DNA of 64,000 nt from an uncultured delta proteobacterium. Its GTDB lineage: Bacteria > Myxococcota > Myxococcia > Myxococcales > 40CM-4-68-19. The notes beneath the pieces are model-generated. The model did no database searches. It had not been told where the DNA came from and worked only from the letters and a program-made list of their open reading frames with translations. Shown piece after piece: positions 1-64,000 of this stretch (position 1 is its first letter; each line of letters opens with the position of its first letter). A program made the position numbers and the translations under genes. The stretch spans positions 124,001-188,000 of the forward strand of contig CAIWCD010000013.1 of NCBI GenBank assembly GCA_903911145.1, given 5' to 3'.

Positions 1-592
1 CTTCCTCGTCCCCGGTCTGGTGATGCTGGGCCTCATCAACAACGCGTTCCTCAACACGTCGTCATCGCTCTTCATCATGAAGTTGCAGGGCACGATCATC
101 GATCTGCTCGTGACCCCGCTGGGCAATCTCGAGGTGCTCGCGGCCTTTCTCCTCGCGGCCTGCACGCGCGCGTTGATGGTCGGCGTGCTGACCTGGTTCA
201 CCGCCGCGCTCTTTGTTGGATTTGCATTGCCGCACCCGGGACTCGCCATCCTCGCGGCGCTGCTCGTCTCGCTCTCCTTCTCTGCGAGCGGCCTGATCGT
301 CGCGCTCTGGGCCGACAAGTTCGAGCAGGTCAACTTCATCCCGACCTTCGTCATCACGCCGCTGACCTTCCTCGGCGGCGTCTTCTACACGGGCTCAATG
401 CTGCCCCCGATGCTGCAGAAGGTATTGGCGGTCAATCCCATCTATTACATGATTGAATCGATGCGGTTCGCACTCCTCGGCCGCAGCGCCACGCCGCCAC
501 TGGTCGGCTTTTCACTCTTGTTCGCGCTCGCCGGGTCCGTGATCGGCGCGGCCTTCCTGCTGCTGCGCAGCGGATACAAACTACGCAGCTGA
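1..592 (+). CDS. ABC-2 type transporter permease, C-terminal part (cut by window start)
   Basis: The frame is open from base 2 to a TGA at 590-592, so the gene begins outside the window. About 196 residues remain. They contain several hydrophobic segments and end in a basic tail (RSGYKLRS). The motifs FLVPGLVMLGLI near the left edge, the LGGVFY segment and the NPIYYMIESMRFALLG segment are characteristic of the C-terminal half of ABC-2 permeases of the YadH/NodJ type, which export small molecules with a separate ATPase. The ATPase partner would be expected upstream and is not visible. The substrate cannot be inferred. Confidence 0.85.
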   Translation, partial: FLVPGLVMLGLINNAFLNTSSSLFIMKLQGTIIDLLVTPLGNLEVLAAFLLAACTRALMVGVLTWFTAALFVGFALPHPGLAILAALLVSLSFSASGLIVALWADKFEQVNFIPTFVITPLTFLGGVFYTGSMLPPMLQKVLAVNPIYYMIESMRFALLGRSATPPLVGFSLLFALAGSVIGAAFLLLRSGYKLRS

Positions 593-637
593 TATCAACA
601 CTTCATATCGGGGCAATTCGCCGCTTCGCGACACTTC

Positions 638-666
638 TTGACACCGCGCGCCCCCCGCTCTACTCC
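638..666 (+). promoter_or_regulatory. Candidate promoter for sdhC
   Basis: A perfect -35 hexamer TTGACA (638-643) is followed after 17 nt by TACTCC (661-666), a weak -10. A transcript starting near 673 would carry the clear GGAGG ribosome site of the gene at 711. The -10 is the weak element. Confidence 0.4.
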
Positions 667-710
667 CTCGCGCGTTCACATTAAGTATTCCGATGTTCCG
701 GAGGACGACG

Positions 711-1403
711 ATGTCGACCGCCACCGCAACCGCCGAAGTCACGACGAAGACCACGCCCCACGATGCCGCCCGCGGATTTCTGCTCTCGCGCCTCGGCTCG
801 CTCTTCTCAATCCTGCCCCTCGGTGTCTGGACGCTGTTCCACCTCTGGAACAACCTCGCGAGCTACAGCGGCCCGCGCGTCTGGCAGCAGGAAGTGACCG
901 ACCACGGCAGCGATGCGTCGACGCTGCTCGTCTCGCTCCTCGTGCTCATCCCGCTCTTCTGGCACATGATCTGGGGAATCATGCGGATGGGTCGCAGCCA
1001 TCCTGAGTTGCGCATCGGCTGGTTCTCGAACGTCCGCTACATCGTGCAGCGCCTCTCGGCGCTCGGTCTGCTCGGCTTCCTCGGCGCGCACCTCTACCTC
1101 GCCTGGTTCTCGCCGCGCTTCATCGAGCACCGCGCGGAATCGTTCCGCGACATCGCCGCGCATATGCATCATCACCTGCCGACCACCATCGTCTATGCGC
1201 TCGGCATCCTCGCGGTCGCCTACCACCTCGCGAACGGCCTCTGGAGCTTCGCGATGGGCTGGGGCCTGACGGTCAGCCGCGCTTCGCAGAACTGGATGCA
1301 GACGGTGATGCTGATCCTGTTCGTCGTCTTCCTCGTCATCGGATGGGGCGCGGAGTACGGCCTCTACAGCGCCGGCGCGAGCTTCCCGGCGCCAATCGAG
1401 TAG
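711..1403 (+). CDS. sdhC: Succinate dehydrogenase/fumarate reductase cytochrome b subunit
   Basis: This 230-residue protein has five predicted membrane helices (about residues 29-50, 71-92, 108-129, 157-178 and 196-216). It has the histidine-rich pattern of the Bacillus/delta-type cytochrome b558 that anchors succinate dehydrogenase and carries two haems. The segments LFHLWNN, FWHMIWGI, GAHLYLAWF and AYHLANGLWSF resemble that family, and the last is nearly diagnostic. The start was set at 711, not at the in-frame ATG at 693, because GGAGG at 700-704 is correctly spaced only for 711. The flavoprotein and iron-sulfur subunits usually follow directly but are absent; the next gene is on the other strand and unrelated. 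Confidence 0.88.
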   Translation: MSTATATAEVTTKTTPHDAARGFLLSRLGSLFSILPLGVWTLFHLWNNLASYSGPRVWQQEVTDHGSDASTLLVSLLVLIPLFWHMIWGIMRMGRSHPELRIGWFSNVRYIVQRLSALGLLGFLGAHLYLAWFSPRFIEHRAESFRDIAAHMHHHLPTTIVYALGILAVAYHLANGLWSFAMGWGLTVSRASQNWMQTVMLILFVVFLVIGWGAEYGLYSAGASFPAPIE

Positions 1404-1423
1404 CTCTCGGACGGAGGCGCTCG

Positions 1424-1975
1424 TCAGTTCGGGAGTCGCGGGATGAACGCGCTCGCGATCGCGGCGCACTCCTCGGTCGCGAACTGGCCGTAGACTTCGA
1501 CCTGCGTCGTCGCGCTCGAGGTGATTTCGACGTCGAAGCTGCCCGTCAAAGCAAGCGCCGCCCCGCCGTCGAGCCCGTCGAGGGACGTGGAGCCCGAGTC
1601 GGCGAGATAGACGTCGATGGGAGATCCCGCGCTCGCAGAGACGAAGAGATCGACCTCGCTGCCCTCGGGTCCGACTGCGATGCTGCCAACGCTGCCGCGA
1701 GGGAAGAGCAGCGCGAGGATGACGAAGCCTTGCGGGGCGCTCTCGAAGAGATCCGGATGCGCACCGAGCATCGCGCAGAGCCCGGGTTCGTTCGAAAGCA
1801 GCACGACGCGGCGCTCGGTGCGGTTTCCATTCACGTCGACCACGACTGCGTCGCCGCTGATCGCCGAGCGGACGGTCGGGATCATCGCGTCGGGAACGCT
1901 TCCGCTGCCGAGCACACCGCCGACGACCCGATTCCCGGGCGCAGCACAGGCGACGGCGAACGCGGCGCAGAGCAT
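1424..1975 (-). CDS. Hypothetical lipoprotein
   Basis: The chosen start gives 183 residues beginning MLCAAFAVACAAPG, a very short signal with a lipobox-like AVAC, so the mature protein would start at a lipid-modified Cys. The rest is a compact secreted-looking domain of about 170 residues (GSPIDVYLADSGS, TTQVEVYGQFATEECAAIA) with no family I recognise. The start is uncertain. A CTG at 1996, preceded by GGGAG, would add a positively charged n-region (RGSIPS) and make a better signal peptide. The longer open frame to 2155 overlaps holB on the opposite strand and is unlikely. It converges tail-to-tail with sdhC, 20 nt apart. Confidence 0.6.
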   Translation of the reverse strand: MLCAAFAVACAAPGNRVVGGVLGSGSVPDAMIPTVRSAISGDAVVVDVNGNRTERRVVLLSNEPGLCAMLGAHPDLFESAPQGFVILALLFPRGSVGSIAVGPEGSEVDLFVSASAGSPIDVYLADSGSTSLDGLDGGAALALTGSFDVEITSSATTQVEVYGQFATEECAAIASAFIPRLPN

Positions 1976-2087
1976 GCTGGGGATGGACCCGCGCAGACCG
2001 ACTCCCTGTTGAAGCAGCGCGTGACAGTAGCGCGAATTGGTGCGGAAGCGATTGCATGGGGAGCGCGAAAACCGTAGAGGAGCGCGC

Positions 2088-3131
2088 ATGCCTTGGGACG
2101 AGATCGCGGGCCAGGAGCGCGCTGTGCGGCTGATGCGGCGAGCCCTCGCCCGCAACCAGCTGCACCACGCCTATCTGCTCGTCGGTCCCGAAGGCGTAGG
2201 CAAGGAGCTGTTCGCCCGGCTTGCGGCGCAGGCGGCAAACTGCGAAGCGGGCGAGGCCGATGCGCGGCCGTGTGGAGTGTGCGGCGCTTGCGCGGCGATT
2301 CTGCGCGGGACGTTTCCGGATGTCTTCTGGACGCGGCCGCAGAGTGAACTCGTCAAGCGCGGGCTGGTGAACAAGGGCGATCTCGAGAACACGCCGTCTC
2401 GGGAAATTCGCGTCGATGAAGTGCGGCAACTCGCGCGGCGTCTTGCTTTCTCTCTCGTGCGCGGCCGTCGGAAGATCGCGATCATCGCGCCCGCCGAGAC
2501 GCTCAATGAGCGCGCCCAGAACGCGCTGCTCAAGACGCTCGAGGAGCCACCGCCCGACACGACGTTCTTTCTCATCACTTCGCAGCCTGACGAACTTCTA
2601 CCCACGGTGCGCTCACGCTGTGCGCGTCTGATGCTCGCGCCACTCGCGCAGGAGCTGATCGCGGCGCAACTGCAGAAGCGTGGCGTGGCCGCACTGGAAG
2701 CGCAAGCGAAGGCAGAGAGCGCCGATGGAAGCCTCGCGCGCGCGCTCGAGATGTCGGCAGAAGAGTTGTCTCGCCGCAGCGAACTCGCGGCGCGAATCGA
2801 GGCCGCGCTCGCCGCGCCGGACGAGCGGGATGCGCTCGATCTCGCAGAAGGCCTCGCTGAGCGAGACACAGCTGCCGAGCTGATCGAGGTGCTGCGCGAG
2901 AGGGCACGAACCACCTTGGTGTCAATTGCACACGAAGGGGGCGGACGCGACGCGGCGCCGCTGCTGCGCGAATACGATCTGTGCGGAGAGGTGGCCGCGG
3001 CGCTCGAGCGGAACGGCAATCCTCGCTTGCAACTCGAGCGGGTGCTGCTTGGCGCGCGCGCGATCCGCTCTCGCTCACGACCGACGACGAGCAGCGCGCA
3101 GGCCAGCACAGGAGCTGTTCATGGCCGCTGA
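2088..3131 (+). CDS. holB: DNA polymerase III subunit delta' (clamp loader)
   Basis: This 347-residue AAA+ clamp-loader subunit is part of the complex that opens the beta clamp at the replication fork. A Walker-A-like loop GPEGVGKE is at residues 33-40. The residue after the invariant Lys is Glu instead of Ser/Thr, which fits delta' being a non-hydrolysing stator. Four Cys (C52, C62, C65, C68) form the zinc module seen in gamma/delta' subunits. The segment LLKTLEEPP and the SRC motif (VRSRCARLML) follow. The start at 2088 has AGAGGAG 7-8 nt upstream; longer in-frame starts have none. The gene overlaps holA by 11 nt, indicating translational coupling. Confidence 0.9.
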   Translation: MPWDEIAGQERAVRLMRRALARNQLHHAYLLVGPEGVGKELFARLAAQAANCEAGEADARPCGVCGACAAILRGTFPDVFWTRPQSELVKRGLVNKGDLENTPSREIRVDEVRQLARRLAFSLVRGRRKIAIIAPAETLNERAQNALLKTLEEPPPDTTFFLITSQPDELLPTVRSRCARLMLAPLAQELIAAQLQKRGVAALEAQAKAESADGSLARALEMSAEELSRRSELAARIEAALAAPDERDALDLAEGLAERDTAAELIEVLRERARTTLVSIAHEGGGRDAAPLLREYDLCGEVAAALERNGNPRLQLERVLLGARAIRSRSRPTTSSAQASTGAVHGR

Positions 3132-4470
3132 GTTCAGCACGCTTCTCGAGGAGGCCGCGGCAGGAAAAGGGCGGCCCATCTATCTCGTCGAGGGCGATGA
3201 ATATCTGGCGCGGAGCGCGGCGCGGGAGCTGGCCGAGGCGCTCGTGCCCGAGAAGGATCGCGCGCTCAATCTGATCGTGATCGATGCAGCCGGAGGTGCG
3301 CGAGAAATCGCGCAGCACCTCGTGACGATCGCGATGTTTCCCGCGCCGAAAGCGGTCGTCGTCGAGGGAGCCGAGGCGCTCGACGAGGAGGTCGATGCCG
3401 AGCGCGAGCTCTCCCGCGCGCGCGATCTCTGGCAGGGGAAGCGGCAGCGAGACGGTGCCCGCAGACTGCTCAAGCTGGTGCGTCGCGCGGGCTGGGGCGC
3501 GGTCGAGATCGCGTTCGGCACCAAGGGCGCGCAGTCGGCGGCGAAGTGGCGCAAGGAGATCGGCGCGGCGCCGGAGGATGGAGACAAGGCGTGGCTGCAG
3601 GAGCTCTCGGGCTACGCGACCGCGCAGAAGATCCAGGCTCCTCCCGAGGACGTCGACACTCTCGTGCGTGCGCTCGATCGCGGCCTGCCTCCGAAGACGC
3701 ATCTGGTGCTGGTCGCCGAGAAGCTCGGCGCGCGCCACCCGCTCTCGCGCGCGATCGAGCAGCACGGTGTCACCATCTCGCGCAAGGCCGAGCGGCGCGG
3801 GCGCGGCATCGAGACGCTCGACATTGCGACGCTCGTCGAACACGAACTCGGCCCGCTGAAGAAGAAACTCGCGCGCGACGCGGAGCTCGAGCTGAAGAAT
3901 CGGCTCGGCGACGATCTGCGCCTCATCGCGGTCGAGTTGCAGAAGCTCGCCAACTACGCCGGAGAGAAGCCGCAGATCACGCGCGCGGACGTCGAGGCGA
4001 TCGTCGCGCCCGTGCGCGAAGAGGAGTTCTTTGCTCTCGGCGAAGCGGTCGGCGAGGGAGATCTCGCGCGGGCACTTCAGCTGTTTCGCGATGAGCTGCG
4101 ACGCAAGAACAATGCGAGCGCGGTCGCCCTGCCCTTCCTCGGCGGAATCGCCTCCTCGGTGCGCAAGCTGCTCTACGATCGAGCGCGCTACGAAGCGCTC
4201 GACGCGATGGGCCCGCGCGAGCTCGCGTATGACGAATTCCAGCGCCGTCTCTTTCCCGCTGTCGAGGGAGAGTGCAAGGCAAAGGGGCAGAAAGTTCCGA
4301 ACCCGTATGGCTCGTGGCTCAACTACAAGCGTGCGCGCCGCCGATCACGTCCGCAGCTGAGACGCGCGCTCATCCTCTGCGCCGAGGCGGACGCCGCGGT
4401 GAAGCACGGCGCCGATCCTGAACTGCTCATCGAGCGGCTACTCCTCGATGTCTGCCCCCGCGCCAACTGA
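3121..4470 (+). CDS. holA: DNA polymerase III subunit delta
   Basis: This is the delta subunit that contacts and opens the beta clamp. It begins MAAEFSTLLEEAAAGKGRPIYLVEGDEYLAR, the usual 'fold 1' start of HolA with the (Y/F)L(V/I)xGxE motif. The C-terminal half carries the family pattern LGDDLRLIAVELQKLANYAG followed by the ITRADVEAIVAP and EEEFFALGEAVGEGD segments. At 449 residues it is about 100 longer than typical HolA (about 340). The surplus lies in the first half, in a charged region (about residues 95-200) rich in Arg/Lys/Glu. It starts inside holB and continues the replication pair; metG follows after 44 nt. Confidence 0.88.
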   Translation: MAAEFSTLLEEAAAGKGRPIYLVEGDEYLARSAARELAEALVPEKDRALNLIVIDAAGGAREIAQHLVTIAMFPAPKAVVVEGAEALDEEVDAERELSRARDLWQGKRQRDGARRLLKLVRRAGWGAVEIAFGTKGAQSAAKWRKEIGAAPEDGDKAWLQELSGYATAQKIQAPPEDVDTLVRALDRGLPPKTHLVLVAEKLGARHPLSRAIEQHGVTISRKAERRGRGIETLDIATLVEHELGPLKKKLARDAELELKNRLGDDLRLIAVELQKLANYAGEKPQITRADVEAIVAPVREEEFFALGEAVGEGDLARALQLFRDELRRKNNASAVALPFLGGIASSVRKLLYDRARYEALDAMGPRELAYDEFQRRLFPAVEGECKAKGQKVPNPYGSWLNYKRARRRSRPQLRRALILCAEADAAVKHGADPELLIERLLLDVCPRAN

Positions 4471-4514
4471 CGCATCGACTCCGCAGCTCCCCAACGACCA
4501 AACTCCAAAGTCCA

Positions 4515-6722
4515 ATGCGCAAACAACTTGTCACCATGGCGCTGCCGTATGCGAACGGCAGCATCCACCTTGGCCACCTCGTCGAAGCGGTGCAGACCGA
4601 CATCTATGTCCGCGCGCTCAAGGCGATGGGCGAGGACGTCATCTACGTCTGCGCCGACGACACGCACGGCACGCCCATCGAGGTGAATGCGGCGAAAGCA
4701 GGCATCGCGCCTGAGCAGTTCGTCGCGCGGTTTCACGAAGAGCATCTTCGCGACTACACCGCGTTCGAGATCGCGTTCGACGAGTTCTATACGACCCACT
4801 CGCCCGAAAATGAGCGGCACGCGGGCGCCTTCTTCGCCAGGCTCACGTCGAACGGCGACATCGAGCAGCGGCAGGTGGAGCAGCTCTACTGCGAGGTCGA
4901 CAAGCGGTTCCTTCCTGATCGCTTCGTTCGCGGCGCGTGCCCGAAGTGCGGCGCGATCGAGCAGTACGGAGACGGCTGCGAGAAGTGCGGCAGCACCTAC
5001 GAGACGACGGAGCTGAAGGGGCCGTACTGCTCGATCTGCAAGGAGCAGGGCCGCGGAGAAGTCGCGCCCGTGCGGCGAAGCAGCAACCACTACTTCGTGC
5101 GGCTCGCGAACTACCAGTCGTTCCTCGAGCAGTGGACCAGGAGCCCCGGCACGCTGCAGCCCGAGATCGCCCGCTCGCTGGAGAAGTGGCTCGGCGAGCC
5201 GCTGAAAGACTGGGACATCTCGCGCGACGCGCCCTACTTCGGCTTCAAGATCCCGGGAGAGGACGCGAAGTATTTCTACGTCTGGCTCGACGCGCCGATC
5301 GGATACTTGAGCAGCACCGATCGTTGGTGTTCAAAGCATCTTCTCTCGCCCGCACGCACTGTCGACGACTACTGGGCCGAGAACGCCGATGCCGACATCA
5401 CGCACTTCATCGGCAAGGACATCGTCTACTTCCACACGCTCTTCTGGCCCGCGATGCTCAAGGCCGCGCGCCGCAAGGTCCCCCGGCATGTGCACGTGCA
5501 CGGAATGCTCACGGTCGAGGGGACAAAGATGAGCAAGTCGCGCGGCACGTTCATCAACGCGCGCGAATATCTCGACGCAGGCTTCGACGTGGAGTGGCTG
5601 CGCTACTTCTACGCGGGTAACCTCGGGCCGCATCCGAGCGACATCGATCTCTCGCTCAACGAGCTGAAGAACCGCGTCAACGGCGAGCTGCTCAACAACG
5701 TCGGCAACCTCGCCAACCGCGCGCTCTCCGTGCTCTGGAAGAGTTTTGGCGGGAAGCTCGCATCTCTCGACGGATGGAGGGGCGACGCAGCAACTCACCT
5801 CGCTAAATATCCTGTCGGCACACGCGCGAGCGCGGCGGAGCTTTGGGAAGACGCGAGCAAGCTCGAAGAGTCGATCCGCGATGCTTATCGCGCTTGCGAT
5901 ACGCGAATGGTGATTCAGCAGGTCTTGACGATCGGCTCGAAAGCAAACGAACGGCTCCAGACGGTGCAACCGTGGAAGCTGCTGAAAGACAATCCCGATG
6001 AAGCGCAGCGTGAGCTCACGTTCGCGATCAACATTGCCCGCACGTGCGCGCGCTGGCTCGCGCCGATCGTGCCCGCGTTCGCGAAGGGGATCGAGCAGCA
6101 GACGGCCGCACCGCTGCTGAAATGGAACGACGACGCGCGCTGGACGTTCCACGACACCGGCACGATCAACGAGCCCCAGCCGCTCGTGCGGCGCGTGGAG
6201 GAAGCGGAGTTGGCGAAGTTCGCGAGCCGCTTCGTGCCCGCCGAGGCCGCGTCCGTGGAGGGTGCAAAGCCAACAAAGAGCGCGCAGGGAAAGAAGGAGT
6301 CGACTGGCGCAGCGACGCTCTCGACCACGCCAGGAGCGGCCCAGCAGATCACAGCAACATCCGCAGCGACGTCAGCGCAGCCCTCAGGCGGCAGCGAGAT
6401 CGGCATCGAGCAGTTTGCACTTGTCGACTTGCGCGCGGGCAAGGTGCTCGCGTGCGAACCGGTGCCCAAAGCGGACAAACTGCTCAAGCTCACTGTCGAT
6501 CTCGGCGAGGCCGCGCCGCGCACCATCGTCAGCGGGATCGCGCTGCACTACGCGCCCGAGGAACTGATCGGCAAGACGGTCGCCGTCGTCGCGAACCTCG
6601 CCAAGAAGGCACTGCGCGGGATCGAGTCGCACGGGATGGTGCTGGCCGCGTCGGGAGGCGCGAAGGGACTCACGGTCGTCGAACTGCCGGGCGATGTCGC
6701 GCCGGGCGCGCGGGTGAAGTGA
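4515..6722 (+). CDS. metG: Methionine--tRNA ligase with C-terminal tRNA-binding domain
   Basis: This 735-residue enzyme charges tRNA-Met in the cytoplasm. The HIGH signature is HLGH at residues 18-21 (after PYANGSI) and KMSKS is at 338-342. Between them lies a four-Cys zinc knuckle (CPKC...CEKC, about residues 142-159), as in the long E. coli-type MetG. After an Ala/Ser/Thr-rich linker (about 575-630) a C-terminal EMAP/Trbp111-like domain follows (IGIEQFALVDLRAGKV to the end), which raises tRNA affinity and dimerises the enzyme. No Shine-Dalgarno is visible; the upstream 24 nt contain repeated CCAAA(G/C) words. The stop codon overlaps the next start as TGATG. Confidence 0.95.
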   Translation: MRKQLVTMALPYANGSIHLGHLVEAVQTDIYVRALKAMGEDVIYVCADDTHGTPIEVNAAKAGIAPEQFVARFHEEHLRDYTAFEIAFDEFYTTHSPENERHAGAFFARLTSNGDIEQRQVEQLYCEVDKRFLPDRFVRGACPKCGAIEQYGDGCEKCGSTYETTELKGPYCSICKEQGRGEVAPVRRSSNHYFVRLANYQSFLEQWTRSPGTLQPEIARSLEKWLGEPLKDWDISRDAPYFGFKIPGEDAKYFYVWLDAPIGYLSSTDRWCSKHLLSPARTVDDYWAENADADITHFIGKDIVYFHTLFWPAMLKAARRKVPRHVHVHGMLTVEGTKMSKSRGTFINAREYLDAGFDVEWLRYFYAGNLGPHPSDIDLSLNELKNRVNGELLNNVGNLANRALSVLWKSFGGKLASLDGWRGDAATHLAKYPVGTRASAAELWEDASKLEESIRDAYRACDTRMVIQQVLTIGSKANERLQTVQPWKLLKDNPDEAQRELTFAINIARTCARWLAPIVPAFAKGIEQQTAAPLLKWNDDARWTFHDTGTINEPQPLVRRVEEAELAKFASRFVPAEAASVEGAKPTKSAQGKKESTGAATLSTTPGAAQQITATSAATSAQPSGGSEIGIEQFALVDLRAGKVLACEPVPKADKLLKLTVDLGEAAPRTIVSGIALHYAPEELIGKTVAVVANLAKKALRGIESHGMVLAASGGAKGLTVVELPGDVAPGARVK

Positions 6723-7861
6723 TGGGCCTCCTCTCCTGGTTGCGCGGCGGCAAGAAGGACGATGCCGCAGATGCTTTGAGTGCCAATCATCGGAACACCA
6801 ACGATTCGCCTGCCGCACGGGATCCCGCGAGCGACGACGAACTTCCGGGCGAGAGCGTCGAGACGCTCAGCGCGATGCTCGACTCCCCGCGAGGCGCGGC
6901 CCGTGTCGATGCGGCGCGCGCGCTCCTCGATCGCTGGCGCAACGCAGATCTGGCGGCGGCCAGTTCGCTCGCACCGCGCCTCGACCGGCTGCTCGACGAC
7001 AGCGAGCCGATGGTGCGCCAGACCGCTCTGGCAGCGGTCCGGATGATGCACAAGCCCGAGAACCTCGCGCGCGTTCAGTCTGGTGTTCTCGCCCGCTTGA
7101 GCGATCCCGCAGCGCCCGTGCGCACTGCCGCGATCTGGGCGGCAACGCATCTGCCCGGAGACGTCGCGCGCACGCAGGTCCGCGCCCAGCTTGAATCGCG
7201 CGAGGAGCCGATGCGCTTCTCGGCGGCCTGCGCGCTGGCAGACAAGCAGGATCCGTCATCGCTCCCGGTGCTGCTCGCGACGCTTGCGCAGGAACATCTG
7301 CGCCAGGAGGCGCTCTCGGCACTGATGGCGCTCGGCGATGCAGCAGCCGTGTCCCCGATCGGTGAGCTGTTCGAGAGCGATCGATTGGGCGCGTTCGACC
7401 GGACGCTCTGCGCCGCGGCACTCGCGCGTTTCGCCGATTCTCGAGGCGCTGCGCACCTCATCTCGCGCATCGAAGCGGACGAAGACGATCGCCCGATCGC
7501 TGCCGAGTGGGCGGGCCGATTGGGTGTGCAGGCTGCCAGTGACGCACTGTTCGCGCTCTGCGACGAGGAAGGCTCGGCCGCGCGGGGAGCCGCTCTGCGC
7601 GCGATCGGGCGATTGCGGGCACCGGGCGCGGAGGACAAGTTGAGCGCGCTCGTGAACGATCGGGATGCCGCGGAGGACCTGCGTATGGACGCCGCTGAAG
7701 GCCTCGCCGAAATCGGTTCACCGACTGCTCGCGCCACGCTCCAGACACTCGCCACCGACGAGAGCGAACTCGGCACGGTCTGCTCGGGCCTGCTCGCAGA
7801 GCTGGCCAACGCCGACGCGCGGGCCGCAGAAGCGAACCGCGCGGAATCCAGCGGCTCATGA
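6722..7861 (+). CDS. HEAT-repeat protein
   Basis: This 379-residue soluble protein follows metG with a 1-nt overlap. After a charged, probably disordered N-terminus (about 55 residues) it is a succession of Ala/Leu-rich helical pairs of 30-35 residues (for example DRLLDDSEPMVRQTALAAV, ARLSDPAAPVRTAAIWAA, LSALVNDRDAAEDLRMDAA). These fit HEAT/PBS-lyase-like repeats, which usually act as protein-binding scaffolds. There are no catalytic motifs or membrane segments. Its position between metG and tatD suggests cotranscription but gives no specific job. Confidence 0.8.
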   Translation: MGLLSWLRGGKKDDAADALSANHRNTNDSPAARDPASDDELPGESVETLSAMLDSPRGAARVDAARALLDRWRNADLAAASSLAPRLDRLLDDSEPMVRQTALAAVRMMHKPENLARVQSGVLARLSDPAAPVRTAAIWAATHLPGDVARTQVRAQLESREEPMRFSAACALADKQDPSSLPVLLATLAQEHLRQEALSALMALGDAAAVSPIGELFESDRLGAFDRTLCAAALARFADSRGAAHLISRIEADEDDRPIAAEWAGRLGVQAASDALFALCDEEGSAARGAALRAIGRLRAPGAEDKLSALVNDRDAAEDLRMDAAEGLAEIGSPTARATLQTLATDESELGTVCSGLLAELANADARAAEANRAESSGS

Positions 7862-7868
7862 GGGACGC

Positions 7869-8672
7869 ATGTCGCTGATCGACTCCCACTGTCATCTCGA
7901 TGCGGAGACGTACGGTACGGCGCGCGACGAGGTGATCGCGCGTGCGCAGGCTGCGGACCTTTCTCGGATGGTCGTCATCGGCCAGTGGGCTGCGCCACGC
8001 AATGATGCGGAGGATGGCCTCTGGAGCGCACGCGAGACGCTTGCTCTCGCGCGGTCGAACCCCTCACTTTTCTCCGCGACGGCCGGAGTCCACCCGCACG
8101 ACGCGGCCTTCGCAACTGCCGTTGACTGGGCAGAGCTTGCGCGCCTCTGTGCCGAGCCCGATCTCGTTGCGGTCGGCGAGTGTGGTCTCGACTTCCATTA
8201 CGACCGCTCTCCGCGCGACTCGCAGCGCGAACAGTTTGTGCACCAACTGAAATTGGCGAAGGCGCTCAACAAGCCGGTCGTGGTGCACAGCCGCGAGGCC
8301 GATGCCGAGACCGCCGAGATCCTTCGCGCTCATCTCGGACCTGCAGGCGGCGTCATCCACTGCTTCACCAGCGACTGGCCCGCCGCGCGTGCCTATCTCG
8401 ATCTCGGCCTGCACATCTCGCTGTCGGGGGTGATCACCTTCAAGAGCGCCGAAGCCACGCGGGACGCGGCCGCGCGCATTCCTCTCGATCGTTTGATGGT
8501 CGAAACCGACGCGCCATTCCTCGCGCCGATCCCCTTTCGTGGGAAGCGCAACGAGCCTGCATTGGTCGTGCATACCGCGCGCAAGCTCGCCGAGATCCGC
8601 GGTGTGCCGCTTGAGGTCATTTCCGAAGCGACGAGTGCGAATGCACGCCGCGCGCTGCGGCTGCCCGCGTAG
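7869..8672 (+). CDS. tatD: TatD family metal-dependent hydrolase (DNase)
   Basis: This 267-residue TIM-barrel hydrolase belongs to the TatD/YcfH family. All metal ligands of the family are present: the HxH pair in DSHCHLD (residues 5-10), the Glu of GECGLDFHYD, the His of VVHSRE, the His of GVIHCFTS and the Asp of VETDAPFLAP. Family members act as 3'-5' exonucleases, D-aminoacyl-tRNA deacylases or related hydrolases. Close linkage to metG is common for ycfH-type genes, which supports orthology. The start at 7869 has GAGGG upstream; the longer frame overlaps the HEAT gene. Confidence 0.9.
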   Translation: MSLIDSHCHLDAETYGTARDEVIARAQAADLSRMVVIGQWAAPRNDAEDGLWSARETLALARSNPSLFSATAGVHPHDAAFATAVDWAELARLCAEPDLVAVGECGLDFHYDRSPRDSQREQFVHQLKLAKALNKPVVVHSREADAETAEILRAHLGPAGGVIHCFTSDWPAARAYLDLGLHISLSGVITFKSAEATRDAAARIPLDRLMVETDAPFLAPIPFRGKRNEPALVVHTARKLAEIRGVPLEVISEATSANARRALRLPA

Positions 8673-8684
8673 CTGCGAGCCGCG

Positions 8685-9413
8685 TCAACTCTCCCAGCTC
8701 GCCCACTCGTCGCCGAGTTGCTCCTCTTTCTCGTCGGTCTTCCACCGGCCCTTCCATTCGACCACTTCCCAGCCGCGCCGAATCGCCTCCGCGCGAAACG
8801 CAGGCTTCGGATTGATCACCACCGGGTGCCCGACCTCCTCGAAGAGCGGCGTATCGGCGACGCTGTCCGAGTAGAGATAGCAGCGCGAAACGTCGATCTG
8901 GTGGCGCGCGAGAACCTCCTTCACGCGCTCTCTCTTGCCCTCGCGGAACACCAGCGGCATCACCAGTTCCTCGCTCGAGAAGCCGTCCTTGATCAGCGCG
9001 CGCGTACCCACTGTCTCGTGCGCGTGGAGGAATCTCCCGACCTCGTCGATGATCGCCTGCGGTGAGCCCGACGCGACAACGACGAGGTGTCCCTGCAGCA
9101 GATGCTTGCGCACCGTGCGCAACCCCGCCTGCGTGACCCGCTTCTTGATGTGACGCTCAAAACATTTCTCGGCCAGCTCACGAAGCCGGTCGGCGCGCAG
9201 CCCCTGCAGGCAACGACTCCCGAGCGCAACCATGTCGGCCTCGCTCAGCCGTTTGCGCGCGTAATCATAGAGCGCGCGCGGCACCTGCCCGCGGATCCCC
9301 GCCGACATCTCGCGGTTCGAATAGAGATACCAGGTGAAGATCGTGCCCGCGTTGCCGTCGAGCAGCGAGTCGTCGATGTCGAAGATGGCCGCGGTTCGCT
9401 GGAAAGCTTGCAC
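8685..9413 (-). CDS. HAD-superfamily IB hydrolase (phosphoserine phosphatase-like)
   Basis: This is a soluble phosphatase of about 242 residues. Motif I is FDIDDSLLDGN near the N-terminus (nucleophile Asp), motif II is VVASGSP, and motif III/IV is YLYSDSVADTPLFEEVGHPVVINP, the arrangement of HAD subfamily IB (SerB and the lysophosphatidic-acid-phosphatase-like group). The GTG at 9413 places motif I about nine residues from the N-terminus and has AAGG upstream. A TTG at 9452 would add 13 residues. The substrate is unknown. The gene is divergent from the START-domain gene and converges on tatD. Confidence 0.82.
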   Translation of the reverse strand: MQAFQRTAAIFDIDDSLLDGNAGTIFTWYLYSNREMSAGIRGQVPRALYDYARKRLSEADMVALGSRCLQGLRADRLRELAEKCFERHIKKRVTQAGLRTVRKHLLQGHLVVVASGSPQAIIDEVGRFLHAHETVGTRALIKDGFSSEELVMPLVFREGKRERVKEVLARHQIDVSRCYLYSDSVADTPLFEEVGHPVVINPKPAFRAEAIRRGWEVVEWKGRWKTDEKEEQLGDEWASWES

Positions 9414-9445
9414 GCCGAAGACCTTACCAAACGGCGCGCCGATTT

Positions 9446-9474
9446 TTGACAACCGTCGAACGCACCCGCAACAT
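9446..9474 (+). promoter_or_regulatory. Candidate leaderless promoter of the START-domain gene
   Basis: TTGACA (9446-9451), a 17-nt spacer and CAACAT (9469-9474). Initiation 6-7 nt after the -10 would fall on or next to the ATG at 9481, which has no properly spaced Shine-Dalgarno. Confidence 0.45.
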
Positions 9475-9480
9475 CAAGGC

Positions 9481-10194
9481 ATGCTCAACGACAAATTCCC
9501 TCGCTTCCGATCCTCGCGCGTGGCGACCTGCTCGCTCGCGCTCGCCATCCTCCTGCCCGCTCTCGCCACAGGGCGCGCTCGCGCCGATGAAGCCCGCTGG
9601 GAGCGCAAGGAGTTCACCTGCAAGGCGCCCGAGAAGGGCTGCTACATCGCGGGCTGCTGCAAGGACATCGACTTCTCGGTCTACGTTCGAGAGAAGGACG
9701 GCACGCCGGTCAAGGAGGTCAAGTCCACGGGCGACATCAACGCGCCTCCTGCGCGCGTGTTCGAAATCGTCTCCGACTACGAGCACCAGGCCGGCAACCT
9801 TCCCTACGTGAAGGATCAGAAAGTATTCAGCCGCACCGAGAACGAAGTGATCTTCTGGACCATCGCGGATTTCCCGATGGTCTCGACGCGCGATTGGGTG
9901 CTGAAGGCCAAGCTCGAGAAGAATTTCGAGGGCGGCAAGTATCGCGTCAGCTGGGAGCCGACTGAATGGAAGGACGCGCCCGCGTCTCCCGAGGGCGTGG
10001 TGCGCCTCAAGGTGAACAGCGGCAACTGGACGCTCGAACCGCTCGATGGCGGAGCCCGCACGCGCGCGACCTACTACCTCTTCACCGATCCGGGTGGCTC
10101 GATCCCCGGCTTCATTGCCAACAAGGCGAACACAGTCGCGCTGCCCGACCTCTTCACTGCGATTCGCAAGCGCTCGACCGCCGCATCGAAGTAG
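9481..10194 (+). CDS. START/SRPBCC-domain exported protein
   Basis: This 237-residue protein has an N-terminal signal peptide (basic FRSSRVATCS, hydrophobic LALAILLPALA, cleavage near RARA/DE). Four Cys then cluster around CKAPEKGCYIAGCC. The remainder matches the START/Bet v1-like lipid-binding fold: INAPPARVFEIVSDYEHQAGNLPYV, VFSRTENEVIFWTIADFPMVSTRDWV and YYLFTDPGGSIPGFIANKANTVALPDLF, the usual myxobacterial and proteobacterial periplasmic START arrangement. It probably binds a hydrophobic ligand in the periplasm; the ligand is unknown. The only AAGG lies directly against the ATG. Confidence 0.83.
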   Translation: MLNDKFPRFRSSRVATCSLALAILLPALATGRARADEARWERKEFTCKAPEKGCYIAGCCKDIDFSVYVREKDGTPVKEVKSTGDINAPPARVFEIVSDYEHQAGNLPYVKDQKVFSRTENEVIFWTIADFPMVSTRDWVLKAKLEKNFEGGKYRVSWEPTEWKDAPASPEGVVRLKVNSGNWTLEPLDGGARTRATYYLFTDPGGSIPGFIANKANTVALPDLFTAIRKRSTAASK

Positions 10195-10250
10195 CGGCAA
10201 TCCGCACCAGGCGCGGGTCGCAGTTGCTTCGCTGAATTGGCAAGGCAATC

Positions 10251-10285
10251 ATGAATCGGGGTTCAAGATCTGAATCCCGATTCAT
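10251..10285. terminator. Bidirectional hairpin between convergent genes
   Basis: A 15-bp stem (10251-10265 with 10271-10285, one G-U pair) closes a 5-nt loop (AGATC). It lies between the plus-strand START gene and the minus-strand gene whose stop codon it overlaps. No long T tract follows. Confidence 0.65.
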
Positions 10286-10626
10286 TTCCAGTCGGGCGGC
10301 GGCTGCGGCTCGGGATGCGCGCTGGACGGAACGCGCTTGGGCGGTAACCTCGCCGCGCGCGCCTGGATGTAGAAGACTCCGCAGAGACCAAGCACCATCA
10401 TCACCAGCGTCACGACCAGCAAGCGGCGCCCGTCCTTCTTCTCGTCGACCGCGCTGCCGCGGATCCAGGGCAGCTCATCGGCGCGCTGCCACTGCACCTC
10501 GGGCGGCGCGCCTACGCGGCGCACCTGATCGTCAGCCGCGATGAAGCCGCGCCGATAGAGGACGAGAAACTCCTTCTGGCTCTGAACGACGAGTTCGCCA
10601 CCCGCGTGGCGCACGGCAAGCTTCAT
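10282..10626 (-). CDS. Small single-pass membrane protein with GYF_2-like N-terminus
   Basis: This 114-residue protein has a soluble N-terminal part of about 65 residues (MKLAVRHAGGELVVQSQKEF, LYRRGFIAADDQV, VQWQRADELPWIRGS), one membrane helix (about 70-92, RRLLVVTLVMMVLGLCGVFYI) and a short Pro-rich tail. The N-terminal spacing of hydrophobic residues and the final W.R..ELPW element resemble the GYF_2/DUF4339 fold common in myxobacterial proteins; that assignment is tentative. The ATG at 10626 lacks a Shine-Dalgarno and has TAGATT (10639-10634) 7 nt upstream. Its function is unknown. Confidence 0.65.
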   Translation of the reverse strand: MKLAVRHAGGELVVQSQKEFLVLYRRGFIAADDQVRRVGAPPEVQWQRADELPWIRGSAVDEKKDGRRLLVVTLVMMVLGLCGVFYIQARAARLPPKRVPSSAHPEPQPPPDWK

Positions 10627-10885
10627 GCGCGGCAATCTACCGCGAGCCCGCCTCGAAACGGCACGACTCCTGGTGCGCAGGATTTTGCGCACTGTACGGA
10701 TTCTCAGAGGTGCAGCTGCGTGATCGGTTGCGCAGTTCGACGGGGAGATTCGGCGATCACGATCGTGCCGCCGAGCGTAGCCGACCGAGATGTGTACCTT
10801 TTTACCTTTCACATCGTCGTCGGCAGAGGGCTTGCAGAGGAGTCGCGCCGCGGGTCGCTGTGCATCATCGCAAAGGGGGCACTCA

Positions 10886-11104
10886 ATGTCGGAGAAGGCC
10901 ATGGATTCAGTTGCGCAAGTCGCCGACGTGGTTGCCTCACCGCTCCCGTTCGATCGCGCGGCCGGCGCGCGCATTCTCGCTCGCTCGTTCTACAAAGAGC
11001 TTCGGGCGAGCGGATACACGCCCAAGCAGCTGCTGACGATCTCCACCGAGCTGATTGATCTGATCACCCAGGATCTCGCCACCGAGCGCCGCGGCGCCGC
11101 CTAG
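10886..11104 (+). CDS. Small conserved-looking hypothetical protein
   Basis: This 72-residue protein has no signal or membrane segment. It is preceded by a strong GGGGG ribosome site at 10874-10878, and its codons have the G/C-ending pattern of neighbouring genes, so it is probably real. The central stretch (FDRAAGARILARSFYKELRASGYTPKQLLTISTELIDLITQDL) predicts two or three amphipathic helices. The hairpin at 11130-11162 follows directly. I recognise no family. The 258 nt upstream (10627-10885) hold no other gene or clear promoter that I can see. Confidence 0.6.
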   Translation: MSEKAMDSVAQVADVVASPLPFDRAAGARILARSFYKELRASGYTPKQLLTISTELIDLITQDLATERRGAA

Positions 11105-11129
11105 CCTCATCTCGCGCTCTCGTTCATCG

Positions 11130-11162
11130 AAGGCCGCCCCGGCTCCGTGCTGCGGCGGCCTT
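11130..11162 (+). terminator. Intrinsic terminator-like hairpin
   Basis: A 9-bp perfect stem, AAGGCCGCC (11130-11138) with GGCGGCCTT (11154-11162), has a 15-nt loop and is followed by only TTG. It separates the small protein gene from gap. Confidence 0.6.
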
Positions 11163-11254
11163 TGCCTTGACGCCCTCGAGCAGCGCGGTCTATTTCAGCC
11201 GCGCGTTTTCCCGGCAGCCCGCACGTCTGTGCGCTGCCCACTTGAGGAGGCACC

Positions 11255-12262
11255 ATGGCCCGCTTCGCCATCAACGGATTTGGCCGCATCGGCCGCAACA
11301 TCCTTCGCGCCGCGATCGAGCGCGGGGCAGACTTCGACGTCGCGCTGATCAATGACGTCGACAAGCCGAAGACTCTCGCTCATCTCTTCAAGTACGACTC
11401 CATTCACGGCGTCTTTGCGGGCACGGTCGAGCACACCGACGACGCGCTCATCATCAACGGCAAGCGCATCGCGATCACCGCCATCCGCGACCCCGCGCTG
11501 CTCCCGCACAAGCAGTACGGAATTGACGTCGCGCTCGAGTGCTCGGGCCGCTTCACCGCGCGCGCCGACGCCGAGAAGCACCTCGTCGCTGGAGCGAAGA
11601 AGGTGCTCATCTCCGCGCCAGGCAAGGGCCAGGACTTCACCCTCGCGCTCGGCATCAACCAGGAGAAGTACGATCCGGCGAAGCACCACGTGCTCTCGAA
11701 CGCGAGCTGCACGACCAACTGCCTCGCGCCCGTTTGCAAAGTCCTGCTCGCGGAGTTCGGCATCGAGCGCGGCTTCATGACGACCGTGCACAGCTACACG
11801 AGCGATCAGCGCCTGCATGATCTCCCGCACGAGGATCTGCGGCGTGCGCGCGCGGCGACGCTCTCGATGATTCCGAGCAGCACCGGCGCGGCCAAGGCGA
11901 TTCACGAGGTGATCCCCGAGCTCAAGGGCAAGCTCTCGGGAACGTCGATTCGCGTGCCGACGCCGAACGTCTCGCTGGTCGATCTCACCGTCGAGCTCTC
12001 GAAGGCCACCGACGCGGCGGCAATCAACGCGGCATTCAAGGCGGCAGCAAGCGGCGCGCTCAAGGGCGTGCTCGCCTACAACGACGAGATGACCGTCTCG
12101 ATCGACTACAACGGCAATCCGCACTCGGCGATCTTCGACTCGACGCAGACCGCGGTGGCCGAGGGCGGGAAGCTCGCCAAGGTCTTCGCCTGGTACGACA
12201 ACGAATGGGGCTTCTCGAACCGCATGATCGACGTCGGCCTCCTGGTGGCGAGCAAGCTGTGA
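11255..12262 (+). CDS. gap: Glyceraldehyde-3-phosphate dehydrogenase, type I
   Basis: This 335-residue enzyme of central glycolysis oxidises glyceraldehyde-3-phosphate with NAD+ and phosphate. The NAD-binding start is FAINGFGRIGRNILRA. The catalytic motif SNASCTTNCLAP contains Cys152. The phosphate-site segments (SYTSDQRLHDLPHEDLRRARAA and SSTGAAKA) and the C-terminal WYDNEWGFSNRM are all canonical. The ribosome site is GAGGAGG, 7 nt before the ATG. Codons are almost exclusively G/C-ending, consistent with high expression. It is the first gene of gap-pgk-tpiA and its stop overlaps a possible GTG start of pgk. Confidence 0.97.
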   Translation: MARFAINGFGRIGRNILRAAIERGADFDVALINDVDKPKTLAHLFKYDSIHGVFAGTVEHTDDALIINGKRIAITAIRDPALLPHKQYGIDVALECSGRFTARADAEKHLVAGAKKVLISAPGKGQDFTLALGINQEKYDPAKHHVLSNASCTTNCLAPVCKVLLAEFGIERGFMTTVHSYTSDQRLHDLPHEDLRRARAATLSMIPSSTGAAKAIHEVIPELKGKLSGTSIRVPTPNVSLVDLTVELSKATDAAAINAAFKAAASGALKGVLAYNDEMTVSIDYNGNPHSAIFDSTQTAVAEGGKLAKVFAWYDNEWGFSNRMIDVGLLVASKL

Positions 12263-12276
12263 GCGGCGCGCACGGC

Positions 12277-13461
12277 ATGATTCGCTCGATCCGCGAGCTC
12301 GATCTCGCGGGCAAGCGGCTCTTCATCCGCGTCGACTTCAACGTGCCGCTCGACAAGAAGACCGGCGCGGTGAAGGACGACGCGCGCATCCGTGCGGCCA
12401 TTCCGACGATCGCGCTCGCACGGGCCGCGGGCGCAAAAATCATCCTCGCCTCGCATCTCGGTCGGCCCGATGGCGCGGTCGTTCCGGCGCTCTCGCTCAA
12501 GCCCGTCGCTGCCCGGCTCGCGCAGCTGCTCGGCGCGCCGGTGCAATCGGCGGACGATTGCGTCGGCGAAGCCGTGCAGGCGCAAGTCGCGAAGCTCGCC
12601 GGCGGTGACGTGCTCCTCCTCGAGAATCTTCGCTTTCATGCCGAGGAGGAGGAGAACGGTGAGGCCTTCTCACGCGCGCTCGCGTCGCTCTGCGATGTCT
12701 ACGTGGACGACGCGTTCGGCACCGCGCACCGCGCACACGCGTCGACCGCAGGGATGGTCGCGCACGTCGCGCAGAAGGGCATGGGCCTGCTCGTCGCACA
12801 GGAACTCAAGCATCTGCGTCCGCTCCTCGAGAATCCGCCGCAGCCGTACATCGCGGTGCTCGGCGGCGCGAAGGTCTCCGACAAGATCAAGGTGATCGAT
12901 CAACTGCTCGGCAAGGTCGATGCGCTGCTCGTCGGCGGCGCGATGGCCTACACGTTTCTTGCCGCGCAGAAGATCGCCATCGGTGGCTCGCGCGTCGAAT
13001 TGGACAAGCTGGACGTGGCTCTGCGCATTCTGGAGAAAGCGAAGAGTGCAAACGTGCAGGTGCTGCTTCCGATCGATCACGTCGTCGCGGCCGATCTGAA
13101 GAGCACGTCGGGCGAGGTGCAGAGCGTCGTCGCGGAGAAGATGCTCGGGCTCGACATCGGACCGAAGACGGCTGCGCTCTTTGCCGAGCAGATCATCGGC
13201 GCGAAGACGATTTTCTGGAACGGTCCGATGGGCCTCTTCGAGACGCCCGCGTTCGCAGCCGGAACGAAGGCAGTCGCAGACGCGATGGTGCGCGCGACCG
13301 CGCTGGGCGCGCTCACTGTGGTCGGGGGCGGCGACAGCGCCGCGGCGATCGCGCAGCTCGGCCTCGCGGAAAAAGTCAGCCACGTCTCGACCGGCGGCGG
13401 CGCGGCGCTCGAACTCCTCGAAGGACGCGAACTCCCGGGCGTCACCGCGCTCGAGCAGTAG
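12277..13461 (+). CDS. pgk: Phosphoglycerate kinase
   Basis: This 394-residue two-lobed kinase transfers phosphate from 1,3-bisphosphoglycerate to ADP. The N-terminal substrate motif RLFIRVDFNVPLDKK is intact, as are the SHLGRP and HRAHAS arginine/histidine motifs, the hinge GGAKVSDKI, the WNGPMG motif and the nucleotide-binding VVGGGDSAAA. Two starts are possible: ATG 12277 (used here) or GTG 12259, which overlaps the gap stop as GTGA and adds six residues. Either way it is tightly coupled to gap. Confidence 0.96.
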   Translation: MIRSIRELDLAGKRLFIRVDFNVPLDKKTGAVKDDARIRAAIPTIALARAAGAKIILASHLGRPDGAVVPALSLKPVAARLAQLLGAPVQSADDCVGEAVQAQVAKLAGGDVLLLENLRFHAEEEENGEAFSRALASLCDVYVDDAFGTAHRAHASTAGMVAHVAQKGMGLLVAQELKHLRPLLENPPQPYIAVLGGAKVSDKIKVIDQLLGKVDALLVGGAMAYTFLAAQKIAIGGSRVELDKLDVALRILEKAKSANVQVLLPIDHVVAADLKSTSGEVQSVVAEKMLGLDIGPKTAALFAEQIIGAKTIFWNGPMGLFETPAFAAGTKAVADAMVRATALGALTVVGGGDSAAAIAQLGLAEKVSHVSTGGGAALELLEGRELPGVTALEQ

Positions 13462-13503
13462 ACGTTCCCGTCGTCGACTCACTCACTGCAACAGGAGGCA
13501 CCG

Positions 13504-14268
13504 ATGACGCGCCGGAAGTTCATCTGCGGCAACTGGAAGATGTTCAAGACGGGCGCCGAGGCCGCGCAGCTGGTGCGTGAACTGCGCACGCGCCTGTCGG
13601 AGAGCGGCGTGCAGATCGCAATCGCGCCGCCGTTCACTGCGCTCGAGAGCGCGCACGCAGCGCTCGCCGGGTCGCACCTGCAGCTCTACGCGCAGAACTG
13701 CCACTTCGAGAAGCAGGGCGCGTTCACCGGCGAGATCGCAGCGCCGATGCTCGAGGCGATCTCCTGCCACGGCGTCATCCTCGGACACAGCGAGCGGCGC
13801 ACGCTCTTCGCGGAAGACGACGCGCTGGTGAACAAGAAGCTGCGCGCGGTCCTCGACACGCGCCTCGCCGCGATCGTCTGCATCGGCGAAACGCTCTCCG
13901 AGCGCGAAGCGAATCGTACCTGGGAGGTCGTCTCCCGCCAGGTCCGCGGCGCGCTCTCCGGAATCAGCAGCGAGCAGCTCTCGCGCATCACGCTCGCCTA
14001 CGAGCCGGTCTGGGCGATCGGCACGGGACGCAACGCGACGGCGGCGCAGGCGCAGGAGGTCCACGCGCAGATTCGCGGACTCGTGCGTGAGCTCTACTCC
14101 GCGCCGGCAGCGGACGCGATGCGCATCCAGTACGGAGGCAGCGTCAAGCCCGAGAACGCGGCGGAGCTGCTCGGCCAGCCCGACGTCGACGGTGCACTCG
14201 TCGGTGGCGCGAGCCTCAAGGCCGACGATTTCGCGCGCATCATCGCCGGCGCAAAGCTGACCATATAG
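13504..14268 (+). CDS. tpiA: Triosephosphate isomerase
   Basis: This 254-residue TIM barrel interconverts dihydroxyacetone phosphate and glyceraldehyde-3-phosphate. The substrate Lys (CGNWKM), the electrophilic His (LGHSERR), the base Glu in the signature [10 protein letters not shown] and the phosphate-binding [12 protein letters not shown] are all present. The ribosome site is AGGAGG. It completes the gap-pgk-tpiA run. In many bacteria secG follows tpiA; here a gene for an unrelated membrane-anchored protein does. Confidence 0.97.
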
Positions 14269-14294
14269 TCACTGTTTCAGGAGCCGCACGACAC

Positions 14295-15356
14295 ATGCCC
14301 GAGAACAATGAGCAGGCGATCCGCGAAGCCCTCGCCTCGCGAGATTCTGTCAGGCTCGCCCGCGCCGCCGGCAGTGAGATCGGCGCGCTCAAGGCAGCCG
14401 AGGATGTGATCGACGCGCGCTCGAAGGCGGAGAGCAAGCCGAGCAGGATCGCCCTCGCGAGCCAGGCTCTGGTCGGGTGGCTCGCGCTCATCGGCGTCGC
14501 GCTGAACGTCGTGCAGATGTACGCGAACCACAAGCAGTACGATGAGTCGCGCGCTGCCGATCAGCAGCGTTGGCAACTCGAGTTCAAGCGCTCGCAAGAG
14601 GCCGACAAGCACGCCGCGTTTCTTCAAGTCTCGACGATGATCACCGACTCGATCGTCGATCGTCGGCTCCTCGGCTACGCGCTCATCGGCGAGTTCATGG
14701 GGGACAAGGAGTATTACGACAAGGCGCAGTTGATGCTGAGCGAGCGGCTCGGTGCCGAGGCCGGCGCAAAGGATTTCGACGAGGCCCATCGCAACGCGCT
14801 GCGCGTGATCGTTCGCACGCTCTCGCAGACGAAAGATTGCGTCGCGCTCATCCGCGGCGCGAGCAGCATCCACAAGCTGCGCAATGCGCGCGACGCGCAG
14901 CTCAACGGCGACGACGGCATCTCGACGCCGGTCGAAGATCTCTACGCCGATTTCGTGCGCTTCATCTACGGACGCGCGCTTCTCGTCTGCGCCGGCAAGG
15001 ACGATGAGATCCGGCTCGTCCGCAACGAAGTACGCTCGGCGATGATCCCGCTGATGAAGGGCGAGACGCCGAAAGAGAAGTCGATCGCAGCGAACAAGAT
15101 CATCGCCCAGTACATGCGCGATCGCTGCCTCGATGAGCCGCAAGGTGCGGCGAGCGAGTGCCCGGCGATTTTCGACTCCTTCGTGAAGCGCTGCGACTTC
15201 ATCCAGAAGGCGAAGCCGGATGAGTGGGCGGCGGAGAAGGAAGGCTGCGCGGTCGCGGCAACGGCGAGAACGTCGGTGCTCGAGCACGCCCATGCAGCAG
15301 CGGCGGCCGAGGCGCGCGAGGCCGCAATCCCAGTCGACACCACGACGCACCAGTAG
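14295..15356 (+). CDS. Hypothetical membrane-anchored protein
   Basis: This 353-residue protein follows tpiA by 26 nt with its own AGGAG site. A charged 50-residue N-terminus precedes one membrane helix (about residues 54-75, ALASQALVGWLALIGVALNVVQMYA). A predicted coiled-coil follows (QQRWQLEFKRSQEADK), then a large helical domain with five Cys (KDCVAL, LVCAG, RDRCLD, SECPAI, KRCDFI) and a C-terminal Ala-rich tail. The pattern fits a single-pass inner-membrane protein with a big soluble domain. No family was recognised. It may be cotranscribed with the glycolytic genes. Confidence 0.7.
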   Translation: MPENNEQAIREALASRDSVRLARAAGSEIGALKAAEDVIDARSKAESKPSRIALASQALVGWLALIGVALNVVQMYANHKQYDESRAADQQRWQLEFKRSQEADKHAAFLQVSTMITDSIVDRRLLGYALIGEFMGDKEYYDKAQLMLSERLGAEAGAKDFDEAHRNALRVIVRTLSQTKDCVALIRGASSIHKLRNARDAQLNGDDGISTPVEDLYADFVRFIYGRALLVCAGKDDEIRLVRNEVRSAMIPLMKGETPKEKSIAANKIIAQYMRDRCLDEPQGAASECPAIFDSFVKRCDFIQKAKPDEWAAEKEGCAVAATARTSVLEHAHAAAAAEAREAAIPVDTTTHQ

Positions 15357-15404
15357 TTCGAGTTCGCTCGCACGCGGCGCCCACCGAGCGCGTCGTGCGC
15401 GGCC

Positions 15405-16328
15405 TCAGCTCCAGTGCTTGCAGATCGAGCGGAGCGGACAGCCGACGCACTTGCTCTCGTCGCGCCTCGATGGGCAGCTGCCGCTGATGCCGAGATGCGA
15501 GAGCGAAAAATCGAAGCGCACGGGGTCGATTGGATCGAGCGCACGCAGGCGTGACGTGATCTCTTCGGCGGTACGCCAGGAGAGATCCGTTCTGCTCGTG
15601 AGTCCGACCAGCCCGGCGATGCGATGCACATGCGTGTCGAGCGGGATCACCAGCGCAGCAGCGGGAATGTCTCTCCAGAGACCGAAGTCGACGCCGTCGG
15701 GGCCGCGCACCATCCAGCGCAGAAAGAGATTGAGCCGCTTGCAGGCTGAGCCGCGCGCGGGATGCGGAAGCAGATGCTTCAGACGGCGGCTCGTCGGACC
15801 CGAATCGTTGGTGGTCAACGCATCGACGAACAGCCCGAGCGCGCCGCGGATGGTCGGCTCGCCCGCGGACTGGAACATCCTCGCGAACGCGGCCCCCAGT
15901 GTTCCGTGTTCGCGCGCGAGCCGCCCCGCGCCCGCGAGCAGCGCTGCGACCTCGGCAGGTCCGGTCATGCGATAGGAAAAACCGCGACAGAGCGCGAGCA
16001 GCTGTTTCGATGACCGATCGCGCGCGACCGCTCCAGGAGCGGCCCCCAGCGACTTCAGCAGCGCCGCGAGCCGAGGTTTGAAGAGATCGACGCGCCCATA
16101 GGCGAGGGCCGCGGAGAGCAGCGCGGCCACCTCGATGTCGAGCGGATCGCGATAGCGATGAGGCAACTCGATCGGATCTCCGGCGATGCGCGCCGCCACG
16201 TTCGTCGAGTTGATGAGGGCTTGCAGTCGCGGACCGACGACGCCAGCACGCGCGAACGGGAGAGCCGCGCCAGGAGCGGACTGGCGACTCGACGCCCTCC
16301 CCGGAGCGCGCTTGGTGATGCGACTCAA
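15405..16328 (-). CDS. TIGR02757/DUF2400 family protein
   Basis: This 307-residue protein belongs to the DUF2400 family, which is helical and has endonuclease-III-like features. The family motifs seen are RYRDPLDIEVAALLSAALAYGRVD near the N-terminus, KRLNLFLRWMVRGPDGVDFGLW in the middle, and PLDTHVHRIAGLVGLTSR. The C-terminus is FDFSLSHLGISGSCPSRRDESKCVGCPLRSIC, whose four Cys look like the Fe-S cluster loop of DNA glycosylases. The start is taken as TTG 16328, which overlaps the stop of the moaB-like gene as TTGA; the longer ATG at 16382 would overlap that gene by 58 nt. Molecular function is unknown; DNA binding is plausible. Confidence 0.85.
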   Translation of the reverse strand: MSRITKRAPGRASSRQSAPGAALPFARAGVVGPRLQALINSTNVAARIAGDPIELPHRYRDPLDIEVAALLSAALAYGRVDLFKPRLAALLKSLGAAPGAVARDRSSKQLLALCRGFSYRMTGPAEVAALLAGAGRLAREHGTLGAAFARMFQSAGEPTIRGALGLFVDALTTNDSGPTSRRLKHLLPHPARGSACKRLNLFLRWMVRGPDGVDFGLWRDIPAAALVIPLDTHVHRIAGLVGLTSRTDLSWRTAEEITSRLRALDPIDPVRFDFSLSHLGISGSCPSRRDESKCVGCPLRSICKHWS

Positions 16329-17053
16329 CGAGACAGTTCCGCGAGCAGATGCGTGAGTTCGGGAAAGATCAGCCGCTCGCACGCGAGCCGCACTGCGCTT
16401 GGACTTCCGGGCATCGCGAAGATCAAGAGCCCATCGGCGCGCACGCCCGCGATCGCGCGCGAGAGCATCGCGGCGCTGCCGATCTCTGCGTAGCTCAGCG
16501 CACGAAACAGCTCGCCGAACCCCGGCAGCGGCCGCGCGATCTGTTGCGAGATCGCCTCGAACGTCGCGTCTCTCGAGGAGAGCCCGGTCCCGCCGGTGAT
16601 CAGCACGACCTGTGCGCGCGCCTCTTTCGCCTCGTCGAGCGCATGCAGAATGAGCGCTGGCTCATCGCGCACGATCCGCGAACCTGAATGCACATGCCCA
16701 CGCTCGGCCATCGCCGCGCGCAGCCAGAGGCCACCCTCGTCTGTTGCTTCCGTGCGCGTGTCCGAGCAGGTGATCACGAAAACCTGCGCGTAGCGCGGCC
16801 CGCGTGCCCGATGCTCCTCTGCAATCCGCCCCGCGAGCGCCGCCGCCTCGTGCGTGTGCGCCGCGCCAGGCCTCAGCGGCCGCACCTGCGCGCTGTCCTG
16901 CGGCGCCTCGTGCGCGAGCCCGCTCACGAACGCGTGCAGCGGATGTGTCGCGTCGGAATGAGGCGCCGCGGGAACGCGCGCTCGCTCGCTGTGCCGCACC
17001 GGCGCGTGCGGATGTGGATGCTCATGCGGATGGTCGTGATCGTCGTGCCCCAT
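16325..17053 (-). CDS. MoaB/Mog-type molybdopterin biosynthesis protein with His-rich N-terminus
   Basis: This 242-residue protein has a C-terminal domain (about 85-242) with the MoCF/MogA fold: VFVITCSDTRTEATDEGG, the HSGSRIVRDEP loop, VVLITGGTGLSSRD and a downstream AMPGSPSAVRLA. This is the family that adenylylates molybdopterin before molybdenum insertion (Mog/MoaB). The first 70 residues are an unusual extension with 14 histidines, most in the first 20 (MGHDDHDHPHEHPHPHAP), resembling a metal-binding tail. It starts 3 nt after the Rieske stop and overlaps the DUF2400 start, so the three genes form one transcript. Confidence 0.87.
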   Translation of the reverse strand: MGHDDHDHPHEHPHPHAPVRHSERARVPAAPHSDATHPLHAFVSGLAHEAPQDSAQVRPLRPGAAHTHEAAALAGRIAEEHRARGPRYAQVFVITCSDTRTEATDEGGLWLRAAMAERGHVHSGSRIVRDEPALILHALDEAKEARAQVVLITGGTGLSSRDATFEAISQQIARPLPGFGELFRALSYAEIGSAAMLSRAIAGVRADGLLIFAMPGSPSAVRLACERLIFPELTHLLAELSR

Positions 17054-17056
17054 CGT

Positions 17057-17410
17057 TCACTCTCCTCCGAGCCGCAGCAGCGCGCGCCCCGCCTCGAGCC
17101 GCACCGCATGGCACGGCTGATCCTCGCAGAGCCGCGGCCAGGTGATGTTCTTCCCCGTCTTCAAATCAAATTCGATCTCGTGGCATGGGCAGACGACAGA
17201 ACTCTTCTTCGCGTCGATCCATCCGGTCGAGAGCAGACAGCCCGCGTGGTTGCACATGTCGTCAAGCGCCGACAGCTCGCCCGCATGGCGGACCAGCAAC
17301 ACCGGGCGGCCATCGATCTCCAGAGCGCGCAACTCGCCCTCGCCGACATCATCAGGACCGAGGTCGATCCAACCGTCCGTCACGCGCCCCGCCTGCTTCT
17401 CATCGCTCAT
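17057..17410 (-). CDS. Rieske [2Fe-2S] ferredoxin-like protein
   Basis: This 117-residue soluble protein is little more than one Rieske domain. The cluster ligands are in box I (C53-N-H55) and box II (C74-P-C-H77). It also has the extra Cys58 and Cys76, the pair that forms a disulfide in high-potential bc1/b6f Rieske proteins and is missing from most dioxygenase-type ferredoxins. It probably acts as an electron carrier or as a small subunit of an oxygenase or reductase. It leads a minus-strand operon with the moaB-like and DUF2400 genes. There is no Shine-Dalgarno; TAGCGT (17423-17418) ends 7 nt before the ATG. Confidence 0.88.
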   Translation of the reverse strand: MSDEKQAGRVTDGWIDLGPDDVGEGELRALEIDGRPVLLVRHAGELSALDDMCNHAGCLLSTGWIDAKKSSVVCPCHEIEFDLKTGKNITWPRLCEDQPCHAVRLEAGRALLRLGGE

Positions 17411-17494
17411 GGAGTCAACGCTAACGCCAAATCGCACGCGCTGGATCACGGATCTCTTTTTCGCCGAGGGAATGCGCCGCACGTGCAGAACGGT

Positions 17495-17524
17495 TTGACC
17501 CAGGAGCCGCTTCTCGCCTACACC
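17495..17524 (+). promoter_or_regulatory. Candidate promoter of the lipoprotein gene at 17558
   Basis: TTGACC (17495-17500), an 18-nt spacer and TACACC (17519-17524). It would give a short leader carrying the GGAG site before ATG 17558. Confidence 0.4.
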
Positions 17525-17557
17525 GCACTTCCTCTGCCGCCCTCTGGAGCGCCGCGC

Positions 17558-18034
17558 ATGCGCACTCAGTCTGCTTCCCTCCCGTGTCTCGCCCTGCTCG
17601 CCGCGCTCGCGGCGTGCACCCCTTCGACCATCCCCGGCACGCAGATCTCGGACACGCAGGACAACCGGGCCGTGCTCGATGTGCTCGGCAAGTACCAGTC
17701 GGCCGCGCAGGCGCTCGACTCGGACGGCCTCTTCGCTCTCGCCTCGCAGCACTACTTCGACAAGAGCTTCATGGCCCGCGGCCGCTCGCCAGTCGACTAC
17801 ACGCATCTGCAGAAGATGCTCTCCGACAAGTTCGGGCACCTCAAGGCGCTCAAGCTCGAGATCACCATCAAGGACGTCAGGGTCAAGGGCAACGACGCCG
17901 AGGTCGACTATTTCATGGTGATGCATTTCTCCATCGCGGAGTCGGCGGGCGAGAAGTGGTTCAGCGAGAGCGACGACGAGCGGATGGTTCTCGCGCGCGA
18001 AGACAAGGCGTGGAAGGTGATGTCGGGTCTGTAG
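17558..18034 (+). CDS. Small lipoprotein, NTF2-like fold possible
   Basis: This 158-residue protein has a lipoprotein signal (RTQSASLPCLALLAALAAC, lipobox ALAAC near residue 20). The mature part (NRAVLDVLGKYQSAAQALDSDGLFALASQHYFDKS) followed by strands (LKLEITIKDVRVKGNDAEVDYFMVMHF, DDERMVLAREDKAWKVMSGL) has the helix-then-curved-sheet layout of SnoaL/NTF2-like (DUF4440-type) domains. That is a fold guess, not a motif match. The ATG at 17558 has GGAG at 17546-17549. It may be cotranscribed with the methylase gene 26 nt downstream. Confidence 0.72.
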   Translation: MRTQSASLPCLALLAALAACTPSTIPGTQISDTQDNRAVLDVLGKYQSAAQALDSDGLFALASQHYFDKSFMARGRSPVDYTHLQKMLSDKFGHLKALKLEITIKDVRVKGNDAEVDYFMVMHFSIAESAGEKWFSESDDERMVLAREDKAWKVMSGL

Positions 18035-18060
18035 CCGCAAGCCGTCCCTGCGATCTCCTC

Positions 18061-18813
18061 ATGGCGCACCATCGAACTCCCTACGCGCGCGCGGGCGCGC
18101 CCGGTGCGCCGTCTCTTGCGCGCGTGCGGGTCGTGCTCATGCGCACGCGCAATCCGCAGAATCTCGGCGCGGCGGCAAGGGCGCTGCGCTGCGCGGGGAT
18201 CACGCGCTGGACGCTGGTCGATCCGCTCTGCGACACCGATGATCCGGAGGCGACGCGCGTCGCCGTGCGCGCCGAGGGACTGCTGCAACTCGCGCGCGTC
18301 GAAAACACGCTCGCCGATGCGGTGCGCGGCTGCCAACTGACTCTCGCCGCAACCGCGCGACCACGATTTTCGCGGCCGGGGATCGCGCCGAAAGAGGCTG
18401 CGCGGCGGATGATCGCGAGCCCTGGCGAAGTCGCGATCGTCTTCGGCGACGAGCAGAATGGTCTGCATGCCGACGAGGTCGCGCAACTCGACCAGGTCAC
18501 GACGATGCACTCCGCCCCTGAGCAGCCGAGCTGGAATCTCGCGCAGGCGGTGGCGATCTACGCGCACGAACTTCGTGGCGCCGCGATCGAGGCGGAAGAG
18601 CGCCCTTCCGAGGAGCGCGAGGCTGATCCAGCGCGAATGGCCGCGGTCAGTCGCGCGCTTGGCAGTGCGCTGCACGCGCTCGAACGCCCACGCACACAGC
18701 ATCGTCTCTTCCCCGCGCTGGAGCGCGCCCGCTTGTCTGCGCGAGAGGCGCTGGTCTGGGTCGCGGTCCTCGAGCGCATCCGACGTGCCTTCGCTGCGCG
18801 CGACGAGAAATAA
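18061..18813 (+). CDS. SpoU/TrmH-superfamily RNA 2'-O-methyltransferase (TrmJ-like)
   Basis: This 250-residue SPOUT methyltransferase carries the three family motifs: motif 1 LMRTRNPQNLGAAARAL, motif 2 EVAIVFGDEQNGLHADEV and motif 3 PSWNLAQAVAIYAHELR, which together form the trefoil knot that binds S-adenosylmethionine. The short N-terminus and C-terminal helical extension fit TrmJ, which methylates position 32 of tRNA, better than TrmH or RlmB. The exact RNA target cannot be read from the sequence. Confidence 0.88.
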   Translation: MAHHRTPYARAGAPGAPSLARVRVVLMRTRNPQNLGAAARALRCAGITRWTLVDPLCDTDDPEATRVAVRAEGLLQLARVENTLADAVRGCQLTLAATARPRFSRPGIAPKEAARRMIASPGEVAIVFGDEQNGLHADEVAQLDQVTTMHSAPEQPSWNLAQAVAIYAHELRGAAIEAEERPSEEREADPARMAAVSRALGSALHALERPRTQHRLFPALERARLSAREALVWVAVLERIRRAFAARDEK

Positions 18814-18940
18814 CGATCGCCTACATGTCAGTTCGTCCGGATTACCGATGGAGCGGCCGGAGATCTTCCGGTAGCGTCTAGACTGGGATTCGGATGCGCC
18901 TGCCCTCCGGCAGTCCGCGTAGGCCGGTCCGGAGTACGCC

Positions 18941-21226
18941 ATGCGCGTCCAGTCATCGCTTGCATTCGCGATCTGTCTCTCGCTCGCCGCGGCCTGCTCG
19001 CAGAACACGGGCAACGGCCCCCCGACGGATCCGACCAAGAGCTACGCGCTCTCCGACGTCGGCGCGGCCGTCGTCACGATGCACCCGAACGACGTCAAGC
19101 AGTTCACCGTGCTCCTCTCGGAGCATGTCTCGGATCTGAACCAGGCCGCTGCGGACGCGGGCGCGATCGTGCTCGATGGCGGTGCATCGGATGCAGGCCC
19201 GTCCGATGCGGGCGCCGGAAATGGCGGCGGAGTCGCGAACGCGCCCATTCACTTCGAGTTCGATAACGAAGACCCCGCGGGCGCGCAGATCGATCACGCC
19301 GACACCACGACGGCAGCGAACGGCACGGCCAGCTTCAAGCTCACCGCCGGCGCGAAGGCGACGTTCAAGGTCATCGCGAGCTGGACCGGCCACCCCGAAG
19401 TCTCGCCCGTCGCCTTCAGCATCCAGGTCGTGAACATCCGCAAGCTCCTCCAGATCGTCGGCAGCGCGCAGGTCCGCGTCGCCAATGACGCGCAGAGCGC
19501 CACAGTCACGATGCCCTTCTCGAGCAGCATCGGCCTCAAGGTGCAGCTGCTCGATCAGGACACGGGCAACCCGATCGCAGGCGACACCATCGCGTTCACG
19601 CTTCCGAACACGGCGCCGCTCACGCTCAGCGGCGGCACGAACAACTTCTCCGTCTCGTTGACGACCGGCGCCACGGGCAACGCGCAGGTCTTTCTCGTCT
19701 CGTCGACGACAGCAACGACTGGAATCCTCGTCACGGCGCAGGACTCGGCCGGAGGCGGCGCGGTCACCTACTCTGTCACCGTCCAGAGCAACGCCAGCGG
19801 AGGGAGCTGCACGTCGTCTGCGCAGTGCGACCCGGGGCAGATCTGCGTCGGCGGGACCTGCACGACCAACAGTGGTGGCGGCTCCTGCACTGTCGGCAAC
19901 GACAACGGCTGTCCCTTCGGCTACGTCTGCGTGAACGGGACCTGCCAGCCGCCCGCGAATCCCAACTGCGACCCGAACAATCCGGCCGCGACCTGCCCCG
20001 CGGGAGACACCTGCCAGTGCGTCGGATCTCCCGGCGCGCAGATCTGCCAATGCGAGCCCGCCTGCAACCCTCCCTGCGATCCGGGACAGACCTGCGTGAT
20101 CGTCGGCAACACCGGCACCTGTGTCAGCCCCGCCGGAGTCGTCCCTGACCTCACTGGCATCTGGTACACGCGCCACACCTTCAGCATCCAGCAGGCACTC
20201 CCCGCCTTCGTGCAGACGATCCAGACCATCGTCCGCGACATCGACCAGGTGATTCAGGGCCAGTTCTTCACCGGCTTCTGGAGCTGGTTGAACGCGATCG
20301 TCCAGGCGGTCATCAACGCCTACGTCCCGACCTGGGTCACGACCATCATCGAGGTGCTCGATGACGTCGGCACGATCTTCTCGAACCTGCGCAGCGTCGG
20401 CTCGATGCGCGTGATGCCCGGATCGCCCACCGACCACACGCTCTTCAAAGGCACCGAAGTCTGGACCAGCTTCGTCTTCTACTGGCTGCCCCTCTGCAAC
20501 GGCCAGATCGGCGGCAACAACTACACGCCCGCATGCGCACGCTTCGATGTCGCGACCACCGACGCGACCGACCCGGGCACCAACGGGACCTGCGCGGGCC
20601 AGTCGCTGCCCACCATCAGCGTGCAGATAGCGCCGTTCACCGGTCAGATCGTGCAGGCAGGAAGCACCGGCCCGTGGACGTTCAACGTCGCGGACCGCCG
20701 CGTGCAGATGAAGATGGGCAAGCTGATTCTCGTCGCGCTCAACCTGCTCATCTCGTACCTCACGCCCTACAGCTGCATCGAAGACGCGCTCGCCTGCTCG
20801 CCTGGAAACACGTGCCTCCTCGACTGCCCGGCCTTCGGCACGTTCATCGAGGGGGTGACCAACGGGATCCTTCCGGCGGCGGTCGCGGAAGGGATCTGCG
20901 ATGCAGCGGCGAACGTCGCCGGTGGTCTGTTGACGCACTTCCTCGAGACCGTCACGTTTACTGCCGACACGATCGACTTCGCCGGACACGCCGTCGTCAC
21001 CACCGACTCAAGCGCGACAGCCGATTGCAGCGGCGGCGCGGGCGGGCCGTGCGCGAGCAAGCTCGGCAACGACAACTACGACACCGATCTGCAGAACAAG
21101 ACCGGACACCAGGATGGCTGGTGGAGCGGCAGCTTCTTCCTCGGCGCGATCGGCTGCACGCCTGGCTCGACGAGCAACAAGTGCATGCCGGGCGCGTGGG
21201 AAGCAGAGCGCACGCCGGTCCAGTAG
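18941..21226 (+). CDS. Large lipoprotein with Ig-like and Cys-rich modules
   Basis: This 761-residue protein has a lipoprotein signal ending in LSLAAAC. It has two Ig-like beta modules (about residues 90-165 and 185-280; the second resembles a Big-1-type domain, LLDQDTGNPIAGDTIAFTLPN). A Cys-rich stretch follows (about 285-395) of repeats of the type C....C..GQ.C..G.C, as in myxobacterial Dickkopf/EGF-like secreted proteins. A unique C-terminal domain (about 400-761) contains hydrophobic helices and more cysteines. It is probably anchored in the outer membrane facing outward. Its function is unknown. The start has CCGGAG upstream; TAGCGT/TAGACT at 18872-18884 may be the -10 region. Confidence 0.82.
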   Translation: MRVQSSLAFAICLSLAAACSQNTGNGPPTDPTKSYALSDVGAAVVTMHPNDVKQFTVLLSEHVSDLNQAAADAGAIVLDGGASDAGPSDAGAGNGGGVANAPIHFEFDNEDPAGAQIDHADTTTAANGTASFKLTAGAKATFKVIASWTGHPEVSPVAFSIQVVNIRKLLQIVGSAQVRVANDAQSATVTMPFSSSIGLKVQLLDQDTGNPIAGDTIAFTLPNTAPLTLSGGTNNFSVSLTTGATGNAQVFLVSSTTATTGILVTAQDSAGGGAVTYSVTVQSNASGGSCTSSAQCDPGQICVGGTCTTNSGGGSCTVGNDNGCPFGYVCVNGTCQPPANPNCDPNNPAATCPAGDTCQCVGSPGAQICQCEPACNPPCDPGQTCVIVGNTGTCVSPAGVVPDLTGIWYTRHTFSIQQALPAFVQTIQTIVRDIDQVIQGQFFTGFWSWLNAIVQAVINAYVPTWVTTIIEVLDDVGTIFSNLRSVGSMRVMPGSPTDHTLFKGTEVWTSFVFYWLPLCNGQIGGNNYTPACARFDVATTDATDPGTNGTCAGQSLPTISVQIAPFTGQIVQAGSTGPWTFNVADRRVQMKMGKLILVALNLLISYLTPYSCIEDALACSPGNTCLLDCPAFGTFIEGVTNGILPAAVAEGICDAAANVAGGLLTHFLETVTFTADTIDFAGHAVVTTDSSATADCSGGAGGPCASKLGNDNYDTDLQNKTGHQDGWWSGSFFLGAIGCTPGSTSNKCMPGAWEAERTPVQ

Positions 21227-21258
21227 CGGGACTGTCGTTCGACCTGCGAAGTTTTCCC

Positions 21259-21291
21259 CGCGGGGAGGAGCGCACAACGCTTCTCCCCGCG
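21259..21291 (+). terminator. Intrinsic terminator-like hairpin
   Basis: A 14-bp stem (21259-21272 with 21278-21291, one G-U pair) has a CACAA loop and is followed by TTCGTTTCC. It lies 33 nt after the stop of the large lipoprotein gene. Confidence 0.7.
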
Positions 21292-21346
21292 TTCGTTTCC
21301 GGGATGGGTGCGCGACATCCGCTCGTTGCAATCCATTTCGAAACCG

Positions 21347-21375
21347 TTGACCTCGGACGATTGGCGCGCTAACAC
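21347..21375 (+). promoter_or_regulatory. Candidate promoter of the TPR gene
   Basis: TTGACC (21347-21352), a 17-nt spacer and TAACAC (21370-21375), about 65 nt before the ATG at 21440 and just after the upstream terminator. Confidence 0.45.
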
Positions 21376-21439
21376 GCAGCCCCTTTCTTTCAATGAAGTC
21401 GCGCCCGATTTTCGCGCCGACCGCCTGACGGAGACCCCG

Positions 21440-23002
21440 ATGCCCACCGACGATTCCTCGAGCGTTGCATCGGCGCGGGCGTCCGAGTTCCGTGCTGCCG
21501 GGATCAAGGTCGGCGGGGCTCTGCTGCTCTTCTCCGTCCTCTACGGTCTCTACGCGCACGAAGTGAAGGTCGAGGAGAAGGTGCAGGAACTCCTCGCAGG
21601 TCCGCGCATCGCTGGCGGCCAGCGTGCAGGCGGAGCGCGTGCGGACATGAACAAGGACACGCCCGCGAGTCTGCTGGCGGCCGAGGCAGCGCTCAAGCAG
21701 GCTCTCGACATGCAGCCGTCGAATCCCTACGCCGTCGCGGCCTACGCCGACACCGAGGCCCTGCTCGTTGGTGCGGGATACGAGGACAGAGCGCAGGCCG
21801 CGGATGATGCAGTCGCGCGCGCCGAGGCGAAGGATGTCACGCAGCCGGAGCGGTACGAAGCACGGGCGCTGCGGCTCGTGCAGCAGGGCAAGGCAGCAGA
21901 CGCGGAGACAGGGTTGCTCGCCGTGCTCGCGAAGTTCGGCGTGGTGCCGCGCGCGATCGATGCGCTCGGCGTCGCGAAGCGGGCGCAGGGAAAGCTGGTC
22001 GAGGCGCGGATGAGCTTCAAGCGCGCGCAGGATGCGGACTGGCGTGCGCCGCGCAAGGTCGCGAACTACGCGACGGCGCTCCTCGAGGATGGAAACGGAA
22101 CCGACGCGCTGGCCGCGTTCGATCGCGCGCTTCAGGCAAATTCTGAGCACCCACGTTCGCTCATTGGCAAGGCGCGCGCGTTCATCGCTCTGGCTCGCGC
22201 CGGCAAGGTCGCCGATTTCAAGGCCGCGCAGGGCCTCTGCGATCAGGTTCTCGCGCACGGGTCGGATGAACTTCCGGCGCTCGTGCGCGCCCAGGCGCTC
22301 GCTGCCCGCGCCGAGGTCAAGCAGTACGCCGGCGACCTCGCTGGCGCCGCGAAGGATGCAGCCGACGCGAAGTCGCAAGCCCCTGACGCGGTCGAGACGC
22401 TCCGCGCGCTGGCGGTGACGGCGAAGAGCGGCGGGTATGCGCTCTGGACGGCCGCGATCGCGAAGGACAAGTACGACGCCTCGCTCTATTTCGATGGCGC
22501 ACAGTCGCTCGCCGCCGCTGGGGATGCCCCGTCAGCAGAGAAGCTGCTCGCGGCCGCGGCTGCCCAGTTGCCGAAGACGGCGCGCTTCTATCTCGCCCAG
22601 GCAAGTCTGCTCCTCGCGCGCAACGACACGGCCGGTGCGGACGCGGCCCTCACTCAAGGGCTCGCGCTCGAGCCTGCGAACGCGATGATCTATTTCGAGC
22701 AGGGCCGCGTCGCGCAGGCGCGCAATGATTCGAAGGCCGCGACCAAGGCCTACGAGCACGCAGCGCAGATCCGCGATGACATGCCCGAGGTCTATCGTCA
22801 GATGGGCGTCCTCTACGTGCAGGAAAACGCGGTCGTCGAAGGGCTGCGGGCGTTCACCGATGCGCTCGCCCGCTACAAGGCGGCCCGCGCACCGGCGGCG
22901 ATCATGGAGCCGTTCTACGCGCAGGTTGAGGAGCTCATGAAGAAGGCCGGCAAGGCGAAGATCGGCGCGCAGTGGGTCGAGGAAGCGCGGGCTGCGAAGT
23001 AG
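21440..23002 (+). CDS. Membrane-anchored tetratricopeptide-repeat protein
   Basis: This 520-residue protein has one membrane helix near the N-terminus (about residues 22-38, GGALLLFSVLYGLYAHE). The remainder is a long series of about 34-residue Ala-rich helical pairs. Several keep TPR signature positions, for example NPYAVAAYADTEALLVGAG, PRKVANYATALLEDGNGTDALAAFDRAL, AMIYFEQGRVAQARNDSKAATKAYEHA and PEVYRQMGVLYVQENAVVEGLRAF. It is likely a periplasmic or cytoplasmic-face scaffold. GGAG at 21430-21433 supports ATG 21440; the longer frame to 21308 would cross the promoter region. Confidence 0.82.
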   Translation: MPTDDSSSVASARASEFRAAGIKVGGALLLFSVLYGLYAHEVKVEEKVQELLAGPRIAGGQRAGGARADMNKDTPASLLAAEAALKQALDMQPSNPYAVAAYADTEALLVGAGYEDRAQAADDAVARAEAKDVTQPERYEARALRLVQQGKAADAETGLLAVLAKFGVVPRAIDALGVAKRAQGKLVEARMSFKRAQDADWRAPRKVANYATALLEDGNGTDALAAFDRALQANSEHPRSLIGKARAFIALARAGKVADFKAAQGLCDQVLAHGSDELPALVRAQALAARAEVKQYAGDLAGAAKDAADAKSQAPDAVETLRALAVTAKSGGYALWTAAIAKDKYDASLYFDGAQSLAAAGDAPSAEKLLAAAAAQLPKTARFYLAQASLLLARNDTAGADAALTQGLALEPANAMIYFEQGRVAQARNDSKAATKAYEHAAQIRDDMPEVYRQMGVLYVQENAVVEGLRAFTDALARYKAARAPAAIMEPFYAQVEELMKKAGKAKIGAQWVEEARAAK

Positions 23003-23060
23003 TTTTCCGCCGCGCGGCCGGGCCGGACGTGACCGCTCGCAAATCTCTTTCGCAAAGCCG

Positions 23061-23088
23061 TTGCTCGCAGCGATCATTCGAGTAGAGT
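23061..23088 (+). promoter_or_regulatory. Candidate promoter of the beta-barrel gene
   Basis: TTGCTC (23061-23066), a 16-nt spacer and TAGAGT (23083-23088). It lies 38 nt before the ATG at 23127. The -10 has the TAGnnT form seen repeatedly in this window. Confidence 0.45.
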
Positions 23089-23126
23089 GGCGGCCCTCAA
23101 AGGTGTCCTCCTTGTCTGGAGTCTCC

Positions 23127-23849
23127 ATGCGTCGAGTCGCCGTTCTTCTGATTCTCCTCGCTGCCGCATCGTCGGCGCGCGCGAGCGAGGGCGTCTATCT
23201 CACCCTCGATGGCGGCTACGCGCTCTGGAACGGCAAGTCGACGATGAAGTCGCGACTCGCAACGCAGGTTGGTGACGGCGCGGGTGCATGCGGGACGACC
23301 GGCGCCGGCAACGCGACGCTGCTCGTGGATTGCCAACTCAAAGACAGCGGCCTGTTCGGTCTTCACCTTGGATACAACATCGGCGGGCACGTCGGCATCG
23401 AGGGTGGCATCGCAGTCGTTCCCTGGTCTCTGTTCGCCAATGATCGTGGCGGCGTCGGATTGATGGGGCTTGCGGTGCGCTGGTTCCCGCTGCAGGGACT
23501 CGTGAAGCCGACCCGCATGTTTGACTTCTCGCTCCTCGGCGGCATGGACTACTTCCTCATGGGCGCCAACGGAACCATTCCGGCTGGCCAGTCCGATCCG
23601 CTGCCGAACAGCGGCCGCGGCCTCGATGGAATGGCGTTCGAGTTCGGTGCGACCTTCGAGCTCTACCCGGCGCGCTGGATCAGCCTAGGCCTGACTCCGC
23701 GCCTCTACGCACTGCACGCGCTGCGCTATTTCACCGATTACAACAACCGCGATAAGGGCGGCCAGATCCCTCTCGATGGCAACATCGGTGGCAATCTGCT
23801 CAGCCTCGCGCTCTCGGTGACGTTCCACTTCGAGCCGCTGCCCGAGTAG
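23127..23849 (+). CDS. Outer-membrane beta-barrel protein
   Basis: This 240-residue protein has a signal peptide (MRRVAVLLILLAAASSARA). Alternating hydrophobic/polar strands rich in Gly and aromatics follow (GVYLTLDGGYALWNG, GLFGLHLGYNIGGHVGIEGGIAVVP, FEFGATFELYPARWISLGLTPRLYALHALRYF). It ends LLSLALSVTFHFEPLPE, a last strand with a near-terminal Phe as in OmpA-like 8-stranded barrels. No specific family. It sits alone after the TPR gene and is followed by two hairpins. Confidence 0.78.
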   Translation: MRRVAVLLILLAAASSARASEGVYLTLDGGYALWNGKSTMKSRLATQVGDGAGACGTTGAGNATLLVDCQLKDSGLFGLHLGYNIGGHVGIEGGIAVVPWSLFANDRGGVGLMGLAVRWFPLQGLVKPTRMFDFSLLGGMDYFLMGANGTIPAGQSDPLPNSGRGLDGMAFEFGATFELYPARWISLGLTPRLYALHALRYFTDYNNRDKGGQIPLDGNIGGNLLSLALSVTFHFEPLPE

Positions 23850-23857
23850 AGACGCGA

Positions 23858-23955
23858 GAGAGGCGCCGCCTGTCTGGCAGTGCGCCTCTCGATTTCGCCG
23901 GGCATCGCGACACGACCGAAGCGCGCGAACCTGCCGTGGGCACGGGTTCGCGCGC
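23858..23955. terminator. Two tandem hairpins between convergent genes
   Basis: Hairpin 1 is a 9-bp stem, 23858-23866 with 23882-23890. Hairpin 2 is a perfect 11-bp stem, 23921-23931 with 23945-23955, followed by GTTTC. They separate the barrel gene (plus) from the MaoC-like gene (minus) and could terminate both directions. Confidence 0.65.
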
Positions 23956-23962
23956 GTTTCGT

Positions 23963-24835
23963 CTATCTGCGACGCGGCGCGATCTTGTTGGGGACAAAGC
24001 CACGCGCAGGTGTGGCCACACTCCCTGAACGCGCAGCGCGGCTTGGGGCCTCGAGAAGTTCGCACGTCGCCAGAGCGCGCAGGACCATCTCGCCGCGCTG
24101 GTTCTCGGCCCAGACATCGAGATCAGCGAGGCAGAGCCCGGACTCGCGGCGCAGCTCGGTGATGCGACCGCGGCACGTCAGCTGATCCCCGGGCCTGACG
24201 AACTTCACGAACTTCGCGGAGAGTCGGCGCAGCTGCCCGCGCTTGAGCCAATTGGTGATGAGCTGCGCGACGAATCCCATCGCCAGCGAGCCGGGCGCGA
24301 AGGTGCTGTGAAACCCGAGGGACTGAGCGAACGGCTCATCGAGATGGAGCCGATTGAAGTCGTTCGCCGCCCCAGCGTAGCGAGCGATCTGGACGCGATC
24401 GATCGCGGGCATCGTCAGGTGCGGCAGATCCTCGCCCGCGCGCAGTTCGCTCCAGTAGTACGACCGGGCGAGCTGCGGTTGCTGCCGGGCGGGCAGCGCA
24501 CGCGCGGGAGGCGTGGCGATCGGGGCCGGCTTTCGTGCGACGAGTCCGTGCTCGACAATCGGCGCACGAGCCGGAGCCACGCGTGCAGCCGACAGCGGGA
24601 CAGACTTCAGCGAGGGCTGGGCGACAGGCTTGGCCGAAATCTTCGCCGCGACCTTCGGTGCGCTCTTGCTCGCGGGCTTCACCGCAGACTTCTTCGGCGG
24701 AGCGGCCTTCTTCGATGCTTTGAGTACCAACGATTTCTTCGGAGGCGCCGCCTTCGCTGGCTTCGCCACTTTGATCGCCTTGACCGGAACGTTCCGCTTC
24801 GCCGCCGGCTTCTTCGCTGCGCTCTTGCTACTCAT
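23963..24835 (-). CDS. MaoC-like hot-dog dehydratase with Lys/Ala/Pro-rich tail
   Basis: In this 290-residue protein the C-terminal half (about 130-290) is a hot-dog domain of the MaoC/R-specific enoyl-CoA hydratase type: IARYAGAANDFNRLHLDEPFAQSLGFHSTFAPGSLAMGFVAQLIT contains the hydratase-2 Asp/His arrangement. The first about 125 residues are low-complexity, strongly basic sequence built from AKK, PAK and APPKKS units, much like the tail of histone H1 or AlgP-type proteins. The start at 24835 overlaps the upstream gene by 8 nt. It is the third gene of a cassette with the FAS1-like dehydratase and the DapB-like oxidoreductase. Domain call firm; tail role unknown. Confidence 0.83.
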   Translation of the reverse strand: MSSKSAAKKPAAKRNVPVKAIKVAKPAKAAPPKKSLVLKASKKAAPPKKSAVKPASKSAPKVAAKISAKPVAQPSLKSVPLSAARVAPARAPIVEHGLVARKPAPIATPPARALPARQQPQLARSYYWSELRAGEDLPHLTMPAIDRVQIARYAGAANDFNRLHLDEPFAQSLGFHSTFAPGSLAMGFVAQLITNWLKRGQLRRLSAKFVKFVRPGDQLTCRGRITELRRESGLCLADLDVWAENQRGEMVLRALATCELLEAPSRAARSGSVATPARGFVPNKIAPRRR

Positions 24836-25301
24836 GCGCCACCTCGCCAGCTGCTGCCTGCACGGGCGCGGTCCGCACGATCCAGACCTGCTTGGCTCGA
24901 TAGACCAGCCGCCCGGATTCGTCGGAGCCTTCGTCTTCGATGACCGCGACATCGGTCATTCCCGTCGGCGTCGGCCGCTGGGTCACGTCGGCGACCTTGC
25001 TGCGGACGGTGATCTTGTCGCCCGCGACGATCGGATGAAAGAGCTCGAAGGTCTGATCGGCCTGCAGCAGATGCTTGCCCGGTCCGAGCAGCAGGCCCTC
25101 GCGCAGATCGCTTCCGGCGCGAAGTGTGAGCGGGAATGTCGGCGGAGCAACGATGCCGCGATGGCCCTGGGCGCGGGCCGCAGCTTCATCGAAGTAGATC
25201 GGGTTGGTCTCGCCGATCGACTCGGCGAAGCGCCGGATGGCGCCCTTCTCGACCTCATTGATGGCCGGCTTCGACTCGCGGCCGATGGCGCTGCGATCCA
25301 A
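24828..25301 (-). CDS. MaoC N-terminal/FAS1-like dehydratase-domain protein
   Basis: This 157-residue single hot-dog domain is of the MaoC_dehydrat_N (FAS1-like dehydratase) type: EKGAIRRFAESIGETNPIYFDEAAARAQGHRGIVAPPTFPLTL, HLLQADQTFELFHPIVAGDKITVRSKVADV and LVYRAKQVWIVR. It lacks the catalytic Asp/His pair of MaoC and normally pairs with a MaoC partner, as in HadA/HadB, to make a functional (R)-hydroxyacyl dehydratase. The partner is encoded by the overlapping downstream gene. The start is TTG 25301, decided by a strong GGGGAGG site 4 nt upstream. Confidence 0.87.
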   Translation of the reverse strand: MDRSAIGRESKPAINEVEKGAIRRFAESIGETNPIYFDEAAARAQGHRGIVAPPTFPLTLRAGSDLREGLLLGPGKHLLQADQTFELFHPIVAGDKITVRSKVADVTQRPTPTGMTDVAVIEDEGSDESGRLVYRAKQVWIVRTAPVQAAAGEVAHE

Positions 25302-25316
25302 GCTGCCTCCCCTTCG

Positions 25317-26303
25317 TCACCTGCCCGCAGGCAGATCGAGAACTGTAATGAGCCCAGGCTGCGCAGTCGAGACGAGCGGCGCCGCGTGGACGATGGCCCA
25401 CGCGGTCGCACTATCTCCCTGCACCCCGCCCGGGATGATCAACTTCACGCCAGGATTGGCGAACAGCTCGATCTCGTCGCGAGGCTCGATCGCACCGAGC
25501 GCGATGATCAGCTCGAGTTGCGCGACCTCCTTCTTCGCGTGAAACGCCTTGGCGATCTGGTGGACGCCAACGATGCCGCCGCGCGGAACGAAGATTCCGT
25601 CTGCGCCCTGCATGTCCTCGTCGGCCTCCATCGCGTCGATCGACTCCTCGACCTCGTCGACCTCGAGCCCAACTCCGAGCGCCGCGAGCGCCGCCGACTC
25701 CATCAGGCCGATGTGCCCGATGGTGCCATCATCGACGCCGCGCTCGAACTCCTCTTCGTTCATCCCCGCGCCAATCTTGCGTTGCAGCTCGACCCGCCGC
25801 GTGCGCGCATCGACGATGCGCAGCGCACGCACCCGCTCGACCTGCCCGACGACGCTGCCGAGCGTGGCCGGCAAGCGATCGAGAACGAAGCCGGGGTTCA
25901 CTCCCGTTCCGAGCAGCGCGACCTTCTTCTTCTGCGCGATCTTATCGAGCCGCTCGGCGATCTCTGGATTGCGCAGCCACGGATAGGCCAGCTCTTCGCA
26001 AGTCGAGACCACCGAGACCCCAGCGGAGAGAGCCTGCGCGAGCTCACCCTCAACCTGCTCGAGGCGGCTCTGAGTCGCGTGCAGCATCACGCCGCCCAAC
26101 GCCTTCTTGAACGCAGCCGGCGCATCGCGCGTCACCAGAACGTCCGGCGCCGGGGCGTCGAGCAGTTCGGAAAGCCGCAGACCGACGCGAGCGGGATCGA
26201 GGTCGAGCGCTGCAACGATCTGGAGTTCCGGCTTGGCCAACGCAGCTCGCGCAATCGCGCGACCGATCGTGCCGAGGCCCATGAGGATGACTGGAATGGC
26301 CAA
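25317..26303 (-). CDS. DapB-like NAD(P)-dependent oxidoreductase (2,4-diaminopentanoate dehydrogenase-like)
   Basis: This 328-residue protein begins AIPVILMGLGTIGRAIARAAL, a Rossmann dinucleotide motif. Segments GVMLHATQSRLEQVE, GVSVVSTCEELAYPWLRNPE and LLGTGVNPGFVLDRLPATL follow, typical of the DapB-related family that includes 2,4-diaminopentanoate dehydrogenase (dihydrodipicolinate-reductase N-domain). It lacks the usual DapB catalytic HH motif, so lysine synthesis is unlikely. The start is TTG 26303 with AAGAAGG upstream. It leads the cassette with two hot-dog dehydratases (15-nt gap), suggesting an acyl-CoA or amino-acid-derived acyl substrate; this is inference. Confidence 0.8.
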   Translation of the reverse strand: MAIPVILMGLGTIGRAIARAALAKPELQIVAALDLDPARVGLRLSELLDAPAPDVLVTRDAPAAFKKALGGVMLHATQSRLEQVEGELAQALSAGVSVVSTCEELAYPWLRNPEIAERLDKIAQKKKVALLGTGVNPGFVLDRLPATLGSVVGQVERVRALRIVDARTRRVELQRKIGAGMNEEEFERGVDDGTIGHIGLMESAALAALGVGLEVDEVEESIDAMEADEDMQGADGIFVPRGGIVGVHQIAKAFHAKKEVAQLELIIALGAIEPRDEIELFANPGVKLIIPGGVQGDSATAWAIVHAAPLVSTAQPGLITVLDLPAGR

Positions 26304-26436
26304 GCGGAATCGCCTTCTTTCGATCAGGTGACGACCCAAACTTGTATCCCGCGCCGAGCCCCGCCGTACAGGACTTTCCCACCGTGAAAGGCCCATGCGC
26401 ACCGAGGAATTGCACGTTGCCTTTCAATGGCTCAGC

Positions 26437-26465
26437 TTGCGTTTTGCCAGAGGCGAACCTAGGGT
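26437..26465 (+). promoter_or_regulatory. Candidate leaderless promoter of the zinc-ribbon gene
   Basis: TTGCGT (26437-26442), a 17-nt spacer and TAGGGT (26460-26465), ending 6 nt before GTG 26472, which has no Shine-Dalgarno. Confidence 0.5.
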
Positions 26466-26471
26466 TCGCGC

Positions 26472-27245
26472 GTGCGATGCCCCCGATGTGGAGTGCAGGC
26501 TTCCCAGGGAGCCGCGATTTGCGTTCGCTGCGACGAGATCCTCGATCCCGCGCAGTTTGAGGCGATGCAGACGGACACCGGTGAAGATGTCGATGGAGAC
26601 CGGACCGAGCCTGGCGCGAGGCCCGCGCCGAGGGTCGCGGCGGCACCGGCGCGGAAAGCAACTGCTGCAGCGACACCGCGCGCGCTCTCCAAGAACGCTC
26701 AGAAAAAATCGCCTGAGCCGCCCGCTGCCGCCAGCCGCCCCTATCTCGCCGAGGAGCCTGCACCGGCGCAGCCCGATCCTCTCGAGGAAGCGAGCCGTTC
26801 GGTCGATGAGCTGCGTGCGTTCTTCCGCTCGCTGACGATGGCCGACCGGATCGCCGCAGGGGCCTCGATGCTGCTGATTGCGTCGCTCGCGCTGCCGTGG
26901 CGCTGGACGAAAGAGGATGAAGACGTCATCGGTCTGGTCTCGGCGTTCCCGGCAGGAATCCTCGCGGGGTCGGTCGTCGCGCTCGTCTACGTGCGCGCGC
27001 GCCGTGCGAACGCATCTCTCGCTGCCACGCTGAAGCTCGCGCAGATCGGAGGAGCCGTGATGCTGACCGGCTTCTGCGCCTGGTTTCTCCGCAGCGTCAC
27101 CGACGAGCGGATCCTCCGCGGCGCCGGCCGCGCGATCACGCAGGTCCTCTCATCGCCCGGGTTCGGATCGTACATCGGCGCGGCTTGCGCGCTGCTGGCG
27201 CTCTTCGCGTCCGGTGCTGCGCTGTTGAGCGACCGCCGCACATAG
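26472..27245 (+). CDS. Zinc-ribbon membrane protein
   Basis: This 257-residue protein opens with a zinc ribbon (CPRC...CVRC, residues 3-20). An Ala/Pro-rich linker (about 40-100) follows, then a short amphipathic segment (SVDELRAFFRSLTMADRIA) and about four membrane helices (SMLLIASLALPW, FPAGILAGSVVALVYV, IGGAVMLTGFCAWFL, GSYIGAACALLALFASGAALL). This zinc-ribbon, disordered linker, membrane-domain layout is common among myxobacterial hypothetical proteins. The start is GTG; its function is unknown. It is divergent from the DapB-like gene and converges on the ResA-like gene. Confidence 0.72.
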   Translation: MRCPRCGVQASQGAAICVRCDEILDPAQFEAMQTDTGEDVDGDRTEPGARPAPRVAAAPARKATAAATPRALSKNAQKKSPEPPAAASRPYLAEEPAPAQPDPLEEASRSVDELRAFFRSLTMADRIAAGASMLLIASLALPWRWTKEDEDVIGLVSAFPAGILAGSVVALVYVRARRANASLAATLKLAQIGGAVMLTGFCAWFLRSVTDERILRGAGRAITQVLSSPGFGSYIGAACALLALFASGAALLSDRRT

Positions 27246-27277
27246 TCGCGAACGCCGTCCCAATCTCAACTGGGTGA

Positions 27278-27931
27278 CTATCGCGGGTGCGCGCCCAGCG
27301 CGGTGAGGAGCGCGATCGCTTCGGGCGAGGTCCAGTCGCGGCCGCCGATGAACTTGAAGCGCAGATTTCCGCTCGCGTCGACGAGATAGGTCTCGGGAAA
27401 TTTGTTGGTGCCCCACCGATCGTGGACTTTCCCATCCTCGTCGAGCGCGACGCGATACCCCGGCACGCGCTTGCCGAAGAACTTCTCGACTGGCTCCCAG
27501 CCCTCGTCGGCACTGACGGCGAGCACCTCGAACGTCGACGGATCGAAGATGCGCGAGAGGCGATCGATGCTCGGCTCCTCCTCGCGGCAGGGCCCGCACC
27601 AACTCGCCCAGAAGTTCACCATCATCAGGCGGCCGCGCAGTTGCGAGAGGCGCACTTTGCCGCCGCCACGCAGGGGCAGTTCGAAGTCAGACGCGGGACT
27701 TCCGTCGAGAGCATCTGCGCCGATCGAGCCGGCCACGCGATCGGTGGCGACGCCGAAGGAGAGCCAGAGCCGACTGGCCGCGACAGAGAGAAGGCAGGCG
27801 ATCGCGACGAGGACGAATCCGGTCTTCAGCCGCGCAGGCACGACCCACTCGCGCGATGGCTCGAGAGGCGGACCGCTCGAGGGAGAGAGAGACGACGGGC
27901 CAGGCGCAGCAGCGATCTCGGAAGTCGACAC
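27278..27931 (-). CDS. ResA/TlpA-like membrane-anchored thioredoxin
   Basis: This 217-residue protein is anchored by an N-terminal helix (about 37-58, TGFVLVAIACLLSVAASRLWL) with a periplasmic thioredoxin domain. The active site is WCGPC (Cys112, Cys115) within MMVNFWASWCGPCREEEPSI. The cis-Pro loop is FPETYLVD, and the VSADEGWEPVEKFF insertion is typical of AhpC/TSA-Redoxin TlpA proteins. These reduce disulfides outside the membrane, for example for cytochrome c maturation. The start is GTG 27931 with TAGAAC 6 nt upstream and no Shine-Dalgarno. It lies 48 nt after the penicillin-binding protein gene on the same strand. Confidence 0.88.
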   Translation of the reverse strand: MSTSEIAAAPGPSSLSPSSGPPLEPSREWVVPARLKTGFVLVAIACLLSVAASRLWLSFGVATDRVAGSIGADALDGSPASDFELPLRGGGKVRLSQLRGRLMMVNFWASWCGPCREEEPSIDRLSRIFDPSTFEVLAVSADEGWEPVEKFFGKRVPGYRVALDEDGKVHDRWGTNKFPETYLVDASGNLRFKFIGGRDWTSPEAIALLTALGAHPR

Positions 27932-27979
27932 GCGGGCGTTCTACCGGGAACCGCGCCCGCCCGCCACAGCGGTATCCTG

Positions 27980-29575
27980 CTATCGACGCTTCTTCGCGAC
28001 TCGCCGATGCGCGGGGCGATGCGAGTGCGCGGGAGGCGGCGTCCCCATCGAGCCGCCGACGAGATACGAACGCAGAGCCTCCCGGGCCACGAACGGCGCG
28101 TGGATGCTCCACTTCAAGCCGTTCACGACCACCGCCGCGACCGCGATCTTCGGGTCGTCCGCGGGCGCGAAACCGACGAACCAGGAGTAGTCCTTGAACG
28201 GCTTCTCGTGATTCGAGAGCGAGCCCGTCTTTCCCGCGACGGCGATGTCGCCGAGAATCGGACCGCGGCGCTCACGGAACGAACTCGACGCGGTCCCTTC
28301 CGAGACGGTCAGCTTCATCATCTCTTTCAGCTTCGTCGCGGTCTCTGCGCGCATAATCCGCCGCTCGCCCTGCGGTGCTGCCGCGGAGCCGTCGAGCGAA
28401 TCGATCAGCGTCGGGTCGCGCATGTCGCCGCCGTTGCCGACGGCCGCAGCGATCAGCGCGGCATGCAGAGGAGAGAGTTTGACGTCGCCGAATCCGGCTG
28501 CGCTCTTGGCGAACTCAAGCCCATGCTCGGGGATACGCGCAGTCGAGGCGCCCACTGCCGGATCGGCCCAGACCGAGCGATTGAACATGAACCGCTCGGC
28601 CTCTTCGCGCAGCGCAGGCGCGTCGAGATGGCGCTCGGCCATCTTCGCGAAAACGACGTTCGCGCTCTTGGCGAGCGCCATCGAGAGCGACAGGCATCGA
28701 CTGTCGAGGCGCGGCTTGTCCTGCAAGAGCTTGCTGACAATCCCGTGCAGGCCGCCGTGGTAGCAGGTCTCCGCGTCGGGCGAGATGCCCTTCTCGAGAA
28801 GCGCGGCGCCCGTGATGATCTTGAACACCGAGGCGGCCGGATAGAGAGGATGCGTCGCCGCGCCCTCCGGGTGCCCGTCTGCGGAATACTCGACCAGCGC
28901 GAGCACGCGGCCCGTCTTCGGCTCGATCGCGACCAGCGCGCCACTCATCGGCTTGTAGAGTGAAAAGAGCTTCTCCATCTGCCGCTGCATCACGGGATTG
29001 ATGCTCAGTCGCGCAAGCTTCCCCTCGGCAGTCTTCGCGAAGAGAGCATCGCCGCCCTCTGTGCTCTCGAGCTTCGACTTGTGCAACAGCGACAGGCCCG
29101 GCACGGGCGACGTCTGCGCGACGGCATTTGCGGCGGCGGCCGGGACGGCGCTCACTTCTGACGGGGCCGCGACTGGTCCTCCGTCGGAAAGCAGTTCGCC
29201 CGCCTCGGCGTCAGGAAGCGCGCGCTCGAGTTCCTCTTCGTCGAACTCGTCCGCATCGGCCGAGACATCCGCGGCGCCAGCGCGATCCGCATGGGGCCGC
29301 TCAGCGCGTACATGCCGCGCACCCGCATCGCGCGGGCGCCGGAGCGCGTTGTCTCCATCGACGCCACCATCGATCGCGGAGGCCTCAGCCAGACGCGCGA
29401 CGCCGGCGTCCTGAAGCACCTGCGCGCTCGCGGCGAAGGCCAGCAGCACAGCGGCAGCACCGCAGACCACCCACGGCCGCCAGTTGCGCGCTGGCCGAGG
29501 CCCGAACGAGTGCGGTCCCTGCGAATCGCGCGGAACCGCTCCCGGCAAGGCTTTGCGGTGATCTTGATTCTTCAT
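27980..29575 (-). CDS. Penicillin-binding protein transpeptidase
   Basis: This 531-residue peptidoglycan transpeptidase has a single N-terminal anchor (about 33-51, WVVCGAAAVLLAFAASAQVL). A disordered Ala/Asp/Glu-rich region of about 110 residues follows, then a transpeptidase domain (about 195-500). The three active-site motifs are present: SxxK in PAASVFKII, SxN in AKSANVVFAKMAERH, and KTG in IAVAGKTGSLSN. The PBP dimerisation/non-catalytic domain of FtsI or PbpA is replaced by the disordered stretch, so it is a minimal transpeptidase rather than a divisome PBP3. The basic tail (HSHRPAHRRVAKKRR) is unusual. Confidence 0.87.
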   Translation of the reverse strand: MKNQDHRKALPGAVPRDSQGPHSFGPRPARNWRPWVVCGAAAVLLAFAASAQVLQDAGVARLAEASAIDGGVDGDNALRRPRDAGARHVRAERPHADRAGAADVSADADEFDEEELERALPDAEAGELLSDGGPVAAPSEVSAVPAAAANAVAQTSPVPGLSLLHKSKLESTEGGDALFAKTAEGKLARLSINPVMQRQMEKLFSLYKPMSGALVAIEPKTGRVLALVEYSADGHPEGAATHPLYPAASVFKIITGAALLEKGISPDAETCYHGGLHGIVSKLLQDKPRLDSRCLSLSMALAKSANVVFAKMAERHLDAPALREEAERFMFNRSVWADPAVGASTARIPEHGLEFAKSAAGFGDVKLSPLHAALIAAAVGNGGDMRDPTLIDSLDGSAAAPQGERRIMRAETATKLKEMMKLTVSEGTASSSFRERRGPILGDIAVAGKTGSLSNHEKPFKDYSWFVGFAPADDPKIAVAAVVVNGLKWSIHAPFVAREALRSYLVGGSMGTPPPAHSHRPAHRRVAKKRR

Positions 29576-29584
29576 TCGCGGGGC

Positions 29585-29612
29585 ATCGTACTCGCACGAT
29601 CCAGCACCGCAA
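29585..29612 (-). promoter_or_regulatory. Candidate leaderless promoter of the penicillin-binding protein gene
   Basis: On the minus strand: TTGCGG (29612-29607), a 16-nt spacer and TACGAT (29590-29585), ending 9 nt before ATG 29575. No Shine-Dalgarno. Confidence 0.5.
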
Positions 29613-29653
29613 GATTCCGGCGGTCGATAGATTTCTTTTCCTCATCGCCGCGC

Positions 29654-29682
29654 TTGACGCCGCTCGCCTCCTTCGTCACGGT
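29654..29682 (+). promoter_or_regulatory. Weak candidate promoter of the mscS-like gene
   Basis: TTGACG (29654-29659), a 17-nt spacer and CACGGT (29677-29682), ending 8 nt before ATG 29691, which has no Shine-Dalgarno. The -10 is poor. Confidence 0.3.
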
Positions 29683-29690
29683 CTCGCGCC

Positions 29691-30557
29691 ATGCGGCTCC
29701 CCACAGCACTCAGCGGACCGACACTCGCCAGCAACGCAAGCAGCCCGTCCTCGCTCATCAGTTGGGCGCCAGGCTCGATCACGCCGCGAGCAGTGATCGT
29801 TTCGGTCGTCGTGCTCAGCTTCGCCTTCGTGCTCAATCGGCTCATCGGCCTCGGCATCCAGCGCGCGCTCGAGCGACACGCGCACCACGGCGGCATCCCG
29901 GCCGAGACGCGCACGCGGATGCTGATCATCCGACGCATCGTGACAGTGGCGATCTGGCTCTTCGCGATCGGCGTCGCGCTCGGACAGTTCAACGAACTCA
30001 AGAGCCTCTCGACCAGTCTGCTCGCGGCCGGCGGCGTCTCCGGCATCATCGTCGGCTTCGCCGCGCAGAACATGCTCGGCAACGCCGTCGCGGGCGTGCT
30101 CATCGCCTTCTCGCAGCCGGTCCGCATCGGCGACGACGTCGAGTTCCGCACCGAGCGCGGCACGATCATCGACATGACGCTGTTCTTCACCGTCATCCGC
30201 CTCGTCGACGGCAAGCGGCTGATCGTGCCGAACAACACGCTCTCGAATGAAGTGCTGAAGAATCTGACGATGGGCGACGTGACGCGCGTCTGCCGCGCCG
30301 AAGTGCTCATCCCGCGCGCGTTCGCGCAGAGCGTCCGTGAGAGGCTGCTCGAGGTGTCGAAGGGCTTCGCAGGATTCGATCCGACCGGCGATGCGCCCGA
30401 GGTGTTCTGGGTCCGGCTCGATGAGCGCGGGGTCCTGCTGCGGATGCAGGTGGCTTGCATCGATGGACAGGCCGCGATCCAGCTGGGCCAGCTCGCCTTC
30501 GCTGCGGTCGCGCAGATGCCGATCCCTCGCGAGCTCCCGGCTGTCGTCGCGACCTAG
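29691..30557 (+). CDS. Small-conductance mechanosensitive channel (MscS family)
   Basis: This 288-residue protein is close to E. coli MscS in size (286). The membrane helices are TM1 (about 33-52), TM2 (about 82-100) and the pore helix TM3 with the Ala/Gly-packed pattern LLAAGGVSGIIVGFAAQNMLGNAVAGVLIAF. The beta domain follows: QPVRIGDDVEFRTERGTIIDM, then RLVDGKRLIVPNNTLSNEVLKNLT. It gates on membrane tension and releases solutes during hypo-osmotic shock. It is divergent from the penicillin-binding protein gene, a common pairing of cell-wall and turgor functions, although that link is inference. Confidence 0.92.
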   Translation: MRLPTALSGPTLASNASSPSSLISWAPGSITPRAVIVSVVVLSFAFVLNRLIGLGIQRALERHAHHGGIPAETRTRMLIIRRIVTVAIWLFAIGVALGQFNELKSLSTSLLAAGGVSGIIVGFAAQNMLGNAVAGVLIAFSQPVRIGDDVEFRTERGTIIDMTLFFTVIRLVDGKRLIVPNNTLSNEVLKNLTMGDVTRVCRAEVLIPRAFAQSVRERLLEVSKGFAGFDPTGDAPEVFWVRLDERGVLLRMQVACIDGQAAIQLGQLAFAAVAQMPIPRELPAVVAT

Positions 30558-30685
30558 CGGACGCGATCGCGGGAAAGGCCTTGTCCAGCGCGGCCTGCGC
30601 GAGCGCATCACCAACATTTTCGGGACGCGGGAATCGAACGCGCGCCTGCCCGGTTTCACGTCCTGACCGTCCGACAGCCGGTGGA

Positions 30686-30716
30686 TTGAACTTCTCCGCG
30701 GCGTGCGTGCTAGGGT
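30686..30716 (+). promoter_or_regulatory. Candidate promoter of the triple-DsbA gene
   Basis: TTGAAC (30686-30691), a 19-nt spacer and TAGGGT (30711-30716) with an extended TG one base upstream (30708-30709). It leaves a leader of about 40 nt with AGAGGA 9 nt before ATG 30765. Confidence 0.5.
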
Positions 30717-30764
30717 GCGCGCCCCGCAAATCAGCAACGCGCTTTCTCGAGAGGAAACTTCAAG

Positions 30765-32735
30765 ATGAAGAACATCGTCAGCATCATCGTCGCCCTGCTG
30801 GTCGGCCTCGCCGGCGGCTATGCCATCCGCGGCCAAATCGGCGGCGCCCTTCCCTCTGCTGCGCCGATCGCGGCGAACAAGAACGCGCAGCCGAACCCCA
30901 ACGCGGCGCCTCCCGGCTCTGATCAGATCTACAAGGTCATCGTCGGCGACGGCCCGAGCGTCGGCCCGGCCGATGCGCGCGTCACCATCGTCGAGTTCTC
31001 CGACTTCCAGTGCCCGTTCTGCAGCCGCGTCGTCGACACGGTGAAGCAGATCGAGAAGACCTACGGCAACGACGTTCGCATCATCTTCAAGAACAACCCG
31101 CTCCCGTTCCACTCGGACGCGCCGGGCGCCGCGAAGGCCTCCGTCGCCGCGTGGAAGCAGGGCAAGTTCTGGGAGATGCACGACGCAATGTTCGCCGCGC
31201 AGAAGATCCCCGACGGCCTCAAGCAGCCGGGCCTCGAGAAGATCGCGAAGGACATCGGCCTCGACGTCGAGAAGTTCAAGGCCGACATCGCCAACGCGGA
31301 TACGCAGCAGCTGATCAACTCCGATGTCACGCAGGCGCGGCAGCTCGGCGCGAACGGAACGCCGAGCTTCTTCATCAACGGCGCGAAGGTCGCGGGCGCG
31401 ATGCCGTTCGAGAGCTTCAAGACGGTGATCGACGCGGCGATGAAGCGCGCAGATGCGAAGATCGCCACGGGCACGCCCAGGTCGCAGGTCTACGACGCGC
31501 TCATCCGCGACGGCCTCACGCAGGCTCCGGCGCCGAAGGATCAGCCGCAGCAGGCGCCCCAGGCGCAGGCGAAGAAGATCGATCTCGACAGCACGGCGCC
31601 GACCAAGGGTGGCAAGAACCCGAAGGTTGCGATCGTGATGTGGAGCGACTTCCAGTGCCCGTTCTGCGGCCGCGTCGAGCCGACCGTGAAGCAGATCATG
31701 GACACCTATAAGGACGACGTGAGCGTCGAGTGGAAGAACCAGCCGCTCCCGTTCCACCCGAACGCGATGCCCGCCGCGAAGGCCGCGATGGCCGCGCACA
31801 AGCAGGGCAAGTTCTGGGCGATGCACGACCTGATGTTCGCGGGCCAGCAGCAGCTCGGCGACGCGAAGTATGAGGAGTGGGCCAAGGAGGCGGGCGTCGA
31901 CATCGCGCGCTGGAAGAAGGACATGGCGGCTCCGGAGCTCGAGGCCGCGATCAAGAAGGACATGGCAGAGGGCGCCGCGGCGGGCGCGAATGGCACTCCG
32001 GCGTTCTTCGTCAACGGCAAGTTCATCTCGGGCGCGCAGCCGTTCGACGCGTTCAAGACGGTCATCGACGCGCAGATCGCCAAGGCGAACGACGAGCTGA
32101 AGAAGGGCACGCCGGCCGCCAAGCTCTACGAGACGCTCGTGGCGGCGAACGTCAAGGAGGCCGGTTCGGCTCCTGCTCCGGGCGCTCCAGCCGCCGATGC
32201 CGCGCCGGTCAAGATCGACGTGGGCAACTCGCCCGCGCGCGGTGGCAAGAACGCCGCAGTCACGGTCGTCATCTGGAGCGACTTCCAGTGCCCGTACTGC
32301 TCGCGCGTCGAGCCGACCATCAACCAGCTGCGCACCGAGTACGGCGACAAGGTCAAGTGGGTCTGGAAGAACCAGCCGCTCCCGTTCCACCCGAACGCGA
32401 TGCCGGCCGCCGAGGCCGCGATGGCCGCAGGCGACCAGGGCAAGTTCTGGGAGATGCACGACAAGCTCTTCGAGAACCAGCAGAAGCTCGGGCCGGATCT
32501 CTACGACCAGCTCGCCAAGGAGATCGGCCTCGACCTGAACAAGTTCCACGACTCGATCAGCTCGGGCAAGCACAAGGCGGAGATCTCCGCGGACATGGCG
32601 GCCGGCGCAGCAGCAGGCGCGGGCGGCACCCCGACGTTCTTCATCAACGGGCACAAGCTCGTCGGCGCGCAGCCTGCCGATGCGTTCAAGCAGGTCATCG
32701 ACGCAGAGCTGTCGCACGCGGTCGCGAAGAAGTAG
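30765..32735 (+). CDS. Triple DsbA-like thioredoxin fusion protein
   Basis: This 656-residue protein has an N-terminal signal or anchor (MKNIVSIIVALLVGLAGGYAI) and three tandem DsbA-type (Thioredoxin_4) domains of about 200 residues. Each has a CxxC (CPFC 83-86, CPFC 298-301, CPYC 509-512) in SDFQCP(F/Y)C, and a cis-Pro loop (GTPSFFING, GTPAFFVNG, GTPTFFING). All three look catalytically intact. Domains 2 and 3 are most alike, including 41 nt of identical DNA. Ala/Pro/Gln linkers join the domains. It presumably oxidises, reduces or isomerises disulfides in the periplasm. It has its own promoter and terminator. Confidence 0.9.
   Translation: MKNIVSIIVALLVGLAGGYAIRGQIGGALPSAAPIAANKNAQPNPNAAPPGSDQIYKVIVGDGPSVGPADARVTIVEFSDFQCPFCSRVVDTVKQIEKTYGNDVRIIFKNNPLPFHSDAPGAAKASVAAWKQGKFWEMHDAMFAAQKIPDGLKQPGLEKIAKDIGLDVEKFKADIANADTQQLINSDVTQARQLGANGTPSFFINGAKVAGAMPFESFKTVIDAAMKRADAKIATGTPRSQVYDALIRDGLTQAPAPKDQPQQAPQAQAKKIDLDSTAPTKGGKNPKVAIVMWSDFQCPFCGRVEPTVKQIMDTYKDDVSVEWKNQPLPFHPNAMPAAKAAMAAHKQGKFWAMHDLMFAGQQQLGDAKYEEWAKEAGVDIARWKKDMAAPELEAAIKKDMAEGAAAGANGTPAFFVNGKFISGAQPFDAFKTVIDAQIAKANDELKKGTPAAKLYETLVAANVKEAGSAPAPGAPAADAAPVKIDVGNSPARGGKNAAVTVVIWSDFQCPYCSRVEPTINQLRTEYGDKVKWVWKNQPLPFHPNAMPAAEAAMAAGDQGKFWEMHDKLFENQQKLGPDLYDQLAKEIGLDLNKFHDSISSGKHKAEISADMAAGAAAGAGGTPTFFINGHKLVGAQPADAFKQVIDAELSHAVAKK
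31731..31771 (+). repeat. 41-nt direct repeat, copy in DsbA domain 2
   Basis: Identical base for base to 32364-32404. It encodes the WKNQPLPFHPNAMP segment after the CxxC helix. The equivalent part of domain 1 differs at several positions. Confidence 0.85.
32364..32404 (+). repeat. 41-nt direct repeat, copy in DsbA domain 3
   Basis: Second copy of the 31731-31771 sequence. The identity includes synonymous positions, pointing to a recent internal duplication or gene conversion between domains 2 and 3. Confidence 0.85.
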
Positions 32736-32779
32736 TTTTCGCACTCCGCGCGCTCTCGTTCAGAGAGAGATCTGAATCT

Positions 32780-32818
32780 CCGGGGCGGCTCCTTTCTGGA
32801 CCGCCCCGGTTTTTTTTT
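32780..32818 (+). terminator. Strong intrinsic terminator
   Basis: A perfect 9-bp GC stem, CCGGGGCGG (32780-32788) with CCGCCCCGG (32801-32809), has a 12-nt loop and is followed by nine T (32810-32818). It is the clearest rho-independent terminator in the window. Confidence 0.93.
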
Positions 32819-32831
32819 GTCTACTGCGAAC

Positions 32832-33329
32832 ATGGCGCTCCCTCCCCTTTCGATTCCGCCGCCCCAGAAGAACCTCGACGGCAAGGATTATCGAATCCGC
32901 CCGCTCAAGCGCGGCGATCGCGATCACGCGTTCAAGCTGCTCGCCGCCGAGGGCTGGGCAGTCCCCACGGGAGACCAGGAGCTCGCGATCTCCTGGGTCG
33001 TGCAGCATCCCGAGATGGAGTCGTTCGTCGCGCACGACGTCGCGTCGTTCAGCCGGCTTTTCGGCCTCATCACGATGTCGCATCGGCCGCAGCTGAAGAT
33101 CGGCGGACGGATCGCCTGCATCGATCTCTTCCTCATCGGTGCCGAGCATCGCAACAAGGGCGTCGGCACCGACCTGCTCGCGGCGGCGCTGCGGCGAACC
33201 GAAGCGCTCGCGTGCAAGCAGATCGAACTTCCTCTGCCTCTCGAGCGCGACTCGCGGCACTCGTTTTTCGAGGAGAACGGCTTTGTGCAGCAGAGCAGCA
33301 CGCTGTTTGTGCGCCCCGGCCTTCGGTAA
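32832..33329 (+). CDS. GNAT family N-acetyltransferase
   Basis: This 165-residue protein has the GNAT fold: YRIRPLKRGDRDHAFKLLAAEGWAV at the start, the substrate strand (FGLITMSHRPQLKIGGRIACIDLFLIGAEHR), then the acetyl-CoA-binding loop AEHRNKGVGTDLLAAAL (R/Q-x-x-G-x-G/A pattern) and HSFFEENGFVQQSSTLFV. The substrate is unknown. An in-frame TTG at 32817 lies in the terminator T tract and was not used. The ATG at 32832 has no Shine-Dalgarno. It converges on the PEGA kinase gene. Confidence 0.86.
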   Translation: MALPPLSIPPPQKNLDGKDYRIRPLKRGDRDHAFKLLAAEGWAVPTGDQELAISWVVQHPEMESFVAHDVASFSRLFGLITMSHRPQLKIGGRIACIDLFLIGAEHRNKGVGTDLLAAALRRTEALACKQIELPLPLERDSRHSFFEENGFVQQSSTLFVRPGLR

Positions 33330-33397
33330 GGAGCAGCGCCTCGCCGCACAGACGACTTGCGAGCGTCGTTCGCGCCAGCGTGTGCACTGCAACGGCT

Positions 33398-36301
<2,904 letters not shown>

Positions 36302-36490
36302 TCGGCAGGGGATCCGCGGGCAGAAGTGCGCTCTACAGGCAGTCCACACGACGGCCCAGAGTGAGCATATCCTCTGATTGTGACCTCGGGCAAGAGAATG
36401 GCCATGGTTTCCCCTCGCGATTTCGACGCTTGCGCCGCTCAGCCGCGCGGACCAAAGTCGGGGCGCATCGGCGCACGAAAGGAAAGTTCG

Positions 36491-36784
36491 ATGATCTGCT
36501 GCCACGCCTGCGGTGCCGAACTCGATCTGGGAGTCGCCAAGGTGGCTGGGCGGCAGGACAGCTGCCCAGGTTGCCGCGCGCCGCTGCACGCTTGCCGCAA
36601 CTGCCACGCCTATGAAGAGACAGCTCGCCACGGGTGCCGCGAGCCGCAGGCAGAGCCGCCGCACGACAAGGACGCGCCGAACTTCTGCGAGCTGTTCGTC
36701 TTCCGCAAAGGAGCCGCGACACCGCGCGAGGCCGATCCTCGAGCCGAAGCGATGGCCCGGCTCGAGGCGCTCTTCAAGAAATAG
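36491..36784 (+). CDS. Small Cys-rich zinc-binding protein
   Basis: This 97-residue protein has ten Cys in its first 67 residues: CCHAC, CPGC, CRNC, HGC and a later FC. The spacing suggests two zinc knuckles or ribbons (CxxC pairs around 5-8 and 24-27, then 34-37). Its C-terminus is a charged helix (EADPRAEAMARLEALFKK). An AAAGGA site 8 nt upstream fixes the ATG. It is divergent from the PEGA kinase gene by 189 nt, and the shared region suggests a possible regulatory connection, which is inference. No specific family. Confidence 0.68.
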   Translation: MICCHACGAELDLGVAKVAGRQDSCPGCRAPLHACRNCHAYEETARHGCREPQAEPPHDKDAPNFCELFVFRKGAATPREADPRAEAMARLEALFKK

Positions 36785-36823
36785 CGATCACCCCTCCGCA
36801 GAAGCAGCGAAGGAGAGGACGGA

Positions 36824-38554
36824 TCAGGCGCGGACCTGGCGACGCACCGCGGCCGCGAGGAGCAGCGCGATCGGCAACAGCCAGAGCAGCGTGGAGCTTG
36901 CGTCGCGGCCGCTCGTCGAGCAGCCCGAGCTCGAGCCGCCGGTCGGGATCACCGGGCCAGCGTCTCCGGTGTTCACCGGTCCGCCGTCCGCGACCGGGTC
37001 GGTGCTGGCAACGCAGGATCCAGCGGTGACTCCAGCGGTCGTGCAGACCATCAGCGGCGGGCAGAGAACGTCCGAGCACGGGTTGGTGAACGCAGGCGCG
37101 GTGAAGGTCGCCGTCACGGTGTGATCGGCATTCACGACCACGTTGTTGATCTTGATGCCGCTCGACGTGCCGTCATACCAGTTGGTCGCCGTGTAGCGAT
37201 TTCCCGAGGACAGGATGCCCGCGTTCGCAATCGACTGCAGCGTCGGGCTGCCGGTGCCATAGAGGACCTTGTCGTCGCCCTGTCCCGTGTGCGTGGTGGC
37301 GCCGAGATCTGCCGCGCCGTTGACGACGAGTCCGAAGATACCGCTGCTCTCGACGTTCGCGATGAAGGGGTGCCACGGGTTGCAATCGAGGCAGCTGATG
37401 AGCCGGTTGACGAAGGCGCCTTCCGCAGCAGTTGGACCGACGCTCCAGTCGACGTGATAGACGGCGAGGCCCCAGACAGGGTTGCCGTTGGAGTCGGTGA
37501 CCTGCGAGTCGTAGCCACCGACCGCGCCGCGCACTTCCGCGAGGTAGTACTCTTGGCGGCTGCTGTTCATCATGCCGAGCTTCACCGCGTAGCCGCCGTT
37601 CGCAGCCGGCTGGAGCGTCAGCGTCTCGGTGCCGCTGACGACGTGCTGATCCTGCCAGGCCAGCGCGCGGCGGCTCTCCGGATCAGGCAGGAAGTTCTTC
37701 GCGCCGAAATCCCAGTCGCCCATGCTCGAGAAATGCAGGCCCTGCCAGTTCGGATACTGATCGCCGCTCGAGGGGTGGTCGTAGTTGAGGTCGGTGAGGC
37801 CCAGCAAGCTGCCGAACTGGTGGGTGACGATCGTCTCGAGGTGCTGGGATGAGTCCGGGAAGGTCACCGCGCCGCCGATGGCGACCTGGGCAATCTTGAT
37901 CCCGTTGAGGACGAGCGGACCGCCAGTGCCTCCGTTGAGATCCGAGCCACCGTTCACGTAGCTGATGGGGAAGGACATGCTGACGCCAGGGATATTGAGG
38001 ACGATCATCACGCCATCAATCGTTCCATCTGCCGTCGCGAATTCTCCGTTGATGTCGAACTTCGAGAAGTCGACGCCAGCCGCGTGCGACTTGGCGAAGA
38101 TGTCGCGCACGAAGTTCATGCTCTTGGTGAGCGCCGCGATGTTGCCGCTCGGCAGACCGCAGGCCGAGGCGTTCGAGGTGTCGATCAGCAAGGGCGGGCA
38201 GCCGACGTAGTGGACGAGCGGCGCGATGGTGACGTCGGCGCTGTAGCGGCTGTTCGACGCAACCTTGAGGTACCCGGGAAAGGTGAAATGGACCGCGTCC
38301 ACCGCGGTCGGCGTGAAGAAGTCGTTTAATTGCGTGAGGTCGATCGGCAGGAAGTTTCCGCTCGTGCCGTTGTAGTCGATCTGCACCGGAATCAGCAGCA
38401 CCTTGCTGTGTCCGCGCGGCGGCGACTTGTGGAGCGGAACGTCGATCTTGTTCGCCCAGAGGTCGACGAAGTCGGCCCGAACAGCGCTGGACGTGACGAA
38501 CGCAATCCCGAGGACGAGCGAGGCGATTCGCAGCAGGCGGCGGTTGGGGCTCAT
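36824..38554 (-). CDS. Secreted M6-like metalloprotease homologue, probably inactive, MYXO-CTERM-like tail
   Basis: This 576-residue protein has a signal peptide (RRLLRIASLVLGIAFVTSSAVRA). It resembles the M6/immune-inhibitor-A metalloprotease fold: VLLIPVQIDYNGTSG, a metzincin-like helix VTHQFGSLLGLTDLNYD, and MGDWDFG. In active M6 enzymes the helix reads HExxHxxGLxD; here it is HQFGSLLGLTD (residues 245-255). The catalytic Glu is therefore Gln and the second zinc His is Ser, so proteolysis is unlikely. A Cys-containing stretch (about 500-545) precedes a C-terminal GCSTSG, hydrophobic segment and RRQVRA, matching the MYXO-CTERM sorting layout. AAGGGAAGAAG precedes the ATG. Confidence 0.75.
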   Translation of the reverse strand: MSPNRRLLRIASLVLGIAFVTSSAVRADFVDLWANKIDVPLHKSPPRGHSKVLLIPVQIDYNGTSGNFLPIDLTQLNDFFTPTAVDAVHFTFPGYLKVASNSRYSADVTIAPLVHYVGCPPLLIDTSNASACGLPSGNIAALTKSMNFVRDIFAKSHAAGVDFSKFDINGEFATADGTIDGVMIVLNIPGVSMSFPISYVNGGSDLNGGTGGPLVLNGIKIAQVAIGGAVTFPDSSQHLETIVTHQFGSLLGLTDLNYDHPSSGDQYPNWQGLHFSSMGDWDFGAKNFLPDPESRRALAWQDQHVVSGTETLTLQPAANGGYAVKLGMMNSSRQEYYLAEVRGAVGGYDSQVTDSNGNPVWGLAVYHVDWSVGPTAAEGAFVNRLISCLDCNPWHPFIANVESSGIFGLVVNGAADLGATTHTGQGDDKVLYGTGSPTLQSIANAGILSSGNRYTATNWYDGTSSGIKINNVVVNADHTVTATFTAPAFTNPCSDVLCPPLMVCTTAGVTAGSCVASTDPVADGGPVNTGDAGPVIPTGGSSSGCSTSGRDASSTLLWLLPIALLLAAAVRRQVRA

Positions 38555-38571
38555 GGGCTTCTTCCCTTCAA

Positions 38572-38607
38572 GAATCGTTGCAGGAATCGTTGCAGAAATC
38601 GTTTCAC
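38572..38607. repeat. Three tandem copies of a 12-nt unit upstream of the M6-like gene
   Basis: Two perfect copies of GAATCGTTGCAG (38572-38583, 38584-38595) and a degenerate third (38596-38607) lie 18-54 nt upstream of the minus-strand start at 38554. The 12-nt period and position suit a repeated operator or a leader element. Confidence 0.7.
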
Positions 38608-38622
38608 TCAGATGCTTGGCAC

Positions 38623-38940
38623 TCAAACGGTCGACTGCGCGAGCCACTCCAGATAGCCCGAGTAGCCGCTCTCGACAGGCAGCGCGAGGATCTCGGGAAC
38701 GGCGTACGGATGCAGCTCGAGAATCCGGTTCTTCAGCCGCTCCATCTGCTCCGAGCGGGTCTTGATGATCATCAGGACTTCGTTGTCGTCGTGGAGCTTG
38801 TCCTGCCATCGGTAGATCGAGCGAACCGCTGGAATGATGTTGCAGCAGGCCGCGAGCTTTTCCTCGACGAGCGCACGCGCCAATCCCGCTGCCGCGTCGG
38901 CATTCGGAAGTGTCGTCAGAACCAGCTGCGCGTCGACCAT
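38623..38940 (-). CDS. cutA: Divalent-cation tolerance protein CutA
   Basis: This 105-residue protein is a complete, canonical CutA1: LVLTTLPNADAAAGLARALVEEKLAACCNIIPAVRSIYRWQDKL, then EVLMIIKTRSEQMERLKNRILELHPYAVPEILALPVESGYSGYLEWL. The paired CC, the YxWxxK core and the HPYxVPEI motif are invariant features. CutA forms a trimer related to PII signal proteins and is linked to copper and other divalent-cation tolerance. The ATG at 38940 has AAGGGGAT upstream. It precedes the M6-like gene on the same strand, separated by the 12-nt repeats. Confidence 0.95.
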   Translation of the reverse strand: MVDAQLVLTTLPNADAAAGLARALVEEKLAACCNIIPAVRSIYRWQDKLHDDNEVLMIIKTRSEQMERLKNRILELHPYAVPEILALPVESGYSGYLEWLAQSTV

Positions 38941-39066
38941 CGATCCCCTTCGTTTCTCTCTGACGGGGCGCGATGTAGTGCAGTGCGGCAAAGAAGGCAA
39001 TACCGGTCGGACAATCAACCGAGCGGGCATCTGCTCGAGGGATCGGGCGATGATCCGATGAGGGCC

Positions 39067-40368
39067 CTACCGCTTCGGGAAGATGCCGATCTTCATCGCG
39101 AGGCCTTCCGCCGCGATCTCCACGACGAGGAGCTCCTTGTCGTTCTCCCGCACGAACGCGCGCGCGGACGTGGCACCCATGTCTTCGCTGACGAACGAGA
39201 GGCTGCCCGCCTGCTGCTCGAGCGCGTGCGTCTCTTGCGGCGAGAGGGTCGCCAGATACTTCATCAAGCCGCTCGACGGGCTCGGCGCGCGGCCGGCGTG
39301 CATCTCGGTGATGAGCTTCTTCATGTCGGCCGCCTCGGATTCGTTCGAGGGCGTGATCCACTTGAACGAGCCCTTGCCCTGCTTGACGTAGAGGTCGTGG
39401 ATTCCCTCGTCGAGGCCCGCGACCTTGCTCGGTCCGGCGGCGAAGACGACGAGTGTGCTGCCGGCCCAGACGTCGCTCGAATTCGCGGAGAGCGCCTTGG
39501 CTGCGCTGAAGCGATCGAGCGCGGCGCAGTAGCGGGCTTGCGCGTCGCTCTTGCAATCGAGCACGGCCTTCATCGCGGCGAGCGTCTTGTCGGAAAAGTT
39601 CGTCGCCGAGACGCCCGCGAACGCCGGCGTGCCCTCGCGCGGAGCCGTGAGATCGGAGACGGCAGAGGGCTTCTTCGCAGAGGGATTGGTCGTCGAAACC
39701 ATGAAGCTCGCGAAGGCCATGTGAGCTTGCGCGCGCAGCGCGGCCTGCTCCGATGCGCTGCGAAAGTACGTCGTGAGGTGCAGATCGAACTGCATGCCAT
39801 CCAGACCTGTGCGGGTGGCGAAGAACGCGTCCTGCGGGAAGAGATTCCACTTCTTTCCCTCGGGCCCGTCGAAGGTCATCTCCAGGCCGAACTGATCGCC
39901 GCGCTTTTCGTCGCGGTCGACCATCGTCACTGCACTGTTCGTCACTCGCAGGCCCTTCGACTCCATCCCGTTTCTGATCCGCGAGGCCATCGCGGAGAGG
40001 TAGGCCTCCTGCGAAACATCTTCGCCAGGTCGAGGCCGGTGAAGTTGCATCGTCGCCTGGATGCGGGCCGACTTCGAGAAGGCCCAGAACAGCTCCGAGT
40101 CGTCGCACTGGAACTTCCAGTCGGTCGCCTCTGGGAGCGCAACAACAAACACACCGCGGAATCCGCGCACAAAGAACATGCGGTGGTCATTGCCGACCGG
40201 GATATCGCGCTGTGTTTCGCAAAACTTCATCGCTCCGCTCGGCATCGCCGCATCCGGCATGGCGAGATCGTCTGCCGCCGTTGCCACGACCGCCGTGCTG
40301 TTCGCTGCGCAGCCGAGCGCAAGAGAGGACAGCAGCGCAGCGAAGAGAATCCGAGAGGGCGTTTGCAT
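39067..40368 (-). CDS. Hypothetical lipoprotein
   Basis: This 433-residue protein has a lipoprotein signal (TPSRILFAALLSSLALGCAAN, lipobox LALGC near residue 20). The mature part is alpha/beta, with segments such as MFFVRGFRGVFVVALPEATDWKFQCDDSELFWAF, DQFGLEMTFDGPEGKKWNLFPQDAFFATRTG and AASTLVV-like strands near the middle. It has few Cys and no recognisable enzyme motif. I recognise no family. Transcription probably starts next to the ATG from the TTGACA/G-tract promoter; no Shine-Dalgarno is present. Confidence 0.72.
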   Translation of the reverse strand: MQTPSRILFAALLSSLALGCAANSTAVVATAADDLAMPDAAMPSGAMKFCETQRDIPVGNDHRMFFVRGFRGVFVVALPEATDWKFQCDDSELFWAFSKSARIQATMQLHRPRPGEDVSQEAYLSAMASRIRNGMESKGLRVTNSAVTMVDRDEKRGDQFGLEMTFDGPEGKKWNLFPQDAFFATRTGLDGMQFDLHLTTYFRSASEQAALRAQAHMAFASFMVSTTNPSAKKPSAVSDLTAPREGTPAFAGVSATNFSDKTLAAMKAVLDCKSDAQARYCAALDRFSAAKALSANSSDVWAGSTLVVFAAGPSKVAGLDEGIHDLYVKQGKGSFKWITPSNESEAADMKKLITEMHAGRAPSPSSGLMKYLATLSPQETHALEQQAGSLSFVSEDMGATSARAFVRENDKELLVVEIAAEGLAMKIGIFPKR

Positions 40369-40376
40369 GGCGCGGG

Positions 40377-40406
40377 CGGCTACCCCCCCCCGGCACTTTT
40401 TGTCAA
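40377..40406 (-). promoter_or_regulatory. Candidate leaderless promoter with a G9 tract in its spacer
   Basis: On the minus strand: TTGACA (40406-40401), an 18-nt spacer containing nine consecutive G (40391-40383), then TAGCCG (40382-40377), ending 8 nt before ATG 40368. Confidence 0.45.
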
Positions 40407-40574
40407 GCGAAGCGCCGTGCGCACGAGCGGCAGCGCGCAACCAGCCTGTAGTTCACGAGCGCAGATCGTTCATGTCCGACGGCGTCTGCAGCAGCGCACG
40501 AGGCCGCGCATTGAGCACGATCGCCCAGTGGCGGCCGTTCCCAAGGTCCAAAGCCCAAAGCCAAAGTCCGCTCT

Positions 40575-41090
40575 TCAGCTCTTCTTCAACTTCGACAGCG
40601 CGCTCGCGATCGCGCCCGGCCCCTGCAGGCCCTTGTTCGCCATCCACGAGAGGACTTTCTGTCCGCCCGCGGCGAGCACGCCGAGGTAGCCGCGCATCGT
40701 CAGCTTGAGCAGGCCGCTGTGAAGTTTGACGCGGATCTTCTCGTCTGGGTTGGAGGCGACCATGTGCTGAAAAAAGAGGATGCCGAGATCGCCGACGTCC
40801 GCGTCGGGCCTCGCGCAGAGAGCACGCGTGGCCCCCGGAGCGAGCGTCAATTCGAAGTCGGGATCCTTCGCCTTGCCGGGCACAAGTCGCGGCGAGCCGT
40901 CCTCGACGGTGAAGCGGAAATCGCCGGGCGCGTCGGTGAAGGTGACGCCCACTTCGGCCGCCTTCTTGAGCGACGCGGCGGCGGTGCGGCCTGCGCTGCT
41001 GCTCTTGAAGAAGCGCGCGAGCGCGTCGGGCGAGCTCTCGGTGGGGCTGCTGCTCGGAGGCGTACCGGCGGGCGCGGAGGAGTCGGTCAT
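40575..41090 (-). CDS. SCP2-like sterol/lipid-transfer-domain protein
   Basis: This 171-residue protein has a Ser/Pro-rich N-terminus (about 25 residues), then a domain of the SCP2/alkyl-sulfatase-C type: FRFTVEDGSPRLVPGKAKDPDFELTLAPGATRALCARPDADVGDLGILFFQHMVASNPDEKIRVKLHSGLLKLTMRGYLGVLA. The strand order and the DFELTL...KLHSGLLKL pattern match SCP2, which binds lipids or acyl-CoA. The C-terminus adds a helix (GQKVLSWMANKGLQGPGAIASALSKLKK). No signal peptide. The preferred promoter is at 41129-41101. Confidence 0.78.
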   Translation of the reverse strand: MTDSSAPAGTPPSSSPTESSPDALARFFKSSSAGRTAAASLKKAAEVGVTFTDAPGDFRFTVEDGSPRLVPGKAKDPDFELTLAPGATRALCARPDADVGDLGILFFQHMVASNPDEKIRVKLHSGLLKLTMRGYLGVLAAGGQKVLSWMANKGLQGPGAIASALSKLKKS

Positions 41091-41100
41091 GGAGCGGCCG

Positions 41101-41129
41101 CGAGTAGCAAAACCGCCGCTCGCTGGCAA
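41101..41129 (-). promoter_or_regulatory. Candidate leaderless promoter of the SCP2-like gene
   Basis: On the minus strand: TTGCCA (41129-41124), a 17-nt spacer and TACTCG (41106-41101), ending 10 nt before ATG 41090. No Shine-Dalgarno. Confidence 0.45.
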
Positions 41130-41150
41130 CCGCGGGCTATGCTTCGCTGC

Positions 41151-42914
41151 ATGACTCCGCAGGAAGTGGCCCAGTCGCTTCGCGAGATCGCGCAGCTGTT
41201 GCAGCTCAAGGGCGAGAACACCTTCAAGGTGCGCGCGTACGACAGCGCAGCGGAGACGTTCGAGGCGATGCCGGCCGATCCGAGCGTGGCCGGCGGCCTG
41301 CTCGCGCGGATCAAGACGGGCACGCTGCACGAGTTGCCGTCGATCGGAAAAGCGATTGAGCAGAAGGTCACGGAGCTGGTGACGACGGGCCAGCTTGCCT
41401 ATCTGCATGAGCTGCGAAGCGGCTTCCCGAGCGGGATTCTCGATCTCGTGCGCGTGCCGGGAGTCGGCCCCAAGCGCGTGCTCGCGTTGATTGCCGAGCT
41501 GGACATCGGGTCGCTCGCGGATCTGCGCGCGGCCTGCGAGGCGGGGCGCGTGCGCGGCATCAAGGGGTTTGGCGCGAAGAGTGAAGCGACGATTCTCGAG
41601 GGTGTCACGAAGCTTCAGGAGATGACGGCGCGCCGGCCACTCTGGCAGACGCGACCTGTCGCCGAGGCGCTGCTCGCGCGCATCCAGGCCGCACGGGGCG
41701 TGCACGCGGCGGCGATCGCGGGGAGCATCCGGAGATTTTCCGAGACGACCGGAGATGTCGATCTGGTTGTCGAGCTGCGACCGGGAGCGGATAGCGCGGC
41801 GGCGATGGATGCGCTCGCGACCGCGCCAGACGTGGGCGGGATCATCGGGCGTGGCGAGACGAAGCTGAGCGTGCGTCTGACGAATCCGCGTGGACTGCAG
41901 GTCGATCTGCGCGTCGTCGCGGCAGGAAAATTCGCGACCGCGCTGCATCACTTCACGGGCAGCAAAGCGCACCACATCAAGCTGCGTGGACTCGCACGGC
42001 AGCGGGGTCTCACGCTCTCCGAGTACGCGCTCGCGTCGGTGGAGAGCGGGCGCGCGCTCGAAGTGCACGACGAGGCTGCGCTCTATGCGCATCTCGGCCT
42101 GCCCTTCATCGCGCCAGAGCTGCGTGAAGATCGCGGCGAGATCGAAGCGGCGCAGGCCAATGCGCTGCCGTCGCTGATCACCGAGGAGGCCGTGCTCGGG
42201 CTCGTCCACTGCCACACGACCTGGAGCGACGGAGAGAATTCGATCGAGGAGATGGCGCAGGCGGCGCACGCACTCGGGAAGCGCTACCTGACGATCACCG
42301 ATCACGCCTACGCGAGCGGCGAAGGGCGCGGCCTCACGGTGGAGCGGCTTCGCGCGCAGACCGATGAGATCGCCCGCGTCCAGAGCGGCTTTCCGCACTT
42401 GCGCATCCTGCGTGGCGTCGAGGTCGACATCCTCGAGAGCGGCGAATTGGCGCTGCCCGACGAGGAGCTCGCGGCGCTCGATCTCGTCATCGCCAGCGTG
42501 CACCAGCGCTACCATCTCGATGCGGCGGCGCAGACGGAGCGCATCGCGCGCGCGCTCGCCCATCCGCTCGTCGACATCTGGGGCCACCCGACCGGGCGGC
42601 TGCTCGGAGAGCGTGCGGAGATCGACGTCGACCTCGAGAAACTGCTCACCGTCGCGGCGAGGCACGGCGTCGCGGTCGAGTGCAACGGGACGCCGCGACG
42701 GCTCGATCTCGCGGCTCCCTGGCTGCAGCGGGCGAACGCGCTCGGCTGCCAGATCGCGCTCTCGGTCGATGCGCACGCAGCCGGAGAGTTCGCGAATCTG
42801 CGTTGGGCGGTCGGGAACGCGCGCCGTGGGTGGGTCGACCGAAAGCAGGTGATCAACGCGCTGCCACTCGACGAGATGCTTGCGCGACTCCATGGGTCGC
42901 GAGCGCACAGGTAG
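41151..42914 (+). CDS. polX: DNA polymerase/3'-5' exonuclease PolX (PHP domain)
   Basis: This 587-residue bacterial family-X polymerase is of the Bacillus/Deinococcus type. The N-terminal 8-kDa-like region carries two HhH motifs (TLHELPSIGKAIEQKV and VRVPGVGPKRVLAL). The palm nucleotidyltransferase motif is GSIRRFSETTGDVDLVVEL, with metal-binding Asp in GDVDLVV and QVDLRVV. The C-terminal PHP domain (about 345-587) has metal ligands VHCHTTWSDG, ITDHAYASG and HPTGRLLG, giving 3'-5' exonuclease and AP-repair activity. The start is ATG 41151; an ATG four codons earlier is also possible. TATGCT (41138-41143) lies 7 nt upstream. Confidence 0.93.
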   Translation: MTPQEVAQSLREIAQLLQLKGENTFKVRAYDSAAETFEAMPADPSVAGGLLARIKTGTLHELPSIGKAIEQKVTELVTTGQLAYLHELRSGFPSGILDLVRVPGVGPKRVLALIAELDIGSLADLRAACEAGRVRGIKGFGAKSEATILEGVTKLQEMTARRPLWQTRPVAEALLARIQAARGVHAAAIAGSIRRFSETTGDVDLVVELRPGADSAAAMDALATAPDVGGIIGRGETKLSVRLTNPRGLQVDLRVVAAGKFATALHHFTGSKAHHIKLRGLARQRGLTLSEYALASVESGRALEVHDEAALYAHLGLPFIAPELREDRGEIEAAQANALPSLITEEAVLGLVHCHTTWSDGENSIEEMAQAAHALGKRYLTITDHAYASGEGRGLTVERLRAQTDEIARVQSGFPHLRILRGVEVDILESGELALPDEELAALDLVIASVHQRYHLDAAAQTERIARALAHPLVDIWGHPTGRLLGERAEIDVDLEKLLTVAARHGVAVECNGTPRRLDLAAPWLQRANALGCQIALSVDAHAAGEFANLRWAVGNARRGWVDRKQVINALPLDEMLARLHGSRAHR

Positions 42915-42990
42915 CCCCGCGCTCACGCTCGAACCTTGCCAGTGCGATCCGATCTCTCCTCGCGCGTTCTCTTTGCTACTGTCGCGCGCC

Positions 42991-45555
42991 ATGCGCCTCT
43001 CGAACACGCCGTTTGTCGTCGCGTCGCTGTCTATTCTGGCCGCGCTCGTAGGCTGCTCGCGGGATCTCTCTGTTCCGTCGAACTCGCCGCCGTCCATCAG
43101 CGCCGTCTCGCCGCACGCCGCGTTCGCTGGAGAAACGGTGACCATCACCGGCACCAACTTCGGCTCGCTCAGTTCGACGACGGTCCGCTTCGGCGGAACA
43201 CCCGCGCAGTTGACCTCGGTCGATCCGAGCGGGAACAAGATCGCACTGCTGATGCCCGACATTGGCGCGATCGATCTCGCTGAAGGCAGCGCAACAGGCT
43301 CCATCGAAATCGATACACTCGCTGGGAGCGCACGCTGGCCGAGCAGCCCCGACGGCGGCATCTTCCAATCGCTCGGGCCGGGCCATCCGCACGAACTCAT
43401 CCTGAAGGCGCAGGCGTCGCTATCGCCGCTCATCACGTGGGCCGGAGTGCCGCAGACCCCGAACGCCAGCGGAGATGACAACGCGAACAATGCCGTCTGG
43501 ATGATCGACTACACGCACGACCTGCTGCTGACCGCCTCCGCATACTTCGATCGCACGCTCCGCGCGCGAATGCGCATCTCGTCCGAGGCGGTCTTCTTCT
43601 TTGGCGAAGCGTTCTCGCCCTATCTCTACGACCTCCGTGGCGGAACAGATGATCTGGGCATCCCGCTCGCACCCGTGCTGCACCAGTACGCGCTCAGCCA
43701 GCAGGGGCGGACGCCCGACACCGAGCTGTGCGTGTCCGGACCGTTGGTCACGCAGGACCAGATGCAGGCGCTGTTCGATCCCACCTGGCTCGCGTTCGCC
43801 TTCGCCTCTCCGGGCGCGAAGTGGGTCGCGATTCCGATCGACACGCAGGGAGTGCAACTGGTTCAGCTGACGCCCAGGCCCCTCGATGATGGCGGTGTCG
43901 ACAACTGCGGCATCACGACGTTCACCATCGGAACCGACGGCTCGCCGGGCGCATTTCCCAGCACCGCCTACGTGCCGCTGACATTCACGTTCGCCTCCGA
44001 CGAGCTCCTCATCGGCACGGGGAAAGGGCCGAGCGCCGGGCGCGGTTTCCTCTTCTCCATCGAGCTCGATCAGAACCCGCCGAAGCTGCGGCTCAGCGAT
44101 GCGCTCGTTGGCGGCGACGCTCCAGCGTTAGACGGGCTCACGGCTCCCGCGATCGGAGTCCTTCCCGATGGGGGTCAGGGTGGCGCCTACGCAACCTCCG
44201 ACTACGAGATTGCCTTCTTCACCTACGCTGCGGGCACGCCGCCACAGAAGTCTCTGGACGACCGTTTCCAGACCGCGTCCAGTCCCGCGCTGCTTGCATA
44301 CAACAGCCCCGACGCGAGCACGCCCCTGCTCTACTCGGTCGACCAGGTCGGCGCTTTGCTTGCAATCGACCCGATCGACGGCGACGCCATTGTCGGCGCG
44401 GCCCAGATTCGGAATTGGAGTGCGCTGCTTCCGCTCCGAGAGGGGATCGGAGGAGGCCAGCACGACCTGCTCTTGGAGGAGAACGGCCGCCTCACGCTGT
44501 TCGGGCCCACGCTTGCCCCCCTCTCGAATCGCGAGCTCGGATCGGGTCCTTCGGCAGCACCCGCGCTCGGCATCGAGAGCGAACCGGCGAACTTCGGGGG
44601 GGTACACGATGCAGGGATAGGGCAGAGAATCTTTGTCGCGACTTCGCTCGATACGCTGCAAATCGATACGTCTCCGCTGCAGCCGATCCTGGTGGCCAAC
44701 CAGCCTGTGCGACTCGACGGACTTGCCGCGAGCAGTGGGGGCGAAGTCGGATGGGACTCGAACCAGCTCTTCGTTCGGGATCCGGGCGCCTGGGACCATG
44801 CAGGCACCCTGGCCGACCCGATCGCGCGTGGGTTGATCAGCGACGACCGGAAATGGATCGCGACGATCACCAGCGTTGGCGACAGCAGCGCGCCGACGCT
44901 GTCGATGGTCTCGCTTATCGACGGCGGAACCGTCGTGGCTCCCGCGGACCTCTCCTTCGCCCACACCCGGCAGCACCCTGCGTATCTCGCCTGGCGGGGA
45001 CAGACGCTCTATCTGGCGGCCGCAGGGGTTGCATGCCCGGACGGAGGGACGGGGCTCGAGTTGGTGCGGATGAAGCCAGACAGTCTGGAAGTCGATCAGT
45101 GCAGTTCGCTCAATCCGATTCCGCCTCCGGCTCGCCAGGCGACGGCCGTCACGGGGCTCTGGTCAAGCCGAGCGCTGGGCGGAGTCCTTGCAACCGCCAC
45201 CATCCCCGCGGTGGGCAATCCTGATCTCGAGCATTCCCTGCTCGGGACGCTCTGGAGGGACGACGGCACGCAGGCCGCGATCAACCTCGCCGAGCCGCTG
45301 ATCTTCCCGCTCACACTTTCTGCGGACGGGCGGGAGCTGGTCTGCAGGTCGCCGGAGTACAACGGGACGCCTCCCGGCATCGACGCAGTGCTGCTCGATC
45401 TCGATGCCTCAGACGGCGGAGCACGGCAGCTGATCAAGGGACCGACGCGACATATCGACCTTGCGGACACTCCGCGCGAAGCAGTCAGTGCATTCGACGG
45501 AAGCGCCTACTACGTGCTCCTCCCTGGCCTTGACGCGGTCGGGCTGATCGAGTAG
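42991..45555 (+). CDS. IPT/TIG-domain lipoprotein
   Basis: This 854-residue protein has a lipoprotein signal (SNTPFVVASLSILAALVGC, lipobox ALVGC near residue 22). An IPT/TIG Ig-like domain follows (about 33-115: PPSISAVSPHAAFAGETVTITGTNFGSLSSTTVRFGGTPAQ). The remaining about 700 residues are Gly/Asp-rich and strand-dominated, with repeated blade-like segments (RKWIATITSVGDSSAPTLSMVSLIDGG, HPAYLAWRGQTLYLAAAG, LTLSADGRELVC) that suggest a beta-propeller; that fold is inferred. Probably surface-exposed with unknown function. TACTGT (42977-42982) lies 8 nt before the ATG, and there is no Shine-Dalgarno. Confidence 0.8.
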   Translation: MRLSNTPFVVASLSILAALVGCSRDLSVPSNSPPSISAVSPHAAFAGETVTITGTNFGSLSSTTVRFGGTPAQLTSVDPSGNKIALLMPDIGAIDLAEGSATGSIEIDTLAGSARWPSSPDGGIFQSLGPGHPHELILKAQASLSPLITWAGVPQTPNASGDDNANNAVWMIDYTHDLLLTASAYFDRTLRARMRISSEAVFFFGEAFSPYLYDLRGGTDDLGIPLAPVLHQYALSQQGRTPDTELCVSGPLVTQDQMQALFDPTWLAFAFASPGAKWVAIPIDTQGVQLVQLTPRPLDDGGVDNCGITTFTIGTDGSPGAFPSTAYVPLTFTFASDELLIGTGKGPSAGRGFLFSIELDQNPPKLRLSDALVGGDAPALDGLTAPAIGVLPDGGQGGAYATSDYEIAFFTYAAGTPPQKSLDDRFQTASSPALLAYNSPDASTPLLYSVDQVGALLAIDPIDGDAIVGAAQIRNWSALLPLREGIGGGQHDLLLEENGRLTLFGPTLAPLSNRELGSGPSAAPALGIESEPANFGGVHDAGIGQRIFVATSLDTLQIDTSPLQPILVANQPVRLDGLAASSGGEVGWDSNQLFVRDPGAWDHAGTLADPIARGLISDDRKWIATITSVGDSSAPTLSMVSLIDGGTVVAPADLSFAHTRQHPAYLAWRGQTLYLAAAGVACPDGGTGLELVRMKPDSLEVDQCSSLNPIPPPARQATAVTGLWSSRALGGVLATATIPAVGNPDLEHSLLGTLWRDDGTQAAINLAEPLIFPLTLSADGRELVCRSPEYNGTPPGIDAVLLDLDASDGGARQLIKGPTRHIDLADTPREAVSAFDGSAYYVLLPGLDAVGLIE

Positions 45556-45577
45556 GCGGGCGACGAGTGAGCGAAGA

Positions 45578-46390
45578 TCAGTGGTGCTTCTCTCCCCCTC
45601 CGTGCTCACCGCCCGCATGCACGGGAGTGCCGGCGTGTGCGGGGGCACCTGCGTGAATCGGCGCGCCGCCGTGAACAGGCCCGGCGACGCCGTGAGGCGG
45701 CCCGTAAGCGTGGCCATGCTCGGGCGACGACTGGATCGACGGAGCCTGACGCGCGCCGTGGATCACCGAACCGACGTGCGCGCGCGGGACCATCTCGTGG
45801 GCGATCGGATGCGTGAAGTGCTGCGCCGGGACGGCGATCCATCCGTGCCAGTGCGGGCCGTACTTGAAGCCACGCGGGCCGTACGGCGCCCACGCGACGT
45901 GGCCGTTGGTGTACCGCCACGAAACCCACGCTGGAGCCCAGGTGAAGCCGGGGACCCAGAACCAGCCGACGTTCTCGAGCCACGCCCAGCGGCCGTAGTG
46001 AAACGCGGCCCATCCCCACGGCACCGTCGATGCGAAGGCCCAGCCCGCGTCGGTGTAGACCCACGAGCCATCCGTGTACGGCTGCCACTCGGAATTCGCG
46101 GCGGCGTTGGGAGCCCAGACGCGGCCGTAATCGGGCGTGTCGATCCAGCGACCATAGGGAGACAGCGACTGATCGAATGCGGCCTGATCGGGGGCCTGCT
46201 CGGGAGGCTGCGCTTCCGCTGGCGGCGGCTCGGAATCATCGAGGTCGGTCGGAGGAGGAGGCGGGGCCGTGTCTGACGTGGACTGATCATCCTGCGCTTG
46301 AGCAGCGCGAGAGACGAGCATCGTTGCAGGAATCGCGACGAGCAGCGCCGCGAGCGGGCTGCAGAGATTCGACTTGATCAGCGTGGCCAT
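45578..46390 (-). CDS. DUF6600 family Trp-rich exported protein
   Basis: This 270-residue protein has a signal peptide (CSPLAALLVAIPATMLVSRAAQA). A Pro/Asp-rich stretch is followed by the DUF6600 core: FDQSLSPYGRWIDTPDYGRVWAPNA, then tandem Trp-rich repeats (WQPYTDGSWVYTDAGWAFAS, WGWAAFHYGRWAWLENVGWFWVPGFTWAPAWVSWRY, GHVAWAPYGP). The C-terminal about 65 residues are a His/Gly/Ala/Pro-rich tail ending in EKHH. DUF6600 proteins are exported and function is unknown. A -10 TATCAT is possible at 46429-46424, with GGGG before the ATG. Confidence 0.85.
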   Translation of the reverse strand: MATLIKSNLCSPLAALLVAIPATMLVSRAAQAQDDQSTSDTAPPPPPTDLDDSEPPPAEAQPPEQAPDQAAFDQSLSPYGRWIDTPDYGRVWAPNAAANSEWQPYTDGSWVYTDAGWAFASTVPWGWAAFHYGRWAWLENVGWFWVPGFTWAPAWVSWRYTNGHVAWAPYGPRGFKYGPHWHGWIAVPAQHFTHPIAHEMVPRAHVGSVIHGARQAPSIQSSPEHGHAYGPPHGVAGPVHGGAPIHAGAPAHAGTPVHAGGEHGGGEKHH

Positions 46391-46455
46391 GTGCACCCCT
46401 GCGAAAGAGTTCTCTCGAGTCGAATGATAAGCAGCCCGTCGACGCCCGGCCTGTT

Positions 46456-46965
46456 TCAATCTGATTGCGTCTGCGTGCGCGTGGCCGGTGCAGGGAGCAG
46501 GCCGTTCCGCTGCAGCGCCGCGAGAAGATCCTCGACGCTCTGGTAGGTCAGCGAGAGCGGATCCTCGTGACGGAAGCGGATCTCACCGCTCTCGTCGATG
46601 ATGAAGATGGCGCGCCGGGCCGTGCCCATCAAGGTCCGCACGCCGTAGAGCCCGGCGACCTTGCCGCCCTCGTCTGCGAGCAGAGGGAAGCTCAGCGCGT
46701 AGGATTTGGCCATCCGCTCGTGCCGCTCGAGTTTGTCGGTCGAGATGGCCCAGAGCACCGCGCCCGTCGCGACGAGCTCCTGCCGCTGCGCCTCGTAGGC
46801 AGCGAGCTGGCGCGTGCAGACGGGCGTGAAATCTCCCGGGTAGAACGCGAGGACGACGACGCGGCCGCGCTGCGCCGCGAGGTGATAGTTGCCATCCGGG
46901 CTCTCGGCGGGCGGGACGCCATCGAGAGAGAAGTCGGGCGCGAGATCGCCTTCGAACGGACCCAT
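46456..46965 (-). CDS. 1-Cys peroxiredoxin (AhpC/TSA, BCP-like)
   Basis: This 169-residue thioredoxin-fold peroxidase reduces hydroperoxides. The peroxidatic Cys50 is in [20 protein letters not shown] (PxxxTxxC), followed by [37 protein letters not shown]. No other cysteine is present in the protein, so it must use an external thiol for resolution. TAGGGT (46980-46975) ends 9 nt before ATG 46965, which has no Shine-Dalgarno. Confidence 0.92.
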
Positions 46966-46974
46966 GGGACGCGC

Positions 46975-46980
46975 ACCCTA
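46975..46980 (-). promoter_or_regulatory. Candidate -10 (TAGGGT) of the peroxiredoxin gene
   Basis: TAGGGT at 46980-46975 ends 9 nt upstream of the start codon. I saw no good -35 at normal spacing, so only the -10 is proposed. Confidence 0.3.
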
Positions 46981-47060
46981 CCCGATCATGGCGCTGGTGC
47001 TGTTCGCGAATCCGCGCTGGTGATACGAGAGCGCGGACACGAACCCCACAGGAGTCCGCC

Positions 47061-48311
47061 ATGACCATCGCAGCCAACGACGCGCTCATCCTCGACGCAG
47101 TGCGGACGCCGATCGGAAAACTGCGCGGAGCCTTGACGGGCGTGCGCGCGGACGATCTCGCAGGGTTCGCGATCGAGTCGCTGCTGGCCCGCGTGGCGAG
47201 CGCGAGCGGGAGGGATCTCGCATCGCTGCACGCGCGCATCGACGAGGTGATCCTCGGCTGCGCGAACCAGGCGGGCGAGGACAATCGCAACGTCGCGCGC
47301 ATGGCGCTTCTGCTCGCGGGGCTGCCCGACCGCGTGCCCGGCGTGACGGTAAATCGGCTCTGCGCGAGCGGCATGGAGGCCGTGGTGCAGGCCTCGCGCG
47401 CGATTCGCCTCGGCGATGCGCAACTGATGGTCGCGGGCGGCGTCGAGAGCATGACGCGCGCGCCGTGGGTGGTGGGCAAGCCGGCCGAGGGGTTCGCAGG
47501 CGGTCCGATGGTGAGCTTCGATACCTCGCTGGGCTGGCGCTTTCCCAACCCGCGTCTCGCAGCGCGCTTCCCGCTCGAGAGCATGGGCGAGACGGCGGAG
47601 AACGTCGCGATGAAGTACGGCATCGCGCGTGCGGCTCAGGATGAGTTCGCGTTCTCCTCGCATCAGAAAGCCAGCGCAGCGCAGGCGGCGAATCGATTCG
47701 CGCAGGAGCTCGTCGCGGTCCCTGTCGCGGCATTTTCCGGAGACAAGAAGAAGGCAGCGACGCCGCCGTTCGAGCGCGATGAGGGGCCGCGCGCGGACAG
47801 CACGGTCGAGAAGCTCGCGACGCTCAAGCCGGTCTTCCGCGAAGGCGGGAGCGTGACAGCGGGAAACTCGTCGGGGCTCAATGATGGCGCGGCCGCGCTG
47901 CTCATCGGCTCGCCGCGCGCCGCAGACGAACTCGGGCTCAAGCCGCTCGCGCGCATCGTCGCTTCCGCGTCGGCAGGAGTGGATCCGCGGCTGATGGGAA
48001 TCGGTCCGGTGCCGGCGGCGCAGGCGGCGCTCGCGAAGGCAGGACTCACCGTGCGCGATCTTGGTCTCGTCGAGCTGAACGAGGCGTTCGCGGCGCAGGG
48101 CCTCGCGGTGATGAACGAGTTGGGGCTCGATCCCGCCAAGGTGAATGTCGACGGCGGCGCGATCGCGCTCGGGCACCCACTGGGAATGAGCGGTGCGCGC
48201 ATCGTTGGACACCTCGCGCACGCGCTGCGCGCACGAGGCGGCCGCTATGGCCTGGCGACGCTCTGCATCGGCGTCGGCCAGGGGCTCGCGGTGATCATCG
48301 AATCGCTCTGA
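47061..48311 (+). CDS. Thiolase (acetyl-CoA acetyltransferase/beta-ketoadipyl-CoA thiolase type)
   Basis: In this 416-residue thiolase the acyl-accepting Cys101 is in [11 protein letters not shown], His372 in [16 protein letters not shown], and the general base Cys402 in [10 protein letters not shown]. The long form with [24 protein letters not shown] matches the degradative PcaF/PaaJ group at least as well as biosynthetic AtoB/PhaA. It could cleave beta-ketoadipyl-CoA made by the benzoyl-CoA pathway encoded 4-9 kb downstream, or act generally in beta-oxidation; sequence alone does not decide. AGGAG lies 8 nt before the ATG. Confidence 0.9.
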
Positions 48312-48346
48312 GCCGCGCGGGGCTTGATCGAAATGCTCCGCGCGGC
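48312..48346. terminator. Hairpin between convergent genes
   Basis: A 9-bp perfect stem, GCCGCGCGG (48312-48320) with CCGCGCGGC (48338-48346), starts directly after the thiolase stop and lies before the end of the minus-strand lipoprotein gene. No T tract. Confidence 0.6.
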
Positions 48347-48363
48347 GAGGTGGCTCGTCGCGC

Positions 48364-51057
48364 TCAGTGCGTCCAGTTGCCCGTGACGTCCCAGCCGTCG
48401 ACCAGCACGACACCGGTGTAGCCAACGACCGAACCGTTGCCTCCTGCGACGGAGATGCCGGCCGGCGCAACGGCGGTCACGCTGCTGCTTCCAGACTGCG
48501 ACGTGATGCCGACGGTGCCGCCGGAACCTCCCGTGATGGCGATGTCGCTGCCACTGATCGCGCCGCCGACAGCGAGGATGTCGCCCGACTCGGAGACGGT
48601 ATCGCCGATGATCGAGACCGAGCCCGCGCCGCCGTATGCAGCCCTCGTGTTGCGGCTGCCCGCCGAGCGGGGAGCGACGACGGCAGGCCACCTGCTCGAC
48701 CCACCAGAGACGTCGAGCGCGCCGCTGTTGATGGCCGGGCCGAGTTCAGCGAGCAGCGAGAGTCCTGACGAGGGGCCTTCACTCACGTTGCCGGCTCCGA
48801 CGCCGCCACCGCCTGCCGAGCCTGCGCCCCCGCGGCCGGTGATCGAACCGGTGTTGGTCACGCCCGTCGCGCCCGAGAGCATGACGCCGAAGGATGCGCC
48901 GCCAGTCGCGCCATCTCCGCCCGAGACGTCGATCCTGCCAGCGTTGAAGACGTTCTCGAAACGGTCGTTCGCGGGCAGGCAAGTGTCCTGCGTGCGCAGG
49001 GAAAGAATGGTGGTGCTTGCATTGCCACCAGCGCCCTGGAGCGAAGAGCCGCCGCGCGCAGTGATGTCCGCGTAGTTGATCACGCTGCCACCCGGACCAC
49101 ACCCAGAGCCGACCGGCGCGGATTGCCGATTGATTGGAGCGCCAGCGTGCGAGGCCTGGTTCCACAGAGAGACGGAGCCTCCGGTGCCGCCACCGAGAAG
49201 TCCTGCACCACCGCTGGCGTCGATGGTCGCGTAGCCGTAGAGGATCAGCTCCTGGCCTTGCGGCTCGGTTCCGGTGTCGAGCGAGAGGTTGATCGAGCCG
49301 GCCGCTCCGCCCGAGAGCGCGCCAGCGCCACCGGAGGCATCGAGCGAACCAGAGAGAATCAGATCGCCGCAAGGAAGCGTGCTCGTCGAAGGTTGGAGCG
49401 AGCGCCCGCCTGAACTGAAGATCCCTCCGTTCGAACTGAGCGCGACGCGGAGGGTTCCACCAGCGCCGCCCGCACCAACCGGAGACGCGCCACCGGCGAC
49501 CGTCATCGCGCCACTGCTGACGAGAACGCCGCTGTATCCCGAGACGAGGATCTGGCCGCCGCTGCCGCCGGTGCAGAGCTCAGGCGAGGCAGAGGGGCAG
49601 GTCGAATCGACTGCGCCGCCGCTCGCGTTCCAGTTGCCGGAGTTGCGGATCGAGGTGCGCGTGCTGTTGTTGGGGAAGACGATCGTGCCGCCGTTGCCGC
49701 CCGCTGCCACATCAGGCGACGACGCGACGAAGCCCTTGCCACCGCTGACATCGAGGTTCCCCGAGTTGTTCGTCGCGAGCGCGCCGACGAGGACGATCTG
49801 GCCGCCGTTGCCGCCCTGTCCCGCGAGCGCGCTGCCGCCGCGAGCCTTGACGTCGCCACGGTTGTAGATTGGCGTGCTGGGAATGAACGAGTCGATCGTC
49901 GACGCAGAGATCAGCTCGATGGTGCCTGCGTTCCCGCCGCTCGATCCGGGACCGCCAGAGGAGTCGATTGTTCCCTCGTTCCAGAACGCCTGCGCGACGA
50001 TCTGGATGCCTCCGCTCGCACCGCCGGGCGCGTGGCTGTCTCCTGCGACGCCGAGGTTGGTCACGCTTGAGCCGACGTCACCGAAATAGTCGCCACAGAC
50101 GAGGCCAAATGCGGGCGGCACCTGATCTGCCGAGGCGACCGGATTGATGGCAAGAGCGCCCGCGTTGGAGCAGCTGCTCGGAACCTGGCTGGCCCCGCGG
50201 ACGATGAGATTGACGGACGCGCCGGTCTCCCCCGTGTCGAGGACAACGGTCGCGCCCGCTTCGATGGAGAGGCTGTCGGTCTGCGTGGCGGTTCCCGCGT
50301 CCGCAGCGATGTAGAGCGCGCTCGAATCGCCGTCGCTGTAGCGGAAGATCGTGCCGTTCGGGAGATTCGGCGTGAGGGTTGTCTGCACGCTGACGAGATA
50401 CGGCGTAGGGCTCGCGGTGAATCTTGCCGGGTTCGCCGAGACAGGTGCCGGGGGATGTGCCGGAAACGTGAAGGTCGCGTCGGCCGCCCCGGTCCTGAAG
50501 ACCTTGAGGTGACCGCCGTTGCTCCCGTTCACGAACGCGGCCGTGAAGGTTCCGCCGCTGCCGCCATCGCCCGCCGAGGAGGCACCGCCGCTCGCCGTGA
50601 TCGTCGCGCTGCCTGCTGCGCCGGCCGGAGGCGAAATGGAGCCAATCTGCTGCGGCGAGCCGTTGCAGACGTACGAACTGCTGAGGACCTCGCCCGTCTC
50701 GAGGATGCCGTTGCGCGCGATGCCGCCGTTGGCGCCGTTGTCGAGTCCGCTGTCGGTGCGCTGTCCGCCGGCCCCGCAGTTGGCGTCGCCGATCGGAAGG
50801 CTCGTCGTCTTGATCAGCGTGGTGAAACCGTCGCCGCCGTCAACGCCGTTCGTGCCGTTGGTTCCATTCGCGCCGCTCGCCCCGTTGGCGCCGTTCGGCC
50901 CGTTGCAGACAACCTGTGTGCTCCCGCCGCTCGAGATCGAAACGCCTCCCGCGGGGCAGAGCGCACCGGCGGCGATGGGCGTGATGGTGACGTTCGAACT
51001 GCAGGCGAGTGGAGCCGCGGCGAGAACAAGAATGGCCGCGTGCAGAGAGAACTTCAT
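48364..51057 (-). CDS. Gly-rich repeat lipoprotein with collagen-like segment
   Basis: This 897-residue protein has a lipoprotein signal (MKFSLHAAILVLAAAPLAC) and a short collagen-like run of G-x-N/S triplets (about residues 53-77). Hundreds of residues of irregular 25-45-residue repeats follow, with cores such as (L/I)(D/N)(V/A)SGG.G..GG.GG.I.(L/I), for example GSLDASGGAGALSGGAAGSINLS and GRIDVSGGDGATGGASFGVML. The regular small-hydrophobic/Gly spacing suggests a right-handed parallel beta-helix or beta-roll on the surface; this is inference. A few Cys could cross-link it. CGGAG precedes the ATG. It is divergent from the gene at 51250. Confidence 0.82.
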   Translation of the reverse strand: MKFSLHAAILVLAAAPLACSSNVTITPIAAGALCPAGGVSISSGGSTQVVCNGPNGANGASGANGTNGTNGVDGGDGFTTLIKTTSLPIGDANCGAGGQRTDSGLDNGANGGIARNGILETGEVLSSSYVCNGSPQQIGSISPPAGAAGSATITASGGASSAGDGGSGGTFTAAFVNGSNGGHLKVFRTGAADATFTFPAHPPAPVSANPARFTASPTPYLVSVQTTLTPNLPNGTIFRYSDGDSSALYIAADAGTATQTDSLSIEAGATVVLDTGETGASVNLIVRGASQVPSSCSNAGALAINPVASADQVPPAFGLVCGDYFGDVGSSVTNLGVAGDSHAPGGASGGIQIVAQAFWNEGTIDSSGGPGSSGGNAGTIELISASTIDSFIPSTPIYNRGDVKARGGSALAGQGGNGGQIVLVGALATNNSGNLDVSGGKGFVASSPDVAAGGNGGTIVFPNNSTRTSIRNSGNWNASGGAVDSTCPSASPELCTGGSGGQILVSGYSGVLVSSGAMTVAGGASPVGAGGAGGTLRVALSSNGGIFSSGGRSLQPSTSTLPCGDLILSGSLDASGGAGALSGGAAGSINLSLDTGTEPQGQELILYGYATIDASGGAGLLGGGTGGSVSLWNQASHAGAPINRQSAPVGSGCGPGGSVINYADITARGGSSLQGAGGNASTTILSLRTQDTCLPANDRFENVFNAGRIDVSGGDGATGGASFGVMLSGATGVTNTGSITGRGGAGSAGGGGVGAGNVSEGPSSGLSLLAELGPAINSGALDVSGGSSRWPAVVAPRSAGSRNTRAAYGGAGSVSIIGDTVSESGDILAVGGAISGSDIAITGGSGGTVGITSQSGSSSVTAVAPAGISVAGGNGSVVGYTGVVLVDGWDVTGNWTH

Positions 51058-51192
51058 GAGGATGCTCCGGGTGTGGATGGTCAAGGCGGACGAACGGCGG
51101 GGCGGGACTCTGCCGAACGTGGGCAGCGATGACAATGGAAACGCGAACAGCGAGCGACAATCACGCTTCTTCGGAGCGCGAGCCCAAGTTCG

Positions 51193-51222
51193 TTGACGCG
51201 CCCCAACGCTGCCGCCTAGCTT
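51193..51222 (+). promoter_or_regulatory. Candidate promoter of the 51250 gene and the box region
   Basis: TTGACG (51193-51198), an 18-nt spacer and TAGCTT (51217-51222). It would leave a leader of about 20 nt containing GGGGAGGA before ATG 51250. Confidence 0.5.
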
Positions 51223-51249
51223 GCGGCGACCTTGCGGGGAGGACGCGCG

Positions 51250-51885
51250 ATGACGGACGAGAGCAAGCAGGCTGCGGTGCCGAAGATCGTCGAGATCGGC
51301 GGCAAAGGTGGCGCCTTCTACATGCAGCAGCTCATCAACACCGAGCGGCCGGCGCGCATGGTGGGGCTCTTCACGATGCGGCAGATGAAGCCACACGAGC
51401 TTGCCCGCCTCGTCGAGGTGTGCGGCGATGCGCTGCGCGAAGAGGATCTGACCGCGGCGCTCACCATCGCGCCTCTCGGCGAAGTTGTCCCGCCCAAGCC
51501 CGAGGACACCTGGAAGGTGACGGTCATCGAAGCGGCCGCGACGCCGCCGCACGACTGCATCGTGCAGCTCTTCGACATGAACTCCGACGAGAGCACGCAC
51601 CGCGCGCTGATCGAACATCTCTTCAACATGGAGGAGCAGCTCGGCCAGGAGGCGGTCGAGGCCACCCAGGGTGCGCAGACCTATCTGACTGTCGCGTCGG
51701 GGCGGCTCGACGATCCGCAGCGCGTGCACGCGTTCGAGAATCTCGTCGCGCTCTTCTCGTCCGCGCTGGGAGCGTGTCTGGTCGATCCGGCGGGCGCGGT
51801 GGTGACGATGGATGCGGGCGAGTGGGCGGAGGCGATGGAGATGAGCCTGCAGCTGGAAAAGGATATGCACCTGCTGCGCAAGTAA
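51250..51885 (+). CDS. Hypothetical protein upstream of box genes
   Basis: This 211-residue soluble protein has the alternating hydrophobic pattern of an alpha/beta domain: VPKIVEIGGKGGAFYMQQLINTERPARMVGLFTMRQMKPHELARLVEVCGDALREEDL, DDPQRVHAFENLVALFSSALGACLVDPAGAVVTMDAGEWAEA. The ATG at 51250 is set by GGGGAGGA 6 nt upstream. It is followed at 96 nt by the enoyl-CoA hydratase gene in the same direction, so it may belong to the aromatic-degradation transcript. No known family. Confidence 0.65.
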   Translation: MTDESKQAAVPKIVEIGGKGGAFYMQQLINTERPARMVGLFTMRQMKPHELARLVEVCGDALREEDLTAALTIAPLGEVVPPKPEDTWKVTVIEAAATPPHDCIVQLFDMNSDESTHRALIEHLFNMEEQLGQEAVEATQGAQTYLTVASGRLDDPQRVHAFENLVALFSSALGACLVDPAGAVVTMDAGEWAEAMEMSLQLEKDMHLLRK

Positions 51886-51981
51886 TCGCGCGCCCGCTCC
51901 TGGAGCGGCCTTGCGATATCACGGCATCTCGCAGCAACTATCGACTGAATCGAAGCAGGCTCAGCAAGGACGGCACGAAAG

Positions 51982-52806
51982 ATGGGCGAGTTGGTGCAGG
52001 TTCGAGTCGACAGCGGTGTCGCGCTCTTCACGCTGACGGCGCCGCCGGCGAATACGTACAGCTACGAAATGATGCGTGAGCTCGACGCGGCGATCCTCGC
52101 GGCGAGGATGGACGAGCGGGTGCATGTCGTCGTCATCACCGGATCGCGCCCGACCGCACCAGTGGCGGGCAAGAAGCCCGCTCCCGAATTCTTCTGCGCC
52201 GGCGCCGACATCAAGATGCTCGAAGGTGCGAACCCGTATTTCAAATACAACTTCTGCCTGCACGCGAATGAAACGCTGCAGCGTCTTGAGCAGACGGCGA
52301 AGCTGGTGATCGCGGCGATCAATGGACACTGCGTCGGCGGCGGACTCGAGGTGGCGCTGGCCTGCGATCTGCGGATTGCGCGCAAGGACGCGGGCAAGGT
52401 CGGACTGCCCGAAGTGAGTCTGGGTGTGCTGCCGGGGACGGGCGGAACGCAGCGACTGGCGCGGGCGCTCGGGCGATCGAAGTCGATCGAGTTGATGGTC
52501 GAAGGGAAGAATCTCAGCATCGACGAGGCGCGCGGACTCGGGCTCGTCAATGAAGTCGTCGACTGCACGGCCGAAGCATTTCTCGGCGAGGCGCTGGCCT
52601 ATGCGCAGCGGTTCGTGCCGCCCGCGAAGGCGTCGCGCGCAGTCGGGATGATCAAGCGCGCGGTCACGTCCGGCATCGAGATGGAGCTCTCGAGCGGGCT
52701 TGCGCTCGAGCGCGAATTGCAGCAGCGGCTCTTCGAGGGCGAGGACGCGAAGGAAGGCATCGCGGCCTACAACGCTCGGCGCACGCCAGCGTTCACGGGG
52801 CGTTAA
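51982..52806 (+). CDS. Enoyl-CoA hydratase/isomerase (crotonase) family protein
   Basis: This 274-residue crotonase-fold enzyme has the oxyanion-hole segments FFCAGADIKML and NGHCVGGGLEVALACDLRIA. The two catalytic Glu positions of hydratases are occupied (GGGLEVALA and VGLPEVSLGVLPGTGGTQRLARALG). It most likely hydrates trans-2-enoyl-CoA. Beside boxC and boxB it could act on 2,3-dehydroadipyl-CoA; that is inference from context. The stop TAA overlaps the next ATG (TAATG). Confidence 0.9.
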   Translation: MGELVQVRVDSGVALFTLTAPPANTYSYEMMRELDAAILAARMDERVHVVVITGSRPTAPVAGKKPAPEFFCAGADIKMLEGANPYFKYNFCLHANETLQRLEQTAKLVIAAINGHCVGGGLEVALACDLRIARKDAGKVGLPEVSLGVLPGTGGTQRLARALGRSKSIELMVEGKNLSIDEARGLGLVNEVVDCTAEAFLGEALAYAQRFVPPAKASRAVGMIKRAVTSGIEMELSSGLALERELQQRLFEGEDAKEGIAAYNARRTPAFTGR

Positions 52807-53165
52807 TGGATGCAAGTGAGCAGTGGCAGCTCGATGCGGCACTCGCGGCGCTGAGCAGCGACGGGCGGTCGCTCACGCGCTCGCTGCGCACGCGGCTGGC
52901 GAAGATCGCCGAGCTGCGCGCGCGCTTCGAGGCCCGGGCACCGGCCCCGCGCGGGGAGCTCATCTACACGCACGAGGAGACGGAGGTCGCGCGCCTGATG
53001 CTCAAGCCAGGCGGGCTGCCGAAGCTCTGCTTTCCCAATGAGCCTCCGCGCGAGATCTCAGGGCTCGCGCAGGCGTCGCAGGCGGCCGAGCGGATCGCGC
53101 GACGCACGCAGGAGTTGATCGACGCCGCGCCGCAGCTGGGACTCTTCGGGCCGCCGCGCAAGTAA
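52806..53165 (+). CDS. Hypothetical helical protein in the box cluster
   Basis: This 119-residue protein is translationally coupled to the enoyl-CoA hydratase by a TAATG overlap. It is almost entirely helical and charged (MDASEQWQLDAALAALSSDGRSLTRSLRTRLAKIAELRARFEARAP). The middle holds LIYTHEETEVARLMLKPGGLPKLCFPNEPPREISGLAQ. Not recognised. The coupling suggests it works with, or regulates, the hydratase or the box enzymes. Confidence 0.55.
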   Translation: MDASEQWQLDAALAALSSDGRSLTRSLRTRLAKIAELRARFEARAPAPRGELIYTHEETEVARLMLKPGGLPKLCFPNEPPREISGLAQASQAAERIARRTQELIDAAPQLGLFGPPRK

Positions 53166-53186
53166 CGGATGGCGCAGAGAGCGGGC

Positions 53187-53216
53187 TTGCGGCGGCGCGA
53201 GCCGGTCTGTTATCCG
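53187..53216 (+). promoter_or_regulatory. Candidate leaderless promoter of boxC
   Basis: TTGCGG (53187-53192), an 18-nt spacer and TATCCG (53211-53216), with an extended TG (53208-53209). It ends 10 nt before ATG 53227. No Shine-Dalgarno. Confidence 0.45.
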
Positions 53217-53226
53217 ATCCGCGCCA

Positions 53227-54885
53227 ATGGACCACCACTCCGCGCCGATCGATGTCGCTCTCGATACCCATCCCTCGCGCTATCGCCACTGGGCGCTGCG
53301 GGTCGACGGCGAACGGGCCACGCTGGTGCTCAAGGTCACGCCATTCGGCGGCCTGATGCCGGAGACCGAGCTCAAGAGCAACTCGTACGATCTCTCGGTC
53401 GACGTCGAACTCGCAGACGCGCTGATGCGGCTGCGCTTCACGCACCCTGGCGTCAAAGCGCTCACCATTACGTCGGGCCATGACAAGATCTTCTGCTCGG
53501 GCGCGAATATCTACGTCCTCGCCGCGTCGTCGCATCCGTTCAAGGTGAACTTCTGCAAGTACACCAACGAGACGCGGCTTTACCTCGAGGAGCTTTCGGA
53601 ACAGAGCGGGATGAAGACCCTTGCGGCGTGCAATGGCGCCACGGCGGGCGGTGGATATGAACTCGCGCTCGCATGCGATGAGATCCTGCTTGTCGACGAC
53701 GGCTCCTCGACGGTGAGCCTGCCCGAGGTGCCGCTGCTCGCGGTGCTTCCCGGCACGGGAGGACTTACGCGCGTGGTCGACAAGCGCAAGGTCCGCCGCG
53801 ATCTCGCCGACGCATTTTCGACGCTGGCCGAGGGGATTAAAGGCAAGCGCGCGGTCGATTGGAATCTCGTCGACGCCGTCTCGCCGCGCAGCAAGTTCGC
53901 ACAGGCCGCGGTCGAGCGGGCATTGGCGCTCGCGAAGAAGGCGCCGGAGATCGCGCGCGGGCCGGGCATTGAACTCGACGCGATCGAGCCGTCGATTCAA
54001 GGCAATCGATTTGATTACCAGCATCTATCGCTTGATATCGACCCGAAGAGCCGCGTCGCGACACTCACGATGCGCGCGCCCGAGGGCAAGCAGCCCGCCA
54101 ATGCAGCCGAGGCGCTCACGGCTGGAGCAGCGTGGTGGAATATCCGCGCCGCGCGCGAACTCGACGATGCCCTGCTCCGCCTGCGCATCCATCACGCCGA
54201 GATCGGGCTGGTGCTGCTGCGCACGAGCGGAACTCTCGAGTCGGCCTTCGCTGCGGGAGAGTTGCTCGGTGGCGCAGAAAAGGACGCCTGGATTGTTCGC
54301 GAGGCACGACTGCTCTGGGGGCGCGCGCTCAAGCGCCTCGACGCGACGGCGAAGAGCTTCTTCGCGATCGTCGATGCGAAGAGTTGCTATGCGGGGCCGC
54401 TCTTCGAGTTGCTCGTCGCCGCAGACCGCAGCTACGTCCTCGATCAGGACGGCGTGCAGTGCCGCCCCGGAGCGCTCTCCGCCGGCGCATTGCCAACATG
54501 GTCCGGCATATCGCGCCTATCGCAGCGATTCCTCGCCAAGCCGGAGCAGGCAGCTTCCGTCATTGCGGCCGGCATATCAGGAACTATCGACTCCAATCAG
54601 ATGAACAAGCTCGGCCTCTGCACGGTCTTTGCCGACGACATCGATTTCGAGGAGGAGCTGCGCGTCGCTGTCGAAGAGCGTGCCAGCCTCTCGCCCGACG
54701 CATTGACCGGAATGGAAGCGAGCTATCGCTTCGCCGGTCCCGAGACCCTCGCGACGAAGATCTTCGGCCGCCTCTCCGCGTGGCAGAACTGGATCTTCAT
54801 CCGCCCGAATGCAACCGGCGAACACGGGGCATTAACCGCATACGGAAAGCCCGACCGTCCGAAGTACGACTGGCGCCGCACTTAA
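53227..54885 (+). CDS. boxC: Benzoyl-CoA-dihydrodiol lyase (2,3-epoxybenzoyl-CoA dihydrolase)
   Basis: This 552-residue protein is a double-length crotonase-type enzyme. The N-terminal half has HDKIFCSGANIYVLAASSHPFKVNFCKYTNETRLYLEE and GGGYELALACDEILLVDDGSSTVSLPEVPLLAVLPGTGGLTRV; the C-terminal half includes a second, degenerate crotonase module (SFFAIVDAKSCYAGPLFELLVAADRSYVLDQDG). Length, the ending PKYDWRRT and the adjacent boxB match BoxC, which opens 2,3-epoxybenzoyl-CoA to 3,4-dehydroadipyl-CoA semialdehyde and formate. boxB follows 14 nt downstream. Confidence 0.93.
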   Translation: MDHHSAPIDVALDTHPSRYRHWALRVDGERATLVLKVTPFGGLMPETELKSNSYDLSVDVELADALMRLRFTHPGVKALTITSGHDKIFCSGANIYVLAASSHPFKVNFCKYTNETRLYLEELSEQSGMKTLAACNGATAGGGYELALACDEILLVDDGSSTVSLPEVPLLAVLPGTGGLTRVVDKRKVRRDLADAFSTLAEGIKGKRAVDWNLVDAVSPRSKFAQAAVERALALAKKAPEIARGPGIELDAIEPSIQGNRFDYQHLSLDIDPKSRVATLTMRAPEGKQPANAAEALTAGAAWWNIRAARELDDALLRLRIHHAEIGLVLLRTSGTLESAFAAGELLGGAEKDAWIVREARLLWGRALKRLDATAKSFFAIVDAKSCYAGPLFELLVAADRSYVLDQDGVQCRPGALSAGALPTWSGISRLSQRFLAKPEQAASVIAAGISGTIDSNQMNKLGLCTVFADDIDFEEELRVAVEERASLSPDALTGMEASYRFAGPETLATKIFGRLSAWQNWIFIRPNATGEHGALTAYGKPDRPKYDWRRT

Positions 54886-54899
54886 CGAAAAGAGACGAT

Positions 54900-56309
54900 A
54901 TGGCCCTCGATCAATCCTCGATTCCGAACAATGTCGATCTCTCGTCCGATCGACGTCTGCAGCGCGCGCTCGAGCAGTGGCAGCCGAACTTCCTGAGCTG
55001 GTGGAACGATGTCGGTCCGGCCGGATTCCAGGCCCACGAAATCTGGCTGCGCACGGCCATCTCCGTCGAGGCGGGCGGCTGGGCACACTTTGATTACGTG
55101 CGGATGCCTGATTACCGCTGGGGGATCTTCCTCGAGCCGCAGACCGAGGGGAAGAAGATCGGCTTCGGCGATGTGCAGGGCGAGCCCGTCTGGGACGAAG
55201 TGCCGGGCGAGCATCGCAACGCGCTCCGCCGCATTATCGTTACGCAGGCCGACACCGAGCCCGCGTCGGTCGAGCAGCAGAGCCTGCTCGGGAAGTGCGC
55301 GCCTTCGCTCTACGACCTGCGCAATCTCTTCCAGGTCAATGTCGAGGAGGGTCGGCACCTCTGGGCAATGGTCTATCTGCTCCACCGCCATTTCGGTCGC
55401 GATGGTCGAGAGGAGGCGGACGAACTGCTGCAGCGCCGCTCGGGCAGCTCGGATAAGCCGCGCATCCTGAATGCGTTTAATGAGCCGATCGCCGATTGGC
55501 TGAGCTTCTTCATGTTCACGATGTTCTCGGACCGCGACGGCAAGTACCAGCTCGCCGCCTTGGCCGAGAGCGGCTTCGATCCGCTCGCCCGCACCACGCG
55601 CTTCATGCTCACCGAAGAGGCGCACCATCTCTTCGTCGGCGAGACCGGCGTCGATCGCGTGATCCAGCGCACGGCGCAACTGATGGCCGAGGGCAAGGAG
55701 CCACGCGAGCACGGTGCGATTCCGCTCGAGATCGTGCAGAAATATATCAACCACTGGTTCAGCCTCGCGCTCGACCTCTTCGGCGGCGAGATCAGCTCCA
55801 ATGCGGCCGATTTCTTTGCGGCGGGATTAAAGGGCCGTTTCCGCGAAGAGGGATATGAGGAACATAAGGGCATTGGCACGTATCGAATGCAGACCCCCTC
55901 GAATGGCAAGCTCATCGAGGAAGAGGTGCCGCTGCGCAACGCGATGAATGAAGTCCTGCGCGACGAGTACATCAAGGATTGCCAGCGCGCGGTGGATCGC
56001 TGGAACAAGAGCATTGCCAAGGCCGGATTAAGCGGCGTGACGATGAAACTGCCGCATCGCCGCTTTCACCGCGGAGTGGGGCCGTTCTCGACCGTGCATG
56101 CGTCGCCGGATGGCGACATGCTGAGCGCCGAGGAGTTTGCCTCCAAGCAGTCGAGCTGGCTGCCGACCCCGGCTGATTTCGCTTATGTCGGTTCGCTGAT
56201 GGTCCCGGTCTATGAACCGGGAAAGATGGCGTCGTGGGTTGCGTCGCCGGCCAAGGGCATCGACGGACTTCCGCTCGATTACGCCTACGTCCGCGCGCCG
56301 CAGGCATAA
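54900..56309 (+). CDS. boxB: Benzoyl-CoA 2,3-epoxidase subunit BoxB
   Basis: This 469-residue diiron monooxygenase subunit makes 2,3-epoxybenzoyl-CoA with electrons from BoxA. The ferritin-like four-helix core holds the ligand motifs VNVEEGRHLWAMVYLLHRHFG (ExxxH-type) and FMLTEEAHHLFVGETGV. The N-terminal PNNVDLSSDRRLQRALEQWQPNFLSWWNDVGP and the C-terminal DYAYVRAP are family hallmarks. The start is ATG 54900, 14 nt after the boxC stop, with GAGA upstream. BoxA (the reductase) and the rest of the pathway are not in the window. Confidence 0.95.
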   Translation: MALDQSSIPNNVDLSSDRRLQRALEQWQPNFLSWWNDVGPAGFQAHEIWLRTAISVEAGGWAHFDYVRMPDYRWGIFLEPQTEGKKIGFGDVQGEPVWDEVPGEHRNALRRIIVTQADTEPASVEQQSLLGKCAPSLYDLRNLFQVNVEEGRHLWAMVYLLHRHFGRDGREEADELLQRRSGSSDKPRILNAFNEPIADWLSFFMFTMFSDRDGKYQLAALAESGFDPLARTTRFMLTEEAHHLFVGETGVDRVIQRTAQLMAEGKEPREHGAIPLEIVQKYINHWFSLALDLFGGEISSNAADFFAAGLKGRFREEGYEEHKGIGTYRMQTPSNGKLIEEEVPLRNAMNEVLRDEYIKDCQRAVDRWNKSIAKAGLSGVTMKLPHRRFHRGVGPFSTVHASPDGDMLSAEEFASKQSSWLPTPADFAYVGSLMVPVYEPGKMASWVASPAKGIDGLPLDYAYVRAPQA

Positions 56310-56347
56310 GCGCCGCACTCGAACGCAGCGACCAACGAAAGCATCAT

Positions 56348-56386
56348 CGCGCGGCCAGACAGCATTCTGAGCCGCGCGTTTAGTTT
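56348..56386 (+). terminator. Intrinsic terminator of the box genes
   Basis: A perfect 8-bp GC stem, CGCGCGGC (56348-56355) with GCCGCGCG (56371-56378), has an internal CAGA/TCTG extension (56356-56359 with 56366-56369) and is followed by TTTAGTTT. It separates boxB from the ABC transporter genes. Confidence 0.72.
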
Positions 56387-56452
56387 CCAGTCCATGCAAT
56401 TTGCGCCCGCGCTCTGCGTAGGCGAGCGACGATTCAACCAGGAGCCACGACA

Positions 56453-57358
56453 ATGGAACTGCGCATCTCGGGTTTGTCCAAGCGCTATCCCAACGGAGTC
56501 CAGGCGCTCAACAATATCTCGCTGAACATCCCCGCCGGGATGTTTGGCCTGTTGGGACCCAATGGCGCGGGCAAGTCAACGCTGATGCGCACGCTCGCGA
56601 CGCTGCAGGAGGCCGACGCGGGCAGTGTGACGTTCGAGGGTATCGACGTGCTGCGCGAGAAGGAGCGCGTGCGCGAACTGCTCGGATATCTGCCGCAGGA
56701 GTTCGGCGTCTATCCCAAGGTGAGCGCGCTCGACCTGCTCAATCACTTCGCCGTGCTCAAGGGAATCAACGACTCGAAGAAGCGCCGCGAGTTGGTCGAC
56801 GTGCTGCTGCAGCGAACCAACCTCTACGAGGCGCGCCACAGGCGGCTTGGCACGTTCTCGGGAGGAATGAAGCAGCGCTTTGGCATCGCGCAGGCGCTGC
56901 TCGCCAATCCCAAGCTATTAATCGTCGACGAGCCGACCGCGGGTCTTGATCCCGAGGAGCGCTTGCGTTTCCTGAATCTGCTCGCAGACCTCGGCCAGAA
57001 CATCGTGATTATCCTCTCCACGCATATCGTCACCGATATCTCCGACCTCTGTAAGCAGCTCGCGATTGTCGCGCGCGGCACGGTGGTGGCAAGCGGAGAT
57101 CCGCTGGCGCTCGTGGCGGAACTGCAGGGCCGCATCTGGCAGCGGTTTGTCGCCTCGGATGAATTGGCGGCCTATCAGCAGAGCCATACCGTGCTCGCCA
57201 CGCGCCGCGCCGCGGGCCGCCTGGTCATTCGCGTCTTGAGCGACAGCAATCCCGGCGCAGGCTTCGAGCCCTCTGCGCCCGACCTCGAGGACGTCTATTT
57301 CCTCGCCATTCATTCGACACCTGCGCAGGCGATCCCTGCAGCAGCGCAGGCGAGCTGA
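56453..57358 (+). CDS. ABC transporter ATP-binding protein
   Basis: This 301-residue ATPase has Walker A LLGPNGAGKSTLMR (near residue 40), Q-loop YLPQEFGVYP, signature FSGGMKQRFG, Walker B LLIVDEPTAGLDPEE and H-loop LSTHIV. It is a CcmA/NatA-like exporter ATPase, and the C-terminal about 60 residues are an extension seen in those. It energises the membrane fusion protein encoded 5 nt downstream. AGGAG precedes the ATG. Confidence 0.95.
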   Translation: MELRISGLSKRYPNGVQALNNISLNIPAGMFGLLGPNGAGKSTLMRTLATLQEADAGSVTFEGIDVLREKERVRELLGYLPQEFGVYPKVSALDLLNHFAVLKGINDSKKRRELVDVLLQRTNLYEARHRRLGTFSGGMKQRFGIAQALLANPKLLIVDEPTAGLDPEERLRFLNLLADLGQNIVIILSTHIVTDISDLCKQLAIVARGTVVASGDPLALVAELQGRIWQRFVASDELAAYQQSHTVLATRRAAGRLVIRVLSDSNPGAGFEPSAPDLEDVYFLAIHSTPAQAIPAAAQAS

Positions 57359-57363
57359 TTCCA

Positions 57364-60300
57364 ATGCTCGCCCATATCGCGCTGTTCGAGCTGCGCAAGC
57401 GGCTCTCGATGATCTCGACCTACGTCTACGCCCTGCTCTTCTTTGCCTGCGGCCTGCTGGCCGCATTTGCCGGCGGCGGCGCATTCTCCAACGTCTCCGT
57501 GAATTCAGGTTCGGAGCACGTCTACGCGAACGCCCCATTCACGCTGGATCGATTGATCTCCGTGCTCTCCGACCTCGGCGTGATGATGAGCGCTGCCGTC
57601 TTCGGGCAGGCGATTCACCAGGACTTTGAAGCACGCACCGATTCCCTTCTCTTCACATTCCCAATCACGAAGCGCAGCTACCTCGGCGGCCGCTTCCTCG
57701 GCGCGTTCGTCTTTGTCTTTGCAATCTTCCTCTGCATTGCCGCCGGACTCTTCGTCGGCGGCCACTTCCCTGTCCTGATTAACAAGGCCCTCTTCGGACC
57801 GGTGCCCTTCAAAGCCTATTGGCGGCCCTACTTCACCAGCGTTCTTCCCGGCCTGATCTTTACCGGCTCGCTCTTCTTTGCGCTCGGCGCACTCGGGCGG
57901 CGGATGATGCCGGTCTATATCGGCGCTGTCGTGGTGGTGGCCGCATATCTGCTCGCCGGCACGCTCTTGAGCGACCTCGACAACCAGAATCTGGCGTCGC
58001 TGGTCGACCCGTTCGGCAATGCCGCGCTGCACCTGACGACGCGATATTGGACGACCGCAGAGAAGAATCAGCTGCTCATTCCTTTCAGCGGTCGATATCT
58101 CGCCAATCGCGCGATCTGGAGCGGTGTCGGAATCATCGCGCTCGTCGTGACCTATCTGCGTTTCAATATGGCCCACGTTGGCACTGCAGAGAAGAAGCAG
58201 CGCAGCGCAGGCGCTCGAGTTCCCGCGCCGACGGGCCCGCTCCCGCTGGTCTCCGCCTCGCGCAGCAATCTGCGCACGCTGGCGACGCTCACGCGCCTTG
58301 GGTTCATCGAGACCATCAAGAACAGCTATTTCGCCGTCCTCGTGCTCGCTGCCGCGATCATGGCGCTGACCACGATGTCATTCGCAGGAAAGGTCTTCGG
58401 CACACCGACCTGGCCCGTGACCCACGCAATCGCCGAACTCGGAAGCGGCTCATTCAGCCTCTTCATCCTCATCATCATCACGTTCTATGCGGGTGAAATC
58501 GTCTGGCGCGAGCGCGACCTGAACCTCGCCCAGATCACCGATGCGCTCCCCATTCCAAACTGGGTGACCTACCTCGCAAAGCTCATCAGCCTCTGCCTGC
58601 TTCCCGCGATGCTGCTCGCCGTCGTCCTCGTGATGGGCGTCGCGTTCCAGACTGCGCACGGGTATCACCATTACGAAGTCGGCCTCTATCTCAAGCGCCT
58701 CTATTTGCTTTCGCTGCCGAGCTACATCTTCCTCTGCATCCTCGCGTTCACGGTGCAGTCGGTCGTGCAGAACAAGTATCTCGGCCACGCCATCATGGTC
58801 GCCTATTACATCTTCACCCAGTTTATGGGCACCCTGGGACTTGAGCACGGACTCCTCAAGTATGGTGACGTTCAATCGGAGCACTATTCCGATATGAACG
58901 GATTCGGCCACGCCGTCTGGCCCGACGCGCTCTACAACATGTATTGGGGCGGCTTTGCATTGATGCTCGCCGTTGTCGGTGCGCTCTTCTGGAATCGCGG
59001 AACAGAAGCTCCGTTTGCGGCGCGACGGAAACTCGCAAGCGATCGTTTCACCCTTCTCCCACGCGGCCTCGCGGCACTCGGCCTGCTCGTCACGATCGCG
59101 GCAGGAGGAACGATCTATTACAACGAAGATATCCTGAATCGATACCGCACTTCGCACCAGGAGGAGGGGCTGCGCGCGGAGTACGAGAAGAAGTACAAGC
59201 AGTTCGAGACCGCTCCGCAGCCGCGCATCACAGAGGTCCGGGCCGACTTCGATCTCTATCCCGAGACAGAAACACTCGACGCGCACGGCAGCTATGTCCT
59301 CGAGAATAAGAGCGGCCAGCCGATCCCGGTCATCTACGTGCAGCTCGGCGACGAGCAGAGGTTTGAATCACTCGCTGTCGGGCCAATGGCGGCGCCCAGC
59401 GAGTCCGACACGACACTCGGCTTCTATACCTATCGCCTCCCTGCGCCGTTGGCGCCCGGAGAGAAGATGCCGCTCAACTATTCAATCCGGTTTCACACCC
59501 GAGGATTCAAGGACGGAGGGAACCGCACCGACATCGTCGCAAACGGAACGTTCTTCAACAGCGGGAGCCTCCCGCACATCGGCTATTCGCGCGACGACGA
59601 GCTGCCTCTCGACAACCAGCGCAAGAAGTTCGGTCTGGCCCCGCGCGCCCGGCTCCCTGACATCAACGATGTTCCCGCTCGGGCAAACAACCTCATCTCC
59701 AACGACGCTGACTGGGTCACGTTTGAATCAACCATCAGCACCAGCGCGGACCAGCGCGCGATCGCGCCAGGATATCTGCAGCGCGACTGGATGGAGAATG
59801 GTCGGCACTATTTCCATTACAAGATGGATGCTCCGATTCTCGGCTTCTATTCGATTCTTTCTGCGCGCTACGAGGTCCGCAAGGAGACCTGGAATGGGAT
59901 CGCGCTGGAGATCGATTACCACCCCGGGCACGAATACAACCTCGACGACATGATGCGCGGCATGAAGGATTCGATCGACTACTACGGCACCAACTTCACG
60001 CCCTACCAGTTCCACCAGGCCCGCATTCTCGAGTTTCCCAACTACGCGTCATTCGCCCAGTCGTTCCCCAACACGATTCCCTACTCGGAGAGCATTGGCT
60101 TCATCGCGAAGGTCACCCCAGAGAAGCCCGACGATATTGATTACCCGTATTACATCACTGCGCACGAGATCGCGCACCAGTGGTGGGGACATCAAGTCAT
60201 CGGCGCCAACGTCCAGGGCGTCTCGTTCCTCGACGAGACGTTGGCCCAATACTCGGCATTGATGGTGATGAAGGCACGCTTCGGCGCGTCCCAGATGCAT

Positions 60301-60930
60301 CGGTTCCTCAAATATGAGGCCGATCAATATCTGATGGGTCGCGCCACGGAGCAGCAGAAGGAGGTCCCCCTCCTGCGCGTCGAGAACCAGCAATACATCC
60401 ATTACAAGAAGGGAAGCCTCGTCATGTATGCGCTGCAAGACTATATCGGCGAGGCGAAGGTCAACGCGGCGCTCAAGAGCTTCCTCGTCGCCAACCAGTT
60501 CAAGGGGCCGCCTTATCCGACGTCAATGTCGTTGTTCGAGGAGTTCAAGAAGGTCACGCCGCCAGAGTTGCAATACCTGCTGCACGATCTCTTCGAGACC
60601 ATTACTCTCTACGATAATCGCGCGCAGACGGCGACGGCGCGCAAGCTTCCCGACGGCCGGTTTGAATTGACGATTGGAATTACCGTCAAGAAGATGCAGG
60701 CAGGCGAGCAGGGAGATGAAACAGAAGTGCCCGTCGATGACTTCATTGATATCGGCGCCGTTGACGAGAAGGGCATTCCCATCGCTGTCGAGCGCAGGCG
60801 CATCAAGAGCGGAGCGTCGGAGCAGAAGCTCGTCGTCGACAAGCTTCCGGCCAAGGCAGGCGTGGACCCGATCAATCTGCTGATTGACCGCCACCCGGAC
60901 GACAATCTCGTCGCCGTCACGGTTCAATAG
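57364..60930 (+). CDS. ABC permease fused to an M1-family aminopeptidase domain
   Basis: This 1188-residue protein has two blocks of about six membrane helices each in its N-terminal about 580 residues, the ABC-2 permease layout (helices near 16-40, 75-95, 110-135, 145-185 and again about 330-570). The C-terminal about 580 residues are an extracytoplasmic M1 metallopeptidase domain: HEIAHQWWGHQ (934-944) and SFLDETLAQYSALMVMK supply the HExxH...E zinc site, and PNTIPYSESIGF occupies the GxMEN position. This fusion is a known but poorly understood family of ABC permease/M1 peptidases. It pairs with the ATPase just upstream, so transport or signalling may be coupled to peptide cleavage outside the cell. 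Confidence 0.9.
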   Translation: MLAHIALFELRKRLSMISTYVYALLFFACGLLAAFAGGGAFSNVSVNSGSEHVYANAPFTLDRLISVLSDLGVMMSAAVFGQAIHQDFEARTDSLLFTFPITKRSYLGGRFLGAFVFVFAIFLCIAAGLFVGGHFPVLINKALFGPVPFKAYWRPYFTSVLPGLIFTGSLFFALGALGRRMMPVYIGAVVVVAAYLLAGTLLSDLDNQNLASLVDPFGNAALHLTTRYWTTAEKNQLLIPFSGRYLANRAIWSGVGIIALVVTYLRFNMAHVGTAEKKQRSAGARVPAPTGPLPLVSASRSNLRTLATLTRLGFIETIKNSYFAVLVLAAAIMALTTMSFAGKVFGTPTWPVTHAIAELGSGSFSLFILIIITFYAGEIVWRERDLNLAQITDALPIPNWVTYLAKLISLCLLPAMLLAVVLVMGVAFQTAHGYHHYEVGLYLKRLYLLSLPSYIFLCILAFTVQSVVQNKYLGHAIMVAYYIFTQFMGTLGLEHGLLKYGDVQSEHYSDMNGFGHAVWPDALYNMYWGGFALMLAVVGALFWNRGTEAPFAARRKLASDRFTLLPRGLAALGLLVTIAAGGTIYYNEDILNRYRTSHQEEGLRAEYEKKYKQFETAPQPRITEVRADFDLYPETETLDAHGSYVLENKSGQPIPVIYVQLGDEQRFESLAVGPMAAPSESDTTLGFYTYRLPAPLAPGEKMPLNYSIRFHTRGFKDGGNRTDIVANGTFFNSGSLPHIGYSRDDELPLDNQRKKFGLAPRARLPDINDVPARANNLISNDADWVTFESTISTSADQRAIAPGYLQRDWMENGRHYFHYKMDAPILGFYSILSARYEVRKETWNGIALEIDYHPGHEYNLDDMMRGMKDSIDYYGTNFTPYQFHQARILEFPNYASFAQSFPNTIPYSESIGFIAKVTPEKPDDIDYPYYITAHEIAHQWWGHQVIGANVQGVSFLDETLAQYSALMVMKARFGASQMHRFLKYEADQYLMGRATEQQKEVPLLRVENQQYIHYKKGSLVMYALQDYIGEAKVNAALKSFLVANQFKGPPYPTSMSLFEEFKKVTPPELQYLLHDLFETITLYDNRAQTATARKLPDGRFELTIGITVKKMQAGEQGDETEVPVDDFIDIGAVDEKGIPIAVERRRIKSGASEQKLVVDKLPAKAGVDPINLLIDRHPDDNLVAVTVQ

Positions 60931-60945
60931 CAGCGCGGCCGCGTC

Positions 60946-60972
60946 GCTCCTGGATATCAACTATCCGGGAGC
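60946..60972. terminator. Bidirectional hairpin between the peptidase gene and thyX
   Basis: An 11-bp stem (60946-60956 with 60962-60972, one G-U pair) has a 5-nt loop and overlaps the thyX stop codon. No T tract. Confidence 0.6.
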
Positions 60973-61803
60973 GGTCGTCGACTTCTCGCGAAAGCTCTCG
61001 GCCGCCTGGAAATCCTCGGCAGCAAGATCGCGCATCGGCACGCCGCTACCGCGGTGCTGCTTGAACGTCTCGATCACCACCAGCTTGTGCGGGCGCACCG
61101 CCGAGAGCGGGCATTCGCGATAGGCCTTCTCGTCCTCGTCGCAATAGCCGAGCCGCTTCTCGCCGCACTTCGGCTGCATATATCGACCGAGTTCGGGAAC
61201 CTTCTGGACAATGGCCGAGCGCATCTTCGCCACCATCTGGCGAATCTCCCACTGTGCGCGCGTGCAGAGCCGCAAATCGCCGATATGAAGCAGTTCGGCG
61301 AAATTGACCATGATCTGGAAATTGGTCGGTGCGGCATTGGGCAATACAAACCGCGCGTCCTCCGCGGGAATGCCGGCCGCGACCGCCTCGCGATAGACCC
61401 GCGTGATCTCGCCCATCAGCTTCTCGAACTCTTCCGTCTTGCCCGCGTCCTTCCACGAATCGGGCATGACGTAATCGAGTCGCTCTTCGTTCTTGCCCGT
61501 AAAGCGGACATATCGCTGCGACTGCTGCTCGAACGAGATGCCGACCCGGTGGCGCACGAACTGGTGCGACAGCGAGCGGGAGACGCCGGAAATGCCGAAC
61601 CAGAAGACCACCTGCTCGAGCGGGGAGACGTGGCCGGTCTTGAGCCGCTCCTCGACAAACGAGACGATCTTCTCGCGCGGCACCACTCCCGTCGCGATGT
61701 CGTCCCAGACCTCTCGCGGCGTCTTGGGCGTATAGCAAGTGCGATAGGCGCCATAGAGCTTGATCAAGGGATCGGTGGCGAGATCGATCAACAAGACGTC
61801 CAT
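60961..61803 (-). CDS. thyX: FAD-dependent thymidylate synthase
   Basis: This 280-residue flavin-dependent thymidylate synthase makes dTMP from dUMP. The ThyX signature QFVRHRVGISFEQQSQRYVR (RHR at 84-86 with the nucleophilic Ser region) is intact, along with LPNAAPTNFQIMVNFAELLHIGDLRLCTRAQWEIRQMV and the flavin/dUMP contacts near ECPLSAVRPHK. A C-terminal zinc-like cluster (KCGEKRLGYCDEDEKAYRECP) is typical of the longer ThyX group. The start was set at 61803 by AGGAG 6 nt upstream; the 36-nt longer frame lacks one. It implies the organism may not use thyA. Confidence 0.95.
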   Translation of the reverse strand: MDVLLIDLATDPLIKLYGAYRTCYTPKTPREVWDDIATGVVPREKIVSFVEERLKTGHVSPLEQVVFWFGISGVSRSLSHQFVRHRVGISFEQQSQRYVRFTGKNEERLDYVMPDSWKDAGKTEEFEKLMGEITRVYREAVAAGIPAEDARFVLPNAAPTNFQIMVNFAELLHIGDLRLCTRAQWEIRQMVAKMRSAIVQKVPELGRYMQPKCGEKRLGYCDEDEKAYRECPLSAVRPHKLVVIETFKQHRGSGVPMRDLAAEDFQAAESFREKSTTAPG

Positions 61804-61839
61804 ATCAGCTCCTATCGAATGGCTATCACGTAGAGACAA

Positions 61840-63900
61840 TTACAGCTTGCGCTGTGCGACCTTGTAGAGCGTCAAGCCCATCGCGGCGAAGAAGGCGCAC
61901 CCGAGAAGTTCATATCCGCCGGCGCCGAGGGCACGTGTAATCATTGGCGACAAGTCGACCGATTCGAGCCCCTTCGCGACGCCGTCGTTCACGTTGAGCA
62001 TCGCGACCAGAACGCCCGCGAGCGCGCCGCCGGCGACCAGTCCTGTCGAGAAGAGGCTGCCAGCGCCGAGTTCCTCGTCGTGGCCGCTCGCTGCCGCCTT
62101 GTCCGCGCGGCGATCGACGATCCCCTTGATCGCTCCACCGATCCAGATCGGCAGCGTCGTCGAGAGCGGCAGATATGCGCCGACCGCGAACGACAACGGA
62201 GAGACACCGCAGAGTTCAATCGTCACCGCGAGGAAGACGCCGACGAGGACATATTGCCAATCGAGATTGTGCGCGAGCAGGCCGCGAATCAGCGTTGCCA
62301 TCAGCGTTCCCTGCGGCGCCGGATAGGTCTCGGTGCCAATCATATGATGAATCCCCTGCGCGGCCGCCGCGGCCGTCGGGGTATCGAGCACGCGCACCGT
62401 CAATCCAATCACCAGCGCAGCCGCGACCGCACCGACCATCAGGCCAATCTGCTGAAAGCGCGGCGTCGCACCGACGAGATATCCCGTCTTCAGATCCTGC
62501 GACGTCGCGCCGGCGTTCGCCGCGGCAATGCAGACCATTCCGCCCACGCAGAGCGCCATCGGTTGATAGATATCGGCCGTCCAGCCAATGCCGATGAAGA
62601 TGAGGCAGGTGGCCATAATCGTCGCGATGGTCATTCCCGAAACAGGGTTGGAGCTCGTGCCGATGATGCCGACGATGCGCGAGGCCACGGTCACGAAGAA
62701 GAAGCCAAATACGACGATAAGGATACCGAGGAGGAATCGACCACCGATGGTGCCAGGGAGAAACGGCAGGAACGCCATGATGCAGATCAGCGCAACGCTG
62801 CCGCCGAGGACGGTGGAGATCGGAAGATCCCGGTTGGTGCGACGGGCATCAATCACGGCACCCGCGCCGCCGCGCATCGAGGCGAGGCTGCCCTTGAATG
62901 AGCTGATGATGGTCGGCATCGTCTTGAGCAGCGTCATGAAGCCGCCCGCCGCAACCGCGCCAGCGCCAATCTGGCGCACATAGGCGAAATAGATCGCGCG
63001 ATTCAAGGCACCGAAAGTCTGCAGAGCAGGATCCCAACCATAGGCGCCTGCCTTGTTGATATCCGCGAGATATCCCAGTTTGACGAGCTGCATCGCAACC
63101 GCTGAGGCGGGCACGAGCGAAGCAAGAAGCGGAATCAGACCGAGCCACGCGAGGACACCACCCGCAACCAGCACACCCGCGATCTTGGGGCCGATGATAT
63201 ATCCGACGCCCATATACTCAGGAGTAATCGCGGCGTTGATGGTGGCGGCCGGGAAGATACGTGACGTTGCTCGGCTGACATATCCGGGCGTATCGCAGAT
63301 GACCTTGAAAATCTGCTGCAGCGTCGCGTAGGCAAAGGCGAAGAAGAGCCCCTGGTATGCGGTCTTCGCGAGTTCGCCGCCCTTCTCTCCCGCGATCAGC
63401 ACCTGCGCGCAGGCAGCACCTTCGGGATAAGGAAGATTGCCGTGCTCGTTGACGATCAGCGCGCGCCGCAGCGGGATCATCATCAGGACGCCGAGCATTC
63501 CGCCAAGCAGCGCGAGCGTGAAGATGGTCCAATAGGAGAAGTATCCGGCGCCAACGCTCTGATGGGTCGAGGGGTCGAGCGCGAGGAAGAGAAATCCCGG
63601 CAGCGTGAAGACAACGCCGGCGGCAATCGACTCGCCCGCCGATCCGATCGTCTGCACGAGATTGTTCTCGAGGATTGTCGATCCGCCGAGCTTCTTGAGC
63701 AGCGAGATCGAGAGCACCGCGATGGGAATCGACGCGGAAACGGTTAATCCCGCCTTGAGCGCGAGATAGACGGTCGACGCACCGAAGATCAACCCGAAGA
63801 GCGCGCCGATGATGATCGCTTTGGGCGTGAATTCGGCGACGTTGTCGGTGTCGGCGATATAGGGCTTATGCTCAGCGGGCGCGGCATTGAGTTCGGACAT
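61840..63900 (-). CDS. OPT family oligopeptide transporter
   Basis: This 686-residue integral membrane protein has about 16 hydrophobic helices. It shows the OPT-family segments [86 protein letters not shown] and [31 protein letters not shown]. Bacterial OPT proteins import oligopeptides by proton symport; some members take up metal-peptide complexes, and the substrate here is unknown. An AGAGAG element precedes the ATG at 63900. It lies just upstream of thyX on the same strand (36-nt gap). Confidence 0.93.
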
Positions 63901-63930
63901 GGGCTCTCTTCGATGCTTGATTAGAGTCGG

Positions 63931-64000
63931 TTACGTCTTGGTGCGCTGGCTCATCCAGTGCTCTTCGCGGGCCAACTCGAGATCAGAGTCGACCATCATC
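63931..64000 (-). CDS. C-terminal end of an unknown gene (cut by window end)
   Basis: On the minus strand an open frame enters at the window edge and ends at a TAA (63933-63931). Its last residues are MMVDSDLELAREEHWMSQRTKT, a charged helix. It ends 30 nt before the OPT start, in the same direction, so it may be cotranscribed. Too little is present to name a family; the frame could also start here as a very short ORF. Confidence 0.35.
   Translation of the reverse strand, partial: MMVDSDLELAREEHWMSQRTKT

Follow-up and report, generated by a model that had tools for sequence, protein, structure and literature searches.

The gene described here lies in a 64,000-nucleotide stretch of DNA (the window) from an uncultured delta proteobacterium of the Myxococcota and encodes an intact protein with three DsbA-type domains in tandem behind a single N-terminal membrane helix (Table 1). 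A Pfam search with the 656-residue protein matched both Thioredoxin_4 (PF13462; 273.9 bits against a cut-off of 23.2, 7e-82) and DSBA (PF01323; 218.9 bits against a cut-off of 25.6, 6.5e-65), each in three stretches. Every domain comprises about 175 residues and carries a CP[FY]C motif together with a Thr-cis-Pro loop. As the protein contains only six cysteines, all of them in the CxxC motifs, it has no lipobox. The N-terminal helix reaches a top 19-residue hydropathy of 2.14, pLDDT is below 50 at residues 15–49, and a Gly-rich GxxxGFxxG is the N-terminal pattern of the family consensus. A motif like the GTPxxxxYxxL of the first linker is also present after D2.

Table 1: Features of the tandem DsbA locus and in-frame TGA codons in three relatives (positions refer to the window unless a relative is named).
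Feature	Position	Strand	Basis or remark
Tandem DsbA gene, three domains, 656 aa, whole	30765–32735	+	ORF reading (ATG at 30765, TAG ending at 32735), Pfam, orthologues
N-terminal membrane helix, residues 2–25, then disordered stalk to about residue 53	30768–30839	+	model and hydropathy
Domain 1 (D1), residues 54–235; CPFC 83–86 = 31011–31022; TP 199–200 = 31359–31364	30924–31469	+	
Linker 1, short helix 239–247 (GTPxxxxYxxL-type) and low-confidence stretch 258–266	31479–31568	+	model
Domain 2 (D2), residues 270–446; CPFC 298–301 = 31656–31667; TP 411–412 = 31995–32000	31572–32102	+	
41-nt repeat, copy 1 (D2), encodes WKNQPLPFHPNAMP	31731–31771	+	identical to 32364–32404; mostly codon bias
Linker 2, helix 451–466 and low-confidence stretch 469–478	32115–32198	+	model
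Domain 3 (D3), residues 480–656; CPYC 509–512 = 32289–32300; TP 622–623 = 32628–32633	32202–32732	+	
41-nt repeat, copy 2 (D3)	32364–32404	+	exact match to copy 1
Terminator-like hairpin CCGGGGCGG...CCGCCCCGG, then T9	32780–32818	+	sequence; partial stem flagged, scan count not above shuffles
TlpA/ResA-like membrane-anchored thioredoxin, CGPC	27278–27931	-	link to tandem gene inferred; opposite strand
In-frame TGA, relative L097	5082, 5712		
In-frame TGA, relative L099	5178, 5808		
In-frame TGA, relative L064	5232, 7179		

The GC content at the three codon positions of the gene is 0.62/0.44/0.93 and its effective codon number of 27.6 is the lowest among the 33 called genes of the window, below those of the genes assigned to triosephosphate isomerase (29.5) and GAPDH (30.0), which suggests that the tandem DsbA gene is highly expressed. 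As the GC-rich hairpin and its nine T follow 44 nt past the stop codon, transcription of the gene probably terminates there. A conserved operon partner was sought among the neighbours and rejected, since the ser/thr kinase, PBP and MscS genes are either generic or kept only in close relatives. The TlpA-like thioredoxin gene of the window lies three genes away. Such a gene is found near the tandem gene at 13 of about 80 loci (the window and 12 others), at several of them directly downstream on the same strand, and the background is seven TlpA-like matches per 5.3 Mb in the window's own genome; as the loci are partly non-independent, we take this neighbourhood as suggestive only. Cys-rich lipoproteins had been predicted to be encoded nearby, and there is one candidate instead of several, about 10 kb upstream: the gene at 18941–21226 (+), which has a strong codon bias, encodes a probable lipoprotein with 32 Cys in 761 aa, a lipobox-like LAAAC and a weak Ig-like match, and its product is a possible client of disulfide enzymes. 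The window also encodes a peroxiredoxin-type AhpC/TSA protein (46456–46965, minus strand).

To some extent the protein is matched in almost the whole phylum (192 of 195 Myxococcota genomes), and about a hundred of the 195 genomes encode full-length three-domain orthologues with roughly 45–62% identity. Relatives occur in Corallococcus, Pyxidicoccus, Myxococcus, Hyalangium, Nannocystis and Minicystis as well as in many uncultured Myxococcota, and beyond the phylum in a Hydrogenedens genome (three domains) and in Troglogloeales and Nitrospirota genomes (two or three). We define the Myxococcota tandem-DsbA family by an N-terminal membrane helix, at least two Thioredoxin_4 domains per chain and full-length orthologues, all of which are found for the window protein. 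Two domains are present in 23, three in 72 and four in 19 of the distinct homologous proteins of the loci, with one protein each having six, seven and eight, and several loci carry two or three tandem DsbA genes in a row. The eight domains of L077 (2676–7778) are encoded in a single ORF, as are the seven of L058 (from 4983) and the six of L094 (from 4980); in the tree the seven-domain protein pairs its domains 1/5, 2–3/6 and 4/7, as though a block had been duplicated. Of the 72 distinct three-domain homologues 69, 70 and 70 retain CxxC at positions 1, 2 and 3, and 56 have exactly six Cys between D1 and D3, so that the original prediction of three complete, exported and active-looking domains, already in line with the motifs, loops and membrane helix of the window protein, is borne out by its homologues. 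In L071, L107 and L053 one or two domains show CPFS, with the nucleophile kept and the resolving Cys gone, and another domain shows CxxC. This tandem architecture of a known kind of enzyme is real, conserved and widespread in myxobacteria and is neither recent nor unique to the source organism. The possibility had been raised that it is a common fusion already described; common it is, with three-domain orthologues across the Myxococcota, but open-licence papers on tandem or fused DsbA or on Myxococcus DsbA, whose silence is weak evidence, held nothing relevant, and a tandem DsbA architecture with 2–8 domains is apparently undescribed so far.

The three domains of the window protein are 51% (D1–D2), 49% (D1–D3) and 58% (D2–D3) identical, so that D1 is indeed the most divergent, though modestly. 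The 41-nt identity between D2 and D3 is exact, and a recent duplication of these two domains had been proposed. However, given the identical amino acids, the chance of such a stretch is 0.0007 with the average codon usage of the window and 0.039 with that of the tandem gene itself, and at residues identical between D2 and D3 68 of 88 codons match where 63 are expected, with the same slight excess in D1/D2 and D1/D3. The identity is therefore little more than extreme codon bias and gives no evidence for a recent duplication. In a maximum-likelihood tree over 58 domains D1, D2 and D3 of the window each fall into a same-position clade with the orthologues of the same family (UFboot/SH-aLRT 100/99, 97/94 and 100/95), and constraining D2 and D3 of the window as sisters lowers the log-likelihood by 45 units (p-AU 0.041). 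From these sequences we conclude that the triplication predates the family, and both a recent duplication and a gene conversion of D2/D3 were rejected on the basis of the tree together with the codon-usage expectation. As the D2 and D3 clades of this lineage are possibly sisters (81/90), a lineage-level event before the split of the family is possible.

In three relatives, L097 and L099 with two domains and L064 with four, a TGA replaces the codon of the nucleophilic Cys while the homology continues in frame, giving the predicted active-site patterns U-U, U-U and U-C-C-U, respectively. All six UGA sites are followed by GAGGGUCGGUCCGACCCUC, which forms an 8-bp SECIS-like hairpin at a distance of about 14 nt from the UGA; none of the 321 Cys sites in homologous domains has an 8-bp stem, and where the same peptide occurs at Cys sites its Arg is encoded by CGC or CGT, whereas the UGA sites use AGG. 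The three relatives come from two genomes, both of which encode SelA (E <1e-130); no SelA was found in the source genome of the window. L064, L097 and L099 look like tandem DsbA proteins with two selenocysteines each, which is well supported by these sequence features, and the UGA with its hairpin at the nucleophile position also speaks for the domains being active. Among the tandem genes read, these are the only ones with an in-frame UGA at the nucleophile, and most of the internal stops in some other homologues lie at the place where a two-domain protein would end. We found no description of a multi-Sec bacterial DsbA or of a tandem two-Sec form in the open-licence literature, an absence that is weak evidence.

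A link to known selenoproteins comes from the top NCBIfam match of the window protein, NF041057 (Rcas_1661 family thioredoxin-like (seleno)lipoprotein, a 'DsbG-like' selenoprotein), with which it shares a domain having UxxC or CxxC; the score of 284.5 bits against a cut-off of 190 is a whole-protein score taken across the three repeated domains. Relatives of the NF041057 sort (L131, L132, L135 and L136) are single-domain and mostly lipoprotein-like, whereas in the window protein there are three domains, each with a Cys active site, and none of the one-domain lipoprotein character of that family. For the NF041057-type selenoprotein a review gives one Sec (PMC13188914).

An AlphaFold2 model built from 26 alignment rows (mean pLDDT 87.3, pTM 0.48) shows well-folded domains joined by two flexible linkers, and inter-domain contacts, for which the original prediction had suggested looking, are not confidently packed. 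The model fits domains that work in parallel at least as well as domains that might pass disulfides to each other, as originally suggested. Such a relay, in which domains with different redox potentials hand disulfides along the chain and the terminal domains meet the partners, could draw on the domain positions being distinct old lineages in the family, on the four-domain relative, for which selenocysteine is predicted in the two outer domains (1 and 4) and Cys is found in the inner ones (2 and 3), and on CPFS in single domains of a few homologues. Nevertheless we consider it unlikely, as in most homologues the three positions carry similar active-site motifs and as a fixed relay would hardly tolerate 2 to 8 domains across relatives, quite apart from the lack of confident packing in the model.

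The top PDB matches were a Silicibacter DsbA-like protein, Wolbachia alpha-DsbA2, BdbD and the ScsC proteins of Caulobacter, Proteus and Salmonella, all within about two Z units, and Foldseek and VIA matches to 4gxz, 7rgv and 4xvw agree with a ScsC-like catalytic domain. Trimeric isomerases are among the close folds (alpha-DsbA2, 6eez, Z 22.5; C. crescentus ScsC, 7rgv, Z 21.9; P. mirabilis ScsC, 6mhh, Z 21.7), and oxidases are equally close (BdbD, Z 22.1; C. diphtheriae DsbA, Z 21.3), so the redox direction is not set by the fold alone. Thr-cis-Pro and CP[FY]C are found in oxidases and isomerases alike, and no residue-level mark separating the two was found in the tandem DsbA protein. The likeness to ScsC, a Cu(I) binder (PMC8900818), could also be read as a dominant metal-binding (e.g. 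copper) or chaperone role as in monomeric StScsC, with redox activity being secondary; this is highly improbable, since the few neighbouring genes inspected included no recognisable copper gene and since UGA/Sec at the nucleophile of relatives speaks for a catalytic redox function.

Bacterial disulfide catalysts, as usually described, have one catalytic domain and form oligomers where several active sites are required; DsbC becomes multivalent as a dimer and ScsC as a trimer. In the ScsC trimers of Proteus mirabilis and Caulobacter crescentus and in Wolbachia alpha-DsbA2 three DsbA-like domains of the same fold are held together through an N-terminal helix, whereas the window protein has its three domains on one membrane-anchored chain and has no dedicated, conserved ScsB partner. 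The isomerase activity of PmScsC needs trimerisation and its mobile, flexible linker, and on its own the ScsC-type domain can work as an oxidase (PMC5524982). By analogy, three DsbA domains on flexible linkers may be a covalent version of this multivalency. A working analogy is also possible with eukaryotic protein disulfide isomerase, where several thioredoxin-fold domains of one chain act on one client (general knowledge and PMC5524982), although the window domains are of the DsbA type with a helical insertion and not of the PDI a/b type, so that the protein is no member of the PDI family.

In order to judge the redox direction, possible partners have to be considered. The source genome, which is 99% complete, gave no match to VKOR (PF07884) or DsbB (PF02600), while controls matched. 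DsbB is present in 3 of 193 Myxococcota genomes; VKOR is present in 142 of the 193, yet it is rare in the window's own family, with weak matches in only two members. DsbD-type proteins were matched in 56 of 60 genomes of the order, the simpler transporter type of DsbD_TM plus thioredoxin being widespread, and the source genome has two of them (L121 and L122), both on contigs other than that of the tandem gene, which thus has no ScsB-type transporter beside it. L122 is ScsB-like and resembles Rhodobacterales transporters encoded beside DsbA-family genes, but it is shared within the family with one close relative only and was rejected as the dedicated electron donor of the family. Another protein of the source genome, L006 (1471–3183, minus strand of contig C1), combines a weakly matched SurA-like N-terminal domain with a DsbA-type domain after it and is a possible chaperone/redox fusion.

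As DsbB and VKOR matches are missing and DsbD-type transporters are present, we favour, with a little less than even confidence, an inner-membrane-tethered, multivalent thiol-disulfide exchange protein that works as an isomerase or reductase. One N-terminal inner-membrane helix would display three Thioredoxin_4 domains (DsbA/BdbD/ScsC-type) on flexible linkers in the periplasm, each being an independent dithiol/disulfide centre, and we infer that the linked domains would act in parallel on one client, where the high local concentration of active sites could shuffle or reduce wrong disulfides. A transporter of the DsbD/CcdA type would most likely keep them reduced, possibly with a TlpA-like thioredoxin in between. 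Free variation of the domain number, together with the like motifs, makes a serial arrangement less likely than this parallel one. Against the isomerase/reductase direction counts that many tandem proteins of the phylum coexist with VKOR as an oxidant partner, and a multivalent thiol oxidase, which would donate disulfides to secreted proteins in the manner of DsbA or BdbD and be reoxidised by VKOR, or here by an unrecognised oxidase or a small oxidant, is a serious if not a probable alternative. It would also suit the high apparent expression, the fold shared with BdbD and other single-domain DsbA oxidases (Z about 21–22) and the oxidase activity of which the isolated ScsC-type domain is capable (PMC5524982). 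BdbD and the DsbA oxidases, however, have one catalytic domain and need an oxidising partner, for which the source genome lacks a DsbB or VKOR match and which is scarce as VKOR in the family and as DsbB in the whole phylum; still, a divergent or unfamiliar oxidase may be encoded there despite the missing family match.

Going beyond the single protein, it is conceivable, though we would not yet expect it, that the Myxococcota and a few other phyla possess a modular 'poly-DsbA' class of membrane-tethered chains with two to eight catalytic domains, some of them mixed Sec/Cys, that replace oligomeric isomerases and are independent of DsbB. If true, bacteria would have in this class their own equivalent of PDI, built through tandem repetition. 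With up to eight active DsbA domains per chain in a phylum nearly without DsbB, the question whether multivalency alone makes a DsbA domain an isomerase becomes directly testable. In the relatives with two predicted selenocysteines, and among them the mixed U-C-C-U protein, nature itself provides Sec and Cys for comparison on the same chain. In L097 and L099 a Cys-rich KPCDCGCPHGN.AKCKKEDPGCPRAP lies between the membrane helix and the first DsbA domain, and this motif is possibly metal-binding.
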